Origin: Phycisphaerales bacterium
Lineage (GTDB): Bacteria > Planctomycetota > Phycisphaerae > Phycisphaerales > UBA1924
Assembly (NCBI GenBank): GCA_020831775.1
Contig: JAFIFZ010000079.1
Coordinates: 124,001 to 188,000, forward strand
DNA: 64,000 nucleotides
Reading direction: 5' to 3'
The notes below the pieces were generated by a model that worked only from the letters and a program-made list of their open reading frames with translations, was not told where the DNA came from and ran no database searches. Positions 1-64,000 of this stretch are shown one piece after another. Every line of letters starts with the position of its first letter. The stretch's first letter is position 1. The translations under genes were made by a program, and so were the position numbers.

Positions 1-181
1 TCTCGCGCCCCTCGCTCGTCGCCGAGACATCGAGGATCACGATCTCGTCGGCGCCCTCGGCCTCGTAGCGTGCCGCGAGCTGTGCCGGGTCGCCCGCGTC
101 GCGGAGGTTTTGAAACTTCACGCCTTTGACGACGCGCCCGGCGTCGACATCGAGGCACGGGATGATCCGGGTGGTCAGCAT
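1..181 (-). CDS. hisF: Imidazole glycerol phosphate synthase cyclase subunit HisF (partial)
   Basis: Only the N-terminal 60 or so residues are in the window; the gene runs off the left edge. The protein begins [20 protein letters not shown], the conserved first strand of the HisF (beta/alpha)8 barrel with the catalytic Asp of CLDVD, followed by DAGDP and the ADEIVILD strand. HisF receives ammonia from HisH and converts PRFAR to imidazole glycerol phosphate plus AICAR. The ATG at 181 lies 1 nt beyond the hisH stop, so the pair is translationally coupled, fitting the HisHF complex. Confidence 0.93.
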
Positions 182-822
182 CGGGCCTCCTTGCGTCCTG
201 TGGCTTTGTCCGGTTCGGTCGCCGCTCTGCCGAGCCACGCCCCGACCAGCGATTCGCCCCATGCGCCCGAGAGCTCGGGGTGGAACTGGCAGGCGAGCAC
301 GCGGTCTTTCCTGATCGCGGCGACGAACGGCCCGGCGTGGTCGGCGATGGCGACCTCCCAGCCCCCGACTTGCACAGCTTCGACATCCGCGACGCGATAG
401 CTATTGGCGAAGTAGGCATGGCCGGGCTCGGGCCAGTCGCCTGCCGCGGGGCGGACGAGGTTCCAGCCGAGCTGGGGGCGTTTGACGCGGTCGGGGAATC
501 GACGCACCGTGACGGGCAGGATGCCGAGTCCAGGCGCGCCCGGCGCCTCCTCGCTGGCCTCGGCCAGAAGCTGCATGCCAAGGCAGACACAGAGCGTCGG
601 GCGGCCACCAAGGATCCGATCTCGCAAGGTTTCTCGAGCGCCGAGTTCGTCCAGGCGCTCGCTCGCGGCCCGGAACGATCCGACGCCGGGCAGCACGGCA
701 GCCGCCGCCTGCTCGATCTCGCGCGGATCCTCGGTGATGCGGCACTTCGCCCCGAGCCTTTGCAGGCAGGCGACGACCGACGCGGTGTTGGCGACGCCCG
801 TGCGCACGATCGCGATGTCCAT
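175..822 (-). CDS. hisH: Imidazole glycerol phosphate synthase glutaminase subunit HisH
   Basis: 215 residues, normal length for HisH, the class I glutamine amidotransferase that feeds ammonia to HisF. The nucleophile is Cys80 in CVCLGMQ, and the catalytic His181 and Glu183 lie in QFHPE. PGVGSF near residue 46 forms the oxyanion-strand region. The ATG at 822 overlaps the hisB stop, while the next in-frame upstream sequence lies inside hisB, so this start is firm. It is cytoplasmic and part of histidine biosynthesis step 5. Confidence 0.95.
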
Positions 823-1427
823 CAGAGGACTCCCTTTGTGCTGGGCACACCTTCGCCGGTCAGGCGGACGCTCTGGCGCAGGACGAGCGCGGTCGCCTTG
901 AACGCGGCCTCCGCCCTGTGGTGGTCGTTCTCGCCCTTGAGCACATCGACATGCAGCGCCGCACGGGCCGAGAGCGCGAACGAGCGGAGAAAGTGCGTCA
1001 GGTTCTCGCAGGCGATCTGCCCGCGTCCGGCGCCGATGATCGGGCGGACGAGCCCGAGTTCGATCGAGGCCGAGCCTCTGCCGTCGAGATCGATCACGCA
1101 CCTGGCGAGGGCTTCGTCGAGGGGGGCGTAGGCGGAGGCGAATCGTTCGATGCCGCGCCGGTCGCTGAGGGCCTGGTCGACGGCCCGCCCGAGGACGATG
1201 GCGCAGTCCTCGATGGTGTGGTGGTCGTCGACCTCGAGATCGCCCTTGCATTCGAGCGAGAGGTCGAAGCGGGCGTGGGTGAACATCGCGCTGAGCATGT
1301 GGTCGAAGAAGCCGAGGCCCGTTGCGACGCTGACCTCGCCGCAACCGTCCAGCGACAGGCGGCAGGCGATCTCGGTCTCGTTCGTTGCGCGGGAGATTTC
1401 GGCGGCGCGGGGCGCTGGGGTTGTCAT
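822..1427 (-). CDS. hisB: Imidazoleglycerol-phosphate dehydratase HisB
   Basis: 201 residues: the monofunctional dehydratase without the histidinol-phosphatase domain found in enterobacterial HisB. Family signatures are FFDHMLS near residue 41, the metal-binding DDHHTIED near residue 69 and the second ENDHHRAEAAFKA motif near residue 168, which together bind two Mn ions. It converts imidazole glycerol phosphate to imidazole acetol phosphate. The ATG at 1427 overlaps the hisC stop (ATGA) and the end overlaps the hisH start, giving tight coupling. Confidence 0.95.
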   Translation of the reverse strand: MTTPAPRAAEISRATNETEIACRLSLDGCGEVSVATGLGFFDHMLSAMFTHARFDLSLECKGDLEVDDHHTIEDCAIVLGRAVDQALSDRRGIERFASAYAPLDEALARCVIDLDGRGSASIELGLVRPIIGAGRGQIACENLTHFLRSFALSARAALHVDVLKGENDHHRAEAAFKATALVLRQSVRLTGEGVPSTKGVL

Positions 1428-2539
1428 CGCTGCATTCCTGTTGCCAGCGCCCCGTCGATCGCGTCGAGCAGGCGTTGCTGGTTGGCCGGTTGTGTCGGGC
1501 AGGTGATGCGGAGGGCATCTTCGAGATGCTCGCGCCCGGGGAAGGCGCGGACAGCGATGCCGCGTGAGGCGAGCGCACGCTGCACCCGTACCGGATCTTC
1601 GAACCTCGCGAGCACGAAGTTGGCCTGCGAAGGGGTGACGCTCACGCTGCGGGAGCGCAGGCGGTCGGTCAGCGTCGTGCGGAACGATCGGACCGAGGCC
1701 ATGATCGGCGTGATCGCGCCCTCGCCCCGCTGCAGCCTCGACTTCGCCAGCGCGATCGAGAGGGCGCTGCACGCGTACGGGTTGCCCGCTGCCCTTGCCA
1801 GCCCGATCACGACCGGGTCGCCCAGCATCAGCCCGACTCGCAGCCCCGCCATGCCCCACGCCTTCGAGAGCGTTTTGAGCACGACGACATTGGGGCGGGT
1901 GGCGAGTTCGCGGGTCGGGTCTTCGTCGGCGAACTCGGCGTAGGCGAGGTCGGCGATGAGCAAGGCGCCCCCAGACGCGGCCGCGCCCGAGAGGCGGTCC
2001 CAATCGGCCATGGTCAGCGTGAGTCCGGTCGGGTTGTTGGGGCTGACGGCCGCGATCGCGCCCGTGGTTTCGCTCAATGCTCCGAGCATCGCATCGACGG
2101 GGGCCGGGCCATCGAGCCAGGGCGTCAGATCCACCTCGGCGCCGGCGAGCTTCGCCCCGCGCGGGATCATCTCGAACGAGGGTGTGAAGGCCGCGAAGCG
2201 TCGGCCCGGTTCGAGAACGGCACGCATCAGTCGGTCGATCCCGTCGTCGGCGCCGCCGGTGACGAGCACCGAACTCGGGTCGAGCCCGAACCGATCGGCG
2301 ATCAGCCGTTCGAGCCTCGACGCGTCGGGGTAACGCCGGATCGCGCCGTCGGGCACAAGCGCAAACGCCTCGCGCAGGTCGTCGATCGGCGCATCGGGGA
2401 CCTCGTTGGCGTCGAGAAAGAGATCGACGCCCGGCGGGTGCGACGGCGGGCGGTACGCCGCGACGCCATGCATGCGGGAGGCGGGGGTGATCGGGAAGGT
2501 CCGCTCGGTTGGCGTGTTGGTCATCGCTTCGAGGCTCAC
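1424..2539 (-). CDS. hisC: Histidinol-phosphate aminotransferase HisC
   Basis: 371 residues, a fold-type I PLP aminotransferase. SPNNPTG (about 166-172) and the Schiff-base Lys226 in TLSKAWGMAGLRVG are visible, and LDANEVP near residue 42 matches the HisC LDxNE(N)P signature. It transaminates imidazole acetol phosphate to histidinol phosphate. The chosen start is GTG at 2539, which makes a GTGA overlap with the hisG stop; an ATG five codons later (2524) is possible. No dedicated phosphatase or hisD is seen in this part of the operon. Confidence 0.92.
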   Translation of the reverse strand: MSLEAMTNTPTERTFPITPASRMHGVAAYRPPSHPPGVDLFLDANEVPDAPIDDLREAFALVPDGAIRRYPDASRLERLIADRFGLDPSSVLVTGGADDGIDRLMRAVLEPGRRFAAFTPSFEMIPRGAKLAGAEVDLTPWLDGPAPVDAMLGALSETTGAIAAVSPNNPTGLTLTMADWDRLSGAAASGGALLIADLAYAEFADEDPTRELATRPNVVVLKTLSKAWGMAGLRVGLMLGDPVVIGLARAAGNPYACSALSIALAKSRLQRGEGAITPIMASVRSFRTTLTDRLRSRSVSVTPSQANFVLARFEDPVRVQRALASRGIAVRAFPGREHLEDALRITCPTQPANQQRLLDAIDGALATGMQR

Positions 2540-3405
2540 GGCACGATCTGCCTGGGCTGGGTGACGACGATGTCGGTCGCGCCGCGTGACTTGAGCAGCG
2601 GGATGAGGGCCGCGAGCTTCGACCGCGGGACCGCCGCACGCACCGCGAAGCCATCGCCACCGTGCAAGGGACTGACGGTCGGTCGACGCATCGCGGGCAG
2701 CGCATCGATCACGGCGCCGAGCGAGGCTTCCGACGCGTTGACCTCCAGCATCACGCGCGAGCGGGCGTCGAGCACCGAACGCAGCAGCGTGACGAACGCC
2801 TCGATCCGCTCGCGCGTCTCCGGCCGCTCCATCGCGCGAACGCTGGCGTACAGGCGTGTCGAGGAACGCATCAGCTCGTCGATGATCAGCAGGTCGTTGG
2901 CGGCAAGCGTCGAGCCGGTGGCGGTGTTATCGACGATGAGGTCGGCGTCCTCGGGCGGGAAGACCTCCGTGGCGCCGTAGGAGCGGATGACCTCCGCCTC
3001 GATCCCGGTCCGTTCGATCCATCGCTCGGTGAGGCGGACATACTCCGTCGCGATCCGCAGCGGCTTGCTCGGCAGGCGCCCGTTTTCGAGCAGCGCTTCG
3101 GGCGCCGCGGCGACCAGCCGCACAGGATCCAGCCCCGTGTCGAGCAATTCGACGAGTTCGGCCCCGAACTCGCTGACCCAGTCCGCACCGGCGAACCCGA
3201 GGTCACGCACGCCGGCGGCGAGCATCTGCACCGTGTTGTGCGGCTTGAGGATCTTGACTTCCGTGTCAGGAATCGACAGCGCGGGGCGGTACCCGCGCGA
3301 GGTCGCGCGGACCTGCACGCCCGCGTCGGCGAGCAGGTCGATCACCGAGGCGTGCATGCGTCCCTTTGGCAGGGCGAGTCGGAGAGGCTGGGGTGTGTTT
3401 GGCAT
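2536..3405 (-). CDS. hisG: ATP phosphoribosyltransferase HisG (long form)
   Basis: 289 residues, the long HisG form, with a C-terminal ACT-like regulatory domain (about 215-289) that normally binds histidine for feedback inhibition, so no HisZ partner is required. It opens with LRLALPKGRM, typical of HisG, and contains the PRPP-binding DLIVDNTATGSTL loop near residue 156. It catalyses the first committed step, joining ATP and PRPP. It is the first structural gene after the attenuator; its ATG at 3405 follows a GGAG sequence. Confidence 0.95.
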   Translation of the reverse strand: MPNTPQPLRLALPKGRMHASVIDLLADAGVQVRATSRGYRPALSIPDTEVKILKPHNTVQMLAAGVRDLGFAGADWVSEFGAELVELLDTGLDPVRLVAAAPEALLENGRLPSKPLRIATEYVRLTERWIERTGIEAEVIRSYGATEVFPPEDADLIVDNTATGSTLAANDLLIIDELMRSSTRLYASVRAMERPETRERIEAFVTLLRSVLDARSRVMLEVNASEASLGAVIDALPAMRRPTVSPLHGGDGFAVRAAVPRSKLAALIPLLKSRGATDIVVTQPRQIVP

Positions 3406-3486
3406 CGGATGCGGCTCCGGGCGTGGGTCAGTTCGGTGGCTCGCCGGGGCCGGCCCTCGCGCCCGACCCGGAGTCGGGAGGGCACG

Positions 3487-3516
3487 AAAAAACGCCGGCC
3501 TCGGGAGCCGGCGTTT
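3487..3516 (-). terminator. Attenuator terminator of the histidine operon
   Basis: Read on the minus strand, AAACGCCGGC pairs perfectly with GCCGGCGTTT around a 7-nt loop and ends in a run of six T. It lies between the His-rich leader peptide and hisG, about 80 nt before the hisG start, which is the position of a classical transcription attenuator and not of an operon end. Confidence 0.9.
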
Positions 3517-3571
3517 GCAGGGCTTTGCGTTGCTGGATCGTTCAGCCGCGACGCACCCTCACCGGTTCCCG
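3502..3571 (-). promoter_or_regulatory. Predicted antiterminator pairing in the his leader RNA
   Basis: The last leader codons (minus strand 3571-3560, CGGGAACCGGTG) can pair with the 5' arm and loop of the terminator (3513-3502, CGCCGGCTCCCG): 11 of 12 positions pair, one as a G-U wobble, with a single A-C mismatch. The two structures are mutually exclusive because they share 3507-3513. A ribosome stalled on the His codons would leave 3571-3560 free to form this pairing; one reaching the stop codon would cover it. Confidence 0.75.
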
Positions 3572-3615
3572 CAGAAGGGATGATGGTGATGGTGGTGGGT
3601 CGCGAAGATGAACAT
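3559..3615 (-). CDS. hisL: Histidine operon leader peptide with six consecutive His codons
   Basis: This 18-codon ORF encodes MFIFATHHHHHHPFCGNR. Six consecutive His codons (3597-3580) sit just upstream of the antiterminator and terminator of the his operon, so histidyl-tRNA supply can set ribosome position, as in the enterobacterial his leader. There is no Shine-Dalgarno sequence; a promoter (TTGACT, 16 nt, CATGAT) places transcription start at about the A of this ATG, suggesting a leaderless message. An ATG at 3627 would add MIAP but falls inside the -10 element. Confidence 0.88.
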   Translation of the reverse strand: MFIFATHHHHHHPFCGNR

Positions 3616-3622
3616 CGGAGCA

Positions 3623-3650
3623 ATCATGCCAGCCCGCCGCGGCGAGTCAA
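3623..3650 (-). promoter_or_regulatory. Promoter of the histidine operon
   Basis: On the minus strand, a -35 TTGACT (3650-3645, five of six consensus) is separated by 16 nt from a -10 CATGAT (3628-3623). The leader-peptide ATG begins 7 nt after the -10, so transcription and translation probably start at the same base. Confidence 0.65.
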
Positions 3651-3702
3651 GCCGTGACAGGCGATCGGCGGAAGCCCGGATATTGGCCTTGGCGATCCCG
3701 AT

Positions 3703-3730
3703 TTGCACTCCGTGCGGCATCCGGTATGCT
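3703..3730 (+). promoter_or_regulatory. Putative promoter of the two-gene DUF4132 unit
   Basis: TTGCAC (3703-3708), 16 nt, TATGCT (3725-3730), 28 nt before the start at 3759. The hexamers match sigma70 consensus only partly. It is divergent from the his promoter. Confidence 0.35.
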
Positions 3731-3758
3731 CCGCGTCAGACGCCAAAGGGGGCGAGCG

Positions 3759-4262
3759 ATGCTGACGGTTTCGACGAGGGTGATCGGGAAGCGCAGGCCG
3801 CTGCTGGACGACTTCGGCGTCCCCCCGCCCGATGGGCTGGAGGATGGCGACGGCGGGATCGAGCTGCGCGACCTGGTCGAGCACATCGTCCGCCAGCAGC
3901 ATGCCGCGTTCAGAGAGCGCGAGGAGGCGCGGCGGTTCGACCGCGTGCTCTCGGCCCGCAAGATCGCCGACGATGCGGCCAAGGGGAAGGTCGCCCCCGG
4001 CGCCTCGCAGAACTTCGACGCGAGGCAAGAACTCGGTGAAAAGCCGGACGGGCCGGACGCCGGGCCGGGCGCAGAGCGGGACGACGACACGGCGTGGGAC
4101 GAGGCCGAGGAAGCTGTGGCGGTCGCCCTTCAGGCCTTCGAGGACGGGCTGTACCTCGTGATCATCGACGGCGAAGAACGACGCTCGCTGGACGAGCCTG
4201 TGTACCTGCGTGACGACAGCACGCTGGTGTTCGTGAAACTGACCTTTCTCGCGGGGATGTAA
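3759..4262 (+). CDS. Small acidic protein of unknown function preceding the DUF4132-like gene
   Basis: 167 residues starting MLTVSTRVIGKRRP; the ATG at 3759 follows AGGGGGCG. An in-frame ORF extends upstream, but its extra residues are Arg-rich and cross the promoter region. The middle (about 35-125) is charged and probably helical (HIVRQQHAAFREREEARRF), and the C-terminus (YLVIIDGEERRSLDEPV, then LVFVKLTFLAGM) looks like short beta strands. No family I can name, no signal peptide or membrane segment. It ends 29 nt before the large gene, so the two are probably one operon. Confidence 0.75.
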   Translation: MLTVSTRVIGKRRPLLDDFGVPPPDGLEDGDGGIELRDLVEHIVRQQHAAFREREEARRFDRVLSARKIADDAAKGKVAPGASQNFDARQELGEKPDGPDAGPGAERDDDTAWDEAEEAVAVALQAFEDGLYLVIIDGEERRSLDEPVYLRDDSTLVFVKLTFLAGM

Positions 4263-4291
4263 GGACCCGCGAAGGATGAGGAGTCGGGGCG

Positions 4292-7200
4292 ATGGTGTAC
4301 GACGAGAAGCTGCGCAATCAACTCAAAGGCATGCGGGTCCGGGGCTGGAGCGAGAAACAGATCAACTCGATGGCCAAGCTGCTCCGGGTCAAGCCCTCGC
4401 AGTTGCAGGCCGTGTTCTGGCTGCGACGCAACATCACCGACGAGCGCCTGCTGAGAATCTACAACGAGGCCGAGCCGATCGCTCAATCCCTGGTCGGCGA
4501 TGTCGGGCGCAAGTTCTGGGGCATGGTCTTCCCCAAGCTGGGCGAACGGATCCACGAGGCCATGGAACGGTGCGCCGGCGAGCCGTACGCCATGTGCTTC
4601 GACCATCAGAAACCGTTCCGCGCACCCGGCCACGCCATGACGCACGCGATGCAGCGGGCGCGTTTCCTCGTGCATGTTTCTGACAGCCTCCGTGGCCTCG
4701 ACCCCGACGGCCCCGACATCGCCACATGGATCGCCCACATGGTCGATGAAGGCGACTGGACCCTCAGCGCGGGTCCGATGCTCCAGCTTCTCTCGAGCAT
4801 CGTCGCGGGCGCGGACCACGAATCTGAGGCGACCCGAGAAGAGCTCAGAATGTCGGTCCGGGGCGAGCACGAGATCGGCCGGATCTGCGGCCCGGGCGTC
4901 GCGGCCCTCCTGCACTCGCCCGTTCCCGAAGACATCGAACTCGTCGAAGGCCTGCTGCTCGGCGCCCGACGCCAGGAGGGTCTCCGCGACGCCGTGCTCT
5001 CGGCGATCGTCTACGCGCCGCCTGATGTGCTGAGCCGCATGCTGGGCTTCCTGGTCGAGCACAACTTCGCCCGGTTCTCTTCGATGGTCGGCAAGTACAA
5101 CTTCTGGTTCGACGCCCTGTGGCACGCGTCCGCGTCACGCGAGGTCCACAAGGGGCTCGAACGCACGCATCGATATTTTTCTGATGAGGCCGCCCGGAAC
5201 GAGGCCATCGCCAGCGGCGAGGCTCATGAGGCTCACGCGGCGCTCTGGGCGCTCGGTGTGGCCGACGCGGTCGACGCGGCCGCCCACGCCCGCACACTGC
5301 TGTCGAGTCCTTCCGTTGAGCACCGGTTCATCGCCGTGGAGACGCTTTCCGCCCTCGCACTCTTTCCTGAGTCCGCCGATGCGCTCTCCAAGCGGCTGAT
5401 CGAGGGCGAGCCCGACGCCCGCGTGCGGATGCGGATCGTCCTGCGCCTGGCCGAACTCAACCTCGACGCCGCGGACCCAGGCCTGTTCGACGCGTTGGCG
5501 GTCGTGCACGATCAGATCACCAAGAAGCGCGGCAAGCACGAGCCGCTGGTCTGGCCCTGGACGGAGATGTCCGAGAGTCGCCGCCCCGTGGTCGAACTGA
5601 TGATGAAGCTCTCGCTCTCGGGCAAGCAGCCGCAGCGGATGCTGCCCTACGCCGACTCGCTCGATCCGTGGGATCTCCGCGAGTTCGTGCGCAACCTGGT
5701 CAAAGGCAAGCAGAGCAAAATCAACTACTCCTCGATCGTCGATCCCAAGCCGGCCAAGGGCGAGATCCGAGACTTTCTACTCCGGCTCACGCAGGCCCCG
5801 TCCCAGAGCGTCTGCGAGATCGCTTTCGAAGCGCTCGCCAACACTCCGGCCGAACCGGACGAGGCGGAGTTGCTGATTGCCAAGCTCACCCGGACGAGCT
5901 CGGCCTTCAGGAAGGGAGCGATCGGGCGGTTGTTGAAGCTCGACGACAAGCAGGCCCTCGCGGCAGCGACAACGCTGCTTGAATCGAAGAACCTCAAGCA
6001 GAAAGCCGCGGGGCTGGAGATCGCCGACGAACTGGCGAAGGCCGAGCGGAAGCGGCGCGACGCCCTGAAGCTCATCGAGCGGCACCGCGACCAGCTGAAC
6101 AAGACCGAGCTCGCAAGCCAGACCGACAAGGCGTCGAACTCGGAAACGGGCCAGCCGCGCTTCGAGGCTTCGAACTTCTTCGGATTGATGGGTTCGCAGA
6201 CGCTCTCTCCGCTGATAGAGCCACAGTACCGGGGAGCCAGGGTCGACACCATCGGCGCACGCCAATGCATCGAGGAACTCTGCCTGCTGTTCAAAGAGCA
6301 CGGCGAGAAGCAGGCGACCTACAAGTCTCGCTTCGACGGCATGTCGAAGAAGATCCTTTCTGAGGCGTGCCTGGATTTGCCATCCCCTTCGAGCCACGAC
6401 GACCCAAAATCCGACGCAAGAACGGTGCTGCCTCTCGCGGATGTCTGGCTCGACTGGCTGGAAAACCGACGCATCAGCACGCGCGACGCGGACGACCTCG
6501 AGCTCGTCCGCGTCTGGATCTGGTCCCTTCAGTACGCGGACTTTCTACACGAGGTGCGCAAGCACCTCCCGGGCATCGAGCGGTGGTCCGCAGAAAGGGC
6601 CATCGGTAATGTGGCCGACTGGCTGCTCGCGGTGCAGCAGCCGTCCGGCGCCGTCGATTTCGTGCTTGACCTGCTCGAAGACGGCCTGTCGGAGCAAAAA
6701 CCGGACCGAAAAAATCCGCCGCCCGAGGCGGCCTTCACGGTCTCAATCAGCAGGAGCGACCGCGCCACCGCGGCAAACTGGATCTCAACCCACCAGAAGA
6801 TCACGAAAACCAAGGAAGAGCGAGCAAGGCACGCTCGCCTTCTGATGTACATGCTCCGCAATCACAGGGGCAGCATCCACGGCGACATGGATTTGGCTGA
6901 CTTTGCCGCGGGCTACGACGCCGGCCACTTCAACGAAGCCGACTTTGTGTACTACATGCTCGCCGAGATCGTTGAAGAGAACAAGAACTCCAACTACTTC
7001 GGTCACAACTGGAGACTCCGCACGGCGACCTCCAACCCGCCGGCCAAGGACCTCATAGACCGCCCCCCGCTGCTCGAACTCATGCGCCGCACCCGCGAAC
7101 GCATCATCGAGATCGAGCTCGGCCGCGGCGAGATGTCCGGCCCGGCGACAGAGGCCGCCCGATCGCTCGCCTCCTCCGGCGGCACCTCCACCCTCTTCAA

Positions 7201-9223
7201 GCTCGCCGCCGCGCTCGGCAAGGACTCGATGGTCCGCACCTACCAGTGGGGCGAGCCGACTCGGAAGTACTCTTTCAGCCGCCTGATCCGCATCTCCTGG
7301 CCCGAGCAGGGCGACACGCCCGAACGCTTCGCCGAACTCCAGGAGCAACACAAGCTCTCACGCAAGCGGCTGCTCGAGATCGCGGCCTTCGCCCCGCAGT
7401 GGGCACGCTCCATCGAGCACACGCTCGGGTTTCCAGGGCTCGAAGAGGCCGTCTGGTGGATCCACGCGCACACCAAGGGCTCGGGCGACTGGTCCCAATC
7501 CGACCTGCGCGACCGCTGGGCCTCCCTCATCGCCGAGCGCACGAGCGTCGGGGCCGACGACCTGGAAGAGGGCGCCGTCGATGTCGCGTGGTTCGGGCGC
7601 ATGTTCGAGGCGATCGGGCGCGAGGGGTGGGACGAGTTGCAGCGCCCCGCACGCTTCGCTTCAAGCAGCGGCGGGCACAAACGCGCCCAGCTCTTCGCCT
7701 CCGCCCTGCTCGGCGAGACCTCCGCGCCGGAGATCGAAGACCGGATCGAGCACAAACGCGACAAGGCCGCCGTCATGGCCCTCGGCCTCGTCCCGCTGCC
7801 GGCCGACCCCGAGAAGGCGCGGGCCGAATCGCTGCGCCGGTACAAAGTCCTGCAGGAGTTCAAGCGTCAGAGCAACCAGTTCGGCATGCAACGCCGCGCG
7901 TCTGAGGGCAAGGCGGTCGCCATCGCGATGCAGAACCTCGCGCGCACCGCGGGCCACCGCGACCCGCAGCATCTTGAGTGGGCGATGGAGGCCGAGGCCG
8001 TGCGCGACCTGGCCGAGGGCCCCGTCAGCGTCACCGAGGGCGAGGTCACCGTCACGCTCCGGATCGACGAGGAGGGCGCTCCCGAGCTCACCATCACCAA
8101 GAGCGGCAAGCCGCTGAAGGCCGTGCCCGCCAAGCTCCGCAAGCACGAGCAGATCTCGACGCTCCGTTCGCGCGTGACCGACCTCCGCCGGCAGAAGTCG
8201 CGCATGCGTCTGTCGCTGGAAGCGGCGATGTGCCGCGGCGACCGCTTCACGCCCCGCCAGCTCCGCGAGATGGCTTCCCATCCCGTGCTGCGCCCGATGC
8301 TCGAACGCCTCGTCTTCGTCGGCGAAGGCGGTCTGATCGGCTATCCCGCCGAGGGCGGACGCGTCCTGACCACCTTCGACGGCGCCGTCGAGCCCGTCGG
8401 CAATAACGACACACTCCGCCTCGCCCACGCCCTGGACCTTTACCAGCGAGGCGACTGGACCGAGTGGCAGCGCGACTGCCTGCGCGCCGAACGCGTCCAG
8501 CCCTTCAAGCAGATCTTCCGCGAGATCTACCCCCCCACCGAGGCCGAGCTCGCCGACGAAGGCATGGTCTCCCGCTACGCGGGGCACCAGATCCAGCCGG
8601 GCAAGACGCTCGCGCTGCTCAAGTCCCGCGGCTGGGTCGCCTCGCACGAGGACGGGGTCCGGCGCGTCTTCCTCGAAGAGGGCGTCATCGCCGAGCTCTG
8701 GGCCGGCTCGATGATCTTCACGCCCGGCTGGGTCGAGGACCCGGTGGTCGAGGGCGTGCGCTTCTGCCGCAAGGGCGACTACCAAACGCTGCCCGCCTCG
8801 AAGGTCCCGCCCAGAGTCTTCAGCGAGACGATGCGCGATGTCGACCTCGTCGTCAGCGTCGCCCACGCCGGCGGCATCGACCCCGAGGCCTCCGCCTCGA
8901 CCGTCGAGATGCGCGCATCGCTGCTCCGCGAGACGGCTTCGATGCTCGGGCTGAGCAACATCACCGTCGAGGATCGCTACGCCTTCATCGACGGCGGCCT
9001 CGCCCGCTACGCCCTGCACCTGGGCAGCGCCAACACCAGCATCCCGCCCGGACGCTCGCTGGTGATCGTGGCCGTGCCCGGCCAGCACCGCGGGCGGATC
9101 TTCCTCCCCTTCGCCGACGACGATCCGAAGACCGCCGAGGTGATGTCCAAGGCCCTGCTGCTCGCCCGCGACGGGGAGATCAAGGACCCGAGCATTCTCG
9201 CGCAGATCAAGGCCAAAGCCTGA
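4292..9223 (+). CDS. Giant DUF4132-like protein
   Basis: 1643 residues with good GAGGAG Shine-Dalgarno before the ATG at 4292. Roughly residues 1-620 are helical repeat-like (HEAT/ARM appearance), the middle contains FAPQWARSIEHTLGF and a Trp/His-rich VWWIHAHTKG stretch near 1060, and the C-terminal third resembles DUF4132 (MolR/YehI-type) proteins, ending with HRGRIFLPFADDDPKT, a motif I associate with the C-terminal part of that family. No signal peptide or TM helix is evident, so it is probably cytoplasmic. The biochemical role of the family is not established; partner gene upstream. Confidence 0.8.
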   Translation: MVYDEKLRNQLKGMRVRGWSEKQINSMAKLLRVKPSQLQAVFWLRRNITDERLLRIYNEAEPIAQSLVGDVGRKFWGMVFPKLGERIHEAMERCAGEPYAMCFDHQKPFRAPGHAMTHAMQRARFLVHVSDSLRGLDPDGPDIATWIAHMVDEGDWTLSAGPMLQLLSSIVAGADHESEATREELRMSVRGEHEIGRICGPGVAALLHSPVPEDIELVEGLLLGARRQEGLRDAVLSAIVYAPPDVLSRMLGFLVEHNFARFSSMVGKYNFWFDALWHASASREVHKGLERTHRYFSDEAARNEAIASGEAHEAHAALWALGVADAVDAAAHARTLLSSPSVEHRFIAVETLSALALFPESADALSKRLIEGEPDARVRMRIVLRLAELNLDAADPGLFDALAVVHDQITKKRGKHEPLVWPWTEMSESRRPVVELMMKLSLSGKQPQRMLPYADSLDPWDLREFVRNLVKGKQSKINYSSIVDPKPAKGEIRDFLLRLTQAPSQSVCEIAFEALANTPAEPDEAELLIAKLTRTSSAFRKGAIGRLLKLDDKQALAAATTLLESKNLKQKAAGLEIADELAKAERKRRDALKLIERHRDQLNKTELASQTDKASNSETGQPRFEASNFFGLMGSQTLSPLIEPQYRGARVDTIGARQCIEELCLLFKEHGEKQATYKSRFDGMSKKILSEACLDLPSPSSHDDPKSDARTVLPLADVWLDWLENRRISTRDADDLELVRVWIWSLQYADFLHEVRKHLPGIERWSAERAIGNVADWLLAVQQPSGAVDFVLDLLEDGLSEQKPDRKNPPPEAAFTVSISRSDRATAANWISTHQKITKTKEERARHARLLMYMLRNHRGSIHGDMDLADFAAGYDAGHFNEADFVYYMLAEIVEENKNSNYFGHNWRLRTATSNPPAKDLIDRPPLLELMRRTRERIIEIELGRGEMSGPATEAARSLASSGGTSTLFKLAAALGKDSMVRTYQWGEPTRKYSFSRLIRISWPEQGDTPERFAELQEQHKLSRKRLLEIAAFAPQWARSIEHTLGFPGLEEAVWWIHAHTKGSGDWSQSDLRDRWASLIAERTSVGADDLEEGAVDVAWFGRMFEAIGREGWDELQRPARFASSSGGHKRAQLFASALLGETSAPEIEDRIEHKRDKAAVMALGLVPLPADPEKARAESLRRYKVLQEFKRQSNQFGMQRRASEGKAVAIAMQNLARTAGHRDPQHLEWAMEAEAVRDLAEGPVSVTEGEVTVTLRIDEEGAPELTITKSGKPLKAVPAKLRKHEQISTLRSRVTDLRRQKSRMRLSLEAAMCRGDRFTPRQLREMASHPVLRPMLERLVFVGEGGLIGYPAEGGRVLTTFDGAVEPVGNNDTLRLAHALDLYQRGDWTEWQRDCLRAERVQPFKQIFREIYPPTEAELADEGMVSRYAGHQIQPGKTLALLKSRGWVASHEDGVRRVFLEEGVIAELWAGSMIFTPGWVEDPVVEGVRFCRKGDYQTLPASKVPPRVFSETMRDVDLVVSVAHAGGIDPEASASTVEMRASLLRETASMLGLSNITVEDRYAFIDGGLARYALHLGSANTSIPPGRSLVIVAVPGQHRGRIFLPFADDDPKTAEVMSKALLLARDGEIKDPSILAQIKAKA

Positions 9224-9260
9224 ACCCGCCCGTCTGGGGCGGAGCAGCCGCAACACACAC

Positions 9261-9294
9261 GAAGGCCCCCGCCTGTTCTCGCACGGGGGCCTTC
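9261..9294. terminator. Bidirectional terminator between convergent genes
   Basis: An 11-bp perfect stem, GAAGGCCCCCG with CGGGGGCCTTC, around a 12-nt loop lies between the stops of the DUF4132-like gene and the minus-strand gene at 9319. Confidence 0.75.
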
Positions 9295-9318
9295 GCAGAG
9301 TTGGAGTTCTGTCTTCGC

Positions 9319-10047
9319 TCAGCAGCCCTGAGCGAACTCGTTGAGGAAGATGAAGAAGTCGTCGGCGTCGATGACGCCGTCGTTGTTGAAGTCGGCCCGT
9401 GGATCCCCGTCGGCGAAGTACTGCAGGAACAGGAAGAAATCATCCGCGTCGACCACGCCGTCGCCGTTGAGGTCAGGGCGGCAGGTCGGCCCGCCGGTCG
9501 AGATTTCGTAGCTGTTCATGATGGCGCTGGTGCCCGTTGGCGGGTTTGGCCCGCCGGAGGCCGAGAAGAGCGAGCCGGCGTGGGTCGCAAGGCCCGTCGG
9601 GATGATCGCCGGGCTATTGGCCGGCCACGACATGCTCGACCCGCCGATGTTGTACACCACCAGCCAGTAGGTCGCGTTCGCCTGCAGCGTAAAGGGCGAC
9701 GGGGGCGTGAACTCGTAGTTGTCGGTGCCCACATTGATGACCGCGGGGTTGTCCAGCGTCAGCAATTCGGAGCCCACTGCGCCGAACGCGTCGTCGAAGA
9801 TCCGCACCTGTGGGATCACATCGGTCCCGGTAAACTGCAGCCGGAGCGTCACCGTCCCGAGTTCGGCGTCGTTGCCTGGCATGGTGAACCCCATCGCCTT
9901 GATCCGACCATTCTGAAGGGCTGCGGACTGCGTCCCGTCGTTGCCCGGCATGTTGCCGATCAGCACATCCGCACGCGCCTCGAACGCGCCACACACGCCG
10001 AACAGACAGACCGCGCCCGCGACACAAAAACTCCTGCGGCTATTCAT
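9319..10047 (-). CDS. Secreted GC-dockerin protein with a choice-of-anchor-like domain (paralogue 1)
   Basis: 242 residues. The start at 10047 follows AGGAGAGG and opens a signal peptide ending near FEARA. Residues about 27-185 form a beta-rich domain with IGNMPGND, NGRIKAMGFT and TYWLVVYN motifs, resembling choice-of-anchor R-type domains (tentative). The last 54 residues are a double EF-hand tail (DLNGDGVVDADDFF, then DFNNDGVIDADDFF) ending in QGC. The tail suggests export and surface anchoring. The longer ORF start at 10179 would bury the signal peptide and is rejected. Confidence 0.88.
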   Translation of the reverse strand: MNSRRSFCVAGAVCLFGVCGAFEARADVLIGNMPGNDGTQSAALQNGRIKAMGFTMPGNDAELGTVTLRLQFTGTDVIPQVRIFDDAFGAVGSELLTLDNPAVINVGTDNYEFTPPSPFTLQANATYWLVVYNIGGSSMSWPANSPAIIPTGLATHAGSLFSASGGPNPPTGTSAIMNSYEISTGGPTCRPDLNGDGVVDADDFFLFLQYFADGDPRADFNNDGVIDADDFFIFLNEFAQGC

Positions 10048-10289
10048 GATCCTCTCCTGTTGCCCCAAACAACACACGGCCGCATCCCCGCAGGGAGCGC
10101 CAACCAAACCGCTGTCAACAAGGAGATCTTTGATCTCCCCACGAGTCCGCAGCATAAACCCATCCGCGAGCGGATGCAAGGGAATCTATACCCGCTGCAA
10201 GCACGCCAGATGGTCCCGCCCCGGGGCCGCAGCCGCGCGGCATCTGCACGCGATACTGCGAACAGACCCCGCCGGTCGCGAGACCAGGC

Positions 10290-11009
10290 TCAGCAACCCA
10301 GCGCAAACTTGTTCAGATAGATGAAGAAATCGTTCGCGTCGATCGTCTCGTCGCCGTTGAGGTCGGCCCTCGAGTCGCCCGAGGCGAAGAGCTCCAGGAA
10401 CAGAAAGAAGTCGTCGGCGTCGACCACGCCATCGGCGTTCAGATCGGCCGCGGAGATCGGCCCGCAGGTGACAATCTCGTAGCTGTTCAGCGTCGGGCTG
10501 TTGAAGATCGGCGGGATGGGGCCGCTGACGCTGGAGTACAGCGAGCCGGCGTGGGTTGCCTGCCCCTGCGGCGTGACGGACGGGCCGCTGGCCAGCCACG
10601 ACAGGCTCGCGCCGCCCGTGTTGTAGACCACCAGCCAGTAGGTCTTCCCCGCTTCGAACATGAGCCGGGATGTGGGAGTGAAGCGGTAGTCGTCGAGCCC
10701 GACCCCGAGCACAATCGGGTTGTTCAGCGTCATCAGCAGTTCGGCGGGAACGCCGTCGGCGTCGGCGAAGATGCGCACAAGCGGAACCACATCGGGCCCC
10801 GTGATGTCCAGGCGCAGCCGCACCGCTTCCAGCCAGGCGTTCTCAGAGTCCAGCGTAAACCCCATCGCCTTGATCCGTCCGTTCTCGAGGAAGGTCGACC
10901 GGGCCTGGTCGTTGCCGGGCATGTTGCCGATCAGCACCTCGCCGCCGACGCCGGCGGCCCCCGGCGCCAGCCCGGCAGCCGCCACAAAGACAGAAAGCGC
11001 ACGACGCAT
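10290..11009 (-). CDS. Secreted GC-dockerin protein with a choice-of-anchor-like domain (paralogue 2)
   Basis: 239 residues, clearly homologous to the gene at 9319: IGNMPGND, NGRIKAMGFT, TYWLVVYNTGG and THAGSLYS recur in the same order. The ATG at 11009 follows AGGAG and a hydrophobic signal peptide (MRRALSVFVAAAGLAPG). The C-terminal double EF-hand tail is slightly divergent (DLNADGVVDADDFF, DLNGDETIDANDFF) and ends LGC. The 240-nt gap to its neighbour suggests separate transcription. Confidence 0.88.
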   Translation of the reverse strand: MRRALSVFVAAAGLAPGAAGVGGEVLIGNMPGNDQARSTFLENGRIKAMGFTLDSENAWLEAVRLRLDITGPDVVPLVRIFADADGVPAELLMTLNNPIVLGVGLDDYRFTPTSRLMFEAGKTYWLVVYNTGGASLSWLASGPSVTPQGQATHAGSLYSSVSGPIPPIFNSPTLNSYEIVTCGPISAADLNADGVVDADDFFLFLELFASGDSRADLNGDETIDANDFFIYLNKFALGC

Positions 11010-11097
11010 AACGGACTCCTGACCTCGCCCGCGACGCGCCGTGACCGCCGGGCCCGCCGCCCGACTCGCCCGGCCGACAGGCGGAACGAAAAGAGCA

Positions 11098-11159
11098 CCC
11101 CCGCCCGTCAAGGCGGGGGGCTACATCGGAATGAACGCCCCCGAGAGGCCGGGGGGGCG
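11098..11159 (-). terminator. Tandem GC-rich hairpins after the FG-GAP-like gene
   Basis: Two hairpins: 11136-11159 (7-bp CGCCCCC with GGGGGCG, weak T tract) and 11098-11119 (8-bp CCCCCGCC with GGCGGGGG). They lie just downstream of the minus-strand gene ending at 11165. Confidence 0.55.
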
Positions 11160-11164
11160 AGCGA

Positions 11165-12538
11165 TCAGCAGCCGGCCGCGAAAGCGGTGAGGAAGTCGAA
11201 GAAGTCGTCGGCGTCGATCACGCCGTCGTTGTTGAAGTCGGCGCGCATGTCGCCGTCGGCGAAGAGCTGGAGGAAGAGGAAGAAGTCGTCGGCGTCGACC
11301 ACGCCGTCGCCGTTGAGGTCGGGCGGGCAGGCCGGGCCGGTCCCGCCCTCCAGGTCGACGACATACGCGGCGCCGGCGTTGTTGGCCGGCTGGTTGTGCA
11401 AGGGAGCGCCGACCAGAGCGGTCGTGCCCTGCAGAGCCAGGCCGAGACCGAACCGATCGCCCGCGCCGGCGTCGCTGTTGCGGAAGCCGGACTGGAGCTC
11501 CCATGTCCCGTTGACCTTCTGGAAGTGGAAGACGGTGCCGCCGTCAAGACTGCTCGCCGCCACCACCGCGTGGTCGCCGTCGATCGAAACGCGACGACCG
11601 AAGAGCGAGAACGGCGTCGGCACATCAGCCGTCAGCTTCGCCTCCTGGGTCCATGACCCGTTGTCCTCGCGGAAGATGTACGCCGCGCCGGACGCGTCGT
11701 CCTGGAAGTCGGCGCCGACGATGATCGCGTCGCCGCTGATCGACACACTGCCCCCGAGGCGGTCGCCCGCGCCGGCGTCGCTGGCCGTCAGACGCGCGAC
11801 CTGCTGCCAGAGCCCGGCGACCGAACGGAACACATAGACTGCGCCCGCGTCATCGCCGGCGAAATCGTCGAACGGCGCGCCGACCACGACCGTCTCGTTA
11901 TCGATCGCGACACTGGACCCGAACTCATCGCCGGATGTCCCGTCGAAGTTCCAGACCTTGCCGATCTCCTGCCAGTTCCCGCCGGTCTCGCGCCAGATGT
12001 AGGCGGCGCCGCCCGTCGTGCCGTGGGCTCGGGCGCCGATCACCGCCAGATCATCATCCATCGCGATGCTGGTGCCGAAGCGGTCGCCCGAGACGGTGTC
12101 CTGGCCGATGATCTTCGTCACCTCCTGCCAGTTGCCACCCTGCTCGCGGTAGATGTAGACCGCGCCGCTGTTGGAGCCCGCGGCTGGGTTGTTCGAGGCG
12201 ACCATCACCGTGTCGCCCGCGATCGCGACCGACGACCCGAAGACATCGACCGCCTGGCCGTCCGACGCGGTCACACGGGCGAGCTCCTGCCAGGTCCCGC
12301 CGACATTACGGAAGACATAGGCCGCCCCGCTGAAAAATCCGTTCCCAGCGTCCTTGCCCCCAGCCCCGAACACCGCAGTATCGCCGCTGAACCCGACGGC
12401 ATTGGCGAACTCATCGCCCGAGGCCCCGTCGCTGGCTGTGATCTTCGCGAGTTCCTGCTGCGCACTTGCGCCGCTCGCCCCGAGAAGCCCGAGTGCGAAA
12501 CCGGCGCAAAGCGCCGTCCTGGTGGTCCTGCTGATCAT
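11165..12538 (-). CDS. Secreted FG-GAP/beta-propeller-like protein with GC-dockerin tail
   Basis: 457 residues. A signal peptide (about 1-27, ending ASAQQ) follows an AAGGAGAT ribosome site. Residues about 28-390 contain repeated units of the type GDxFGxSVAIxGDTxxVGA followed by AAYVFR and W-rich strands, an integrin-alpha FG-GAP-like seven- or eight-blade propeller. The last 54 residues are the double EF-hand tail ending AAGC. Such propellers usually mediate binding; no catalytic motif is visible. Part of the minus-strand surface island. Confidence 0.9.
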   Translation of the reverse strand: MISRTTRTALCAGFALGLLGASGASAQQELAKITASDGASGDEFANAVGFSGDTAVFGAGGKDAGNGFFSGAAYVFRNVGGTWQELARVTASDGQAVDVFGSSVAIAGDTVMVASNNPAAGSNSGAVYIYREQGGNWQEVTKIIGQDTVSGDRFGTSIAMDDDLAVIGARAHGTTGGAAYIWRETGGNWQEIGKVWNFDGTSGDEFGSSVAIDNETVVVGAPFDDFAGDDAGAVYVFRSVAGLWQQVARLTASDAGAGDRLGGSVSISGDAIIVGADFQDDASGAAYIFREDNGSWTQEAKLTADVPTPFSLFGRRVSIDGDHAVVAASSLDGGTVFHFQKVNGTWELQSGFRNSDAGAGDRFGLGLALQGTTALVGAPLHNQPANNAGAAYVVDLEGGTGPACPPDLNGDGVVDADDFFLFLQLFADGDMRADFNNDGVIDADDFFDFLTAFAAGC

Positions 12539-12809
12539 GGTGACTCATCTCCTTCGGTCTGTCGACAAGCCGCCCGAGGGTTCTGACGGAGCCGAACGGC
12601 AACACGCCGCTGAGGCCGGTCTTGTCTTGCTGATTCCAAACACTTTGCAAACTCGCAGTCTGCCAACGCCTGTTGCCCGCGAGACACGCGCTCACGGACC
12701 AGTGCAGTATGCCGACACCGAGATCCGGGGTCAACATCTTTTGACAAATCTTTCAGCAAAAAGTTTTCGTTGGTGTTGCTTTACCCGAACAAATGAATAT
12801 ATTGATCCC
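12539..12809. other. Divergent intergenic region
   Basis: 271 nt between the FG-GAP-like gene (minus) and the unknown gene at 12810 (plus). It is locally AT-rich near 12740-12805 and holds the plus-strand promoter; no further gene is visible. Confidence 0.6.
12776..12803 (+). promoter_or_regulatory. Leaderless-type promoter of the unknown gene at 12810
   Basis: TTGCTT (12776-12781), 16 nt, TATATT (12798-12803), then exactly 6 nt (GATCCC) to the ATG. There is no Shine-Dalgarno sequence, so the message probably starts at or next to the start codon. Confidence 0.6.
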
Positions 12810-14090
12810 ATGCCCCGCCCCCGGACGACAGACTCGATGATGGAGAACAAGCCCGCCGAGGCGGGGCCCGCCTTCGAGCGCGATGTCCTCCCGACTCTCC
12901 GGGCTGTCCAGGGAGCGTGCGCCGCGATCGTTGAGGCGACCGCCGCCGCCAAAGGCGCCCAGGCCATCCGCAAAGCCAGCCACCTTCAAAAAGCCCTGGA
13001 CATCCCGATGACCCTCGCGTGGCAGGTCTTCCGCCTCGCGACGGTCGACGACCCCATCACCGAGGCGGAGACCGTGCCCGGCTCACGCTCGGTGCAGCGC
13101 CTCGTCCGCTCGGCGCGCCTGCAGGGCGTCAGGGCCGAGCCGCTGGACTCCCTGGTCGACTCCGTCCGGCGCTTCGAGGAGCTCGTCAAGGAGATCGCCG
13201 GCGACCGGAAGACCTTCAACTCCATCGCCTCGGGCCTCAACCCAGACGACACCGCTGACTCGATGCTCAACATCCGGCGAGACGCCTTCAGGGCCAACAG
13301 CAAGATCCACGGCGCCAGCGTCCGCACACGCATGGCGACCTACATCGTCCACCCCGCCAGCGAATCCATGGCCGATGTGCTCGGCCTCGTCGGCGTGGTC
13401 GACCTCTACCGCCTCCGCGCCGGCAGACCTTTCACCTTTACCAGCACCTCGATCACCGGCGCGCAGCAGCAGGGCTCGAACTTCGGCCACACGCTCGACC
13501 CGCCCGATCTCTCCGCCCGCGGCGGCAGCGTGCTCACGGAGTTCTGCTCAGACCCGATCCGGAGCATCCGGAGCTACATCAGCGACGACAACCGCCTCGT
13601 CACCGAACTCTCGCCCGAAGACCTCGGCAAACGCCACGCCGTCGACGCCTTCGTCGCGGAGATCTACCGCGACGGGGACCAACGATTCGCGACCGAAGCC
13701 GACCCGATGTTCAGCGTCAAAATGCAGGTCACCATGCCGACGGTGATCGGCGTGATCGACATCGTGCTGGCCGAAGGCGTCTTCGGACGAAAGAACCCGA
13801 TCCCCGAAGCGACGATGGCCATGCACCGACGCCAGCTCCCCTTCACGGCGGACCGGATCGGAGTCGACCCGGAAGTCGAGATTATCGAGCGTCCCGATGT
13901 GCTCTATCTCGGTCAAGGGTCGGGCGTCCTGAAAACATCCGACATCCCCCGCTATCCCGCGATGTTCGAGCATGTCTGCGAGCGAGCAGGCTGGGACCCC
14001 GGCGTGTTCCACACCTTCCGCTGCCGCGTCGAGTACCCCGTGATGGGCTCGTCGATCGCCGTCGGACTCAACAAACTCCCACCCGCCTGA
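12810..14090 (+). CDS. Conserved-looking protein of unknown function, possible N-terminal HTH
   Basis: 426 residues starting MPRPRTTDSMMENK. I do not recognise the family. There is no signal peptide or TM segment, so it is probably cytoplasmic. Residues about 49-75 (IRKASHLQKALDIPMTLAWQ) could be a helix-turn-helix. The rest is a mixed alpha/beta protein with no obvious catalytic motif. It is the only plus-strand gene inside the minus-strand surface-protein island and has its own leaderless-type promoter. A longer upstream ORF extension to 12354 runs antisense through the FG-GAP gene and is not believed. Confidence 0.75.
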   Translation: MPRPRTTDSMMENKPAEAGPAFERDVLPTLRAVQGACAAIVEATAAAKGAQAIRKASHLQKALDIPMTLAWQVFRLATVDDPITEAETVPGSRSVQRLVRSARLQGVRAEPLDSLVDSVRRFEELVKEIAGDRKTFNSIASGLNPDDTADSMLNIRRDAFRANSKIHGASVRTRMATYIVHPASESMADVLGLVGVVDLYRLRAGRPFTFTSTSITGAQQQGSNFGHTLDPPDLSARGGSVLTEFCSDPIRSIRSYISDDNRLVTELSPEDLGKRHAVDAFVAEIYRDGDQRFATEADPMFSVKMQVTMPTVIGVIDIVLAEGVFGRKNPIPEATMAMHRRQLPFTADRIGVDPEVEIIERPDVLYLGQGSGVLKTSDIPRYPAMFEHVCERAGWDPGVFHTFRCRVEYPVMGSSIAVGLNKLPPA

Positions 14091-14130
14091 CCGCACAGGC
14101 CGAGACGCGACCGGCAATGAGCAAAGAAAA

Positions 14131-14158
14131 AACGCCCCCGCGAGTACGCGGGGGCGTT
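14131..14158. terminator. Bidirectional terminator
   Basis: A perfect 12-bp stem (AACGCCCCCGCG with CGCGGGGGCGTT) and a 4-nt loop AGTA lie between convergent stops at 14090 and 14185. A run of A to the left gives a T tract for minus-strand transcripts. Confidence 0.85.
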
Positions 14159-14184
14159 TGGCTGTCGGTGCGAGGCGCTGCTGC

Positions 14185-17100
14185 TCAGCAGCCCGCGGCG
14201 AAAGCGGACAGGAAGGCGAAGAAGTCGTCGGCGTCGATCACGCCGTCGTTGTTGAAGTCGGCGCGGGGATCCCCGGCCGCAAACAAGCTGAGGAAGAGGA
14301 AGAAGTCGTCTGCATCGACGACGCCGTCACCGTTGAGGTCCGGCGGGCAGGTCGGGATGGTGCCGCCGGGCTGGTAGTGGATCAGGCCGGAGAAGGCGCG
14401 GGGCATGAAGCGGCCGCCCCCGAAGGGCGTCTCGCCCGTCCGCGCCACATCGCTCAAGAGCTCGAGCTGGTTGTCGCTCCACTCGGTGACGGGCGGGTTG
14501 GCCGCGGTGCCGTTGTAGCGGATGCCGCCACCCGAGGTGACCGCCTGCAGATAGACAGCGCGTGTCTGCGCGTGCGGGATCACGATCGGATCGGTCAGCA
14601 CGAGGGGCGAGAATGTGTCGATGCCCTGACGCGTGCCCCTGATGGTCTGCGTGAGCGTCCAGCCCGACGAACTGGCGTCGTTGCCGACATAGCTGCCGTT
14701 GCGAGTCCAGACCTCGACATCGACGCCGGTGCCGACGGTGCCGGTGAAGGCGACATCGAATCGGCTGATGGTGATGTTCTGGGTCTTGCCGCGGAGGTTC
14801 ATGAAGACGCCGCCGCTGCCGTTGTTCGGCTCACCGGTGCCGAAGAGGCCGGTCACGGTGTAGTTGACCACGCCCGCGAAGGTGCGGGGCGTGAACAGTG
14901 TGCCGCCGAAGGGCACTTCACCGATCCGTGCGGCATCACTGAACAGGGTCAGGTGCTGGTTGGACCACTCGGTCTGCGGCGGGTTGAGGCCGGTGCCCGT
15001 GTAACGGATGCCGGCACCGACAGTGGTGCTGTGGATGTAGATCGACCGCGTCTGGCCGGGCTGGATGACGATGGGGCTGTTCAGGTTGATCGTCGAGAGC
15101 TCCGCGGTGCCCTGACGCTGGACGGAGACGGTCTGGGCCGCCGACCAGCCGGAGGAACTGCCGGTGAACCCGTCGTAGCCGCCGTTGCGGACCCGGACTT
15201 GGACCTGCGCGTTCGCGCCGGTTCCGGTGACGAAAGTCTCGAAGCTGTCGATCTCAAGCCGGCGGTCGGCCGCGGTGATGGTCATGAACACACCGCCGCT
15301 GCCGTTGTTCGCCGGGGCCGTGACCTGCGAGCCGAAGGGAGAGACCGGGGTGGCGAAGACGGCGTAGGTATTGAAGAAGGTGCTCGTGTCTGAGGACGAG
15401 GGCGGGGTCGGCGCCGATGTCGAGAAGAGAGCCCCGGCGTGCTGGCCGTTGCCGGTGGGGATGATGCCCGGGCTGTTGGCCATCCAGCTGAAATCGCCGG
15501 TGCCTGTGTTGTCAACGACCAGCCAGTAGGTCTCACCCGAAGCGAGCGTGACGCCCGCGGAACCGGGGAGGAAGCTGTAGTTTGTGCGTTGGGAAGTCAG
15601 CGAAGGCGAGGCCAGTGTCGTCACGAGCGTGCCGGGCCCGCCGTTGTTGTCGGTGTAGATCCGCGCCCGGGCGACTGCGCCGGCTGTGGCGTTATCGATC
15701 CGCAGCACGACCCGATCGAGCCTGTGGTCGGTCAGGGCCTGAGGAACTGTGAAGCCCATGGCCTTGATGTTGTTGCCGCTCATGAAGGTCGAGGTGGCGT
15801 CGTTTCCGAACATATTGCTGACGACAGCGCCGCCGGCGGCCTCGTAGATCAGCGAGCCGTTGAAGACGCGCGGGGAGAAGACGCCGCCGGAGAATGGGAT
15901 GTTGGTCGCGCCGTTGCCGGTGATGGTCATTTCGGCGCTGGCGTAGACCTCGTTGCTGCCGGTGCCGTTGGTATAGTCGTGCGCGATATTGTCGGTGACG
16001 ATCGCGATGCCGTAGGAGGTGTTGGCGTTCAGCGTGAACGATTGGCTGAGGATGACGCGCGTGGGATTGTTCATGCCCTTGGCGATGCCCCAGCCTTCGC
16101 CGACGAGCGTCCACTGTGAGGCGCTGGTCTCCTTGCCGACCGAGGTGTTCGGCGTGATGTACACGCTGACATTGAACTCGGTGGACAGCGCCGAACTGGT
16201 GTTCATCTCCAGGCCACGGATATGCAGCGGGACGCCGCTGACATCGACATCGAAGTAGACCGCGCCGCCGGCGCTCCCGCCGTTGTTGCGGGCGAAGAGC
16301 GTCGAGGACCTGCCGAGGGGGTTCTGCTCGATGTTGGTGCCAAGCGGGTTGGCCAGCATGTTGACCAGCGAGGGGTGGTCGCGGGCGGTGCCGCCGTTGG
16401 CGCCGCCCGTGTTCGTGCAGCCGCCGTGGGAGTGGATGCCGATCGCGTTGCCGGTCGACTCGAGGATAACGGGCGAGCCGGAGTTGCCGCCGGTCGTGTC
16501 GGGGCGGTAGCGCAGCGTGGTGTTGCTCCGGCTGGTCAGCGGCCCGGTGTGGGTCTTCTGCGCCGTGCTCCACTCCGGCGGGATCTGCGGGTTGTTCGGA
16601 TCGCGCAGCCCGTGCCCGGTCACCCGGACGGGCTGGTTGTTCGCCGAGGCGGGCGGGTTGGCGAGGTTGAACGCGCCGCCCTGCGCATCGCGCGGCGCAA
16701 GGCCCGTGTTCGAGTTCACATGCGTCTGGAACAACGCCATGTCGTTGCCCAGCCCGCTGTTGATCGACTGGATCGAACCGGCCTGCACCGGGTACTGGTA
16801 CTCCGGCGCTGGGGCGCGGAAGCCGCCGCCCGAGGTCGACAGCGGTACATTGAAGTGCATGATCGCGGTCGTGTTGCCAGAGCCGATGCAGTGGCCGGCG
16901 GTCAGGAAGCGGTTGGCGCTGTTGCCGTGGTTGATCAGCCAGGCGGTGCAGCCGGTCGACATGCGCGCCACGCGCTGGTCGTAGGAGAGCTGGCGGTTGT
17001 CCGCCCCGTCGCAGATCGACTCGGCCGGCGCGGGATCGCCCGCCTCGACCTCGGTGATGACCACGCGGTTCTCACCCGTGTCGGCGAACGCCCAGAGCTC

Positions 17101-17457
17101 CAGGTAGATCGTGTCGCCGTTGAACACGGCCGAGGTCATGTTCCAATTCTGCACATGCACGGCGTCCAGCCGCTGCCAGTGCCCGTCCTCGACGGAGTAG
17201 ATCATCAGGTACGAGCCGTCCTCGCCGGGCGTGCCCGAGAGCAGCACCTCGTCGAAGTACAGGCGGAGCCACTGGGCCCCCGGCACCGTGATCTCGGTCG
17301 AGTAGATCGGGAACTCGTCCCCGATCTGATTAGAAACCATCCCCGAGTCCACCGCCGCAGGGGCGCGGAAGCTCGGAATCGGGTCAACCTGCGCCGCCGC
17401 CGTCATCGGCAGTGCGCAGGTCGCGGCCAGAGCAAGGCCGCAGAGTCGTCGCAACAT
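14185..17457 (-). CDS. Secreted trypsin-like serine protease with GC-dockerin tail
   Basis: 1090 residues; ATG at 17457 after AGAGGAGG, signal peptide ending TAAAQ. An S1-type protease domain shows His189 in LTAGHC, Asp239 in GNDMALF and Ser326 in TGGNSGSPV, a complete triad, with probable disulfide cysteines nearby. A later region (about 545-700) matches the domain of the two small paralogues (SNMFGND, IKAMGFT, TYWLVVDN). Then two repeated beta modules, each opening NNGSGGVFM and ending EWS...FGG, precede the double EF-hand tail ending AAGC. Probably a surface-anchored protease; substrate unknown. Confidence 0.92.
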   Translation of the reverse strand: MLRRLCGLALAATCALPMTAAAQVDPIPSFRAPAAVDSGMVSNQIGDEFPIYSTEITVPGAQWLRLYFDEVLLSGTPGEDGSYLMIYSVEDGHWQRLDAVHVQNWNMTSAVFNGDTIYLELWAFADTGENRVVITEVEAGDPAPAESICDGADNRQLSYDQRVARMSTGCTAWLINHGNSANRFLTAGHCIGSGNTTAIMHFNVPLSTSGGGFRAPAPEYQYPVQAGSIQSINSGLGNDMALFQTHVNSNTGLAPRDAQGGAFNLANPPASANNQPVRVTGHGLRDPNNPQIPPEWSTAQKTHTGPLTSRSNTTLRYRPDTTGGNSGSPVILESTGNAIGIHSHGGCTNTGGANGGTARDHPSLVNMLANPLGTNIEQNPLGRSSTLFARNNGGSAGGAVYFDVDVSGVPLHIRGLEMNTSSALSTEFNVSVYITPNTSVGKETSASQWTLVGEGWGIAKGMNNPTRVILSQSFTLNANTSYGIAIVTDNIAHDYTNGTGSNEVYASAEMTITGNGATNIPFSGGVFSPRVFNGSLIYEAAGGAVVSNMFGNDATSTFMSGNNIKAMGFTVPQALTDHRLDRVVLRIDNATAGAVARARIYTDNNGGPGTLVTTLASPSLTSQRTNYSFLPGSAGVTLASGETYWLVVDNTGTGDFSWMANSPGIIPTGNGQHAGALFSTSAPTPPSSSDTSTFFNTYAVFATPVSPFGSQVTAPANNGSGGVFMTITAADRRLEIDSFETFVTGTGANAQVQVRVRNGGYDGFTGSSSGWSAAQTVSVQRQGTAELSTINLNSPIVIQPGQTRSIYIHSTTVGAGIRYTGTGLNPPQTEWSNQHLTLFSDAARIGEVPFGGTLFTPRTFAGVVNYTVTGLFGTGEPNNGSGGVFMNLRGKTQNITISRFDVAFTGTVGTGVDVEVWTRNGSYVGNDASSSGWTLTQTIRGTRQGIDTFSPLVLTDPIVIPHAQTRAVYLQAVTSGGGIRYNGTAANPPVTEWSDNQLELLSDVARTGETPFGGGRFMPRAFSGLIHYQPGGTIPTCPPDLNGDGVVDADDFFLFLSLFAAGDPRADFNNDGVIDADDFFAFLSAFAAGC

Positions 17458-17660
17458 GGCCAATCCTCCTCTGAAAAAGGACACTCCTCTTGACCCTCCC
17501 CCACCGGCCACACCGTCGCGGCCGCCCACAAGTCTCCCCAGATTACCGCGGGGCAGTGTTCCGCCATACAAAGTTGGGGCTACGGAACAAAAAAAATTGT
17601 CGCAACGAACGCCGCGCCAACCGATACCGTTCTCGGACCGTCCAAAACTGTCAAAAAGAA

Positions 17661-17688
17661 CAGGCGGGCCGTCTAAACGGCCCGCCTG
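17661..17688 (-). terminator. Terminator after the subtilase gene
   Basis: A perfect 12-bp stem (CAGGCGGGCCGT with ACGGCCCGCCTG), loop of 4 nt, followed on the minus strand by TTCTTTTTGA. It lies 42 nt beyond the restored stop of the subtilase gene at 17730. Confidence 0.85.
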
Positions 17689-17729
17689 AGTCAAACCCTT
17701 TGCGAACTTTTTGTCCCGAGATCCGCCGG

Positions 17730-17872
17730 TCAGCAGCCCGCGGCGAACGCGGACAGGAACTCGAAGAAGTCGTCGGCGTCGATCACGCCGTCGTTGTTGA
17801 AGTCGGCGCGCATGTCGCCGTCGGCGAAGAGCTGCAGGAAGAGGAAGAAGTCGTCGGCGTCAACGACGCGTC
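17730..17872 (-). pseudogene. Out-of-frame GC-dockerin tail of the subtilase
   Basis: In a second frame this stretch encodes VVDADDFFLFLQ...DFNNDGVIDADDFF...AFAAGC and a stop at 17730, the normal island tail. Relative to sister genes, one base is missing near 17867-17872 (GACGCGTC where the others have GACGGCGTC), so the annotated subtilase frame leaves the tail after DLNGD and ends in a low-complexity Ser/Thr stretch at 17783. It may be a real single-base deletion or a sequencing error. Confidence 0.85.
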
Positions 17873-20800
17873 GCCGTTGAGGTCCGGACGGCAGGTCGCC
17901 TCGCAAGCGAAGACCCGCAGCGACACGGCGTCGACCGCCGCCTCCACGATCGCCTGCGGCCCGAGGTCCGAGGCGATGAACCGCACGCGGAACTGGTCGC
18001 TCGGCTCAGAGAACACATCGTTGATGATGAACGACACATAGAACCACCCGCCGTCGTTCTGCCCGTCGTTGGGGCCGACACGCTCGAGCAGTGTCCATGT
18101 CTGGCCGTCGTCGTTGGAGACCTCGACATCGAACGGGTCAACCCCGGGGTTGTTGCCGCGGGTGTTGCTGAACCAGCGTGCGTAGCTCAGCACAGCCTCG
18201 CCGCCTGAGGCGTCCATGGCCGGGCTCGTCAGGATCGTCGCGCCCTCATCCACATCGCTGTTGCAGCTCGGCGTCGCGCGGTTGGCGGTCAGATAGCACT
18301 GCCCGGAGCCGTCGAAGTCCGAGGGCGGGTTGCCGCGATCGCACACCGACCACGGGATCGGCACGCCCCGCTCCCATGTCCCGTCGGTGAGCTCGGGGGT
18401 GTCGAAGACGGTCCAGCCCTTGTCGGTCTCGAAGTCGTCGTCGAAGACGATGTCGATCGTGCCGACATCCGCCGCGTACACCGACGCGGGCGCGTTGGCG
18501 GGGAGCGTCAACTCCGTCCCGCCGCTGCCGAGGGCGCTGATGAAGAACTCCGGCTCGTCGCCGCAGTTGGCCGGGGGCAGCACCGCCTCGAAGACATCGT
18601 CGCCGAGGTAGGCCATCGGAACCGAGACAAACGCGCCGTCGTCGTAACGGTAGTTGAACACCGCATCGCCCGGCGCGACGGTCTCTGCGCCCGGCGTGAT
18701 CTCAACGGGGAAGGCCAGAGGCAGGCCCGGCGCCACGATCTCCGGCGCCCCGGTGGGCAGCGCGATCGAGAACGCAGTGGGCACCACCTCGCCGCCCGCA
18801 ACCACCAGCGCGAACGCGGCGTTGACGCCCGGATCACTCGGCCTGGCGTCCTGGTTGATCTCGTCGGCAATCACCTCGACGGTCCAGAGCCCGGCCTCGG
18901 GGCTCTGCACGAAGACATTCTCGACCGTGTCGACGGTGTTGGAGTCTCCACCGGGCTGCGACCAGTTGCCCTCGAACAGGCCGTTGTTGCCCCAGTACTC
19001 AACGCCCGAGGGCGAGACGACGCGGAGGCTCAGGTCGTTGACCCGAGCGACGGTCGCCTGCGGGTTGCCCGCCGGATCCATGTACACCATCGTCACGCGG
19101 AAGTCCCCATCGCCCGGTCCGATCAGCACGCTGCGTGTGTGACTCTCGAACTCTGACAGCACCTCCGACTCATCGATCACGAACAACCGGTCGCGATCGT
19201 TGTGCGCGATACCCAGGTCGACCATGCCCCACCCCTGCTTGGCGCGGGAGAGGTCGGCGGCGGGCGAGCTGAACGAGTACTGCGCCGCGGTGTTGATCAT
19301 CATCGCCTTGGCGGTCGTCGCGTTGGGCCGCTCGTCGAAGACATCGCCGCCTGAGACATCGTTGCCGAAAACGCCGTTGGCCCACATCTGGTGGAACAGG
19401 CCGAAGTAGCCGGCGGTGATCGGCGTGGCGCCGCTGGTGCCGCTGAAGTTGCGGTAGTGGGTGTTGCTGTCGCCGCCCGTGGTCCAGATGCTGTCGTAGA
19501 AGTGTGTGAGGTCGGGCTTGATGCGTCCGTCGTCGGCCGGGCCGATGCTGGCGCCGCCGGCCCACGCGTCGTCGCTCTTGGTCAGCGTGTTGTAGTGGCG
19601 CACGCCGCCGACAGAGACGATGTTCTTCGCCCACGCCTGCGGCCGGGAGTTCCGGTTGCCCGTGTTCGACTGCGACTGGGTGATGACGAGATTGGTGTTG
19701 AAAATGATCTCGTCCATGTCGGCCGAGATGTTGTTGTACGCCGTCGTCAGCGAGCTGCCCCAGCTGTTGGTCTGGAAGACGGCTCGGTAGGGCCCGTTGG
19801 GATCAACGAGCTCGGCCGTGTGCTGGTGGCGGTTGCTCACCGTCGAACGCGCGTTGAAGATGATCGTCTCCGCGTCGGGCATCACACCGCGCGACTGCGC
19901 GTTGTTGACGCCTTCGCCGAAGATGATGCCGGTCACGGGCGTCCCGTGCCCGGTGCTCGTCGAGTTGCCGCCGTGGATCAGGATGTTCTTGTTGGCGAAC
20001 TCGACATGGCTCGTCAACAGCCCGCCGTCCATCGCCTCGCCCCGCACGCCCTGGCCTGTAAAGCCGTAGATCGTCTCGATCACATTCGCGCCGCTGATGA
20101 TGCGGGCGAGGTCCATGTCGTCCTCGGGCTCGAACCAGCGATCGACGAACTGCACCTCGTTCATCCGCAGCACATGCAGAAGCTGGCCCTGGTCCAGCGT
20201 CGCCTCCAGCAGGAAGCCGTCGGTCGTCAGCCGATCGACCGTCCCGCCCATCTGCGCGATCTCCGCGGCGACCGCCTGCTTCATCGCGTTGTCGGCTTCG
20301 AGCACCTTGATGTTGTAACGGCGGGCCGGCGCGAACGCCCCCTCCGCGAGCTCCTGCCTCACAAACGGCTCGACCTTGTACGCCGGGTGCATCTCGCCCA
20401 CCCAACGCACAAACGGCAGCGCCTCGACCGCGTCGCGCGTCGCCCGGTCCATCCGCACAACATGCGCCTGGTCGGCGAGGAACTGGTGCACCGTCCCGCC
20501 GACGCCACGCACCGCCTCGCGGTACGCCTCGATCGGACGCGTCTTGAACTGCACGATGTACAGCTCCGAGTCGCCCTCGGCCATCAGGTGCGCAGGCAAC
20601 GCAGGCTCACCGCCCCCGACGCCGAGCAACGGGTCGAAGTGCGCCCCCTGCATCTTCACCAACCGACGCTGCTCGCGCACGCGGCTCACACGACGCCCGT
20701 CGACCAGCACCGCGTACCTCGTTGTCGCCGCAGGGCCCTCCTCCCACATCGCCACCGAGTAAGGCGTCCCCGCCACCCCGATCAGCCGCTCATTCGCGAT

Positions 20801-20968
20801 CGCACGATCGGACATGTGCAGCACCGGACGCCCGTCGATCGCCAGCGTGTGCTTCCCGCCGGAAACACCGACCACAAGCCCGCGCGCCGAGGCGTCATCG
20901 CCCAGCGAAGAAGAAGCAAGCCCGAGAACGCAAGCCAGGGCGGAAACAGAGACAGTTCGATGGTTCAT
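17783..20968 (-). CDS. Secreted subtilisin-family (S8) protease, anchor tail frameshifted
   Basis: 1061 residues as read; about 1079 if the missing base is restored, ending at 17730. Signal peptide (MNHRTVSVSALACVLGLASS) after an AGAGGAAT site. Residues about 130-290 look like an inhibitor-type propeptide. The S8 domain has Asp314 (GEAMDGG), His341 (GHGTPVTG), oxyanion Asn401 (TNSWGS) and Ser512 (SGTSGATP). Beta-sandwich domains follow (about 585-720 and 840-1010). The double EF-hand tail begins CRPDLNGD and then shifts frame, losing the Gly-Cys end. The protease core is intact. Confidence 0.9.
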   Translation of the reverse strand: MNHRTVSVSALACVLGLASSSLGDDASARGLVVGVSGGKHTLAIDGRPVLHMSDRAIANERLIGVAGTPYSVAMWEEGPAATTRYAVLVDGRRVSRVREQRRLVKMQGAHFDPLLGVGGGEPALPAHLMAEGDSELYIVQFKTRPIEAYREAVRGVGGTVHQFLADQAHVVRMDRATRDAVEALPFVRWVGEMHPAYKVEPFVRQELAEGAFAPARRYNIKVLEADNAMKQAVAAEIAQMGGTVDRLTTDGFLLEATLDQGQLLHVLRMNEVQFVDRWFEPEDDMDLARIISGANVIETIYGFTGQGVRGEAMDGGLLTSHVEFANKNILIHGGNSTSTGHGTPVTGIIFGEGVNNAQSRGVMPDAETIIFNARSTVSNRHQHTAELVDPNGPYRAVFQTNSWGSSLTTAYNNISADMDEIIFNTNLVITQSQSNTGNRNSRPQAWAKNIVSVGGVRHYNTLTKSDDAWAGGASIGPADDGRIKPDLTHFYDSIWTTGGDSNTHYRNFSGTSGATPITAGYFGLFHQMWANGVFGNDVSGGDVFDERPNATTAKAMMINTAAQYSFSSPAADLSRAKQGWGMVDLGIAHNDRDRLFVIDESEVLSEFESHTRSVLIGPGDGDFRVTMVYMDPAGNPQATVARVNDLSLRVVSPSGVEYWGNNGLFEGNWSQPGGDSNTVDTVENVFVQSPEAGLWTVEVIADEINQDARPSDPGVNAAFALVVAGGEVVPTAFSIALPTGAPEIVAPGLPLAFPVEITPGAETVAPGDAVFNYRYDDGAFVSVPMAYLGDDVFEAVLPPANCGDEPEFFISALGSGGTELTLPANAPASVYAADVGTIDIVFDDDFETDKGWTVFDTPELTDGTWERGVPIPWSVCDRGNPPSDFDGSGQCYLTANRATPSCNSDVDEGATILTSPAMDASGGEAVLSYARWFSNTRGNNPGVDPFDVEVSNDDGQTWTLLERVGPNDGQNDGGWFYVSFIINDVFSEPSDQFRVRFIASDLGPQAIVEAAVDAVSLRVFACEATCRPDLNGDASLTPTTSSSSCSSSPTATCAPTSTTTA

Positions 20969-21247
20969 GGACAGATTCCTCTAGCGCCGGGCCCCCGTCC
21001 CCACGGGCCGGGCGATAGCGCAAACGGGTGACAACTCTCCGATTCGATCCTGCAGGGGGCTCGAAGTCGCGTTGAACTAAGGTACCACAAGCCCCGCGAT
21101 CGCCCAAGCATCGGACGATCGCGGGGCCCCAAACCGGTGAAAATTCTCAACGCCGCCCCGCCGACCTCCAGCCATGACCCGAACACGCCGTCGCACTCGT
21201 GCAGCACGGGTCGCTCAGGCGCCGGAATGCCGGCAGGCGGCGGCCGC
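20969..21247. other. Intergenic region between subtilase and beta-helix genes
   Basis: 279 nt. It holds the subtilase upstream region and a hairpin at 21091-21127; no gene is visible. Confidence 0.6.
21091..21127 (-). terminator. Terminator-like hairpin after beta-helix gene 1
   Basis: A 12-bp perfect stem (GCCCCGCGATCG with CGATCGCGGGGC) and 13-nt loop, downstream of the minus-strand gene ending at 21248. The T tract is weak. Confidence 0.5.
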
Positions 21248-22771
21248 TCAGCAGCCGTCGGCGAAGGCGGTCAGGTAGTCGAAGAAGTCCGCCGCGTCGA
21301 CCACGCCGTCCTTGTTGAAGTCGGCCATCTCGTGCCCGTCGGCGAAGTAGTCGAGGAACAGGAAGAAGTCGCCCGCGTGCACCGAGCCGTCCCCGTGCAT
21401 GTCAGCCGGGCACGCGTCCAAGGGCGAGAACTCGATCGCCCCGAGGTCCACGATCGGCCCGACCCCGACGCCGGTGTTCACCGTGTCCGGATCGTCAACA
21501 AACCGGTCGCCACCGACCAGATCCACCGTCACGCCGCTCGGCACCTCGTCGTTGTTGCCCGCGTCGATCGCCGGCGAACCGGGCAGCGGCGCAAAGTCCG
21601 CGTCGAGCATCGGGTCGGCGAAGATCACCCCGTCGCCGATGTGCGCGTTCGTGTTGCCGTTGATCAGCGACCACGCGACATCCGCCTGCCCGGGCCCGCC
21701 CAACTCGGTGCTGGCATGAGGGACCGTGTTGCCCGAGAAGATGCTGTTCCGCACGATCGGCCCGCTCCCCCGCTGTGTGAACACGCCCCACTGGTTGTTG
21801 TCCACCACGGTGCAGTTGACGATCAGAGGCGAGGCGTTGTTGATCAGGATCGCGCCGTTTGCGCACCGGCTGCCCGTCACGAGCGTGTTGACGACCTCGA
21901 TCGGGCTCGAACTCCCGATGTACAGCCCGCCGCCCGCGAAGGCCTTGTTGTCGATAAACCGGGAGCGGTCGATCCGTCCTGTCACCGATGTCAGGAACAG
22001 CCCGCCGCCCGCGAGTGTGTTGTAGTTCCAACCATTGCCCATGGTGTTGGGCGTGGCCTCACCGTTCTCGATCGCCTCGAGGCGGGTGATGTCGATCTCG
22101 GCATGGGCGATGTACCCGCCCCCGCCGCTGGAACTTGCGATGTTCTGAAGAAGCACGACCCCGTCGGCCGTGACCGAGCCGCCGATGGCGTACAGCCCGG
22201 CGCCTCTCGAAGCGTTGTTGCTCTCCATCCGCACATCGAGCAGGGTGAGATCGCTCGCATAGCCGAAGATCCCGCCGCCGGACGCGGCCTGGTTCCCCTC
22301 GAGCGTCACCCGCTCCAGCGTCACCGCCGCATGGTCTACGCGTACGCCCCCGCCCTCCAGCCCGCTGTTGCCGGAGATCACCGAGTCGCGGACCACGGGC
22401 GCCCCGCCCACCACGGCGATGCCCGACCCGTCGTTCGTGCTCTGCGAATTGGCCGCCCCGGTGATCGTGAACCCGGAGACCTCGGTGTCGCCATCGAGCA
22501 GCAGCGCAACGCCCGAGCCCCCGGCGTCGATCACCGTCTCGGCCGCCCCGTCCTCGCCGACCAGTCGGATCGCCTTACCGACGATCTCAACCCGCTCGGC
22601 ATACACGCCCGGAGCGACCAGCACCGTGTCGCCGCTCTCCGCCAGCGCGACCGCCGCCCCGATCGTCGGCGCATCGGCCGGCACCCGGATCGTCGCCTGC
22701 CCCAACGCCATCCCTGCCGCCGCAAAGACAGCAAACGACGAACCCATCCGCTTTGACCAATTCCGTTCCAT
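21248..22771 (-). CDS. Secreted right-handed beta-helix protein with GC-dockerin tail (copy 1)
   Basis: 507 residues; ATG at 22771 after AAAGGGGAT, signal peptide ending MALGQ. ADAPTIGAAVALAESGDTVL then GVYAERVEIVGKAIRLVG is the start of a pectate-lyase-like parallel beta-helix (DUF1565/NosD-type), with about ten coils to residue 370 (GGG...ISGN, VNCTVVDNN, VRNSIFSGN). Catalytic residues of polysaccharide lyases are not identifiable, so binding or lyase activity is open. The tail ends ADGC, but its first EF-hand reads DMHGDGSVHAGD, with two ligand positions changed to His. Confidence 0.9.
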   Translation of the reverse strand: MERNWSKRMGSSFAVFAAAGMALGQATIRVPADAPTIGAAVALAESGDTVLVAPGVYAERVEIVGKAIRLVGEDGAAETVIDAGGSGVALLLDGDTEVSGFTITGAANSQSTNDGSGIAVVGGAPVVRDSVISGNSGLEGGGVRVDHAAVTLERVTLEGNQAASGGGIFGYASDLTLLDVRMESNNASRGAGLYAIGGSVTADGVVLLQNIASSSGGGGYIAHAEIDITRLEAIENGEATPNTMGNGWNYNTLAGGGLFLTSVTGRIDRSRFIDNKAFAGGGLYIGSSSPIEVVNTLVTGSRCANGAILINNASPLIVNCTVVDNNQWGVFTQRGSGPIVRNSIFSGNTVPHASTELGGPGQADVAWSLINGNTNAHIGDGVIFADPMLDADFAPLPGSPAIDAGNNDEVPSGVTVDLVGGDRFVDDPDTVNTGVGVGPIVDLGAIEFSPLDACPADMHGDGSVHAGDFFLFLDYFADGHEMADFNKDGVVDAADFFDYLTAFADGC

Positions 22772-22943
22772 CTCGATCCCCTTTGTTCTGCGGACCGGCG
22801 AGCACCGCCGGCCCTGACCCAGTTGATTACGGGACGCTCGGGGAGGACTTCGGCCGCTGTTGAGAACGCGGATTCACTGCAGAAACGATTTTTGCACTTC
22901 TTAACTGATCGGGAAAACAAGACCAAACCAGCCGGATACAAAG

Positions 22944-22972
22944 CACCCCCGCCGACCGAGCCGGCGGGGGTG
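22944..22972 (-). terminator. Terminator after beta-helix gene 2
   Basis: An 11-bp stem (CACCCCCGCCG with CGGCGGGGGTG) and 7-nt loop, 30 nt downstream of the stop at 23002 on the minus strand. Confidence 0.65.
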
Positions 22973-23001
22973 TGTGCGGATAACCGGAGACGCATGTCGC
23001 C

Positions 23002-24525
23002 TCAGCAGCCGTCGGCAAACGCCGTCAGGTAGTCGAAGAAGTCCGCCGCGTCGATCGCGCCGTCCTTGTTGAAGTCGGCCCGCTCGTGCCCGGCGACGAA
23101 GTAGTCGAGGAACATGAAGAAGTCGCCCGCGTGCACCGAGCCGTCACCATGCATGTCCGCAGGGCACGCATCCAAGGGCGAGAACTCGATCGCGCCGAGG
23201 TCCACGATCGCCCCGGTCCCAACACCGGTATTCGTCGTGTCCGGATCGTCAACGAACCGATCGCCGCCGAGCAGATCCACCGTCACACCGCTCGGCACCT
23301 CTTCGTTGTTGCCCGCATCGATCGCCGGCGACCCGGGCAGCGGCGCAAAGTCCGCGTCGAGCATCGGGTCGGCGAAGATCAAGCCGTCGCCGAGGCTCGC
23401 GATCGCGGTGCCGTTGATCAGCGTCCACGCGACATCGATCTGTCCCTGCCCGCAGATCTCAAGGCTGGATGGGCCGATCTCGTTGCCCGAGAAGATGCTG
23501 TTCCGCACGGTCGGTCCGAGCCCCATCCGCGCGAACACGCCCCACTGGTTGTTGTCCACGACGGTGCAGTTGACGATCAGCGGCTCAGAGTTGTTCACAA
23601 GAATCGCGCCCTGCGAGCACAGGCTGCCCGTCACGAGCGTGTTGACGATCTCGATCGGGCTCGAACCCGATATGTACAGCGCCCCGCCCGCGAAGCCGTG
23701 GTTCTGAACGAACCTGGAGCGATCGATCCGCCCGGTCACAGAAGACAGGAACAGCCCGCCGCCGGCCTGCGTGTTGTAAGTGACATTGCCGTCGATGTTG
23801 ACCGTCGCCTCACCGTTCTCGACCGCGTTGAGGCGGGAGATATCCAGGTCGGCCGACACGATGTACCCGCCCCCGCCGTTGGTCCCCGAGATGTTCCGCG
23901 ACAGTTCCAGCCCGTCGGCCGTCACCGAGCCGCCCACGACGAACAGCCCGCCGCCGTTGCTGGGAGTGTTGTGGTCCTGGATGCGCACGTCGCGCAGGGT
24001 GACGTTGCTCGCCCAGGCGTGGAGCCCGCCGCCGACCGGCGCCTGGTTCGCCTCGATCGTCACCCGCTCGAGCGTGACCGAAGCGTGTCGCACGCGGACG
24101 CCCCCGCCCTCGAGCCCCCTGTTGCCGGAAACCACCGAATCACGGATCACCGGCGCCCCGCCGGTCACGGCAAGCCCCGTCCCGTCGTTCGTGCTCGGCG
24201 AGTTGGCCGCCCCGGTGATCGTGAACCCCACGACCTCGGCGTTCCCATGGATCCGAAGGGCGAAGCCCCCGCCACCCGCGTCGATCACCGTCTCGGCCGC
24301 GCCGCCCTCGCCGACCAGTCGGATCGCCTTGCCCAAAATCTCCACCCGCTCGGCGTAAACCCCGGGCGCAACCAGCACCGTATCGCCACTCTCCGCCAGC
24401 GCGACCGCCGCCCCGATGGTGGGCGCATCGGCCGGCACCCGGATCGTCGCCTGCCCAAACGCCATGCCCGCCGCGGCAAAGACAGCAAACGACGAACCCA
24501 TCCGCTTTGACCATTTCCGTTCCAT
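23002..24525 (-). CDS. Secreted right-handed beta-helix protein with GC-dockerin tail (copy 2)
   Basis: 507 residues, the same length as the neighbour at 21248 and collinear with it. Signal peptide MERKWSKRMGSSFAVFAAAG, beta-helix coils to about 370, then SPAIDAGNNEEVPSGVTVDL and the double EF-hand tail ending ADGC with the same altered first loop (DMHGDGSVHAGD). Differences between copies cluster in the middle coils (about 190-330), where surface specificity would be expected to diverge. Function as for copy 1: exported, possibly polysaccharide-binding or -cleaving, unproven. Confidence 0.9.
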   Translation of the reverse strand: MERKWSKRMGSSFAVFAAAGMAFGQATIRVPADAPTIGAAVALAESGDTVLVAPGVYAERVEILGKAIRLVGEGGAAETVIDAGGGGFALRIHGNAEVVGFTITGAANSPSTNDGTGLAVTGGAPVIRDSVVSGNRGLEGGGVRVRHASVTLERVTIEANQAPVGGGLHAWASNVTLRDVRIQDHNTPSNGGGLFVVGGSVTADGLELSRNISGTNGGGGYIVSADLDISRLNAVENGEATVNIDGNVTYNTQAGGGLFLSSVTGRIDRSRFVQNHGFAGGALYISGSSPIEIVNTLVTGSLCSQGAILVNNSEPLIVNCTVVDNNQWGVFARMGLGPTVRNSIFSGNEIGPSSLEICGQGQIDVAWTLINGTAIASLGDGLIFADPMLDADFAPLPGSPAIDAGNNEEVPSGVTVDLLGGDRFVDDPDTTNTGVGTGAIVDLGAIEFSPLDACPADMHGDGSVHAGDFFMFLDYFVAGHERADFNKDGAIDAADFFDYLTAFADGC

Positions 24526-24689
24526 CTCGATCCCCTTTTTCCGCGGGCCTACGAGAACCGCCGGTCCTGACCCTGCTGATTACGGGACGCTTGGGGAGGA
24601 CTTCGGCCGCTGTTGAGAACGCGGATTCACTGCGCGAACAGATTTTTTTAGGGATAGAATTGGGCTCAATCCGTCCGGACGCAGTCGCT

Positions 24690-25496
24690 TCAACCGTCCG
24701 TGCGGTACGAAGGAAGACCAGCGCCACCCATCGTGCGAAAGCGGGCGAAGTAAGCCCTGTCCGCGACTGTCCACCACACGAGCGGATAGACGCAGAAAAA
24801 CACCCACCATGCGCCGATGTAGGCGGGGAGCACATACAAGCTCACCATGATCTCGAACCAATCGTTGTAGCCGAGACGGTGCATCTCAATCAGACAGACT
24901 ATTCCGACGCTCCAGCGGAGCACCAGGAAAGTCACCAGCGAAGGTAGAAAGTAAATCCAGGCCCTCAACAAGTGAGCGACGCTCAATGCCCCGGACCGAC
25001 GGAGGAGCCAAAACCCAATGCTCACAATCAACGACAACGCCGCCGCCGTTGTAGTCTCGGCAACGGGATACCCGGCATCGGTAAGCCACCTCCAGATGTC
25101 TTCATCGACGCCAGAGATCGCCAACGGTCTGCCCGACCGGTGGATCGAAAACGCCAGCAGCAAGAGACCGATCGCCAGCACCGTCCCCGTTGTCAACGAG
25201 CAGTAAAGCAACAGCCTTCGCCACCGCACCGGCGGCGTCAGCGCGGCCCGCCCCAGAACCAGCGACGGCCGAAACAACCCCGCGAAGTACACCGGCAGCA
25301 AGCAGAGCAGGAGCGAACCCGACGCCCGCTCAACCGAAAACAGCCCGGGGCCGGACCGGATCAGGTCACGCCGTTCGATGTTCTCGCCGCACTCTGCACA
25401 CAGCCATGCCCGATCGGGCGGACCGTCGTCGAGCTCATGCGACTGCGAATAGCCGCAAACCGGACAGTGCTGAGCCGTGAGCGTGCCCCCCTCCAC
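24690..25496 (-). CDS. Zinc-ribbon multi-pass membrane protein of unknown function
   Basis: 268 residues from a GTG at 25496, 6 nt after the DUF1501 stop, so probably the last gene of that operon. The N-terminus carries a zinc ribbon, CPVCGYS (about 11-17) and CAECGE (about 33-38). It is followed by about five hydrophobic segments (around 58-76, 92-116, 146-165, 180-200, 218-240). No enzymatic motif. Similar zinc-ribbon membrane proteins are frequent and uncharacterised in planctomycetes. Its composition is less GC-rich than its neighbours near the 3' end. Confidence 0.75.
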   Translation of the reverse strand: MEGGTLTAQHCPVCGYSQSHELDDGPPDRAWLCAECGENIERRDLIRSGPGLFSVERASGSLLLCLLPVYFAGLFRPSLVLGRAALTPPVRWRRLLLYCSLTTGTVLAIGLLLLAFSIHRSGRPLAISGVDEDIWRWLTDAGYPVAETTTAAALSLIVSIGFWLLRRSGALSVAHLLRAWIYFLPSLVTFLVLRWSVGIVCLIEMHRLGYNDWFEIMVSLYVLPAYIGAWWVFFCVYPLVWWTVADRAYFARFRTMGGAGLPSYRTDG

Positions 25497-25502
25497 GATG
25501 CC

Positions 25503-26816
25503 CTACCCCCTGACCACATCCACCGGCCGGAAGTCCCGCCCCAGCACCGTCCGCACATCCGCCTTCAGCCACTTCGCCAGAATCGCGGCGTACACCGACC
25601 GGAAGTCCGTGTGGTACTTCAGGTCGCCCTGGTCGAGGTCCGTCAGTGAGGGGTGGGCCCCGTGCACGCCCGGGCGCACCATCGGGCCGAACAGGAACAT
25701 CGGCGCGGCCGTCCCGTGGTCGGTCCCGCCCGAGCCGTTCTGCCCGACGCGACGCCCGAACTCGCTGAAGCTCATCGTCAGCACGCGATCGGCGTTGTCC
25801 TGCCGCTTCAGGTCGTTGTAAAACGCCGAGGTCGCCTCGGCGAGCTGGGTGAGCAGCCTGGCGTGGGCGCCCTGCGCGCCGCCCTGGCCCGCGTGCGTGT
25901 CGAACCCGCCGAGCGTCGCGTAGTACACACGCGTCGGCATGCCGGCGCGGATCATGCTCGCGATCATCGCAAGCTGCTGCGCAAGACGCGAGTTCGGATA
26001 ACGCACCAGCGGCCGGGCAGCCACGGCCTTGCGGATCAGGTCCGAGCTCACGCGCGCGTCGAGCGCAGTCCGCGTCAGGAACTCGGCGTTGCCGTGATGA
26101 TGATCCTCGCGGGCCGAGAGGCGCTCCTTGGCAGCGGCCAGTGCAGAGTGGATGTCCTCGCCCGTCCAGCGGAACAGATCGGCCGACTCGAAACTGATCG
26201 GCTGCAGACTGTCGCCCTGCAGCGCAAGCGGCGCGACACGCCCGATCGCGATCGGGGGTTGCACGGCCGAGCGAGGCTCCTCGCCCTCGGGCGTGCCCGA
26301 CTCGCCCTTGCCGTAGCCGCAGCACTGGCTGTCGATGTAGCGTCCGAGCCAGCCGTTGCCGGTGCCGTTGGTGTCGGCGGTCTGCCAGATGTCCATGGAC
26401 ATGAAGTGCGAGCGGTTCGGGTTCGGGTAGCCCACGCCCTGCACGATGGTGCACAGCCCCTCGTCGTACAGGTTCTTGATCGGCCCCATCGCCGGGTGCA
26501 GGCCGATGCCCTGCTCCTGCGAGAGCCCGATCGCGTCCTGCTGGCGGACGCCGATGCCCGGGCGGGCTCGGTAGTACTGATCGTGCGCAAACGGGATCAC
26601 CGTGTTCAGACCGTCGTTGCCGCCCGAGAGCTGGATCACCACCAGCACATTGCCCTGCGGCACACCCGCCAGCGAGCTGAGCGCCTCCGTCGGCCCGGGC
26701 ATCGCCAAGGCCGAACGCTGCAGAAACGCCGGCACCGCCAGCGTCGCCGAGGCGAGCGTCAGCCCCCGGTGCAGGAACTGGCGCCGAGTGAACGCGTTGA
26801 CATCGTGCAGGTCCAT
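25503..26816 (-). CDS. DUF1501 family exported protein
   Basis: 437 residues; the ATG at 26816 follows AGAGGAA. The N-terminus has a Tat-like signal (TRRQFLHRGLTLASATLAVP), as usual in DUF1501 proteins. VVIQLSGGNDGLNTVIPF, GVGYPNPNRSHFMSMDIWQT and GFDTHAGQ are family signatures; the fold resembles sulfatases/alkaline phosphatases, but catalytic function has not been shown to my knowledge. It follows the DUF1800 gene by 92 nt; this DUF1800-DUF1501 pairing is widespread in planctomycetes and implies a shared role. Confidence 0.92.
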   Translation of the reverse strand: MDLHDVNAFTRRQFLHRGLTLASATLAVPAFLQRSALAMPGPTEALSSLAGVPQGNVLVVIQLSGGNDGLNTVIPFAHDQYYRARPGIGVRQQDAIGLSQEQGIGLHPAMGPIKNLYDEGLCTIVQGVGYPNPNRSHFMSMDIWQTADTNGTGNGWLGRYIDSQCCGYGKGESGTPEGEEPRSAVQPPIAIGRVAPLALQGDSLQPISFESADLFRWTGEDIHSALAAAKERLSAREDHHHGNAEFLTRTALDARVSSDLIRKAVAARPLVRYPNSRLAQQLAMIASMIRAGMPTRVYYATLGGFDTHAGQGGAQGAHARLLTQLAEATSAFYNDLKRQDNADRVLTMSFSEFGRRVGQNGSGGTDHGTAAPMFLFGPMVRPGVHGAHPSLTDLDQGDLKYHTDFRSVYAAILAKWLKADVRTVLGRDFRPVDVVRG

Positions 26817-26908
26817 CGTTCGATTCCTCTCAGCCCGACCGCGATCGCCCAAGCCCTGTGGCACTGGCGGCTTGCCCGCCAGTGTCTCCTGTCACCACTC
26901 CGCCCGAC

Positions 26909-28492
26909 TCAGCACAACTGATACTCCGGCATCGCCGTCGCAAGCAGCAGCACGCCCGTCAACATGTCGTTCGTCGGCCTGCCGCCGTTCTCGGCGATGA
27001 ACGACGCGATGATCCGCTCCGCCTCGGGCGTCCTGCGCCCCAGCGTCGCCCGCAGCAGGTACGGCGCAAGTCGCTCCGGATCGTTCGAGGCGCCCGGGTC
27101 GGCCCGTTCCAGTTCCGCCAGCACGCCCGTCGCGTCGAAGGCAGCATTGTCCCGACGCCCGCGCCCCGCCGGAACGCCCGTCAGCAGGTACGCCAGCGCA
27201 TTCTGGCGCACAAACAGCGTCGATGTGTTGATCCAGGTCCGCCCGCCGGGCCACCCCCGCACGCTCGGCGGCTGGAACAACTCCTGCCCCATCAGCCCCA
27301 TCGCGTCGGCGAGAAGATTCAGATCCCGAGCCGGCGTGAGCAGCGACCGCACCGCCCCAACCACAAGCTCCGCCGGGCTCTTGATCTTGTCGTTGCGGAA
27401 ACCCGCGTGGTAGAAGTGATCGCTGCGGAACAGACGCTTCAGCGCGGGCTTCAGGTCGTAGTTCGACTGTGAAATCACCGTCGCCAGCCGCCCGAGAAAG
27501 CTCCGTGTCTCCCGGTCGATCTCGCGCACATCGGCGGGCAGGTCGGCGACAAAGAATGAGTACAGCCTCGCCGCGATGAACTCCGCGCACGCACGCCTCG
27601 CCAGGATCGCATCGACAAAGCCGTCCCCGTCGATCGTCCCGCGCCGGCCGAGGATCCTCTTTGTCCCGCGGTCGTGGGCCTGCTCGTTGAACACGAACTC
27701 GTTGTGCTCGAAGGTGTACCCCGTCAGCGCCCTCGCCCCCTCCTTGATGTCGTTCTCGGTGTAGTTGCCCACGCCGAGGCTAAAGAGCTCCAGCAGCTCG
27801 CGCGCCAGATTCTCGTTGGGCCGGCGCCGGTTGCTCCGCTGGTTGTCCAGGTACGCCAGCATCGCCGGGTCGCGGATGATCCCGCGCAACAGCCGCCCGA
27901 AGTTCCCCGTCGCGTTGGCGCGGAAGAACTGGTTCTGCATATACGCGTGGTAGCTGTTCTCGATCTTCCGGTAGCCCGTCGCGAAGTGCCCGTGCCAGAA
28001 GAGCGTCATCTTCTCTTCAAGCGGGCGAGGCGACTCGACCATGCGCGCCAGCCACCAACGGCGAACATCACGGATCTGCGTCCGGTCGGCACGCTGCTGC
28101 TCCTGACGCCGCAGCCGGAACCGCGCGACCACATCCTCGTCCTGGTTCTGCAACGCCGCGCGGTACCGCCGACGCTCCTCCTCGGTCGGGGGCCGCATGA
28201 TCTCAGAGTCGAAGTCCTCCGCACCCGGCCGCTCGAACGCAACACGCTCGTAATCGACGATGTGGTCGACCGCCCGCTCAACACCCATCGAGACCAGCGC
28301 CTGGATCTGCGAGGGCGTGCCCCCGAACCCCGCGCGCCACAAAAGGTGCCTCGCCTCCTCGTACCCGAACGAGCCACTCGGCAGCCGCCCCAAATGAGAC
28401 AGCGGCTGAGACTGCGGCCGCCCGGTGTCGCTCGTGGCTCGCTCCCGGTCGGTCCCGGATGAAGTCTGCACGCTCTGGGTTCGGCTGGTCAT
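26909..28492 (-). CDS. DUF1800 family protein
   Basis: 527 residues from the ATG at 28492 (AAGGGA upstream). Family motifs include HLLWRAGFGGTPSQI near residue 48, KMTLFWHGHFATG near residue 158, NENLARELLELFSLGVGNYTE near residue 225 and FQPPSVRGWPGGRTWINTST near residue 410. No classical signal peptide is evident. DUF1800 proteins have no assigned activity; they are nearly always next to DUF1501 genes, as here, and are thought to act with them at the cell envelope (inference). Confidence 0.92.
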   Translation of the reverse strand: MTSRTQSVQTSSGTDRERATSDTGRPQSQPLSHLGRLPSGSFGYEEARHLLWRAGFGGTPSQIQALVSMGVERAVDHIVDYERVAFERPGAEDFDSEIMRPPTEEERRRYRAALQNQDEDVVARFRLRRQEQQRADRTQIRDVRRWWLARMVESPRPLEEKMTLFWHGHFATGYRKIENSYHAYMQNQFFRANATGNFGRLLRGIIRDPAMLAYLDNQRSNRRRPNENLARELLELFSLGVGNYTENDIKEGARALTGYTFEHNEFVFNEQAHDRGTKRILGRRGTIDGDGFVDAILARRACAEFIAARLYSFFVADLPADVREIDRETRSFLGRLATVISQSNYDLKPALKRLFRSDHFYHAGFRNDKIKSPAELVVGAVRSLLTPARDLNLLADAMGLMGQELFQPPSVRGWPGGRTWINTSTLFVRQNALAYLLTGVPAGRGRRDNAAFDATGVLAELERADPGASNDPERLAPYLLRATLGRRTPEAERIIASFIAENGGRPTNDMLTGVLLLATAMPEYQLC

Positions 28493-28538
28493 CCGATCGA
28501 TTCCCTTCGCTCGCCGCCCACGCCGCGGCTCTCGCTCC

Positions 28539-28567
28539 AGTCTACAACGGGCCGCCCCCCGCCCCAA
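28539..28567 (-). promoter_or_regulatory. Putative promoter of the DUF1800-DUF1501 operon
   Basis: On the minus strand, TTGGGG (28567-28562), 17 nt, TAGACT (28544-28539), 46 nt before the DUF1800 start. The -35 match is poor. Confidence 0.3.
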
Positions 28568-28637
28568 TTGCCGCGGCAGCCGCAAAAAACCGTCCGAGAA
28601 AACCCACGAGAACCCCCCTCTCAGATCCAAAAACAAA

Positions 28638-28663
28638 GGCCCGGCCCCCTTCGGAGCCGGGCC
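28638..28663 (-). terminator. Terminator after the M28 peptidase gene
   Basis: On the minus strand, GGCCCGGC pairs with GCCGGGCC around a 10-nt loop, followed by TTTGTTTTTGG, 23 nt beyond the stop at 28686. Confidence 0.8.
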
Positions 28664-28685
28664 GGATCTGCTGTGCAAACAAGAA

Positions 28686-30695
28686 TCAGCCCTGGTCGCG
28701 CCCCTGCAGCACGACCGTCGTCGTCTGACGCTCGCCTTCACGCACGAAGACGACCTCGACCTCGTCGCCCGGGTTGTGCTCGCTGAGCAGCGGCATCCAC
28801 GCCTCGACCGACTCGACCCGCTTGCCGCCCCACTCGACGATCAGGTCGCCCTGCTTCAGGCCCGCAAGGTCCGCCGAGGTCCCCTCGAACACCTCGCCGA
28901 CCAGGATCCCCGGCTCCTCGCCCGCGTAATCGCCCGGCGCGATCCCGAAACGCACATTCACACGAACCCGCGGCACGCCGGACTGCATCGTCCCACGCCC
29001 CGTCCGCGTGAAGCTCAGCGCCTCCTCGCGGGTGACGAGTTCCGAAGCGATCGCGTACGCCAGGCGGCAGACCTCCACCGCCCCGGTCCGGTTGATGAAG
29101 TCGCTGATGTCCTCGGGCATGTGGTAGACCGAGTGCAGTCCCGTGTGGAAAAACAGCACCGGGATCCCGGCCCCGTAGAAGACCGAGTGGTCGCTCGGAC
29201 CCGTCCCGCCCGCAACGCGTCGGACCGTCAGCCCGCTCGAACCGATGTGCCGGTCGAGGATCTCGGTGAACTCCTCGGCCGTGCCTGTGCCGAACAGGTC
29301 CATGTTGCCGTCGCGCAGGTAGCCGATCATGTCCAGGTTGATCATGGCGTAGTGCTTTTCGATCGGGCGGATCGGGTTCTGCACATAGTGGCGCGCCCCC
29401 AGCAGACCCATCTCCTCGGCGCCGTAGCCCATGAACAGGATCGATCGCCGCGGCTCGTCCCCCATCTCCGCGTACGCCTTGCTGAACTTCTCGGCCAAGA
29501 GCAGCACTCCAGCCGTGCCCGACGCGTTGTCGTCGGCGCCCGGGTGCAGCGCACCGCGCCCGCGAGCCCCGGCCCGCGAGCCGAAGCTCCCGTAGCCCAC
29601 ATGGTCGTAGTGCCCGCCGATGACGAGCAGCTCCTCGGCGAGATCGCCCGAGCCGGGGAGCAGCGCCGCGACATTCCAGGTTTCGACGCGCTCGCGCCCG
29701 ACCTCTGCCGCCAGCACAACCGACGCGCCGTCGATCACCTCGACGACCGCGCCCTCGTCGGCCTTCTCCCGCAGCTCGACAAGGCTCGCCCCGTGCGCCT
29801 CAGCGAGCTTGCCCGCCGCGTCGTGGCTCATCATCACCACCGGCCCCGGGAAACGCAGGCGCCCGCGGAATTCATCGGTCCGCGAGAGCTGGTTGATCCT
29901 CGGGTCATCAGCGCCCGGAGGGTTGACCAGAATCACCCCCGTCGCCCCACGCGTAAACGCGGCCTGAACCTTGGCGTTCAGCCCCGAGGCCGAAGTCCAT
30001 CCTTCGCCCTCACGCCAGCGGCTCGTGCCGTCTTCGCTGATCGGCTCGAACCGGAACATCATCGCGATGTGCCCTGAGAGATCCGCGTCCTCCGTGTAGC
30101 TCGTATACCCGTCCGGGCCGGACTCGATCGAGTAACCCACGAAGACCACCGGGCCCGCCGCCGCCCCGTCGCCGCTGGTCCCCAGCACCGTGAAATCACG
30201 GTGCTCGCTGAGCGTTTTGGGCGAGCCCCCGGTCACGACCTGGGCAAACGCGACCGTCGCCGAGACGCCCCCGCCGACCTCGAACGACTGACGGAACGAC
30301 GATTCGGGCGTCACGATCTCAGAGCCGTCGATGTCTTCAACGCTCGGGAACGCGGGCTTGAGCCCCATCCGCTCGAAGTTGAACGCGAGGTACTCCGCCG
30401 CGAGCTCTTTGCCCCGCGTGCCGGCTGCACGCCCCTCGAAGAACGGGTTCGCCAGCGTGCGCACATGCTCGTCGAAGCGGCGCACCTGCGGGTCGAGCTG
30501 GGCGAACAGGTCCGCCAGCGGCTTCTCACCGCCGACCGTGATCGTGCGCTCGCGCGACTCGGTCTCCTCCGAGGCGATGGCGTGCTGGAGCCCGCTGGCC
30601 GCCACGACCGCCGCGGCGACCGCGACCAATCCCATGCTGGATGGGCCGACACGGGAATGGCGGACTCGGGAAGAAACGATTCTGGAAAGCCGCAT
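28686..30695 (-). CDS. Exported M28 family metallopeptidase with PA and PDZ domains
   Basis: 669 residues; ATG at 30695 after AAGGGAG, with a signal-anchor or signal peptide around 18-43. A PA-type insert (about 130-335) precedes the M28 core: zinc ligands and catalytic residues are visible in IGGHYDHVG, HPGADDNASGT, GYGAEEMGLLG, INLDMIGYL and the final HSVYHMPED. A PDZ domain (about 590-669, GILVGEVFEGTSADLAGLKQGD) closes the protein. The family are di-zinc aminopeptidases or related hydrolases; substrate unknown. It diverges from gcvP. Confidence 0.93.
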   Translation of the reverse strand: MRLSRIVSSRVRHSRVGPSSMGLVAVAAAVVAASGLQHAIASEETESRERTITVGGEKPLADLFAQLDPQVRRFDEHVRTLANPFFEGRAAGTRGKELAAEYLAFNFERMGLKPAFPSVEDIDGSEIVTPESSFRQSFEVGGGVSATVAFAQVVTGGSPKTLSEHRDFTVLGTSGDGAAAGPVVFVGYSIESGPDGYTSYTEDADLSGHIAMMFRFEPISEDGTSRWREGEGWTSASGLNAKVQAAFTRGATGVILVNPPGADDPRINQLSRTDEFRGRLRFPGPVVMMSHDAAGKLAEAHGASLVELREKADEGAVVEVIDGASVVLAAEVGRERVETWNVAALLPGSGDLAEELLVIGGHYDHVGYGSFGSRAGARGRGALHPGADDNASGTAGVLLLAEKFSKAYAEMGDEPRRSILFMGYGAEEMGLLGARHYVQNPIRPIEKHYAMINLDMIGYLRDGNMDLFGTGTAEEFTEILDRHIGSSGLTVRRVAGGTGPSDHSVFYGAGIPVLFFHTGLHSVYHMPEDISDFINRTGAVEVCRLAYAIASELVTREEALSFTRTGRGTMQSGVPRVRVNVRFGIAPGDYAGEEPGILVGEVFEGTSADLAGLKQGDLIVEWGGKRVESVEAWMPLLSEHNPGDEVEVVFVREGERQTTTVVLQGRDQG

Positions 30696-30956
30696 GCGGA
30701 AGACTCCCTTGCCTCCGGCCGCCGGGCGCGTTCCGCCCCGCCGGTTCAGATCCCGTGACCGCCCGCCGGAACCGCTGCCGGCAAGGCAAACTCGCCGGCC
30801 GGAGCATCGGTCCCGGCCCGGCCGCGAAACACCAGTGTACAGGCCGGGCACGCCCGACCACGACGCAATCTCACCCTACAGTCAGCCGGTGGACCGCGTT
30901 GCGGCTCGAAAGGTCCCGCCGCACACACACCCCCCGCTGTTTCCCGGAAGAGGCGC

Positions 30957-33995
<3,039 letters not shown>

Positions 33996-34288
33996 CCCCA
34001 TCCTTATAGGCAAAATACCCTATCGTCTCGGCGTTCGACTTCGGGCCGACTCTGCGTTGAATTACGCACGCTAGATTCCGGTGCGGAGTACACAGTTCAC
34101 CCTGTGCACTTCCCGTGGATAACGCTCGCAGCGACTAAAGCGTATACCCCAGGCAGTTTTACGAAACGACAGCCTGTCCACGCAACGCCGTGATGCCAGA
34201 GACCGGTCCGCCCCCGACACTGGCGGTAGTGTCTGCACGGACCCGCTCCCTTTGGCAGACTGTCCTGCCCAAGAGCGGAGCGAGACAG
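33996..34288. other. Intergenic region upstream of thyX
   Basis: 293 nt with no gene. It is lower in GC than its surroundings and contains an operator-like palindrome at 34087-34110. Confidence 0.6.
34087..34110. promoter_or_regulatory. Operator-like inverted repeat upstream of thyX
   Basis: Arms AGTACACAG and CTGTGCACT flank a 6-nt spacer TTCACC; 8 of 9 positions are complementary. It is 178 nt before the thyX start in otherwise featureless DNA. The binding factor is unknown. Confidence 0.4.
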
Positions 34289-35257
34289 ATGAGCACCGAG
34301 CACACCATGACCGAGCCCAAGCCCGCCCTCCACCGCGATGTCTCCCCGGCCCCGACGCACGAGGTCAAGAGGGTCGCCCCCGAGACGCCCCTGCGCGACC
34401 TGATGGATGGCGACGCCCGGCGCGAGATCCGCGTCCACGAGCACGGGCTGATGGCCCTGGTCGATGTGATGCCCCGCCTTGCGCCCGAGGGCCAGACGGC
34501 CGACCAGGCGATCGTCCAGGCCGCGCGCGTCTCGTACGGCGCGGGCACCAAGAAGGTCAACGAGGACCGGGGGCTGATCCGCTACCTGCTGCGCCACCGG
34601 CACACGACCCCGTTCGAGATGGTCGAGTTCAAGTTCCACATCGCGATGCCGATCTTCATCGCCCGCCAGTGGATCCGCCACCGCACCGCGAATGTCAACG
34701 AGTACTCCGCCCGCTACTCGATCGTCCACGACCGCTTCTACCGCCCCGCCCGCGAGGGCGTCCGAAAGCAGTCGGCGACCAACCGCCAAGGCGGCGAAGA
34801 GTCCTTCAACCTCGCCGATCCCGCGCAAGCGAAGACCGCCGACGAGTACCTCGCGTACCTCGACGAGGTCGAGGCGCTGTACGCGAAGTACCAGCAGCTC
34901 AACAAGGCGGGCGTCAGCCGCGAGCTCGCCCGCATCGGCCTGCCCGTGAGCGTCTACACCGAGTGGTACTGGAAGTGCGACCTGCACAACATCCTGCGCT
35001 TCCTCTCGCTGCGGATCGACGCGCACGCGCAGCAGGAGATCCGCGACTTCGCCTCGGCGATGCTCCAGCTCATCGAGCCGATCGTCCCGCTGACCGTCGA
35101 GGCCTGGCGCGACTACGAGCTCGACTCGATCCGCTTGACCCGCCTGGAAATCGAAGCGATCCGCTCGATGCGCTCCGGGGGCGACCCAGAGCTCGCCACC
35201 GACAACAAGCGCGAGCGGGCCGAGTGGGCCGCCAAACGGGAGTCGCTGGGCCTCTAA
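34289..35257 (+). CDS. thyX: Flavin-dependent thymidylate synthase ThyX
   Basis: 322 residues, longer than many ThyX proteins because of a 35-residue N-terminal tail. The signature RHRTANVNEYS (RHR, seven residues, Ser) and following ARYS are present near residue 130. It methylates dUMP using methylene-THF, FAD and NADPH. The ATG at 34289 follows GCGGAG; an ORF start at 34190 is further upstream without support. It lies 33 nt before the MFS gene, so co-transcription is possible. Confidence 0.95.
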   Translation: MSTEHTMTEPKPALHRDVSPAPTHEVKRVAPETPLRDLMDGDARREIRVHEHGLMALVDVMPRLAPEGQTADQAIVQAARVSYGAGTKKVNEDRGLIRYLLRHRHTTPFEMVEFKFHIAMPIFIARQWIRHRTANVNEYSARYSIVHDRFYRPAREGVRKQSATNRQGGEESFNLADPAQAKTADEYLAYLDEVEALYAKYQQLNKAGVSRELARIGLPVSVYTEWYWKCDLHNILRFLSLRIDAHAQQEIRDFASAMLQLIEPIVPLTVEAWRDYELDSIRLTRLEIEAIRSMRSGGDPELATDNKRERAEWAAKRESLGL

Positions 35258-35276
35258 ATCGCTCGGGCCCGACGCC

Positions 35277-35282
35277 TATCGT
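35277..35282 (+). promoter_or_regulatory. Putative leaderless-type -10 element before the MFS gene
   Basis: TATCGT ends 8 nt before the ATG at 35291 and there is no Shine-Dalgarno sequence. It fits the hexamer-to-start pattern seen elsewhere in the window. Confidence 0.35.
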
Positions 35283-35290
35283 CGGCGTCC

Positions 35291-36598
35291 ATGCCCCCAG
35301 CCCCCCGGATCTTCCCCGGCTACACCGTCGCGGCCGCATCGACCGTCGCCTTCATCGCCACGGCCCCCGGCCAGACGATGCTGGTCTCGCAGCTCAATCT
35401 GCCGCTGCGCGAGGCCTTCGGCATCGACGAGCTGACGCTCAACGCCTCGTACACCATCGCGACCGTCCTCGCCTCCTTCCCGCTGGTGCTCGTCGGGGCG
35501 CTGACCGACCGCTTCGGCCCGCGGCGAATGATCGCGCTCATCGCCCTGGTCTACGGCCTCGGCTGCCTCGTCATGGCCGGGGCGCAGGGGCTGGTGACCG
35601 TCTTCCTCGCGTTCTTTCTGCTCCGCTTCCTCGGGCAGGGCGCGCTCGCCCTGGCCAGCCAGCACGCGGTGGCGATGTGGTTCCACCGCAAGCTCGGGCG
35701 CGTGCACGGGGTGAAGCAGGTGATCGTCTTCGGCGTCTGGTCCGTCTTCCCGCCCGTCTCGCTGCTGCTGATCGAATCGATGGGCTGGCGCTGGACCTAC
35801 GCCCTCTTTGCCCTGTTGATCTGGGTCACCGTCATCCCCGTCGCGCTGGTCTTCGTCCGCAACAAGCCCGAAGACCTCGGCCTGAACATGGACAACGACC
35901 CGCCCGACCCCGCGGCCGACCCGAGCTTCACCACGCCACCCGACCCCACCAGCGTCGGCCCCAACCCGCCCCGCCAGAGCGTCAAACCCCGCGAGCCCGC
36001 CTTCACCCTCAAGCAAGCCTCGCGGACGAGGGCGTACTGGACGCTCGCCGCGGCCTTCTTCCTCGCGCCGCTCATCGGCACCGGCTTTCTCTTCGACATG
36101 CAGCCGATCCTGGCGCAGCGGGGGCTGGGGGCCGGCGTCGCGGCCGCCGCGGTCAGCGTCTGGACGATCACCATGGCCGTGATGGCCCTGCCCGGGGGCG
36201 TGCTGGTCGACAAGGTCCGGCCCTCGGCCCTCATCTCTGTCGGCATGGGGATGATCGCCCTGAGTTCCGTCCTGCTCTGGATCGCTTCCAGCGCCGTCGG
36301 GGCGGGGGCGGCGATGGCGGCCTTCGCGGTCGGCCAGTCGCTCGTCGCCTCCTGCGGGACCGCGACCGCCGCACGCTACTTTGGCAGGACCCACCACGGA
36401 CGCATCCGCAGCTCGCTGACCCGGATCGGCGTGATCGGCACCGGGCTGGGCACGCTCTTCACCGGGGTCAGCGCGAGCCTGACCGGCGGGTACGAGGGGG
36501 CGATGCTCGCGTTCGTGATCCTCTGCGTCCCGGTCGTCCTGCTGGCGATGAGTCTGGACCGGCCGGAGGAGCCGACACGGGATGGGGCGGCGGGCTGA
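35291..36598 (+). CDS. Major facilitator superfamily transporter
   Basis: 435 residues with about 12 hydrophobic segments and the MFS motif GALTDRFGPRR between helices 2 and 3. A Pro-rich cytoplasmic loop (about 200-235) separates the two six-helix halves. The substrate cannot be inferred; organisation resembles the monocarboxylate/oxalate-formate antiporter type more than drug pumps (weak). It sits between thyX and methylisocitrate lyase, so a link to organic acid uptake is conceivable but unproven. Confidence 0.88.
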   Translation: MPPAPRIFPGYTVAAASTVAFIATAPGQTMLVSQLNLPLREAFGIDELTLNASYTIATVLASFPLVLVGALTDRFGPRRMIALIALVYGLGCLVMAGAQGLVTVFLAFFLLRFLGQGALALASQHAVAMWFHRKLGRVHGVKQVIVFGVWSVFPPVSLLLIESMGWRWTYALFALLIWVTVIPVALVFVRNKPEDLGLNMDNDPPDPAADPSFTTPPDPTSVGPNPPRQSVKPREPAFTLKQASRTRAYWTLAAAFFLAPLIGTGFLFDMQPILAQRGLGAGVAAAAVSVWTITMAVMALPGGVLVDKVRPSALISVGMGMIALSSVLLWIASSAVGAGAAMAAFAVGQSLVASCGTATAARYFGRTHHGRIRSSLTRIGVIGTGLGTLFTGVSASLTGGYEGAMLAFVILCVPVVLLAMSLDRPEEPTRDGAAG

Positions 36599-36632
36599 CA
36601 TCCACCCGGCTCGGCGAGCCGGGCCGCCCCGA

Positions 36633-36638
36633 TACGAT
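36633..36638 (+). promoter_or_regulatory. Leaderless-type -10 element before prpB
   Basis: TACGAT is followed by exactly 6 nt (TCGCCC) and the ATG at 36645; no Shine-Dalgarno sequence is present. Confidence 0.45.
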
Positions 36639-36644
36639 TCGCCC

Positions 36645-37550
36645 ATGAGCCAGACCCACGACGCCAGACCAACACCGGGACAACGCCTGCGCACCCTGCT
36701 CGACGCGGGTTGCGTCGCCATGCCCGGCGCCTTCAACGCCCTCGTTGCCCGCGCGATCGCCAGCGCCGGCTTTGACGCGTGCTATTTCTCTGGCGGGGCG
36801 ACCTCGGCCGCCAACGGCGTGCCCGATGTCGGCCTGCTCACACTCGACCACTTCGCGACCGAGATCCGCAAGGTCGCCGACGCGTCGGGCCTGCCCGTCC
36901 TCGCCGACGCCGACACGGGCTTCGGCGAGGAGGAGATGGTCCGCCGCACCGTCATCGAGTACGCGCGAGCCGGGGCCGCGGCCCTCCACCTTGAAGACCA
37001 GCAGTTCCCCAAGCGCTGCGGGCACCTCGACGGCAAGTCGCTCATCCCCGTCGAGCACTCAGCGAGCAAGATCCGCTGGGCGGCCAAGGCCGCGAAGGAG
37101 AGCGCCGACCCCGCGTTCATCGTCTGCGCCCGCACCGACGCGGCGGGCGTGGAGGGCTTCGACGCCGCGGTCGGCCGGGCCTTCGCCTACGCCGAGGCCG
37201 GCGCGGAAATGATCTTCCCCGAGGGCCTTCAGAGCGAGGCGGAATTCGCCCGCTTCGCCGAGGCGATGGGCGAGTTGGAGCGCTCGCCCTACCTGCTGGC
37301 CAACATGACCGAGTTCGGCAAGACCCCGATGCTCCCCCTGAGCAAGTTCGAGTCGATGGGCTACGCCTGCGTCATCTACCCCGTCACCACGCTCCGCATC
37401 GCGATGGGCGCCGTCGAGCGGGCGCTGGCGGTGCTCAAGGAGCAGGGCACTGCAGAGCCCCTGCTCGACGAGATGCAGAGCCGCAAGGGCCTGTACGAAC
37501 TGCTGGGCTACACGCCGGGCAAGCCCTGGGAGTTCCCGGGACGGTCCTGA
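36645..37550 (+). CDS. prpB: Methylisocitrate lyase (PEP mutase/isocitrate lyase family)
   Basis: 301 residues, the length of PrpB. The diagnostic loop PKRCGHLDGK near residue 125, the metal-binding ADADTGFG near residue 87 and the substrate-facing YFSGGATSAANG are all present. It cleaves 2-methylisocitrate to pyruvate and succinate in propionate degradation. prpD is absent nearby, but a short citrate synthase lies 1.7 kb away. Other members of the superfamily (oxaloacetate decarboxylase, carboxyvinyl-phosphonate mutase) are less likely because of the KRCGH signature. Confidence 0.88.
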   Translation: MSQTHDARPTPGQRLRTLLDAGCVAMPGAFNALVARAIASAGFDACYFSGGATSAANGVPDVGLLTLDHFATEIRKVADASGLPVLADADTGFGEEEMVRRTVIEYARAGAAALHLEDQQFPKRCGHLDGKSLIPVEHSASKIRWAAKAAKESADPAFIVCARTDAAGVEGFDAAVGRAFAYAEAGAEMIFPEGLQSEAEFARFAEAMGELERSPYLLANMTEFGKTPMLPLSKFESMGYACVIYPVTTLRIAMGAVERALAVLKEQGTAEPLLDEMQSRKGLYELLGYTPGKPWEFPGRS

Positions 37551-37717
37551 GCGGCGGGGACCCCCGCCGGACCCCCCGGGCACAAAAAAACAGCAAACTC
37601 CTGCGGATCACCGCAACACCTGACTAAACCCGAAGGTACACTTCTGCCTCACGCCCAGACCGACCGGTCCGTGTGAGGCCGATCGGCGGGCGCTCTTTTC
37701 ACGAGGAGACCCCCGAA

Positions 37718-38188
37718 ATGGCGACCGTGAACCCGATCCCCGCCGGATACCACACCGTCACGCCGTACATCACCGCGCCCGACGCACGCGCGCTCATGGC
37801 GTTCCTCAAGGACGCCTTCGGCGCCGAGCTCGGCGAGTGCCACTCCCGCCCCGACGGAAAGGTGATGCACGCCGAGGCCCGCATCGGCGATTCGTGGATC
37901 ATGATCAGCGACGCCTGCGAGAAGTCCGGCGGCAAGGGCAAGCCGGCCGGCATCTACCTCTATGTGCCCGAAGTCGACAAGACCTACAAGCGCGCGCTCG
38001 AGGCCGGCGCGACCTCGGTCATGGAGCCCGCGGACATGTTCTGGGGCGACCGGTTCTCGTCCGTCAAAGACAAGTGGGACAACGAGTGGCACATCAGCAC
38101 CCACATCGAGGATCTGACGCGCGAGGAGATCGACCAACGAGCCGCGGCCTTCGCCGAGCAGATGGCCAAGCAGGGCTCTGCCGGCTGA
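37718..38188 (+). CDS. VOC (glyoxalase/PhnB-like) family protein
   Basis: 156 residues; ATG at 37718 after CGAGGAG. The sequence shows two beta-alpha-beta-beta-beta modules of the vicinal oxygen chelate fold (TPYITAPDARALMAFLKDAFGAE and a second starting near GIYLYVPEVDKTY), and the typical PhnB/YdcE-like ending WGDRFSSVKDKWDNEWHIST. These small proteins usually lack a known substrate. Cytoplasmic. It converges on the PH-domain gene, 6 nt between stops. Confidence 0.85.
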   Translation: MATVNPIPAGYHTVTPYITAPDARALMAFLKDAFGAELGECHSRPDGKVMHAEARIGDSWIMISDACEKSGGKGKPAGIYLYVPEVDKTYKRALEAGATSVMEPADMFWGDRFSSVKDKWDNEWHISTHIEDLTREEIDQRAAAFAEQMAKQGSAG

Positions 38189-38194
38189 CGGGGC

Positions 38195-38980
38195 TTACCG
38201 CTTTTTGCCTTTGACCCTGGGCCCGCCGCCGACCTTTTCCGCCGAGGTCGGCACGACGCCCTGCAGCTCGGCCTTGACCAGCGCGTTGGCCTTGCTGTCG
38301 GCCTCGATGGTCAGGACGGTGTCGGTCCCGTCGTCGCGCTTGACGCCCTTGACGGTGTACGCGCCGGGGCCGTCGCTCTCCGGCGCAGGCTTCACGGCCT
38401 CGCCGGGGGGCGTGGACTTGTCGGCGTACAGCGACTGCGCTTCAGAGTGCACCGCGTGGCGGAAGCGCATCGGCTTGGCGATGGCGCCGTAGGTCGCGTA
38501 CGACCCGCCAGTCCCGACGATCGTGATCCGCCCGTAGCCGAGCACCCGCCCGAGAACCGACTGCGCCACCGAGACCGTTTCGAGCTGGCGGAGGGTGATC
38601 TCGAAGACCTTGCGCCGGATCAGCCCGGTCCGCATCACCACGCGCCGGGTCGTCACGGCGTACTCGTATGAGAAGAACGAACGCAGCCCGATGACAAACC
38701 GCAACGCCGCCAGCAACGCCACCCCGACCACCACCGCCCCGATCATCGTCCGAGCGTTCTGGGGCGTGACCGGCAAGGTCTCGCCCTCGCCCCAGAACTC
38801 GGCGGCATCAAGCTTGGCGACCACCCACGACGAGATGTCGCCCTGGAAGTACACCAGGGCCCCGCACCCCGCCAGCAGAATCAGCAGCCTCAGGATCGCA
38901 AACCAGGTGAACCACCAGTGCTTGCGAGCACGGAAGACAACCTTTTCGCCCTCGGTCAAGCTTTTCTTGATGTAGCTCAT
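38195..38980 (-). CDS. PH-domain (YdbS/bPH2-like) membrane protein
   Basis: 261 residues from the ATG at 38980 (MSYIKKSLTEGEKVVF). Two hydrophobic segments (about 25-43 and 72-92) are followed by a bacterial PH domain (about 100-180: YAVTTRRVVMRTGLIRRK, then LETVSVAQSVLGRVLGYG), the pattern of bPH2 membrane proteins. The C-terminal 80 residues are variable, Pro/Lys-rich and end in KGKKR. Function unknown. The ORF could extend upstream to 39085, but the residues there look non-coding. Confidence 0.85.
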   Translation of the reverse strand: MSYIKKSLTEGEKVVFRARKHWWFTWFAILRLLILLAGCGALVYFQGDISSWVVAKLDAAEFWGEGETLPVTPQNARTMIGAVVVGVALLAALRFVIGLRSFFSYEYAVTTRRVVMRTGLIRRKVFEITLRQLETVSVAQSVLGRVLGYGRITIVGTGGSYATYGAIAKPMRFRHAVHSEAQSLYADKSTPPGEAVKPAPESDGPGAYTVKGVKRDDGTDTVLTIEADSKANALVKAELQGVVPTSAEKVGGGPRVKGKKR

Positions 38981-39249
38981 GCTCTGCCTATGCGTTGAGA
39001 TTCGGAACGCGGGCGTCAGCATACCACGCGCGGCCTCGAAAGCACATGCGGAAATTCGCACGCCGACACGCAGCCCGAGTCCCACGCCGAGGTCGACCCT
39101 CCCGAACCCGGCGACGCCCGCCCCGATGCCTCCTTGCTAGCATCTTCTCCCCGGCCGAAGCGCCGGGCCCTGCCGAAGACCTGACGACGGCGGGAAGGCT
39201 GACATGACCCGGGCCGGACCCGGGACGACCCAGACCGGAGGGAAGACCG

Positions 39250-40407
39250 ATGACCACCGCGACCGCAGGCAAAGGGCTCGAAGGCATCACCGCAGGGGAC
39301 ACCGCCATCTGCGCCGTCGATCAGACGAGCCTGATCTACCGCGGCTACGAGATCGCCGACCTCGCCGAAAACGCCACCTTCGAGGAGGTCGCCTACCTCC
39401 TGCTCGAAGGTGAGAAGCCCGACGCCAAGCAGCTCAGCTTCTTCAAGGACGAGCTGATCGCCAACCGGGCGCTCGACCCGGTGACCATCAACTACCTGAG
39501 GGAAGCCGGCGCGATGATCCGCGAGGGCTCGGCGGTCCCGATGGATGTGCTCCGCACAGCCGTGAGCCTCCTGGCCAACCTCGACAACGAGTCGCAGGAG
39601 ATCAGCCGCGAGGCCAACATGCGCAAGGCCAAGCGCCTGCTCGCCAAGATCCCGACGATCATCGGGCACATGCAGAATGTGATCGACGGGAAGGACATCA
39701 TCGCGCGCGACACCGGTGGCGACGCCAACCTCTCCCACGCCGCCAACCTGCTCTACCTCATGACCGGCGAGCGCCCCAGCGACGAGGTGGCGCATGTCAT
39801 CGATGTCTCGCTGATCCTCTACGCCGAGCACGACTTCAACGCCAGCACCTTCGCGAGCCGCGTCATCGCCGCGACGCTCAGCGATATGCACGGCGCCGTC
39901 ACCGGCGCGATCGCCGCCCTCAAGGGCCCCCTCCACGGCGGCGCCAACGAGGCCGCCATGGAGATGCTCAAGGAGATCGACGCCTTCGTCTCCGCTGGCA
40001 AGGGATCCGTCGACGACTTCATGCACAAAGCCTTCGAGGAGAAGCGCAAGCTCATGGGCTTCGGCCACCGCGTCTACAAGAACGGCGACCACCGCGCCGG
40101 CATCCTCCACAAGCTCGGACGCGACATCGCCGAGAAGAAGGGCAAGGACGCGGTCAAGTGGTTCGACCTCGGCGAGAAGGTCCAGAAGATCATGCTCGAC
40201 GAGAAGAACATCTTCCCCAATGTCGACTTCCCCTGCGGCATGACCTACTTCGTCATGGGCATCCCCGTCCCGCAGTACACCCCGATCTTCGTCGCCTCCC
40301 GAATGTCCGGCTGGGCCGCCCACATCATGGAGCAGCACGAGAACAACCGCCTCATCCGCCCCGTCGCCAACTACACCGGCCCCAAGCTCCGCAAGTGGAA
40401 CGGCTGA
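39250..40407 (+). CDS. Citrate synthase family protein (citrate or 2-methylcitrate synthase)
   Basis: 385 residues, short type II-independent form as in CitZ/PrpC. Catalytic residues are visible: His229 (GPLHGGANE), His273 (GFGHRVYKN) and Asp326 (NVDFPCGMTY). YRGYEIADLAENATFEEVAYLLL is the usual N-terminal signature. GGAGGGAAG precedes the ATG. The proximity of prpB favours 2-methylcitrate synthase, but sequence alone cannot separate this from the TCA-cycle enzyme, so I give no symbol. Confidence 0.93.
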   Translation: MTTATAGKGLEGITAGDTAICAVDQTSLIYRGYEIADLAENATFEEVAYLLLEGEKPDAKQLSFFKDELIANRALDPVTINYLREAGAMIREGSAVPMDVLRTAVSLLANLDNESQEISREANMRKAKRLLAKIPTIIGHMQNVIDGKDIIARDTGGDANLSHAANLLYLMTGERPSDEVAHVIDVSLILYAEHDFNASTFASRVIAATLSDMHGAVTGAIAALKGPLHGGANEAAMEMLKEIDAFVSAGKGSVDDFMHKAFEEKRKLMGFGHRVYKNGDHRAGILHKLGRDIAEKKGKDAVKWFDLGEKVQKIMLDEKNIFPNVDFPCGMTYFVMGIPVPQYTPIFVASRMSGWAAHIMEQHENNRLIRPVANYTGPKLRKWNG

Positions 40408-40432
40408 GGGCAAAGGCGAAGACCGGTCGGGC

Positions 40433-41299
40433 TCAGTCCTCGACCTTCTTCATGATGAACAGATAGTTAAAGCCGCGCAGGTAGAAATTCTGCTCCTGCG
40501 CGGCTTTGTGCCAGTTGCCCCGCTTCAGCTTCGCGTTGTGGCGGATCACGCAGACGATGTCGACCGGCTCGAAGAAGTCTCGCATGATCGAGAACAGCTC
40601 GAAGCCGATCGGCATGAACTGCCCCGCCCCGCCCCCGGGCTCGCCCCGGCGCTTCCTCCACGAGTCGCTGACATACAGCGCCATGTATCGCCGGTTCTTC
40701 AAGACGCGGTGGATCTCGGCGATCACTTCCTCCATCGCCTCGTAGTACGCCTCGCCCGTCATCGCGCCTTCTTCTTGGTCGCTCTTTGGGGGGGCCTCGC
40801 CCGCGTCGAGCTTGCCGATGCAGCGCGGGTCGTCGGAGTAGTCGATGTGCGTCGAGTAGGGCGGATCGACGAACACGAAATCGGCAGACGATGTCTCCTG
40901 CGGGAGCTGGCGCGCGTCGGCCTTCGTGATGTCCGGACGGGTGGGCGCAAGGTCGTAGCCGACGCCCTTCCGCCCCAGGTCCGCCGCGACATCCAGCGTC
41001 GTGCCCGAGCCGCACATCGGATCGAGCACCGTGTCCCCCTCGCGCGTGTAGCGCTGCAGGAGTTGCCAGATCACCCACGACGGCGTCGCGCCGGCGTAGT
41101 TCGGATCGCCCTGCACCTCGCGCCCCGTCTCGGCGCTGTTGTAGTGCTGGCTCGGGTACTCCCACGCGGTCGTGGTCATCACGCGCAGCGGCGGCTTCTT
41201 GAAGCGGGGCCCCTTGCCCCCGCCCCGGGCCCCCGGCCTCCCGCCCTCACGCGGGCCTGCGCCACGCTCCCGGCGATCGGGTCCTTCCGTTTCGCTCAC
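40433..41299 (-). CDS. Putative SAM-dependent DNA methyltransferase (amino-MTase type)
   Basis: 288 residues from a GTG at 41299 that overlaps the upstream stop. SAM-binding motif I (DPMCGSGTT, about 95-103) precedes the catalytic DPPYST (about 149-154), the reverse of the order in common beta-class N6/N4 methylases. The first 40 residues are Gly/Arg/Lys-rich. No restriction endonuclease is adjacent, so it is a solitary enzyme; an RNA target is also possible given the I-then-DPPY order. Last gene of the ribF operon. Confidence 0.78.
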   Translation of the reverse strand: MSETEGPDRRERGAGPREGGRPGARGGGKGPRFKKPPLRVMTTTAWEYPSQHYNSAETGREVQGDPNYAGATPSWVIWQLLQRYTREGDTVLDPMCGSGTTLDVAADLGRKGVGYDLAPTRPDITKADARQLPQETSSADFVFVDPPYSTHIDYSDDPRCIGKLDAGEAPPKSDQEEGAMTGEAYYEAMEEVIAEIHRVLKNRRYMALYVSDSWRKRRGEPGGGAGQFMPIGFELFSIMRDFFEPVDIVCVIRHNAKLKRGNWHKAAQEQNFYLRGFNYLFIMKKVED

Positions 41300-42381
41300 G
41301 AGAGCGCCTCTTTCACCAGGCGGACGAGTTCCTTCTTGGCCTCGTCGATCGTGCCTTCGTACCTGGCGCCCGCGGCCTGGCGGTGACCGCCCCCGCCGAA
41401 AGCGGTCAATATCTCGTTCACCGCGATCGGGTCCTCGGCGCTCTTGCTCCGCATGCTGATCTTCGTCAGCGGACGGCCCTCGCCCTCGACCTCCGTCAGC
41501 ACCGCCGCGACCTCGACCCCCTCGATCGCCAGTGCGTAATCGGCCAGCCCGCCCGAGTCGCCGAGGCCCACGCCCGTTTCGTGCACATCCTTCGCCGCGA
41601 CGCTCAACAGCGCCAGGCGGTCGTCCAGGTGCAGCTCCATCCCGCTCAGCGCCCGCCCGACCAGCCGCAGTCGCCCCGAACGCTGGCGCTGCTCGGTCTC
41701 GCGGAACAGGCGGCTGTGGTCCGCGCCCGCCTCGATCAGGTCCGCCGCCGTCCGCAGCGCCCGAGCATCGACATTCGAGTGCTTGAACCAGCCCGTGTCG
41801 GTCGCGATCCCGAGAAACAGCGGCTCGGCCACGCCCGCCGGCAGCTTCGTGACCGACTCACGCTCCAAGAGCAAACGGCAGAGCTCCGCCACCAGCACAC
41901 AGACCGCCGCCGCCTTGGCGTCGATAAACCGACGCTCGGCCACATCCGGGTTGCCGTCGAGGTGGTGGTCGACGACCACCGTTCGATCCTCCCGGCCCTT
42001 GAGCAGGGGCGTCACGCTCTCGAGCTGGTTCCAGCTCCCCGTGTCGAGCACGACGATCGCATCGGGCTCGGTATCCTCGACGCCGTTCTCGTTGATCTTC
42101 GACGACGAGACCGCCTCGAACTCGTCGCTCTGGGCGATCGACTTGGTCCAGGTCGGCAGCGGGCCGTAGTACCACGCCTTGATGTGCGCCGGGTCGGCCC
42201 ACGAGCCCCCGATCAGGCGCAGCGTGCGCACAAGGGCGATCGTCGAGCCGATCGCGTCGCCGTCGGGCTTGGCGTGCGTGAGCACGCAGACACGACGGCG
42301 CGTCCGCAGCCACGAAGCGATCTCGTCGAGCGTCGCGCTGCTGGCATACCCCGCTTCTGCCCCGACCCTCGCCTCACTCAT
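41296..42381 (-). CDS. DHH family phosphoesterase (NrnA/oligoribonuclease-like)
   Basis: 361 residues. Metal-binding motifs are HAKPDGDAIGS (His36, Asp40, Asp42), VVLDTG (about 111), VVVDHH (Asp138, His139, His140), and a DHHA1 domain ending with GGGGHRQAAGA near residue 335. This matches NrnA-type enzymes that degrade nano-RNAs and/or pAp, or cyclic-di-nucleotide phosphodiesterases without the sensor domains. The ATG at 42381 overlaps the ribF end by 8 nt, so expression is coupled. Confidence 0.9.
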   Translation of the reverse strand: MSEARVGAEAGYASSATLDEIASWLRTRRRVCVLTHAKPDGDAIGSTIALVRTLRLIGGSWADPAHIKAWYYGPLPTWTKSIAQSDEFEAVSSSKINENGVEDTEPDAIVVLDTGSWNQLESVTPLLKGREDRTVVVDHHLDGNPDVAERRFIDAKAAAVCVLVAELCRLLLERESVTKLPAGVAEPLFLGIATDTGWFKHSNVDARALRTAADLIEAGADHSRLFRETEQRQRSGRLRLVGRALSGMELHLDDRLALLSVAAKDVHETGVGLGDSGGLADYALAIEGVEVAAVLTEVEGEGRPLTKISMRSKSAEDPIAVNEILTAFGGGGHRQAAGARYEGTIDEAKKELVRLVKEALS

Positions 42382-43381
42382 CACGCACCGCTCTTTCCTC
42401 GCCGCGAACGACGCCCGTCGCGCTGTGCGCACACCCGCACAGCCCCGAAGGCAACCCTTCCTCGGCCATCATCAGACAACGCCCGCAGTCCCGCTCCATC
42501 TGCCCCAGAAGCTCTTCGAGCGATCCGAAGACCGCCTGGTCGCGCACGAACCCGAGCAGCGACAGCCGGATCGTCCAGCCGTACTCGGGCAGCCCGGCGA
42601 TCTTGTCGCCATCGCGCTCGACCCCAAGCAGGTGCGCCTCGATCCGACGGCGATCGCCCCGGAAGTGCGGGTTGGTCCCGACGCTCACCGCGGCCGGGAC
42701 ATCCCTGCCGCCCGGCAGCACAGCACGCCCGGCGTACACCCCGTCGGCCGGCAGCAGGCAGGGCGTCGAGATGTTCGCGGTGGGATACCCGATCTTTCGC
42801 CCACGCCGGTCCCCCGTGACCACCTCGCCCTCGACCTCGTAGGGCCCGCCCAGCACCACCGCGGCGTCGACCACCCGCCCATGGGCGACCAGCCAGCGCA
42901 CGATCGTGCTCGACGCCCGCACCAGAGTGCAATCGCCCAGCGCCGCCTCGACCGGCTCGACCACCTCGACGCCGAAGCCCAATTGCGACCCGAGCCGACG
43001 CAGCACATCGATGTTGCCCGCCCGCATCCGCCCGAAATGGAAATCCGGCCCCTCGACGAACGACACCGCCCCATAAGTCTGCATCATCAGCCGCACGAAC
43101 GCCTCGGGCTCCAGGGAGAGCAGGTCGGGCGTCGGTTCGAGCTTCACCACGCGGTCGGCGCCGGCCTCGATGAGCAGCGCCTCACGCCGGGCGAAGGTCG
43201 TCAGCCGGGGCGGCTCGCGCCCAGGGGCGAGCACGCTGGCGGGGTGCGGGTCGAACGCCGCGGCGATCACCCCCGCCCCCTCCCGATCGGCGACCTCTCT
43301 GGCGCGCTCGACCAGCGCCCGGTGCCCGAGGTGGACACCGTCGAAGTTCCCGACCGTGATGACATTTCGGCCTGTCGCCAT
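42374..43381 (-). CDS. ribF: Bifunctional riboflavin kinase/FAD synthetase RibF
   Basis: 335 residues. The N-terminal FMN adenylyltransferase domain begins VGNFDGVHLGHRAL; the C-terminal riboflavin kinase domain has GRKIGYPTANI (about 200) and GVYAGRAV. It converts riboflavin to FMN and FAD. The ATG at 43381 follows GCGGAGC. A C-terminal extension of about 35 residues with three Cys (RDCGRCL, GLCGCAH) goes beyond the usual end. First gene of an overlapping three-gene operon. Confidence 0.93.
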   Translation of the reverse strand: MATGRNVITVGNFDGVHLGHRALVERAREVADREGAGVIAAAFDPHPASVLAPGREPPRLTTFARREALLIEAGADRVVKLEPTPDLLSLEPEAFVRLMMQTYGAVSFVEGPDFHFGRMRAGNIDVLRRLGSQLGFGVEVVEPVEAALGDCTLVRASSTIVRWLVAHGRVVDAAVVLGGPYEVEGEVVTGDRRGRKIGYPTANISTPCLLPADGVYAGRAVLPGGRDVPAAVSVGTNPHFRGDRRRIEAHLLGVERDGDKIAGLPEYGWTIRLSLLGFVRDQAVFGSLEELLGQMERDCGRCLMMAEEGLPSGLCGCAHSATGVVRGEERAVRDE

Positions 43382-43564
43382 GCAGCATGCTCCGCGTGGG
43401 AACAACCCTAGCAACCGCCGGGCCCGAACGCCGCATGCATCCGCCGATTCGGCCCCGACGGGCCTGAAGCGCAACCCGCCCACGGATACACTTTTGCACG
43501 CGGCTGCGCGCTCCGGGCGGGCCCCGCTGCACACCTCCACGCCGTTCTTCCCCGAGGCGATTCC

Positions 43565-46500
43565 ATGGCGATGTTTTCCAAGAAGCAGAAGGCGGGCCGC
43601 CCCGTCCCCGCGCCCCGCACCCCCCCCACACCCTCGACCGGCTCGGGCGCTCCCGCCCAGGCCGGCGAAGCCGCCGAGGCCCGCATCCGAGAGATCGGCG
43701 AGGACATGCTCCAGCGAGCCCGCGGGAGCAAGGCCGGCATCTTCAGCTCGCGCTTCTACTCCGACAAGCTGATGAACTGGTCCATGAAGGACCACAACTT
43801 CAAGGTCCAGCTCTTCCGCTTCGTCGACTGCTATCCCATGCTCACCACCTCCGAGATGGTCCACGAGCACCTCGCCGACTACCTCTCCCAGCCCGGCGTC
43901 AAGACGCCACCCGGCCTCGACCTGGGCCTCAAGGCCGGCGGCCTCGCCAAGGGCCTGATGTCCGGCACGATCTCCTCGCAGATCAAGTCCATGGCCTCCA
44001 AATTCATCGCGGGCACCGACGCCGCCGACGCCCTGCCCGGCCTGAAAAAGCTCTGGGACCGAGGCATCGCCTTCTCGGTTGATCTGTTGGGCGAGGCGTG
44101 CGTCTCCGTCGCCGAGGCCGACGAGTACAAGGCCAAGTACCTCGACCTGATCGAGAACCTCCCGGGCGATGTCGCCTCCTGGCCCTCCCGCCCGCTGCTC
44201 GAGACCGACCACCTCGGCGCGATCCCCCGCACCAATGTCTCGGTGAAGATCAGCTCGCTCTCGGCGCGCTCTGAGCCCATCGACACCGAGGGCGCGATCC
44301 GCGACCTGATGTCGCGCCTCTTGCCCATCCTCGAGACCGCGCGCGACAAGGGCGTCTTCATCAACTTCGACATGGAGCAGTTCGAGCTCAAGGACCTCAC
44401 CCTCGAACTCTTCAAGCGCTGCTGCGAGAAGATCGATTTCCACGCGGGCCTGGCCATGCAGGCCTACCTCAAGTCCGGCGTCGAGGACGCGAGAAACATC
44501 GCAAGATGGGCCGCCAGCGCCAAGCGCACCGTCACCGTCCGCCTCGTCAAGGGCGCGTACTGGGACTTCGAGACCATCCACGCCGAACAGATGGGCTGGC
44601 CCTGCCCCGTCTGGAACGCCAAGTGGCAGACCGACAAGTGCTTCGAGGACATGACGACCGTCTTCCTCGACGCCTGCCCCAAAGCCGCGGCAGAGGGCGG
44701 CGTCAAGCTCGCGCTGGGCAGCCACAATGTCCGCTCCATCGCACGCGCGATCACCGAACTCGAACGACGCAGCCTCCCCCACAACGCCATCGAGCTCCAG
44801 ATGCTCCACGGCATGGCCGACGAGCTCAAGACCGCCGGCAACGACATGGGCCTCCGCGTCCGCGAGTATGTCCCCGTCGGCGAGATGATCCCGGGCATGG
44901 CCTACCTCGTGCGCCGATTGCTCGAGAACACCTCCAACGAGTCGTGGCTCAAGGCCGGCTTCCTCGACAACGCAGACAGCGCCGATCTGCTCCGACCGCC
45001 CGCGCCGCGCACGCAGCCGATCCAGAACGGCATGACGACCGGCGCGCCCAACGCAGCCCCCGTCTCCACCGAGAAGCGCGACCTCTACGAGATCGCCCCC
45101 GAGCGCCACCAGCTCTCGCCCGCCGAGCCCAAGGTCGGCGACGGCCGCGCGTTCAACAACGAACCTCTCCGCGACTTCTCGCAGAAGAGCCAGCGCGACG
45201 ACTTCGCCAAGGCGATCGCCGGCGCCCGCGTCCGCAGTGTCGCCAGCGACAAAACCGTCCAGGACGCCGACCGCGCCATCGCCCAGGCCTACGAAGCCTT
45301 CCCCGCCTGGCGCGACACCGATCCCCTCGAACGCGCCCGCGTGCTCACCCGCGCCGCCGACGCCATGCGCAAACGCCGCGACGAGCTCTCGGGCCTGATC
45401 ATCAAGGAGAACGGCAAGGGCTGGGTCGACGCCGACGCCGATGTCGCAGAAGCCATCGACTTCTGCGAGTTCTACGCCCGCTTCGCCCCCCAGCTCTTCA
45501 GGCGCGAACGCATCGGACGCTACATCGGCGAGCTCGACGAGCAGTGGTACCAGCCTCGCGGCGTCGCCGCCGTCATCAGCCCCTGGAACTTCCCCCTCGC
45601 CATCGCCTGCGGGATGACCGTCGCCGCGCTCGTCACGGGAAACACCGCGATCCTCAAGCCCGCAGAGCAGACCGCCGGCATCGCCTCGGTCTTCGCCGAC
45701 ATCCTCTGGGAGGCCGGCTGCCCCCGCGAGGTCTTCCACTTCCTCCCCGCCCCGGGCGAGACCGTCGGCGCCGCCCTCGTCCGCGACCCGCGCATCGCCC
45801 TGCTCGCCTTCACAGGCTCGAAGGCCGTCGGCCTGGACATCATCAAGGCCGCCGGCGTTACGCACGAAGAGCAGCACCATGTCAAGAAGGTCGTCTGCGA
45901 GATGGGCGGCAAGAACGCCCTGATCATCGACATCTCCGCCGACCTCGACGAGGCCGTCCTCGGCGTCCGCCACTCCGCCTTCGGCTTCCAGGGCCAGAAG
46001 TGCTCGGCCTGCTCGCGCTGCATCGTCGTCGACCCCGAAGGACCCGAGGGCCAGCACACCCAGACCTTCATCCGGCGCCTCGTCGAGGCTTCCCGCTCGC
46101 TCGTCGTCGGCGACCCCATCAAGCCCGGCACCGATGTCGGCCCCGTGATCGACGAGGGCGCGTTCAACAAGATCACCTCGATGATCCGCCAGGCCAAGGA
46201 AGAGGGCTGCGTCGCCGAACTCCAGCTCGACCCCACGCCGCTGGAGGCGAACTCGCCTTCGCCACAGATCGATTCGGACCTGATCCCCCGCCACTTCATC
46301 GGCCCGCACATCTTCAGCAGGGTCGCCCCCCACCACACCCTCGCCCGCGAGGAAGTCTTCGGGCCGGTGCTGGCGGTGATGCACGCTCGCTCGTTCGACG
46401 AGGCGCTGAAGATCGCCAACGACCATCCCTACAAGCTCACCGGCGGCGTCTTCAGCCGCAAACCCGCAAACCTCGAAAAGGCCAAGCGCGAGTTCCGCGT

Positions 46501-46681
46501 CGGCAACCTCTACCTCAACCGCGGGATCACCGGCGCGATGGTCGCCCGCCAGCCCTTCGGCGGCTTCGGCATGAGCGGCGTCGGCAGCAAGGCCGGCGGA
46601 CGCGACTACCTCCTCCAGTTCGTCGAACCCAGAGCGAGCTGCGAGAACACCATGCGGAGAGGCTTCGCGCCGGAGCTGTAG
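43565..46681 (+). CDS. putA: Bifunctional proline dehydrogenase/glutamate semialdehyde dehydrogenase PutA
   Basis: 1038 residues, the short PutA type without the N-terminal DNA-binding domain. The ProDH barrel (about 70-490) includes RLVKGAYWDFE and ends near EYVPVGEMIPGMAYLVRRLLEN; the ALDH domain (about 540-1030) has PWNFPLAI, catalytic Cys813 (GQKCSAC) and Glu779 (CEMGGKN). It oxidises proline to glutamate using FAD and NAD. GAGG precedes the ATG. A possible TACACT -10 lies at 43487-43492. Confidence 0.96.
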   Translation: MAMFSKKQKAGRPVPAPRTPPTPSTGSGAPAQAGEAAEARIREIGEDMLQRARGSKAGIFSSRFYSDKLMNWSMKDHNFKVQLFRFVDCYPMLTTSEMVHEHLADYLSQPGVKTPPGLDLGLKAGGLAKGLMSGTISSQIKSMASKFIAGTDAADALPGLKKLWDRGIAFSVDLLGEACVSVAEADEYKAKYLDLIENLPGDVASWPSRPLLETDHLGAIPRTNVSVKISSLSARSEPIDTEGAIRDLMSRLLPILETARDKGVFINFDMEQFELKDLTLELFKRCCEKIDFHAGLAMQAYLKSGVEDARNIARWAASAKRTVTVRLVKGAYWDFETIHAEQMGWPCPVWNAKWQTDKCFEDMTTVFLDACPKAAAEGGVKLALGSHNVRSIARAITELERRSLPHNAIELQMLHGMADELKTAGNDMGLRVREYVPVGEMIPGMAYLVRRLLENTSNESWLKAGFLDNADSADLLRPPAPRTQPIQNGMTTGAPNAAPVSTEKRDLYEIAPERHQLSPAEPKVGDGRAFNNEPLRDFSQKSQRDDFAKAIAGARVRSVASDKTVQDADRAIAQAYEAFPAWRDTDPLERARVLTRAADAMRKRRDELSGLIIKENGKGWVDADADVAEAIDFCEFYARFAPQLFRRERIGRYIGELDEQWYQPRGVAAVISPWNFPLAIACGMTVAALVTGNTAILKPAEQTAGIASVFADILWEAGCPREVFHFLPAPGETVGAALVRDPRIALLAFTGSKAVGLDIIKAAGVTHEEQHHVKKVVCEMGGKNALIIDISADLDEAVLGVRHSAFGFQGQKCSACSRCIVVDPEGPEGQHTQTFIRRLVEASRSLVVGDPIKPGTDVGPVIDEGAFNKITSMIRQAKEEGCVAELQLDPTPLEANSPSPQIDSDLIPRHFIGPHIFSRVAPHHTLAREEVFGPVLAVMHARSFDEALKIANDHPYKLTGGVFSRKPANLEKAKREFRVGNLYLNRGITGAMVARQPFGGFGMSGVGSKAGGRDYLLQFVEPRASCENTMRRGFAPEL

Positions 46682-46761
46682 ATCCTCAGAAGATGCCCGC
46701 AACCTGGACCCGACTCTTCGCTTCGCTCAGAGGTCGGCGTCCTCTCCAGCGCGATGAATCT

Positions 46762-47988
46762 CTACCGCAGCGCCCCCAGCGCCTTCTTCGCCGCCTTCAT
46801 CCCCTCGGTGATGTGCGCCTCTGAAGTCGCAAAGCTCAGCCGCAAAAAACCGTCCTGCAGGAACGCTCGCCCGCTGGCGGTCACCACGCCCGCCTCCAGC
46901 ACGAGGTACTCGCTCACATCGTCGGCCGTGCGGATCACCTTGCCGCTCGGCGTCTTCTTCCCGAAGCACCCCGCCACATCCCAGAACGAGTAGAAGCTCG
47001 CCGGGGTCGGCCAGATCTTCACATGCGGCATCCCCTCGGCGTGCTGGAGCAACAGGTCGCGCTTCGCGCGCAGCTCGTCGACCATCGACGGGTTGTACGC
47101 GTGGTCGATCGCCGCGATGGCCGCGTGCTGGTCGGGCACGCTGGGGCCGCTGGTGTAATGGCTCTGCAGGTTGACCGCCGCCTTCATCACGTCCTCGGGC
47201 CCGACGGCCCAGCCGATCCGCAGCCCGCCCGTCCGCCGGAAGTTCTTGCTCATCCCGTCGACCTGGATCAGCCACTGGCGCGTCTCGTCGTCGATCGGCG
47301 GCTCGGGGTACCCGCCCTCCTCGAAGACGATCCGCCAGTACAGCCGGTCGAGCACGAAGTACACCTTGTACTCGCAGCACACACGCAACAGCGCCTCGAC
47401 CTCCTCGGCCGAATACAGCTGCGCCGTCGGGTTGCACGGGTTGTTCAGCAGGAACAGCCTCGTGTGCGGCCGCACCTCCAGGTTCCGGCGCAGGTCCGCC
47501 GGCGTCACCTTCAGCCGGTTGTCGCTCCCCGCGAGCGGCAGCACCGCCACCGGGAAGGCGTACGACGCGACCGCCAGCGGCTGGTAGCTCACCCACGGCG
47601 CCGCGTCGAACAGCACACAGTCCGCCGGGTTGCAGACCGCCAGAAAGATGTTGAACAACGCCTGCTTCGCCCCGGTGGTGATGACCACCGACTCGATCCC
47701 GTAGTGCTGCTCGAGGTCCAGCCAGCGGAGGACCTGTTGCCGAAGCTCGGGCAGCCCCGCCGGGTCGGCGTACATCGTCTGCTGCTCTTGAAACGCCCTG
47801 ACCCCCGCCTCGACAATCTCGGGGTCGAGATCCCCCTTGGTCTCGCCGAGGCCGAAGTCGTAAACCGGCAGCCCCGCGGCCTCGCGCTCGCCCGCCAGCC
47901 GCTTGAGCTGGAGCGTCAGCGAGGGAACGAACTTGCCGAGCTTGGCGCTGATGCGGGGCTTGTCGTCGAGGCGCAGCGTGTCGTGCAT
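46762..47988 (-). CDS. Class I/II pyridoxal-phosphate aminotransferase
   Basis: 408 residues; ATG at 47988 after AAAGGAAG. Fold-type I features: NNPCNPTAQ (about 195), and the PLP-binding Lys in MSKNFRRTGGLRIGW (about 262). It resembles aspartate/aromatic-type aminotransferases, but the substrate cannot be assigned. panD (aspartate decarboxylase) is divergent by transcript order yet on the same strand 120 nt upstream, which hints at amino acid metabolism but no shared pathway is shown. Confidence 0.88.
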   Translation of the reverse strand: MHDTLRLDDKPRISAKLGKFVPSLTLQLKRLAGEREAAGLPVYDFGLGETKGDLDPEIVEAGVRAFQEQQTMYADPAGLPELRQQVLRWLDLEQHYGIESVVITTGAKQALFNIFLAVCNPADCVLFDAAPWVSYQPLAVASYAFPVAVLPLAGSDNRLKVTPADLRRNLEVRPHTRLFLLNNPCNPTAQLYSAEEVEALLRVCCEYKVYFVLDRLYWRIVFEEGGYPEPPIDDETRQWLIQVDGMSKNFRRTGGLRIGWAVGPEDVMKAAVNLQSHYTSGPSVPDQHAAIAAIDHAYNPSMVDELRAKRDLLLQHAEGMPHVKIWPTPASFYSFWDVAGCFGKKTPSGKVIRTADDVSEYLVLEAGVVTASGRAFLQDGFLRLSFATSEAHITEGMKAAKKALGALR

Positions 47989-48110
47989 CGGGTGGGCTTC
48001 CTTTCCCGGAGGCGTTCTCGAACCATAGCGGACAACCCCGTCCCCGGGCAGCGGCCCGGGCCCGGCGGCCGCCTCTTTGCGCACAAGCGTGGGCGTTCAG
48101 CCCCGAACCC

Positions 48111-48500
48111 CTACCGCCCCGCGGAGGGGTCCATCGGCTCGTATCGCATCATCCGTTCGATCTTGTTGCCCTCGCCCATGATCGCCACGCGTGGGCGGTG
48201 CTCGGCGTATTGCTCGTCGGTCATCTCTGCGAAGTGCATGATGATGACCTTGTCGCCCGGCTCGACCAAGTGGGCCGCCGCCCCGTTCAGCTCGATCTTG
48301 CCCGACCCCGGCTCGCCCCAGAAGACATAGGTCTCGAACCGGTTGCCGTTGCGACAATTGGCCACCAGCACCGCGTCGTTGACCCGCAGCCCCGTCGCCC
48401 TGAGCAGGTCCTCGTCGATGGTGATCGAGCCGACATAGTCCGGCTTGGCGGCGGTCACCGTCGCCATGTGGATCTTGTTGAACAGCACTTTCCGCAACAT
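48111..48500 (-). CDS. panD: Aspartate 1-decarboxylase PanD
   Basis: 129 residues, normal length. The self-processing site is the Gly-Ser bond in YVGSITIDED (about 22-31), which yields the pyruvoyl cofactor; NRFETYVFWGEPGSGKIELNG and PGDKVIIMHFAEM complete the family pattern. It makes beta-alanine for pantothenate/CoA. The ATG at 48500 is 6 nt after a TACACT hexamer and has no Shine-Dalgarno sequence. An in-frame extension to 48674 exists but would cross that promoter. Confidence 0.94.
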   Translation of the reverse strand: MLRKVLFNKIHMATVTAAKPDYVGSITIDEDLLRATGLRVNDAVLVANCRNGNRFETYVFWGEPGSGKIELNGAAAHLVEPGDKVIIMHFAEMTDEQYAEHRPRVAIMGEGNKIERMMRYEPMDPSAGR

Positions 48501-48815
48501 CGGCCGAGTGTAGGCGGGCAGCCGGTCGGCGCGGCCGCCCGATCGGGTGGCGGACGGGTGGGCGGGGTAATCTCCCTGCCCAAACCGGGTGAGCGCCAAA
48601 GCACGAAACATGATTTCTTTCAGACGCTGTGCGAGATCTCGCGTGGATTCTCGTAGTACCTGTCGAAGCTGCACCTCTGGGCGAAGGGCGTCGCCCCGCG
48701 CCTCCGGGGCCCAGGGGGGATTCCGGTCGCGGGCGCAACCGAGGGGGCGGGACGCATGAACGGGCGTTCCGTCCCCTCGCGCTTTTTGCCCCGCCGCCCC
48801 AGCTCGCCCAGTGTC
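48501..48815. other. Intergenic region between the kinase gene and panD
   Basis: 315 nt. Apart from the panD -10 element at 48507-48512 and an open frame continuous with panD, I see no gene or strong structure. The right part (48700-48800) is G/C-homopolymer rich. Confidence 0.5.
48507..48512 (-). promoter_or_regulatory. Leaderless-type -10 element before panD
   Basis: On the minus strand TACACT is followed by exactly 6 nt (CGGCCG) and the panD ATG. No clear -35 or Shine-Dalgarno sequence. Confidence 0.5.
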
Positions 48816-50933
48816 TCATCCGCCCGAACTGCCGGCCCCGGACTCAACCGACCGGGCCCGCTCGATCGGACTCCGCCCGGGCAAGACCGGCGGCAAGTCG
48901 CCCCAGCACAACTGGTCCAGCGTGGGCAGCCGCGGCTCGATCTGTCTGGCCGCAACGGTGATGTCGGCCTCGTGGTGGGGCACGATCAGCCCGCCCTCTT
49001 TGATGGCCCAGACCATGGCGAATGTTCGAGGCGACCCCGTCTCGCCTCCGGACAACTCGCCTCCGAGCGAGAGCACGCGCAACAAATCCGGGTCTCGCAT
49101 GGAAGTCAGGTATCCCGCCGAACGGATCCGAGGGAGGTAGAGCCCTTCTTCGGTCGCAAGCAACACCCGGTACCACTGAGGCTCGACATCCGAGCGCTGA
49201 CACCCGGGCCGCAGGAGCCCGCTCCTCCGGCCATGCTCGGGCTCATAGGCGAACACCACGATCGGAGATCCCGTGTCCATTTCGAACGGAATCTCCTGGA
49301 CGCGATCGTTCCAGTGGACCTCGCTGTTCTGGCCCAGACAGACAAGACGGGCGATCCTCTCAACCCATGCGATCTCGTAGATCCTGCCGTCGTGCCAGAC
49401 CTTGTCGAGCAGGCGCCCGTCTGTCGAGTGCACCGCGATCACCGTCGGCGAGAACGGCCGGTGGTGCGAGACCGTGAGAATCTGCGGCTCCGGCTCAACA
49501 CTCTTCGGGAAGACCCGAGCGAAGAGCACTTGGTTCGATGTGAAGATCGCTTTGCGGTGCTCGCCCGGACGCTCATCGGCGGACCACTGCGGGTACGCCG
49601 GGTGCCACGACCACTTCGGCCGTGATCCGCGCGAACTCCACGAACCGAGTTCGATCACTTCGATGACCGACGAACCGAACTCCTCATCGGCGGCTGTAAG
49701 ACCCACCACGGCCAGCCGACCGCCCGAGTAGCCGTCCTTCTGCGTGACCAGACGCACATGATTCACCGTGGTCTCGAATCGGAACCGGTCGACCTCAGCG
49801 CCAGAACGCGAATACACCACAACGCTGTTCGGATCGGCGCTGTCGATCTCGACCGAGTGCGGCACCAGGTTCAGCCACCAGACCGCGGCGCTGGTCAGCC
49901 CGAGCGAGCTCGCCGCGATGACGCCGCACGCCGCGACGGTGCCCACGATCGGGTGGCGCCCGAGCCAGCGCATCGATCTGGCCCATGCCCCCGGTCGCCT
50001 CGCGGTCACCGGCTCGCCCCGCAGACACCGGCGGAGCTCTTCGGTCAGCTCGTGCGCCGACTGGTACCGCTGCGCGGGCTCGCGCCGGATCGCCTTGAGC
50101 ACCACCGCCTCGACATCCTTGGGAATCGAAGGGTCGATCGAGCGGGGCGGCGTCGGCTCGGACTCCATCGCCGCGTGGATCACCGCCGCGAGCGAGTCGC
50201 CGGCCTCTTGCCACACCTTCCGCCCGCAGAGCAGCTCATACAGCACGCAGCCCAGCGAATAGATGTCCGATCGCACATCGGCCGCCGACGAGCCGTGGAC
50301 GATCTGCTCGGGGCTGACATAGTGCGGCGTTCCGAGGACCTGCCGGTCGATCGTCAGCCCGCTGTCTGCGCCTTTGAGCCTCGCGATCCCGAAGTCGATG
50401 ACGCGCGGGCGACCGTCCTCGCCGACGAGGATGTTCTCTGGCTTGAGGTCGCGGTGGATCACGCCCCGCTGGTGCGCGTGCTGCAACGCGTCGCAGACCT
50501 CGACCATCAGCCCCAGCCGCTCGGTCAGCGTCAGCCTCTCGCCACTCGCGTGCGCGATAATCGAGCGCGCGCCCGGCACGAGTTCCATCGCGATGAACGG
50601 CGTCAGTTGCCCCGCCCCGCGCCAGACCCCGAACTCGTGCACCGTCGCGATCGCCGGGTGGGTGAGCCCCGCCAGAACCTCCGCCTCTGTTTGCAGGCGC
50701 TGCGCCGCCCCGTGGGCCGCCGCGATGTTGAGCACCTTCAGCGCCACCCGACGGCGAGGCGACTCCTGCTCAGCGACAAACACCCGCGCCATCCCGCCCG
50801 AGCCGAGCTCCGACAGCACGCGGTACCGCCCGATCCGCTCGGGCAGACCGGCCATCGCTTCGAAATCCTCGGGCTCGTTCAGCACCCGAAAAAACCGCAA
50901 CGCCTCGTCGGTGTTCAGGACCCGTTCACCCAC
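48816..50933 (-). CDS. Membrane-anchored serine/threonine protein kinase
   Basis: 705 residues from a GTG at 50933 preceded by AAGGAG. The Hanks-type kinase domain (about 36-310) has GSGGMARVF, Lys66 (VALKVL), HRDLKPEN (Asp162) and DFG (Asp180), followed by an APE-like SPEQ, so it should be active. One TM helix (about 329-354) puts the C-terminal 350 residues outside the cytoplasm; that part is beta-rich with no recognised domain. The divergent neighbour is an ECF sigma factor, suggesting a sensor kinase-sigma pair. Confidence 0.92.
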   Translation of the reverse strand: MGERVLNTDEALRFFRVLNEPEDFEAMAGLPERIGRYRVLSELGSGGMARVFVAEQESPRRRVALKVLNIAAAHGAAQRLQTEAEVLAGLTHPAIATVHEFGVWRGAGQLTPFIAMELVPGARSIIAHASGERLTLTERLGLMVEVCDALQHAHQRGVIHRDLKPENILVGEDGRPRVIDFGIARLKGADSGLTIDRQVLGTPHYVSPEQIVHGSSAADVRSDIYSLGCVLYELLCGRKVWQEAGDSLAAVIHAAMESEPTPPRSIDPSIPKDVEAVVLKAIRREPAQRYQSAHELTEELRRCLRGEPVTARRPGAWARSMRWLGRHPIVGTVAACGVIAASSLGLTSAAVWWLNLVPHSVEIDSADPNSVVVYSRSGAEVDRFRFETTVNHVRLVTQKDGYSGGRLAVVGLTAADEEFGSSVIEVIELGSWSSRGSRPKWSWHPAYPQWSADERPGEHRKAIFTSNQVLFARVFPKSVEPEPQILTVSHHRPFSPTVIAVHSTDGRLLDKVWHDGRIYEIAWVERIARLVCLGQNSEVHWNDRVQEIPFEMDTGSPIVVFAYEPEHGRRSGLLRPGCQRSDVEPQWYRVLLATEEGLYLPRIRSAGYLTSMRDPDLLRVLSLGGELSGGETGSPRTFAMVWAIKEGGLIVPHHEADITVAARQIEPRLPTLDQLCWGDLPPVLPGRSPIERARSVESGAGSSGG

Positions 50934-50982
50934 CCCGTCTCCTTACCACAAGCGATCGAAAACCCCGGACTCAGATGCAGCG

Positions 50983-51012
50983 CTGACGGACGCGACTGCT
51001 ATAAGTTACACT
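50983..51012 (+). promoter_or_regulatory. Putative promoter of the ECF sigma factor gene
   Basis: CTGACG (50983-50988), 18 nt, TACACT (51007-51012), 34 nt before the ATG at 51047. It lies in the 113-nt gap shared with the divergent kinase gene. Confidence 0.4.
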
Positions 51013-51046
51013 GATTGTCGGAAACAACAACAGACTCTGCAACTAC

Positions 51047-51727
51047 ATGGAACGGGATCGATTTCAGACAACTCAGTGGGATTTGATCGACGCCGCCAAG
51101 CGCGAATCCGACGCGCTCGCCCGCGTGCTCGATCTCTATTGGCCCCCCGTCTACGCCTTCCTGAGGCGTCAGGGCCTCAGCCCTGAGCGGGCGGGCGACC
51201 TCACCCAAGGCTTCTTCTGCGATGTCGTCCTCAGCCGCGACCTGATCGCCAAGGCGGACGCCAGCCGCGGCCGGTTCAGATCGTTCGTGCTCGCCTCCCT
51301 CCAGAACTACCAAATCGATGACGAACGCAGAGCCAAGCCCGAACGGAGCGTGCTCTCACTCTCAGAGTCCGATCTGGCCAACGCCGAGCCCGACGCCAAC
51401 GACGATCCGAAAGCCGCCTTCGACCGCGCCTGGACCGCCTCGGAGATCAACGAGGCCATCGCCATCGTCCGCGATGAGTTCGCGTTGCGGGGCAAGGCGA
51501 GTGTCTGGGAGGCGATCTACCTCGCACTGATCGAGCCCGCCCGGAACGGGTGCGACCGACCGAAAGTCGCCGACATCGCGGCTACTTTCGGGCTCACACC
51601 GCCGCAGCTCAGCCGCGAGATCTACAAGGCCAAGCAGATGATCCGCCAACGCCTCGGCGAGATGGGCCGGCACGACGAGTCCTGCGCCCCGAACTGGCCG
51701 CCCACGCCCCCGGGCGACGCCCGCTAG
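51047..51727 (+). CDS. ECF-type RNA polymerase sigma factor
   Basis: 226 residues. The N-terminal TTQWDLIDAA, YWPPVYAFLRRQG and ERAGDLTQGFF stretches form region 2, and a C-terminal helix-turn-helix (KVADIAATFGLTPPQLSREIYKAK) forms region 4. The sequence type is that of planctomycete ECF factors linked with Ser/Thr kinases, as I recall described as ECF-STK groups; no anti-sigma gene is adjacent. It probably responds to the divergent kinase. Its stop shares the CTAG of the DUF389 gene. Confidence 0.9.
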   Translation: MERDRFQTTQWDLIDAAKRESDALARVLDLYWPPVYAFLRRQGLSPERAGDLTQGFFCDVVLSRDLIAKADASRGRFRSFVLASLQNYQIDDERRAKPERSVLSLSESDLANAEPDANDDPKAAFDRAWTASEINEAIAIVRDEFALRGKASVWEAIYLALIEPARNGCDRPKVADIAATFGLTPPQLSREIYKAKQMIRQRLGEMGRHDESCAPNWPPTPPGDAR

Positions 51728-52773
51728 GTCGCGACATCCGCGTCGGCGATTCGCAGCACGATCACCAGCACCACGAGCAGCACGGTCCAGAACAGGATCG
51801 CCATCATCGTCGCCTTGCGCGCCCGGCCCGCGTCCCACCAGCTCCTGGGCGAGACGCCCCGCAGGAGGAAGGTCGCCACCCCCGCCAGGTTCACGCAGAT
51901 CACATTCGTCGCAAGCAGCAGCACCGCCTGGGACGCGTGGTGGAAGTTGCCAGAGCCCGCCAAGAGCCCAACGGCGACCAAGGGGGGCATCAACGCCACC
52001 GCCACCATCACCCCGACCAAGGCCGTCGGCGCCCCGCGCGTAAACGCCAGCGCCCCCGCCACGCCAGACGCCAGCGCCAACATGATGTCAGACAGATCGA
52101 CCGAGGTCCTCGCTCGCAGCTCTCCCACGCTCGGATCAACGGTCAGGATCAGCCCCATCGCCAGCGAGATCGCCAGCCCCACACCCAGCCCCGCGACATT
52201 GGTCACCATCGCCTGCCGGAACAGCTTCCCGTGCGCCAGCGTCGTCGCCAGCGAGAGCGCGATGTTCGGCCCCAGCAGCGGCGCGATCACCATCGCCCCG
52301 ATCACCACCGCCACATTGTCTTTGAGCATCCCGATCCCGGCCACAAGCGTCGATGCGACCACCATGATGAAGTAGTGCTTCGACAGCGTCGTGTCGGTCT
52401 GCACATCCTGGATCAGTTCGTCGCGGCTGACGCGGTAAGCCGCGGCTCTCCGCCGCTTCTCGTCCTGCTCGGCCTCGGGGTCTGAAGGGTCCGGGGCCTC
52501 GCCCTGGTCGGCCTTGTCTCTCTTGGGCAACCCGGGCACCGACGCCTCGACCGGCACCGAGATCACCCGGAACCCGTCGACCGCCCCGAACCGGTCGGTC
52601 AGTTTGTCGACCAGCACCTCCGCCTCGTCGGTGTCGACCAGCACCCCCGACAGCAGACGCTGATCGTCCACCTCCACCGTCCACGCCGACCCCAGAGGCC
52701 TGCGGCTGAGCAGGTCCGCCAGCTCGATGTCGTGACGCTTCGGAACGATGATCTGAAGTGCCCGCAGCGCCAT
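51724..52773 (-). CDS. DUF389 (TIGR00341-like) membrane protein
   Basis: 349 residues. A cytoplasmic N-terminal domain (about 1-130) ends with a charged linker, followed by six or seven hydrophobic segments with VVIGAMVIAPLLGPNIALSLA (shortened here: GAMVIAPLLGPN) characteristic of DUF389. Function unknown; no transport substrate assigned. The ATG at 52773 is 6 nt from a TACGCT hexamer with no Shine-Dalgarno sequence. The stop overlaps the convergent sigma gene by 4 nt. Confidence 0.9.
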   Translation of the reverse strand: MALRALQIIVPKRHDIELADLLSRRPLGSAWTVEVDDQRLLSGVLVDTDEAEVLVDKLTDRFGAVDGFRVISVPVEASVPGLPKRDKADQGEAPDPSDPEAEQDEKRRRAAAYRVSRDELIQDVQTDTTLSKHYFIMVVASTLVAGIGMLKDNVAVVIGAMVIAPLLGPNIALSLATTLAHGKLFRQAMVTNVAGLGVGLAISLAMGLILTVDPSVGELRARTSVDLSDIMLALASGVAGALAFTRGAPTALVGVMVAVALMPPLVAVGLLAGSGNFHHASQAVLLLATNVICVNLAGVATFLLRGVSPRSWWDAGRARKATMMAILFWTVLLVVLVIVLRIADADVAT

Positions 52774-52779
52774 GGGCCA

Positions 52780-52785
52780 AGCGTA
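52780..52785 (-). promoter_or_regulatory. Leaderless-type -10 element before the DUF389 gene
   Basis: On the minus strand TACGCT is followed by exactly 6 nt (TGGCCC) and the ATG at 52773; no Shine-Dalgarno sequence. Confidence 0.45.
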
Positions 52786-52817
52786 CCGCGGCGACGGGAG
52801 CCGCGGCGGGCTCGGCG

Positions 52818-53567
52818 TCAGTCGATATCCCTTCCCGATACGCCGTTGGGCGTGTGCATGACCGGCAGACCGAAAGACCACCACGACCCCGGGAAGCTCC
52901 CCTCGCCGGTCAGATGAGGCCTGGTGAACTCGCTTGCTCGCGGGGCTTCTGCGTGACCGTCGGCAAAGCCCGTCGGATGGAATCGCCTGTGGGGCGGGTC
53001 GCTGTAAGCCAGATCGATGTCGCTGATGTAACGCATCGAGCCGGCGCCCGTGAAGTCCCAGAGGATCCCCTTGCGGGCCGGGTAGGCCACCTGCGCATGC
53101 CTGACCGTCCGCCACTGAGAAGGCCCCCGCCTGGTCTCACGGTTCCAAAAATCCGGCTGCGCCCGGACCGTTGCGCTCAGGTAGTAAAAGGTCCCCCACG
53201 GGCGGGTGACATCGCGGTCCAGCGGCGTGCGGAACGATGCGGTGGCGGCATTGCCCGAGTAGTACTGGTCCGCGATCGCGACATGCCAGAGGAAGTACCC
53301 CGCGAAGTAACCGGGAATCTTGTACTCGCCGAAGCTGGTCTGGATCACCGTCTCGCCCTCGCGCTTGGTGTAGTCGGGGAACAGGTCGTCGTAGTCGGAC
53401 GCGTACGCCGCGAGCACGCCCATGTGCCCGCGGAGATGCGAGAGCGCCTCGACACGCCGGGCGTCGTGGCGAGAGCGGAACAGGGCCGGAAGCAGAATCG
53501 CCATCAGCACCGACACGACGATGAAAACAACGACGATCTCGATGATGGTGAACGCTCTGGGTTTCAT
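52818..53567 (-). CDS. Prepilin-like protein with N-terminal methylation motif
   Basis: 249 residues from the ATG at 53567. The N-terminus KPRAFTIIEIVVVFIVVSVL is a type IV prepilin/pseudopilin signal: cleavage before Phe, Glu at mature position 5, then a hydrophobic helix. The -1 residue is Ala instead of the usual Gly. The rest is globular, with a C-terminal FADGHAE motif seen in planctomycete DUF1559-like and related pseudopilins. Probably exported by a type II/IV-like machinery not encoded here. It follows the membrane-anchored gene by 61 nt. Confidence 0.85.
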   Translation of the reverse strand: MKPRAFTIIEIVVVFIVVSVLMAILLPALFRSRHDARRVEALSHLRGHMGVLAAYASDYDDLFPDYTKREGETVIQTSFGEYKIPGYFAGYFLWHVAIADQYYSGNAATASFRTPLDRDVTRPWGTFYYLSATVRAQPDFWNRETRRGPSQWRTVRHAQVAYPARKGILWDFTGAGSMRYISDIDLAYSDPPHRRFHPTGFADGHAEAPRASEFTRPHLTGEGSFPGSWWSFGLPVMHTPNGVSGRDID

Positions 53568-53628
53568 GCCGCTCGCCTCGTCAACACGATCCACGCGATT
53601 TCCGCCGATCGAGAGAACCAATCCGAAG

Positions 53629-54789
53629 TCATCGGCGGAGATTTCTCGCGATCAAGAACCCCGCGAGCGCTGCGAGGCCGCCGACAAGCACCACACCGAC
53701 CAGCACCGGCGCGTAGCTCCGACCCACACTCGAACCGCCGGTGTGCCCTTGCAGCACCAGCCGCTGCGCACGATCCGAGTCTTCGGCGATCACCCGAGGC
53801 GGATCTCGTCTGTAATCGACGAGCAACGACACCTGCACATCTCTTTGGCGGATCGGGTCGTGCCATGCGCCGAGCTTCGGCTCGGTGAACACCTGCTCCA
53901 TCGCGCGACGATCCAAGACCTCGGCACGAACCAGATGGACCGCGAACACTTTCTGGCCGGACGCCGAGCGTGATTCAACCGAGGACGGAACGACAACGCT
54001 CGAATCACCGATACTCACCAGATCGCCGAGCACAATTCTTGACGCGGCGCGATCGCCGAGCGCGGGGTGATCGATCCGATCGATCGCAAACCGCCCCTGA
54101 TCACGCAGGATGAAGACACGCGCGGTTTCACCCGGCGGATTCGAGTACTCGACATCCGCGATCCAGCGATTCGGCGCATTCCCCTCGCGGATCACAAAGC
54201 TGTCGATGGTTATCGACTGCCCGCGCAACAACCCCCACGACAGCAAGAAGCGGAGCGACCGCACCCGGTAGGCGTACTGCTGCCTCGGATCCTGCCCGGA
54301 GTAAGGCGGATCCACAAAGGGGCGGATCGAAACACGATCGCCTCCGGCGGTCCACATCTTGTTCTCAAGCAGAACCGCATCCGACTCGGTCTCAGGGCCG
54401 TCCGGAAACACGAACCGGCTGTAGACCCTGCGGCGGCCGGCGTCGCACCACACAAAGCACAGCATGGTCTCGTCCGGACCGTACTCGCGGCGCCTCGACT
54501 CCGCCTCCGCGATGAACGCAGCGTCCGACTCCGGAAACGCGTTCGCTCGCTGCACGAGCTCCCGGTACTCGGCCTCGGAGCGAGAGGCGAACTCCTGTTT
54601 CGACAGTTCGATGAGCAGGCCGGGCAACTCGAGCTCACCCGATGATCGCTCGATCACTCCGGCGAACCACCGATGCACCTCTTCGCGTTCTCGCTGCTGG
54701 CGGTCGATCCCGCCTGCGGCCGACGGGACAAAGCTCGCCAGCGTCAGCAGCAGCACAACAAACCGGGAGTCGGCGATGCCGAGGCCCAT
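53629..54789 (-). CDS. Exported membrane-anchored protein of unknown function
   Basis: 386 residues. An N-terminal signal peptide (about 1-27, VVLLLTLASFVPSAAGG) and a C-terminal TM helix (about 358-382, ending in the basic ARNLRR) frame an extracytoplasmic domain of mixed alpha/beta character with no recognised family. The start at 54789 is 6 nt after a TAATCT hexamer and lacks a Shine-Dalgarno sequence. It is upstream of, and probably co-transcribed with, the prepilin-like gene. Confidence 0.75.
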   Translation of the reverse strand: MGLGIADSRFVVLLLTLASFVPSAAGGIDRQQREREEVHRWFAGVIERSSGELELPGLLIELSKQEFASRSEAEYRELVQRANAFPESDAAFIAEAESRRREYGPDETMLCFVWCDAGRRRVYSRFVFPDGPETESDAVLLENKMWTAGGDRVSIRPFVDPPYSGQDPRQQYAYRVRSLRFLLSWGLLRGQSITIDSFVIREGNAPNRWIADVEYSNPPGETARVFILRDQGRFAIDRIDHPALGDRAASRIVLGDLVSIGDSSVVVPSSVESRSASGQKVFAVHLVRAEVLDRRAMEQVFTEPKLGAWHDPIRQRDVQVSLLVDYRRDPPRVIAEDSDRAQRLVLQGHTGGSSVGRSYAPVLVGVVLVGGLAALAGFLIARNLRR

Positions 54790-54795
54790 GCCGCC

Positions 54796-54824
54796 AGATT
54801 ATCGCACCTCATCGGATTCCGCAA
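54796..54824 (-). promoter_or_regulatory. Leaderless-type promoter of the unknown exported protein
   Basis: On the minus strand TTGCGG (54824-54819), 17 nt, TAATCT (54801-54796), then exactly 6 nt (GGCGGC) to the ATG at 54789. Confidence 0.55.
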
Positions 54825-54914
54825 GGGTTATTTTCGGATCTTCACAGATCGACCGGGATCTGATCGTCAGGGCACTTCAAGGCGATCGCCCGAAGAAGCT
54901 CCGCGTGGTTTGTT

Positions 54915-54942
54915 TTGCAACCGCGTCCGCCGCGCCAACACT
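54915..54942 (+). promoter_or_regulatory. Leaderless-type promoter of the GNAT gene
   Basis: TTGCAA (54915-54920), 16 nt, AACACT (54937-54942), then exactly 6 nt (TGGCCG) to the ATG at 54949. No Shine-Dalgarno sequence. Confidence 0.5.
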
Positions 54943-54948
54943 TGGCCG

Positions 54949-55503
54949 ATGCGTACCCGACTCGCCACAGACGCCGACATCCCCGCCATCGCCGAGCTGA
55001 TCAACGGCGCCATCACCGGCAGCGTCGCCCACTTCGGCACCAGCCCCGAGCCCCCCGAAGCCGTGCGGGAGCAGTGGCTTGCGCGCCGTGACCGCTACGC
55101 CTGGCTCGTCGCCGAGATCGACGCCCGTTTCGCCGGCTTTGCGCGTGCCGCCCCGTGGAAGACCCGCGGCGCGTACGACTGGACCGTCGAACTGGGGATC
55201 TACATCCACCCCGCCTCGCAGGGCCGCGGCGTCGGCAAGGGGCTGTACACGAAACTCATCGAGGTCTGCCGCGAGCAGGGGTACTGCACCGCCCTCGCCG
55301 GCGTCGCCCTGCCCAACGAGGCGAGCGAGGCGCTGCACCGGAGCGTCGGCATGCAGGAGGCGGGCACAATCCCCCGCGTCGGGCACAAGCACGGACGCTG
55401 GATCGACAGCCGCCTCTACACCATGACCCTCGCCGAAACCCCCGGCCCGATCATCGGCCCGGAAGAGGCGATCCTCAGGCTAGAAACTTCGCAAGTGCGC
55501 TGA
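54949..55503 (+). CDS. GNAT N-acetyltransferase (phosphinothricin acetyltransferase-like)
   Basis: 184 residues. It starts MRTRLATDADIPAIAELIN, has ELGIYIHPASQGRGVGKGLY (acetyl-CoA loop QGRGVGKG near residue 87) and ends with the GYC..AGVALPNEAS and FHR-like LHRSVGM pattern of the PAT/Bar-type branch, which acetylates phosphinothricin, methionine sulfone or related amino acids. The true substrate is not determinable. The longer upstream ORF (from 54673) is antisense to the neighbour and rejected. Confidence 0.88.
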   Translation: MRTRLATDADIPAIAELINGAITGSVAHFGTSPEPPEAVREQWLARRDRYAWLVAEIDARFAGFARAAPWKTRGAYDWTVELGIYIHPASQGRGVGKGLYTKLIEVCREQGYCTALAGVALPNEASEALHRSVGMQEAGTIPRVGHKHGRWIDSRLYTMTLAETPGPIIGPEEAILRLETSQVR

Positions 55504-55535
55504 TCCGCGCCCCCACGCCCCACACCCCACACCCC

Positions 55536-57014
55536 TCAATGTGCATTCCGATGCACAAATCCCCGGAAGACCGTCAGCCACAGGATCCACAGGTCGAACC
55601 TGAGCGACCAGTGGCGGACATAGAACAGGTCGTGCTGGAGGCGCTTGCGCAGGTCGGTGTCGCCGCGCAGGCCGTTGACCTGCGCCCAGCCGGTCATCCC
55701 CGCCTTGACATGCTGGCGGAGCATGTACCCGCGCCAGTCTTCCTTGAAGCGTTCGATCAGCTCCGGCCGCTCGGGCCTCGGGCCGACCAGCGACATGTCG
55801 CCCCTGAGCACATTGAAGAGCTGCGGCAGTTCGTCGAGCGAGGTGCGGCGAAGGAAGCGTCCGATCGGCGTCACGCGCGGGTCGTTCCGCTGCGTCCACT
55901 GCACCGTCGGGTCGTCGCCCGGATCACAAGGGGCCGCTTCGTCTTCGACATGGAACATCGTCCGGAACTTGTAGATCCGGAACTCCTCGCCCCCAAGGCT
56001 CACGCGGCACTGCTTGAACACCACCGGCCCCGGCCCGGACATCCGCACCAGCGCCGCGATCGCCAGCATCACCGGCGAGAACAGCAGCAGCGCCGCCGCC
56101 GCCCCGAGGATGTCCACCGCCCGCTTGCTCACGCCCCCGAGCCCGTACAGCGGGCTCTCGCGGTAGCTCAGGACGGGCATCCCCTCCAGCTCGCTGACCG
56201 CCATCGACTGGGGCAGGTACCGCAGCGGCACATCGGGAATGATGCGGACATCCAGGGCGAAACGCTCGAGCCGACGGAGGATCGCGGGCATCTTCGCCGC
56301 CTCCGTCGCGGGCAGGGCAAGGTAGACCGCGTCGACCTTCTGCGACTCAAGGACCTTCTCGATGTCGTCCAGCCCGCCCCGCACCGGGCGTCCGACGCAC
56401 TTGGCCCGGTCTGCTTTGGGCGTGTGGGCGATGTGGTAGGCGACATGGATCCCCGTCCATGAGTTGCGCGTCAGCGTTCGGGCGGCGATCTGTCCGAGGC
56501 GCCCGACGCCGATGATCGCGACATGGCGGAGGTTCTTGCCCCGCTTACGCAGGGACCGCAGCGCCATCCGCACGCTCACGCGGAGGCCCACCAGCCCGAC
56601 GGGCAGGAGGATCGCCAGCAACGCGACCTGGAACCGCCCCGCATCGAGGTTGAGCCCCATGACAGTCGCCGCAGCACCGGGCTCGGCCCCGAGCGTCTCC
56701 GCCCCGACCGCCCAGAGCACCACCACCAGCGCCATCACCGAGACCAGCGAGGCCTTGATCACCTGCCCAACCTCGACCCACATCGAGCGGTCGCGCCGAG
56801 GCCGGTAGAGCCCGAGCCCCCAGAAGACCATGAGCACCGAAGGCGCCGCAAAGAGCACGAGCGGATGCTTGATCCATGCCTCCCAGCCGGTGGGCCAGGC
56901 GTCGCCAGTCAAGACGATCCGCAGCCCCCACGCCATGTAGCAGGCGAGGGCGACGACAGACGCATCGATGCACGCAAACAGGCAGACGAAGAACTGGTGA
57001 CGCTTCTTCAGCAC
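55536..57014 (-). CDS. Exopolysaccharide undecaprenyl-phosphate sugar phosphotransferase (WcaJ-like)
   Basis: 492 residues from GTG at 57014 after GGAGGAG. About five N-terminal hydrophobic segments (1-155), a CoA-binding-like Rossmann region (about 165-270, VAIIGVGRLGQIAART) and a C-terminal bacterial sugar transferase domain (about 290-490) with KRAVDILG, FKQCRVSLGGEEFRIYKFRTM, DELPQLFNVLRGDMSLVGPRP and AGMTGWAQVNGLRGDT. It transfers a sugar-1-phosphate, probably glucose or galactose, to undecaprenyl phosphate to start polysaccharide synthesis. No other glycan genes lie beside it. Confidence 0.93.
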   Translation of the reverse strand: MLKKRHQFFVCLFACIDASVVALACYMAWGLRIVLTGDAWPTGWEAWIKHPLVLFAAPSVLMVFWGLGLYRPRRDRSMWVEVGQVIKASLVSVMALVVVLWAVGAETLGAEPGAAATVMGLNLDAGRFQVALLAILLPVGLVGLRVSVRMALRSLRKRGKNLRHVAIIGVGRLGQIAARTLTRNSWTGIHVAYHIAHTPKADRAKCVGRPVRGGLDDIEKVLESQKVDAVYLALPATEAAKMPAILRRLERFALDVRIIPDVPLRYLPQSMAVSELEGMPVLSYRESPLYGLGGVSKRAVDILGAAAALLLFSPVMLAIAALVRMSGPGPVVFKQCRVSLGGEEFRIYKFRTMFHVEDEAAPCDPGDDPTVQWTQRNDPRVTPIGRFLRRTSLDELPQLFNVLRGDMSLVGPRPERPELIERFKEDWRGYMLRQHVKAGMTGWAQVNGLRGDTDLRKRLQHDLFYVRHWSLRFDLWILWLTVFRGFVHRNAH

Positions 57015-57216
57015 CTCGGTGCTCCTCCACCTTCAAGAGGCGTCGATCCCGGCATCCTTGCCGGCCTGGCGCACTCTCGCTCCGAACGCCGGTTGTTGTC
57101 AAACCGGCTGTTGGTTCGTGGATCGGGGCCGCTCCAGACGGCCCCGCCGCGACGCCCGGGCGGGACAGGCACTCGGGCCTGCGATGGGCGACAGCGGCAG
57201 ACGGCGACGCTCGCCG

Positions 57217-58161
57217 TCATGGCGAGTACCCATCCCGCCACACATCATCGTCGCGGATACGGGCCTTCTCACCAATCTTCTCAAGGGTAGCCCGCTCGGC
57301 GTCCGTCAGCGCCCCAGCGTCGGGAGGAACAATCCGGATGACCGCGTACAGGTCCCCTTTCTTCCCCTTGGCGTCCTCCAGACCACGCTGACGCAGGCGG
57401 AGCTTCTTGCCCGAAGCCGTGCCCGGCGGCACGCGGAGCGAGACCGGGCCCGTCAGCGTCGGCACTCGGATCTCAGCGCCGAACGCCGCCTCCGACACGC
57501 TCAGGGGCAGATCGAACTCCAGATCGAGCCCGGAGCGGTCCGGACGCCGGAAGTGCGGGTGCCCCCCCACCGAGACCGTGACGATGATGTCAGGCTCGTC
57601 CTCGTCCCCACGCACGCGGAGCTTCGCCCCGTCGGCCACGCCCTTGGGGATCGTCACGCCGATGCGCTTGCTCCCGCCGGGTGTGTTGACGCTCAGGTGC
57701 TCCGTCCCGCCCCTGGCGGCGGTCATGAACGAGACTGTCGTTTCAAAGCGGATCGGCTCGGGCTTGGTCATGGGCGCTCTGCCCGCGAAGGGGTCGCCTC
57801 CCGATCTCGGCCCAGGGCCAGCGCGCCCTTTCCGCCCTCCGAAGAACGCGTCGAACATCGAGCCGAGGTCGTTGAGGTCGAAGTCGACATGGACGCCGCG
57901 CTGGCCCGCCGGCCCCGTCCTTGCCCCCGCGGCACCCTGGGCAAAGCCCGCCCTGCCGACGCGGTCGTAGAGCTTGCGCTTCTCCGCGTCGGAGAGGATG
58001 TCGTACGCCTCCTGGATCTCGGTGAACTTGGCCTGGGCGTCGGGCTCTTTGTTCACATCCGGGTGGTACTTGCGCGCAAGCTTCCTGTAGGCGGCGCGGA
58101 TCTCGTCCTCCGTCGCGCCGCGCTTGACCCCGAGGATCTCGTAGTAGTCACGCTGGGCCAT
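57217..58161 (-). CDS. DnaJ-like co-chaperone without zinc finger (CbpA-type)
   Basis: 314 residues. The J domain has YYEILGV, HPD at 33-35 and the QEAYDILSD helix; a Gly-rich linker (about 75-130) leads straight to the C-terminal substrate-binding domain ([43 protein letters not shown]). The four CxxCxGxG zinc repeats of DnaJ are missing, so this is the CbpA/DjlA-like type that stimulates DnaK. ATG at 58161 after ACGGAG. It follows the mdh gene by 49 nt and may share its transcript. Confidence 0.92.
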
Positions 58162-58210
58162 ACAGCTCCGTGCTCCGTCCCGCCCGGGGCCGGGTCTCAG
58201 CCAAGGCCGA

Positions 58211-59161
58211 TCAGGCCAGCTCCGGGAACAACTCACAGACCTTGTCGACCAGTTCCTTCACATGCGAGGCCGACTCGTCGAGCAGCTTCTGCTCGGGGCC
58301 GTCGAGCTTGAACTCGACGATCTTCTCGACGCCCTTGCTGCCCAAGAGCGCCGGCACGCCCACGAACAGGTCCTTGATGCCGAACTGCCCGTCGCAGTAC
58401 GCCGCCGACGGGATGATCCGCTTTTTGTCCTTGACGATCGCCTCGACCATCTGGATGGTGCCCGACGCCGGGGCGTAATAAGCGCTGGTGCCCATGAGCT
58501 TGACGACCTCGCCCCCGCCCATCTTGGCCCGCTCGACGCACGCGTCGATCTTCTCCTTGCTCAGGAGGTCCGACACGGGGATGCCGTGCACGCTCGTCAG
58601 GCGGGGCAGGGGGACCATGTCGTCGCCGTGCCCGCCCAGGAGCAGGGCCTGGACATCCTCGACCGAGCAGCCGATCTCCCACGCCAGGAAGGTGCGGAAG
58701 CGGGCGACATCGAGCGCCCCGGCCTGGCCGATGATCCGGTGGGTCGGGAAGCCCGTCGCCTTCCACGCCGTGTACACCATCGCGTCCAGCGGGTTGGAGA
58801 CCACGATCACGATCGACTCGGGCGCGAACTCCTTGATGTTCTCTGAGACGCTCTTGACGATCTTGACATTGGTCTCGATCAGGTCGTCGCGGCTCATCCC
58901 GGGCTTGCGGGGCAGGCCCGCCGTCACCACGACCACGTCCGAGCCTGCGATGTCCTTGTAATCGCTCGTGCCGGTGATCGCCGAGTCGAACCGCTCGATC
59001 GGGCCGCAGCAGGCCAGGTCCAGCATCTTGCCCTGCGCCACGCCGACCCGGTCGGGGATGTCCAGGACGACGATGTCGCCCAGTTCCTTGGCCGCGGCCC
59101 AGTGGGCGCAGGTCGCCCCGACATTCCCGGCTCCGATGATGCTGATCTTGGCGCGTCGCAT
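58211..59161 (-). CDS. mdh: Malate dehydrogenase (LDH-like type)
   Basis: 316 residues. NAD-binding [12 protein letters not shown], the [12 protein letters not shown] loop whose Arg selects malate/oxaloacetate over lactate, the catalytic region [10 protein letters not shown], and [13 protein letters not shown] with the catalytic His are present. It interconverts malate and oxaloacetate. AAGGAG precedes the ATG. Confidence for malate over lactate rests on the Arg of RKPGMSR. Confidence 0.94.
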
Positions 59162-59350
59162 GCTGCTCTCGCTCCTTCTTGTGGTCGTTCTGGTGGGCTG
59201 AATCGTTGTCGAAATCCGGTCCGGTGCGCCGCAGCGGACGGGGCCGACGCGGGCGGTCTAAACAATAGCGCCGCGCTCGCCGAGACCCGCCCCAACCGCC
59301 GCGAACGACGCCGGAAAACCCGCCTGCGGCCCTCGACAGACCCGCCGGCG

Positions 59351-60166
59351 CTACGCCTCGGCGCCCGGCTCCTCGAATTCGACCGGGAGCGGCGTTGCCA
59401 GCCCCGGGCCGCGGGGAGGCAGGGTCACACGCTGCACCTCGCCACCCAGCACCGCGGGCACGAGCAGCGGCTGGCCCGAGAGCAGCGAGTCCTCGCTCAT
59501 CGCCACCAGATCGCGCACCGGCCCGCCCTTGGCAAAATCGAACTGGCGGTACGCCTGGCGAAGCCCCGCCCGACGCTTCGGGCCCGACACCCCCTCGCCC
59601 AGAAACCCAGACACCGCCTCGACGAAATCCTCGTCCGGGAGAGCGCCGCCGGGCAGACGCAGAAAACCTGCCGGGCAGCCGTCAAACAGCTCGATCCCCG
59701 GCGTCGGCAGGTACAGGTCGCCTCTGAACCCCGCCGAGACCAAGCCCGCCACCAGTCCCGCGGGATGCTCTGCGATCAGGACCTCGTCGGCAACGACCCA
59801 CTCCAGCCCCGCGAGCTCGGCCAGCCGCAGGGCGAGCCTCGCGTCATCGATCACTTCCTCGACCGCGGGGGGCAGGGGCTCGCCCCGCCAGAGATCGTTG
59901 ATCGCCGAGGCGTGCCGACGCACCAGCACCGAAGCCTTGTCGATCGCCATGGCCCGCTCGTGGCTGAGGACCCGGTCCAGATCAGCCATGGCGAACGCGA
60001 CCGCCTGCAGCCCGATGATCTCGGGCAGCGAACGCTTCAGCCGCCCGCTGTCGCCCTCGTCGGGCAGGGCCTTGGCGGCCTGCGCCACCCCGGTCCAGTG
60101 CGCCAACAGAGCCGTCCAGGTCATCGGGGTCTGCGCAGAGTCAGGATCGGGCGTGTGGTTGGTCAT
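59351..60166 (-). CDS. Protein of unknown function
   Basis: 271 residues from the ATG at 60166; the ORF also allows a GTG at 60175, but that lies in the -10/start interval of a leaderless-type promoter. No family recognised, no signal peptide or TM segment. The N-terminal half is helical (AQAAKALPDEGDSGRLKRSL, FAMADLDRVLSHERAMAIDK); the C-terminal half is mixed and Pro/Gly-rich. It is divergent from the flavin reductase-like gene with 62 nt between starts. Confidence 0.72.
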   Translation of the reverse strand: MTNHTPDPDSAQTPMTWTALLAHWTGVAQAAKALPDEGDSGRLKRSLPEIIGLQAVAFAMADLDRVLSHERAMAIDKASVLVRRHASAINDLWRGEPLPPAVEEVIDDARLALRLAELAGLEWVVADEVLIAEHPAGLVAGLVSAGFRGDLYLPTPGIELFDGCPAGFLRLPGGALPDEDFVEAVSGFLGEGVSGPKRRAGLRQAYRQFDFAKGGPVRDLVAMSEDSLLSGQPLLVPAVLGGEVQRVTLPPRGPGLATPLPVEFEEPGAEA

Positions 60167-60173
60167 CGAGCGC

Positions 60174-60179
60174 ACTGTA
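60174..60179 (-). promoter_or_regulatory. Leaderless-type -10 element (divergent pair, left)
   Basis: On the minus strand TACAGT is followed by 7 nt (GCGCTCG) and the ATG at 60166. Confidence 0.45.
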
Positions 60180-60216
60180 CCCCGCCGGCCTCACCCCGAC
60201 GCACCCGCCCGGCCCG

Positions 60217-60222
60217 TACAGT
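60217..60222 (+). promoter_or_regulatory. Leaderless-type -10 element (divergent pair, right)
   Basis: TACAGT is followed by exactly 6 nt (CCGCCC) and the ATG at 60229. No Shine-Dalgarno sequence. Confidence 0.5.
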
Positions 60223-60228
60223 CCGCCC

Positions 60229-60870
60229 ATGGAGATCGACCCCGCCGGACTGAAAGCCTCCGACCGCTACAAGCTGCTGATCGGGTGCATCGTGCCACGC
60301 CCCATCGCCTTCGTCTCGACGGTCTCGCCGGACGGGAAGACCAACCTCGCCCCCTACTCCTTCTTCAATGGCGTCGGCTCCGACCCGATGACCCTGCTCT
60401 TCTGCCCCGCCAACGACGAGCGGGGCCAGGAGAAAGACTCGCTGCGGAACGCCGCGCCGCCTGCCGAGGGAGGCGTCGGCCAGTTCGTCGTCAACATCGC
60501 CCGCGACGCCTACGCCAGGGAGGTCTCGGGCGCATCGGAGCCCCTGCCCTACGGCCAGAGCGAGTTCGACCTCGTCGGCCTGACCCAGGCGCCCTCGTCG
60601 AAGGTTCGGCCGCCCCGTGTCGCCGAGTCCCCCGTCGCCTTCGAGTGCGAGACGATGCAGATCGTCCGCACCAACCCCGACGCCCCCGCCGGGGGCAACA
60701 TCGTGATCGGGCGGGTCGTGCATGTCTTTGTCGACGACGGGCTCATCAACGAGCGGTACCACACCGATCCGGAGAAGCTCGACGCGATCGGCAGGATGGG
60801 CGGGCTGACCTATTGCCGCACGCGCGACCGCTTCGACCTGCCCCGCGGCAAGGCGGCGCTGGACGCTTAG
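60229..60870 (+). CDS. Flavin reductase-like FMN-binding protein
   Basis: 213 residues. VPRPIAFVSTVSPDGKTNLAPYSFFNGVGSDPMTL (positions about 22-56) is the FMN-binding signature of the flavin reductase/RutF-DIM6/NTAB superfamily, with the barrel continuing through VVNIARDAY and ECETMQIV. It could be a flavin reductase partner of a monooxygenase or another flavoenzyme; no partner is adjacent. The ATG is placed by a leaderless-type -10 element. Confidence 0.88.
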   Translation: MEIDPAGLKASDRYKLLIGCIVPRPIAFVSTVSPDGKTNLAPYSFFNGVGSDPMTLLFCPANDERGQEKDSLRNAAPPAEGGVGQFVVNIARDAYAREVSGASEPLPYGQSEFDLVGLTQAPSSKVRPPRVAESPVAFECETMQIVRTNPDAPAGGNIVIGRVVHVFVDDGLINERYHTDPEKLDAIGRMGGLTYCRTRDRFDLPRGKAALDA

Positions 60871-60893
60871 GCGATCGGGAGCATCAAACAACA

Positions 60894-60919
60894 ACGGCCC
60901 CTGCTGAAGCAGGGGCCGT
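60894..60919. terminator. Bidirectional terminator
   Basis: An 11-bp stem (ACGGCCCCTGC with GCAGGGGCCGT) and TGAA loop lie between convergent stops at 60870 and 60946. Confidence 0.75.
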
Positions 60920-60945
60920 CGGAGATCGTTACGGGAGGCTGTCGC

Positions 60946-61581
60946 TCAGCGGCGACGGCGGGTGGCGACCAAGCCGCCAAGGCCGAGCAGCGCCATCGAG
61001 GCAGGGGCCGGAACCACGAAGATGTCGATGTCGGTGTTGTTCGACCGGCCGTTGACATTCGGGTTGAACTGGAAGTTCACGAACGAGCCTGAAAGCGGCT
61101 GCTGGTCGAAGAAGGTCGTGATGTCAACGCCGGCGAAGCTGTTGGCGTTGAAGAAGGCGCTGGTGATCAGCCCGTCGATGAAGAACCCGCCGAAGCCGGA
61201 GATATCGGTCACCTGGCCCTGGCCGGCGACGATGTCGGCGTTGAAGGTGTCGCTGTTGTTCAGCGTCATCGACAGGCTGCCGCCGCTGACCTGGCCGTTC
61301 ACCAACTCGATCACACCGGTGAAGGTGGAAAGCTGGCCGTTAGCGATGTTCTGATTCGAGCCATCGATGAACAACTCGTTCAAGACGCTGTTCGGATTGG
61401 CGTTGAAGGCGATGCTGCCGGTGTGGGTCGTGCCGCCGAAGGCGCTGTTCGCACCAGCTGCATCACGAGCCTGAGCGGTCAGCACATTCACATCGAGCTG
61501 GAGCAGGCTGGCCGCCGACGCCTGTGCGCCGAGTGCCGCCATCCCTGCCAACACTGCGATCTTCAAGGTCTTCTGAGCCAT
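60946..61581 (-). CDS. PEP-CTERM-like exported protein (paralogue 1)
   Basis: 211 residues; ATG at 61581 after GGGAGGAA, signal peptide ending ASAAS. The body is beta-rich with Asn/Gly-rich stretches (LLQLDVNVLTAQARD, TFTGVIELVNGQVSGGSLSM). The C-terminus is a sorting signal of PEP-CTERM type: VPAPAS, a hydrophobic helix (MALLGLGGLVA) and the basic TRRRR. Such tails are normally cut by an exosortase, which is not in this window. Ligand or role unknown. Confidence 0.88.
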   Translation of the reverse strand: MAQKTLKIAVLAGMAALGAQASAASLLQLDVNVLTAQARDAAGANSAFGGTTHTGSIAFNANPNSVLNELFIDGSNQNIANGQLSTFTGVIELVNGQVSGGSLSMTLNNSDTFNADIVAGQGQVTDISGFGGFFIDGLITSAFFNANSFAGVDITTFFDQQPLSGSFVNFQFNPNVNGRSNNTDIDIFVVPAPASMALLGLGGLVATRRRR

Positions 61582-61695
61582 TTGGACTTCCTCCCTGTCT
61601 CTCTCTTCGGTCTCTCATGCTCCCCACGAGCCGGGTCTCGATCAGGACGACGATTCGATCCTGCACCGTACCCGCCTTGGGATTCTCTCACCCGT

Positions 61696-61724
61696 AGTGT
61701 ACATCAACTTCAGCGTTGTCACAG
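61696..61724 (-). promoter_or_regulatory. Putative promoter of PEP-CTERM-like gene 1
   Basis: On the minus strand TACACT (61701-61696) sits in TGTACACTAC-GGGTGAGAGA, a context shared with gene 2, 114 nt before the start. A GTGACA 15 nt further upstream is a possible -35. Confidence 0.5.
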
Positions 61725-61846
61725 CGCGAATGAGTGGTTTTTGCGAGAATCCTGCTTCAAAGACTCAATGTTGCACCAAGCAGTCTCTCATCACGATATT
61801 ATTGGACCCATGCTGTTTACCGGACATTGTCATCCGATGCAAAAGA

Positions 61847-61870
61847 AGCCCCGGCGTTGCCGCCGAGGCT
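61847..61870 (-). terminator. Terminator after PEP-CTERM-like gene 2
   Basis: A 10-position stem with one C-A mismatch around a TTGC loop, followed on the minus strand by TTCTTTTGC, about 50 nt beyond the stop at 61920. Confidence 0.65.
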
Positions 61871-61919
61871 CTTGAGAGACGAGTAAGGATTGGGATCGGG
61901 CCCAGTTCAGGCGTCGGGA

Positions 61920-62549
61920 TTAGCGACGGCGACGGGCGGCGACCAGGCCACCGAGGCCGAGCAGCGCCATCGACGCGGGGGCCGGAACCACCCAGATATC
62001 GATGTCGGTCATGTTCGAGCGGCCGTTCGAGTTCGGGTTGAACTGGAAGCTGACGAACGAGCCGGTCAGCGGCTGGGCGTCGAAGAAGGGGGTGACATCG
62101 GCACCGGCGAAGCTGCTGCCGCTGAAGGTCGCGTTCGCGAGCAGGCCGTCGATGAAGAACCCGCCGAAGCCGACGGCTTGGTTCACCTGGCCGATGCCCG
62201 AAGCGATATCAGCGTTGAAGGTGTCGCCGGAGGCCACGATCGACAGGCTGCCGCCGGTGACTGCACCGTTGACCAGGTCGATCACTCCGGTGAAGGAGGA
62301 GAGCTGGCCAGCGGCGATGTTCTGGGCCGAGCCGTCGATGAAAATGTCGACGAGTGAGCTGTTGGCGTTGGCGCTGAACGCGACACTGCCGGTGTGGTTG
62401 GTGCCGCCGAACGGGCTGTTGTTGTTCGCGGCGTCACGGGCTTGCGCGGTCAGGGTGTTCACATCGAGCTGCAGCAGGCTCTGGGCCGAGGCATGGCCAG
62501 CGGCAACAGCGAGTCCGGCAAACGCAGCGATCAGGGTCTTTGAAGCCAT
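61920..62549 (-). CDS. PEP-CTERM-like exported protein (paralogue 2)
   Basis: 209 residues; ATG at 62549 after GGGAGGAA. It is collinear with the gene at 60946: the same LLQLDVN.LTAQARDA start, the same TFTGVI.LVNG and SGSFVSFQFNPN (SGSFVNFQFNPN in gene 1) strands, and an identical VPAPASMALLGLGGLVA sorting signal ending ARRRR. It arose by tandem duplication. Exported; final processing would need an exosortase elsewhere in the genome. Confidence 0.88.
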   Translation of the reverse strand: MASKTLIAAFAGLAVAAGHASAQSLLQLDVNTLTAQARDAANNNSPFGGTNHTGSVAFSANANSSLVDIFIDGSAQNIAAGQLSSFTGVIDLVNGAVTGGSLSIVASGDTFNADIASGIGQVNQAVGFGGFFIDGLLANATFSGSSFAGADVTPFFDAQPLTGSFVSFQFNPNSNGRSNMTDIDIWVVPAPASMALLGLGGLVAARRRR

Positions 62550-62663
62550 CTTTGGGTTCCTCCCAGGAATCTCTCTCAAAAGGTCTCTCTCACTCCTGCG
62601 GTTTCAATCGGGCGAGCCCCATGAGCGCTCCCCGGCCGATCATCCGCACGATCTCTCACCAGT

Positions 62664-62692
62664 AGTGTACAGCAAAATGACCGTCGTCTCAC
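62664..62692 (-). promoter_or_regulatory. Putative promoter of PEP-CTERM-like gene 2
   Basis: On the minus strand GTGAGA (62692-62687), 17 nt, TACACT (62669-62664), within TGTACACTAC-TGGTGAGAGA, 114 nt before the start as in gene 1. Confidence 0.5.
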
Positions 62693-62880
62693 CCCCTTTG
62701 ACAGTATTTTTGCTTCCAGACCTCTCGGTCTGATCTCTGTTGCGACGGCAACCCCTTCGATCCTATTATTATCGGGCCTACACGCCTTCCTACAGCCTTT
62801 CTGATCGGCTTTTTGCGTGCACAACCTTCCCGACACCCTTGACCGCCACAAAGTTCATCCTTTGTAAGCACACAAACAAA

Positions 62881-62908
62881 GCCCCCGCAGACCGAGGTCC
62901 GCGGGGGC
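62881..62908 (-). terminator. Terminator after nrdJ
   Basis: An 8-bp outer stem (GCCCCCGC with GCGGGGGC) with a possible 4-bp inner extension, followed on the minus strand by TTTGTTTG, 67 nt beyond the nrdJ stop. Confidence 0.75.
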
Positions 62909-62975
62909 CGGAAGGCGTGGGTCAGGGCGGCGGCACGAAACCGAATCCCGCCCGACCCCTCGTGGTGGGCGGTCC

Positions 62976-64000
62976 TCAGCTGCAGCCCATGCTGTTGCCG
63001 CAGTTCAGGCACTTGTAGCAGGTGCCAGAGCGAACAGTAATCGTTCCGCAGACATCGCAGGGCGGGGCATCACCCGCGGCATCGAGCGCCGCCGACAGCG
63101 TCTCGGTGTGCACCGACAGACGCCCGTCGGGCGAGAGCTCCGCGTCCATCGACTCGGCCCGGACGGTCACCCGCTGGCCCGAGCGGATCTGGTGCTTCAA
63201 GAAGGTGCCGCCGGCCGTCTTGTCGGGCGTCCGATCACCGAGGCGCGAGGGTGTCTTGGGCTCGGCCTTGGAGGGCCGCTGGGGGGCGTTCGCTTCCTTA
63301 TACCCCGGGATGAACTGCATGCCCAGCCAGCGGAAGATGTAGTCGACCAGGCTCTTGGCGAAGGGGATGTCCGAGTTGGTGGTCATGCCCGCCGGCTCGA
63401 ATCGCTGGTGGGTGAACTTGCGGACCAGGCTCTCCAGCGGCACGCCGTACTGCAGCGCCACGCTGGTCGCGGTGCCCAAGGAGTCCATGAGGCCGCCGAT
63501 GGTCGAGCCCTCCTTGGCCATGGTGATGAAGAGCTCGCCCGGGCGGTTGTCGTCGTAGACGCCGACGGTGAGGTACCCCTCGTGGCCGGCGATGTTGAAC
63601 TTGTGGGTCAGGCTCCGGCGGGTGTCGGGCAGGCGCTGACGCATCGGCTTGTGGACGATGCGGATCCGCTCGGCGACGGCCTCCTCGACGAGCTGCTCGA
63701 CCGCCTGGGCGGCGCCCTCAGAGGCAGCCTCCGTCAACGCCGCAACTGTCGCCTCCGCCTGCTTCGAGGCGCCGTCGGACTTTTCCGCCTCGGGATCCTC
63801 CTGGGCGTCGGACTTGTTGCTCAGGGGCTGGGAGAGCTTGCACCCGTCGCGGTAGAGGGCGTTGGCCTTCAGGCCGAGCTCCCAGCTCAGGCGGTAGGCG
63901 CTCTTGATGTCCTCGACGCTCGCGTCGTTGGGCAGGTTGATGGTCTTGCTGATGGCGCCGGAGATGAAGGGCTGGGCGGCGGCCATCATGCGGATGTGCC
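62976..64000 (-). CDS. nrdJ: Vitamin B12-dependent (class II) ribonucleotide reductase, C-terminal part
   Basis: The last 340 or so codons of a gene running off the right edge. [18 protein letters not shown] followed by [22 protein letters not shown] is the end of the catalytic barrel of NrdJ; later come [20 protein letters not shown] and [20 protein letters not shown]. The C-terminus has a zinc-ribbon-like CDVCG and CYKCLNCG and probably carries the redox-active cysteines. It reduces ribonucleotides with adenosylcobalamin. A Glu/Ala-rich insert (about 110 residues from the visible start) interrupts the usual sequence. Confidence 0.92.

Follow-up and report, generated by a model that had tools for sequence, protein, structure and literature searches.

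Organization of the his leader locus

The window (the whole 64,000-nt stretch of DNA analysed) carries on its minus strand a his operon that opens with a long-form hisG (HisG + HisG_C, 3405-2536), followed by a class I/II aminotransferase in the hisC position (2539-1424), hisB (imidazoleglycerol-phosphate dehydratase, 1445-822) and a glutamine amidotransferase in the hisH position (825-175), all assigned with Pfam. Beyond the window the operon continues with hisA/F, a hisA/F-hisIE fusion and hisD; judged by Pfam, a full set of his genes stands behind the leader. On contig C81 of genome G000 a single ORF (L205:2644-3921, minus strand) holds a HisA/HisF domain together with PRA-CH and PRA-PH (HisIE). 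The nearest recognised upstream gene (DUF5724/DUF4132, 4292-9223) runs in the opposite direction to the leader, so the hairpin described below does not just mark where an upstream minus-strand transcription unit ends.

All elements of the leader lie on the minus strand between 3650 and 3487, 5' of the operon. Checked letter by letter, the parts that a first-pass annotation of the DNA had named are present: a sigma-70-type promoter, TTGACT (-35, 3650-3645) and CATGAT (-10, 3628-3623) with a 16-nt spacer; an ORF of 18 codons, six of them His codons in a row; and a T-tailed terminator. The ORF (3615-3559) encodes MFIFATHHHHHHPFCGNR, starts with an ATG (3615-3613) located 7 nt downstream of the -10 element and ends with TGA (3561-3559). 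Its His codons, CAC CAC CAT CAC CAT CAT (3597-3580), are the proposed site of sensing and stalling. The terminator (3516-3487) reads AAACGCCGGCT-CCCGA-GGCCGGCGTTT and then TTT, with arms at 3516-3506 and 3500-3490 that form an 11-bp stem, a 5-nt loop (3505-3501) and a tract of six Ts (3492-3487), three of which are within the stem. No other short ORF in the 64-kb window has at least four His in eight residues, and none of 60 Markov-random windows contained a His-rich ORF and, downstream of it, a terminator. From the terminator to hisG (3486-3406, minus strand) the sequence itself folds strongly (-38 kcal/mol), and a GC-rich hairpin comes directly after the terminator.

Four strands of the leader can pair in alternative ways. 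Strand 1 (3613-3577) includes the His codons, and in the predicted fold it forms 26 bp with 3570-3540. This partner belongs to strand 2 (3571-3540), which spans the end of the ORF, the stop codon and the bases behind it. The first part of strand 2 (3571-3560) is also the antiterminator partner of strand 3 (3513-3502), which overlaps the 5' arm of the terminator (helix 3:4). The antiterminator had been described as an 11-of-12 pairing, which is correct if a G.U wobble is counted (10 Watson-Crick pairs, one G.U pair and one A/C mismatch). A 'weaker' pairing of 3604-3599 with 3552-3547, put forward at the same time as a pause hairpin, turned out to be part of the strong 1:2 helix. The 1:2 duplex has a calculated energy of -35.7 kcal/mol, which none of 500 shuffles equalled, and the folding energy of the leader gives z = -4.8 against dinucleotide shuffles. 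This strong helix, the probable leaderless start and the extent of the leader beyond Phycisphaerae had escaped the first-pass annotation.

Conservation and distribution of the leader

Relatives were collected by HisG searches in the window's family (f1) and the upstream regions of the matches were read; 52 hisG upstreams were readable. A short His-rich ORF was found at the same place before hisG in 49 of these 52 genomes, the three exceptions (G014, G120 and G108) having too few His codons. G014 (L028) and G120 (L134), from one genus, have a diverged HisG and few or no clustered His codons and have kept the promoter and terminator-like hairpins; G108 (L121) has two His codons only and an otherwise intact leader layout. 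Decay of the sensor is a possible reading of these three leaders. Outside the His cluster the peptides of the relatives share almost no similarity.

In other planctomycete families (f2, f11, f18, f22, f24, f27, f33, f36, f53, f62 and f71), every one of the 15 readable upstreams of the same HisG type carries a His-rich leader, and none of these leaders has fewer than three His codons. The other planctomycete HisG type, 29-42% identical, is preceded by a leader in only one of 23 cases (L163 of G238), an ORF encoding MTTILHVFHHCIHHHLRHSPERGSQVC with a terminator, which is perhaps of independent origin. Named loci with a leader before hisG include Pirellulaceae and Acidobacteria bacterium Mor1 (CP011806, a 5.99-Mb record). 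Further leaders occur in metagenome-assembled genomes labelled Spirochaetota, Actinomycetota, Myxococcota and others, labels that are not fully reliable. In all, dozens of related genera share the design. The leader clusters on a HisG tree, requiring 14 changes against a shuffled mean of 24.9 (0 of 500 shuffles as low), in a scoring that counts L072, L073, L094 and L099 as 'none' although they probably have short or weak leaders. With 14 changes needed, there have been many gains or losses and a single origin is unsupported.

HisG itself is patchy in family f1. Any HisG was found in just 51 of 100 genomes (40 of the 78 of good quality), and its presence varies inside one genus, G036 being without and G127 with the gene. 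Either histidine synthesis has been lost patchily or an unrecognised replacement exists. The nearest relative of the window, G001, has a 99% identical HisG (L003, compared with L002 in the window). Its leader equals that of the window from the end of the ORF onward, and its promoter, start and His codons are completely different, which points either to a breakpoint within the leader or to a chimeric assembly (the G001 contig measures 4.5 kb). The same strand 2 thus faces a different strand 1 in G001, and the resulting 1:2 duplex has -31.8 kcal/mol, with 24 of 500 shuffles as low.

Covariation of the three helices

The first-pass annotation had proposed looking in the hisG upstream regions of relatives for conserved His codons with compensatory changes, and both are present. 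For 79 non-redundant leaders the stability of each leader's own pairing was compared with that of pairings between species, using 20000 permutations. In the relatives, helix 1:2 joins the region from just past the start codon through the His codons to the end of the ORF and the following bases, and helix 2:3 joins the ORF end and stop codon to the 5' arm of the terminator. Own pairings were more stable than between-species ones for 1:2 (z = -8.6), 2:3 (z = -5.8) and 3:4 (z = -20.7), with 0 of 20000 permutations reaching the observed value in each case. Reversed, complemented or unrelated control partners gave z values of -0.2 to -2.3 for 1:2 and 2:3; for 3:4 the reversed control departed from random too (z = -7.4), yet far less than the real helix. 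At one position common to all three strands, an A in strand 3 is accompanied by a T in strand 2 in 8 of 8 classifiable leaders, and a G in strand 3 by C (35) or, as a wobble, T (11). A core-stem search located the terminator in 79 of 82 non-redundant leaders. The T tracts of some relatives are weak, 9 of 79 leaders having only three Ts in nine positions.

Promoter and probable leaderless start

The best promoter match scores at least 8 in 72 of 82 non-redundant leaders, compared with 1.8% of shuffled upstream regions, which moreover display no preferred gap between -10 box and start. The distance from the end of the best -10 box to the start codon is 5-12 nt in 91 of 93 leaders; 36 of the 93 were added later, and among their candidate starts those giving a short gap were preferred. 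No such preference was applied to the first 57 leaders, whose starts were picked by eye from the ORF lists, and 55 of these have gaps of 5-11 nt. A Shine-Dalgarno-like motif precedes 3 of 93 leader ORFs as against 25 of 36 hisG genes. The only other in-frame ATG in the window's leader (3627) falls within the -10 box. The short distance from -10 box to ATG and the missing Shine-Dalgarno motif together suggest that the leader mRNA is probably leaderless; in the window, transcription would start at about 3617-3615.

Ribosome position and the proposed switch

To model the switch, leaders were folded with a ribosome footprint placed at chosen codons, on the transcript as it stands before strand 4 is synthesised. 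The mean probability of the antiterminator was 0.69 with the ribosome at the first His codon, 0.00 with the ribosome at the stop codon and 0.24 for ribosome-free RNA; the corresponding values for the window's leader were 0.63, 0 and 0. In this computed model 75 of 79 leaders follow the expected order. Folded at equilibrium, the complete leader of the window still prefers the terminator when a ribosome is stalled on it (0.92 and 0.86). Commitment to helix 2:3 before strand 4 is transcribed must therefore matter. The ribosome-mediated logic originally read from the mutually exclusive pairings is thus supported, within the limits of such a model, by the order of folding and by the covariation of 2:3.

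We consider it very probable that the leader controls the his operon as a transcription attenuator that senses histidine through the translating ribosome, with a start that is probably leaderless. The sequence parts, their conservation, the covariation of three helices and the folds modelled for fixed ribosome positions are the basis of this reading; from them we infer the transcription start, the actual translation of the leader, stalling and read-through. RNA polymerase would start at, or no more than about 3 nt from, the leader ATG (3615), and a start at this point means that the ribosome begins on a leaderless mRNA. When His-tRNA is plentiful, the ribosome would reach the TGA (3561-3559) and cover the antiterminator half of strand 2 (3571-3560), the terminator stem (3516-3490) would form and transcription would end near 3487. 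A shortage of His-tRNA would stall the ribosome on the six His codons (3597-3580), breaking helix 1:2; the freed strand 2 could then pair with strand 3 (3513-3502) while strand 4 has yet to be synthesised, no terminator would form, and transcription would continue into hisG and the rest of the operon. In the absence of translation, helix 1:2 is predicted to sequester strand 2, so that termination would be the default.

Alternative explanations

The same sensing could operate from an ordinary 5' UTR, transcribed from a promoter further upstream, which would make the leader a textbook his attenuator that is not leaderless. Our promoter call is a consensus match and the start codons of 36 leaders were chosen in favour of a short gap, which leaves this reading some room. 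We nevertheless think it unlikely, given the equally short gap in the leaders chosen without that preference, the rarity of comparable promoter scores and the lack of a preferred gap in shuffled upstreams, the scarcity of Shine-Dalgarno-like motifs and the position of the alternative ATG inside the -10 box. Control might also be exerted, additionally or instead, at another level, through translation of hisG, Rho or a trans-acting RNA derived from the terminated leader. The strong structure between terminator and hisG is in keeping with this, as is the Sinorhizobium trpL leader, which yields both a trans-acting RNA and a peptide (PMC7298713); but the elements that covary are the terminator and its mutually exclusive partner, and the terminator lies about 80 nt from hisG, and we give this option little weight.

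Even less can be said for a working small protein, for example a metal-binding one, whose gene is followed by an unrelated terminator. Runs of His bind metals and the ORF is intact in relatives, but the peptides have next to nothing in common beyond the His cluster, the His codons pair and covary with strand 2, and the ORF is tied to one hisG type; we regard this explanation as very improbable. Chance could conceivably have placed a GC-rich hairpin and a stretch of repeated His codons before hisG, since hairpins of this kind abound where GC content is high. The random windows lacked the combination, however, and it has been kept throughout most of the family despite diverged sequence; conservation and covariation already refute coincidence, to which we assign a negligible likelihood. 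The histidine-sensing attenuator with a probably leaderless start remains our preferred reading.

Implications and other amino acid operons

The leader would extend classical ribosome-mediated attenuation to Planctomycetota. It has been doubted that transcription and translation are closely coupled in this phylum, given its unusual membrane organisation; a conserved attenuator implies that the ribosome stays close behind RNA polymerase in these bacteria. With their probably leaderless starts, the leader ORFs would provide many natural cases in which selection acts on leaderless initiation, and the leaders, absent from Rfam, can together serve as a new RNA family for annotation. We lean slightly towards a wider interpretation, in which the leaders form a broad, undescribed class of leaderless his attenuators linked to one long-form HisG type in Planctomycetota and in several further phyla, their almost invariant terminator sequence (ACGCCGGCC/GGYCGGCGT) being held by the antiterminator. 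If this somewhat favoured interpretation is true, ribosome-mediated attenuation with leaderless initiation would be a common bacterial strategy and not a mainly proteobacterial one.

A general use of attenuation within the family is unsupported, since a Trp leader before trpE is missing at 21 of 22 loci. At the remaining one, L196 (G006), a short ORF encoding MTRSPSVRSWWYPLL and then a T-tailed hairpin lie some 160 nt 5' of the domain match to trpE, a weak candidate for a single, possible Trp attenuator. The LeuA_dimer domain (PF08502) was found in none of 26 family f1 genomes and in all 14 control genomes.

Comparison with known attenuators

Attenuation of his operons is an established mechanism that is apparently unreported in Planctomycetota. 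The his leaders described in PMC9413887 and PMC2965389 belong to Gammaproteobacteria and some Firmicutes, and Planctomycetes are mentioned in neither text. In Actinobacteria, Seliverstov et al. found no such leaders ahead of his operons (PMC1262725). A his attenuator in Planctomycetota is likewise not reported in what is accessible of PMC2965389, PMC9413887, PMC8632094, PMC11109978, PMC1262725 and PMC4833913, nor in the open-access literature searched, a scope outside which most subscription papers fall.

The Rfam His_leader model (RF00514) scored 16.3 bits on the window, below its gathering cut-off of 49, and the Rfam leader families had no match in 20 relatives. A His-specific T-box riboswitch was rejected, the T-box covariance model having no match in the Rfam scan of the window, and sub-threshold matches to rsmX, sroD and mir in the window were at chance level.

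The hisL leader of E. coli and Salmonella (RF00514) resembles the planctomycete leader in its short peptide with a run of His and in the terminator before hisG. Its layout is different: the enteric leader sets A:B, C:D and E:F against B:C and D:E, whereas the planctomycete one has a trp-like 1:2, 2:3, 3:4 arrangement with strand 2 over the stop codon. The starts differ as well, because the -10 box of the E. coli hisL promoter, which we take to be TTGCTT-18-TAGGTT (third in the list of our scan), ends 38 nt before the ATG, compared with 5-12 nt in the leaders analysed here; the same scan returned no match as strong for E. coli hisL. Termination by default without translation and read-through at low His-tRNA, known for hisL (PMC4046918), are predicted here.

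His attenuators of Firmicutes resemble the planctomycete leader in having a row of His codons, three to five in their case, and a terminator and antiterminator before the his genes (PMC9413887). The leader peptides reported in these sources come from the Bacillus cereus group, Peptostreptococcaceae and Erysipelotrichales (PMC9413887; for hisZ/hisS, PMC2965389). They differ in phylum and HisG type, and a leaderless start is not described in the parts of PMC9413887 and PMC2965389 available. A precedent for such a start is the trpL attenuator of Sinorhizobium meliloti, which senses Trp and not His, is found in Alphaproteobacteria and is unrelated in sequence; like the leader proposed here, its leader-peptide RNA begins with the ATG (PMC7298713).
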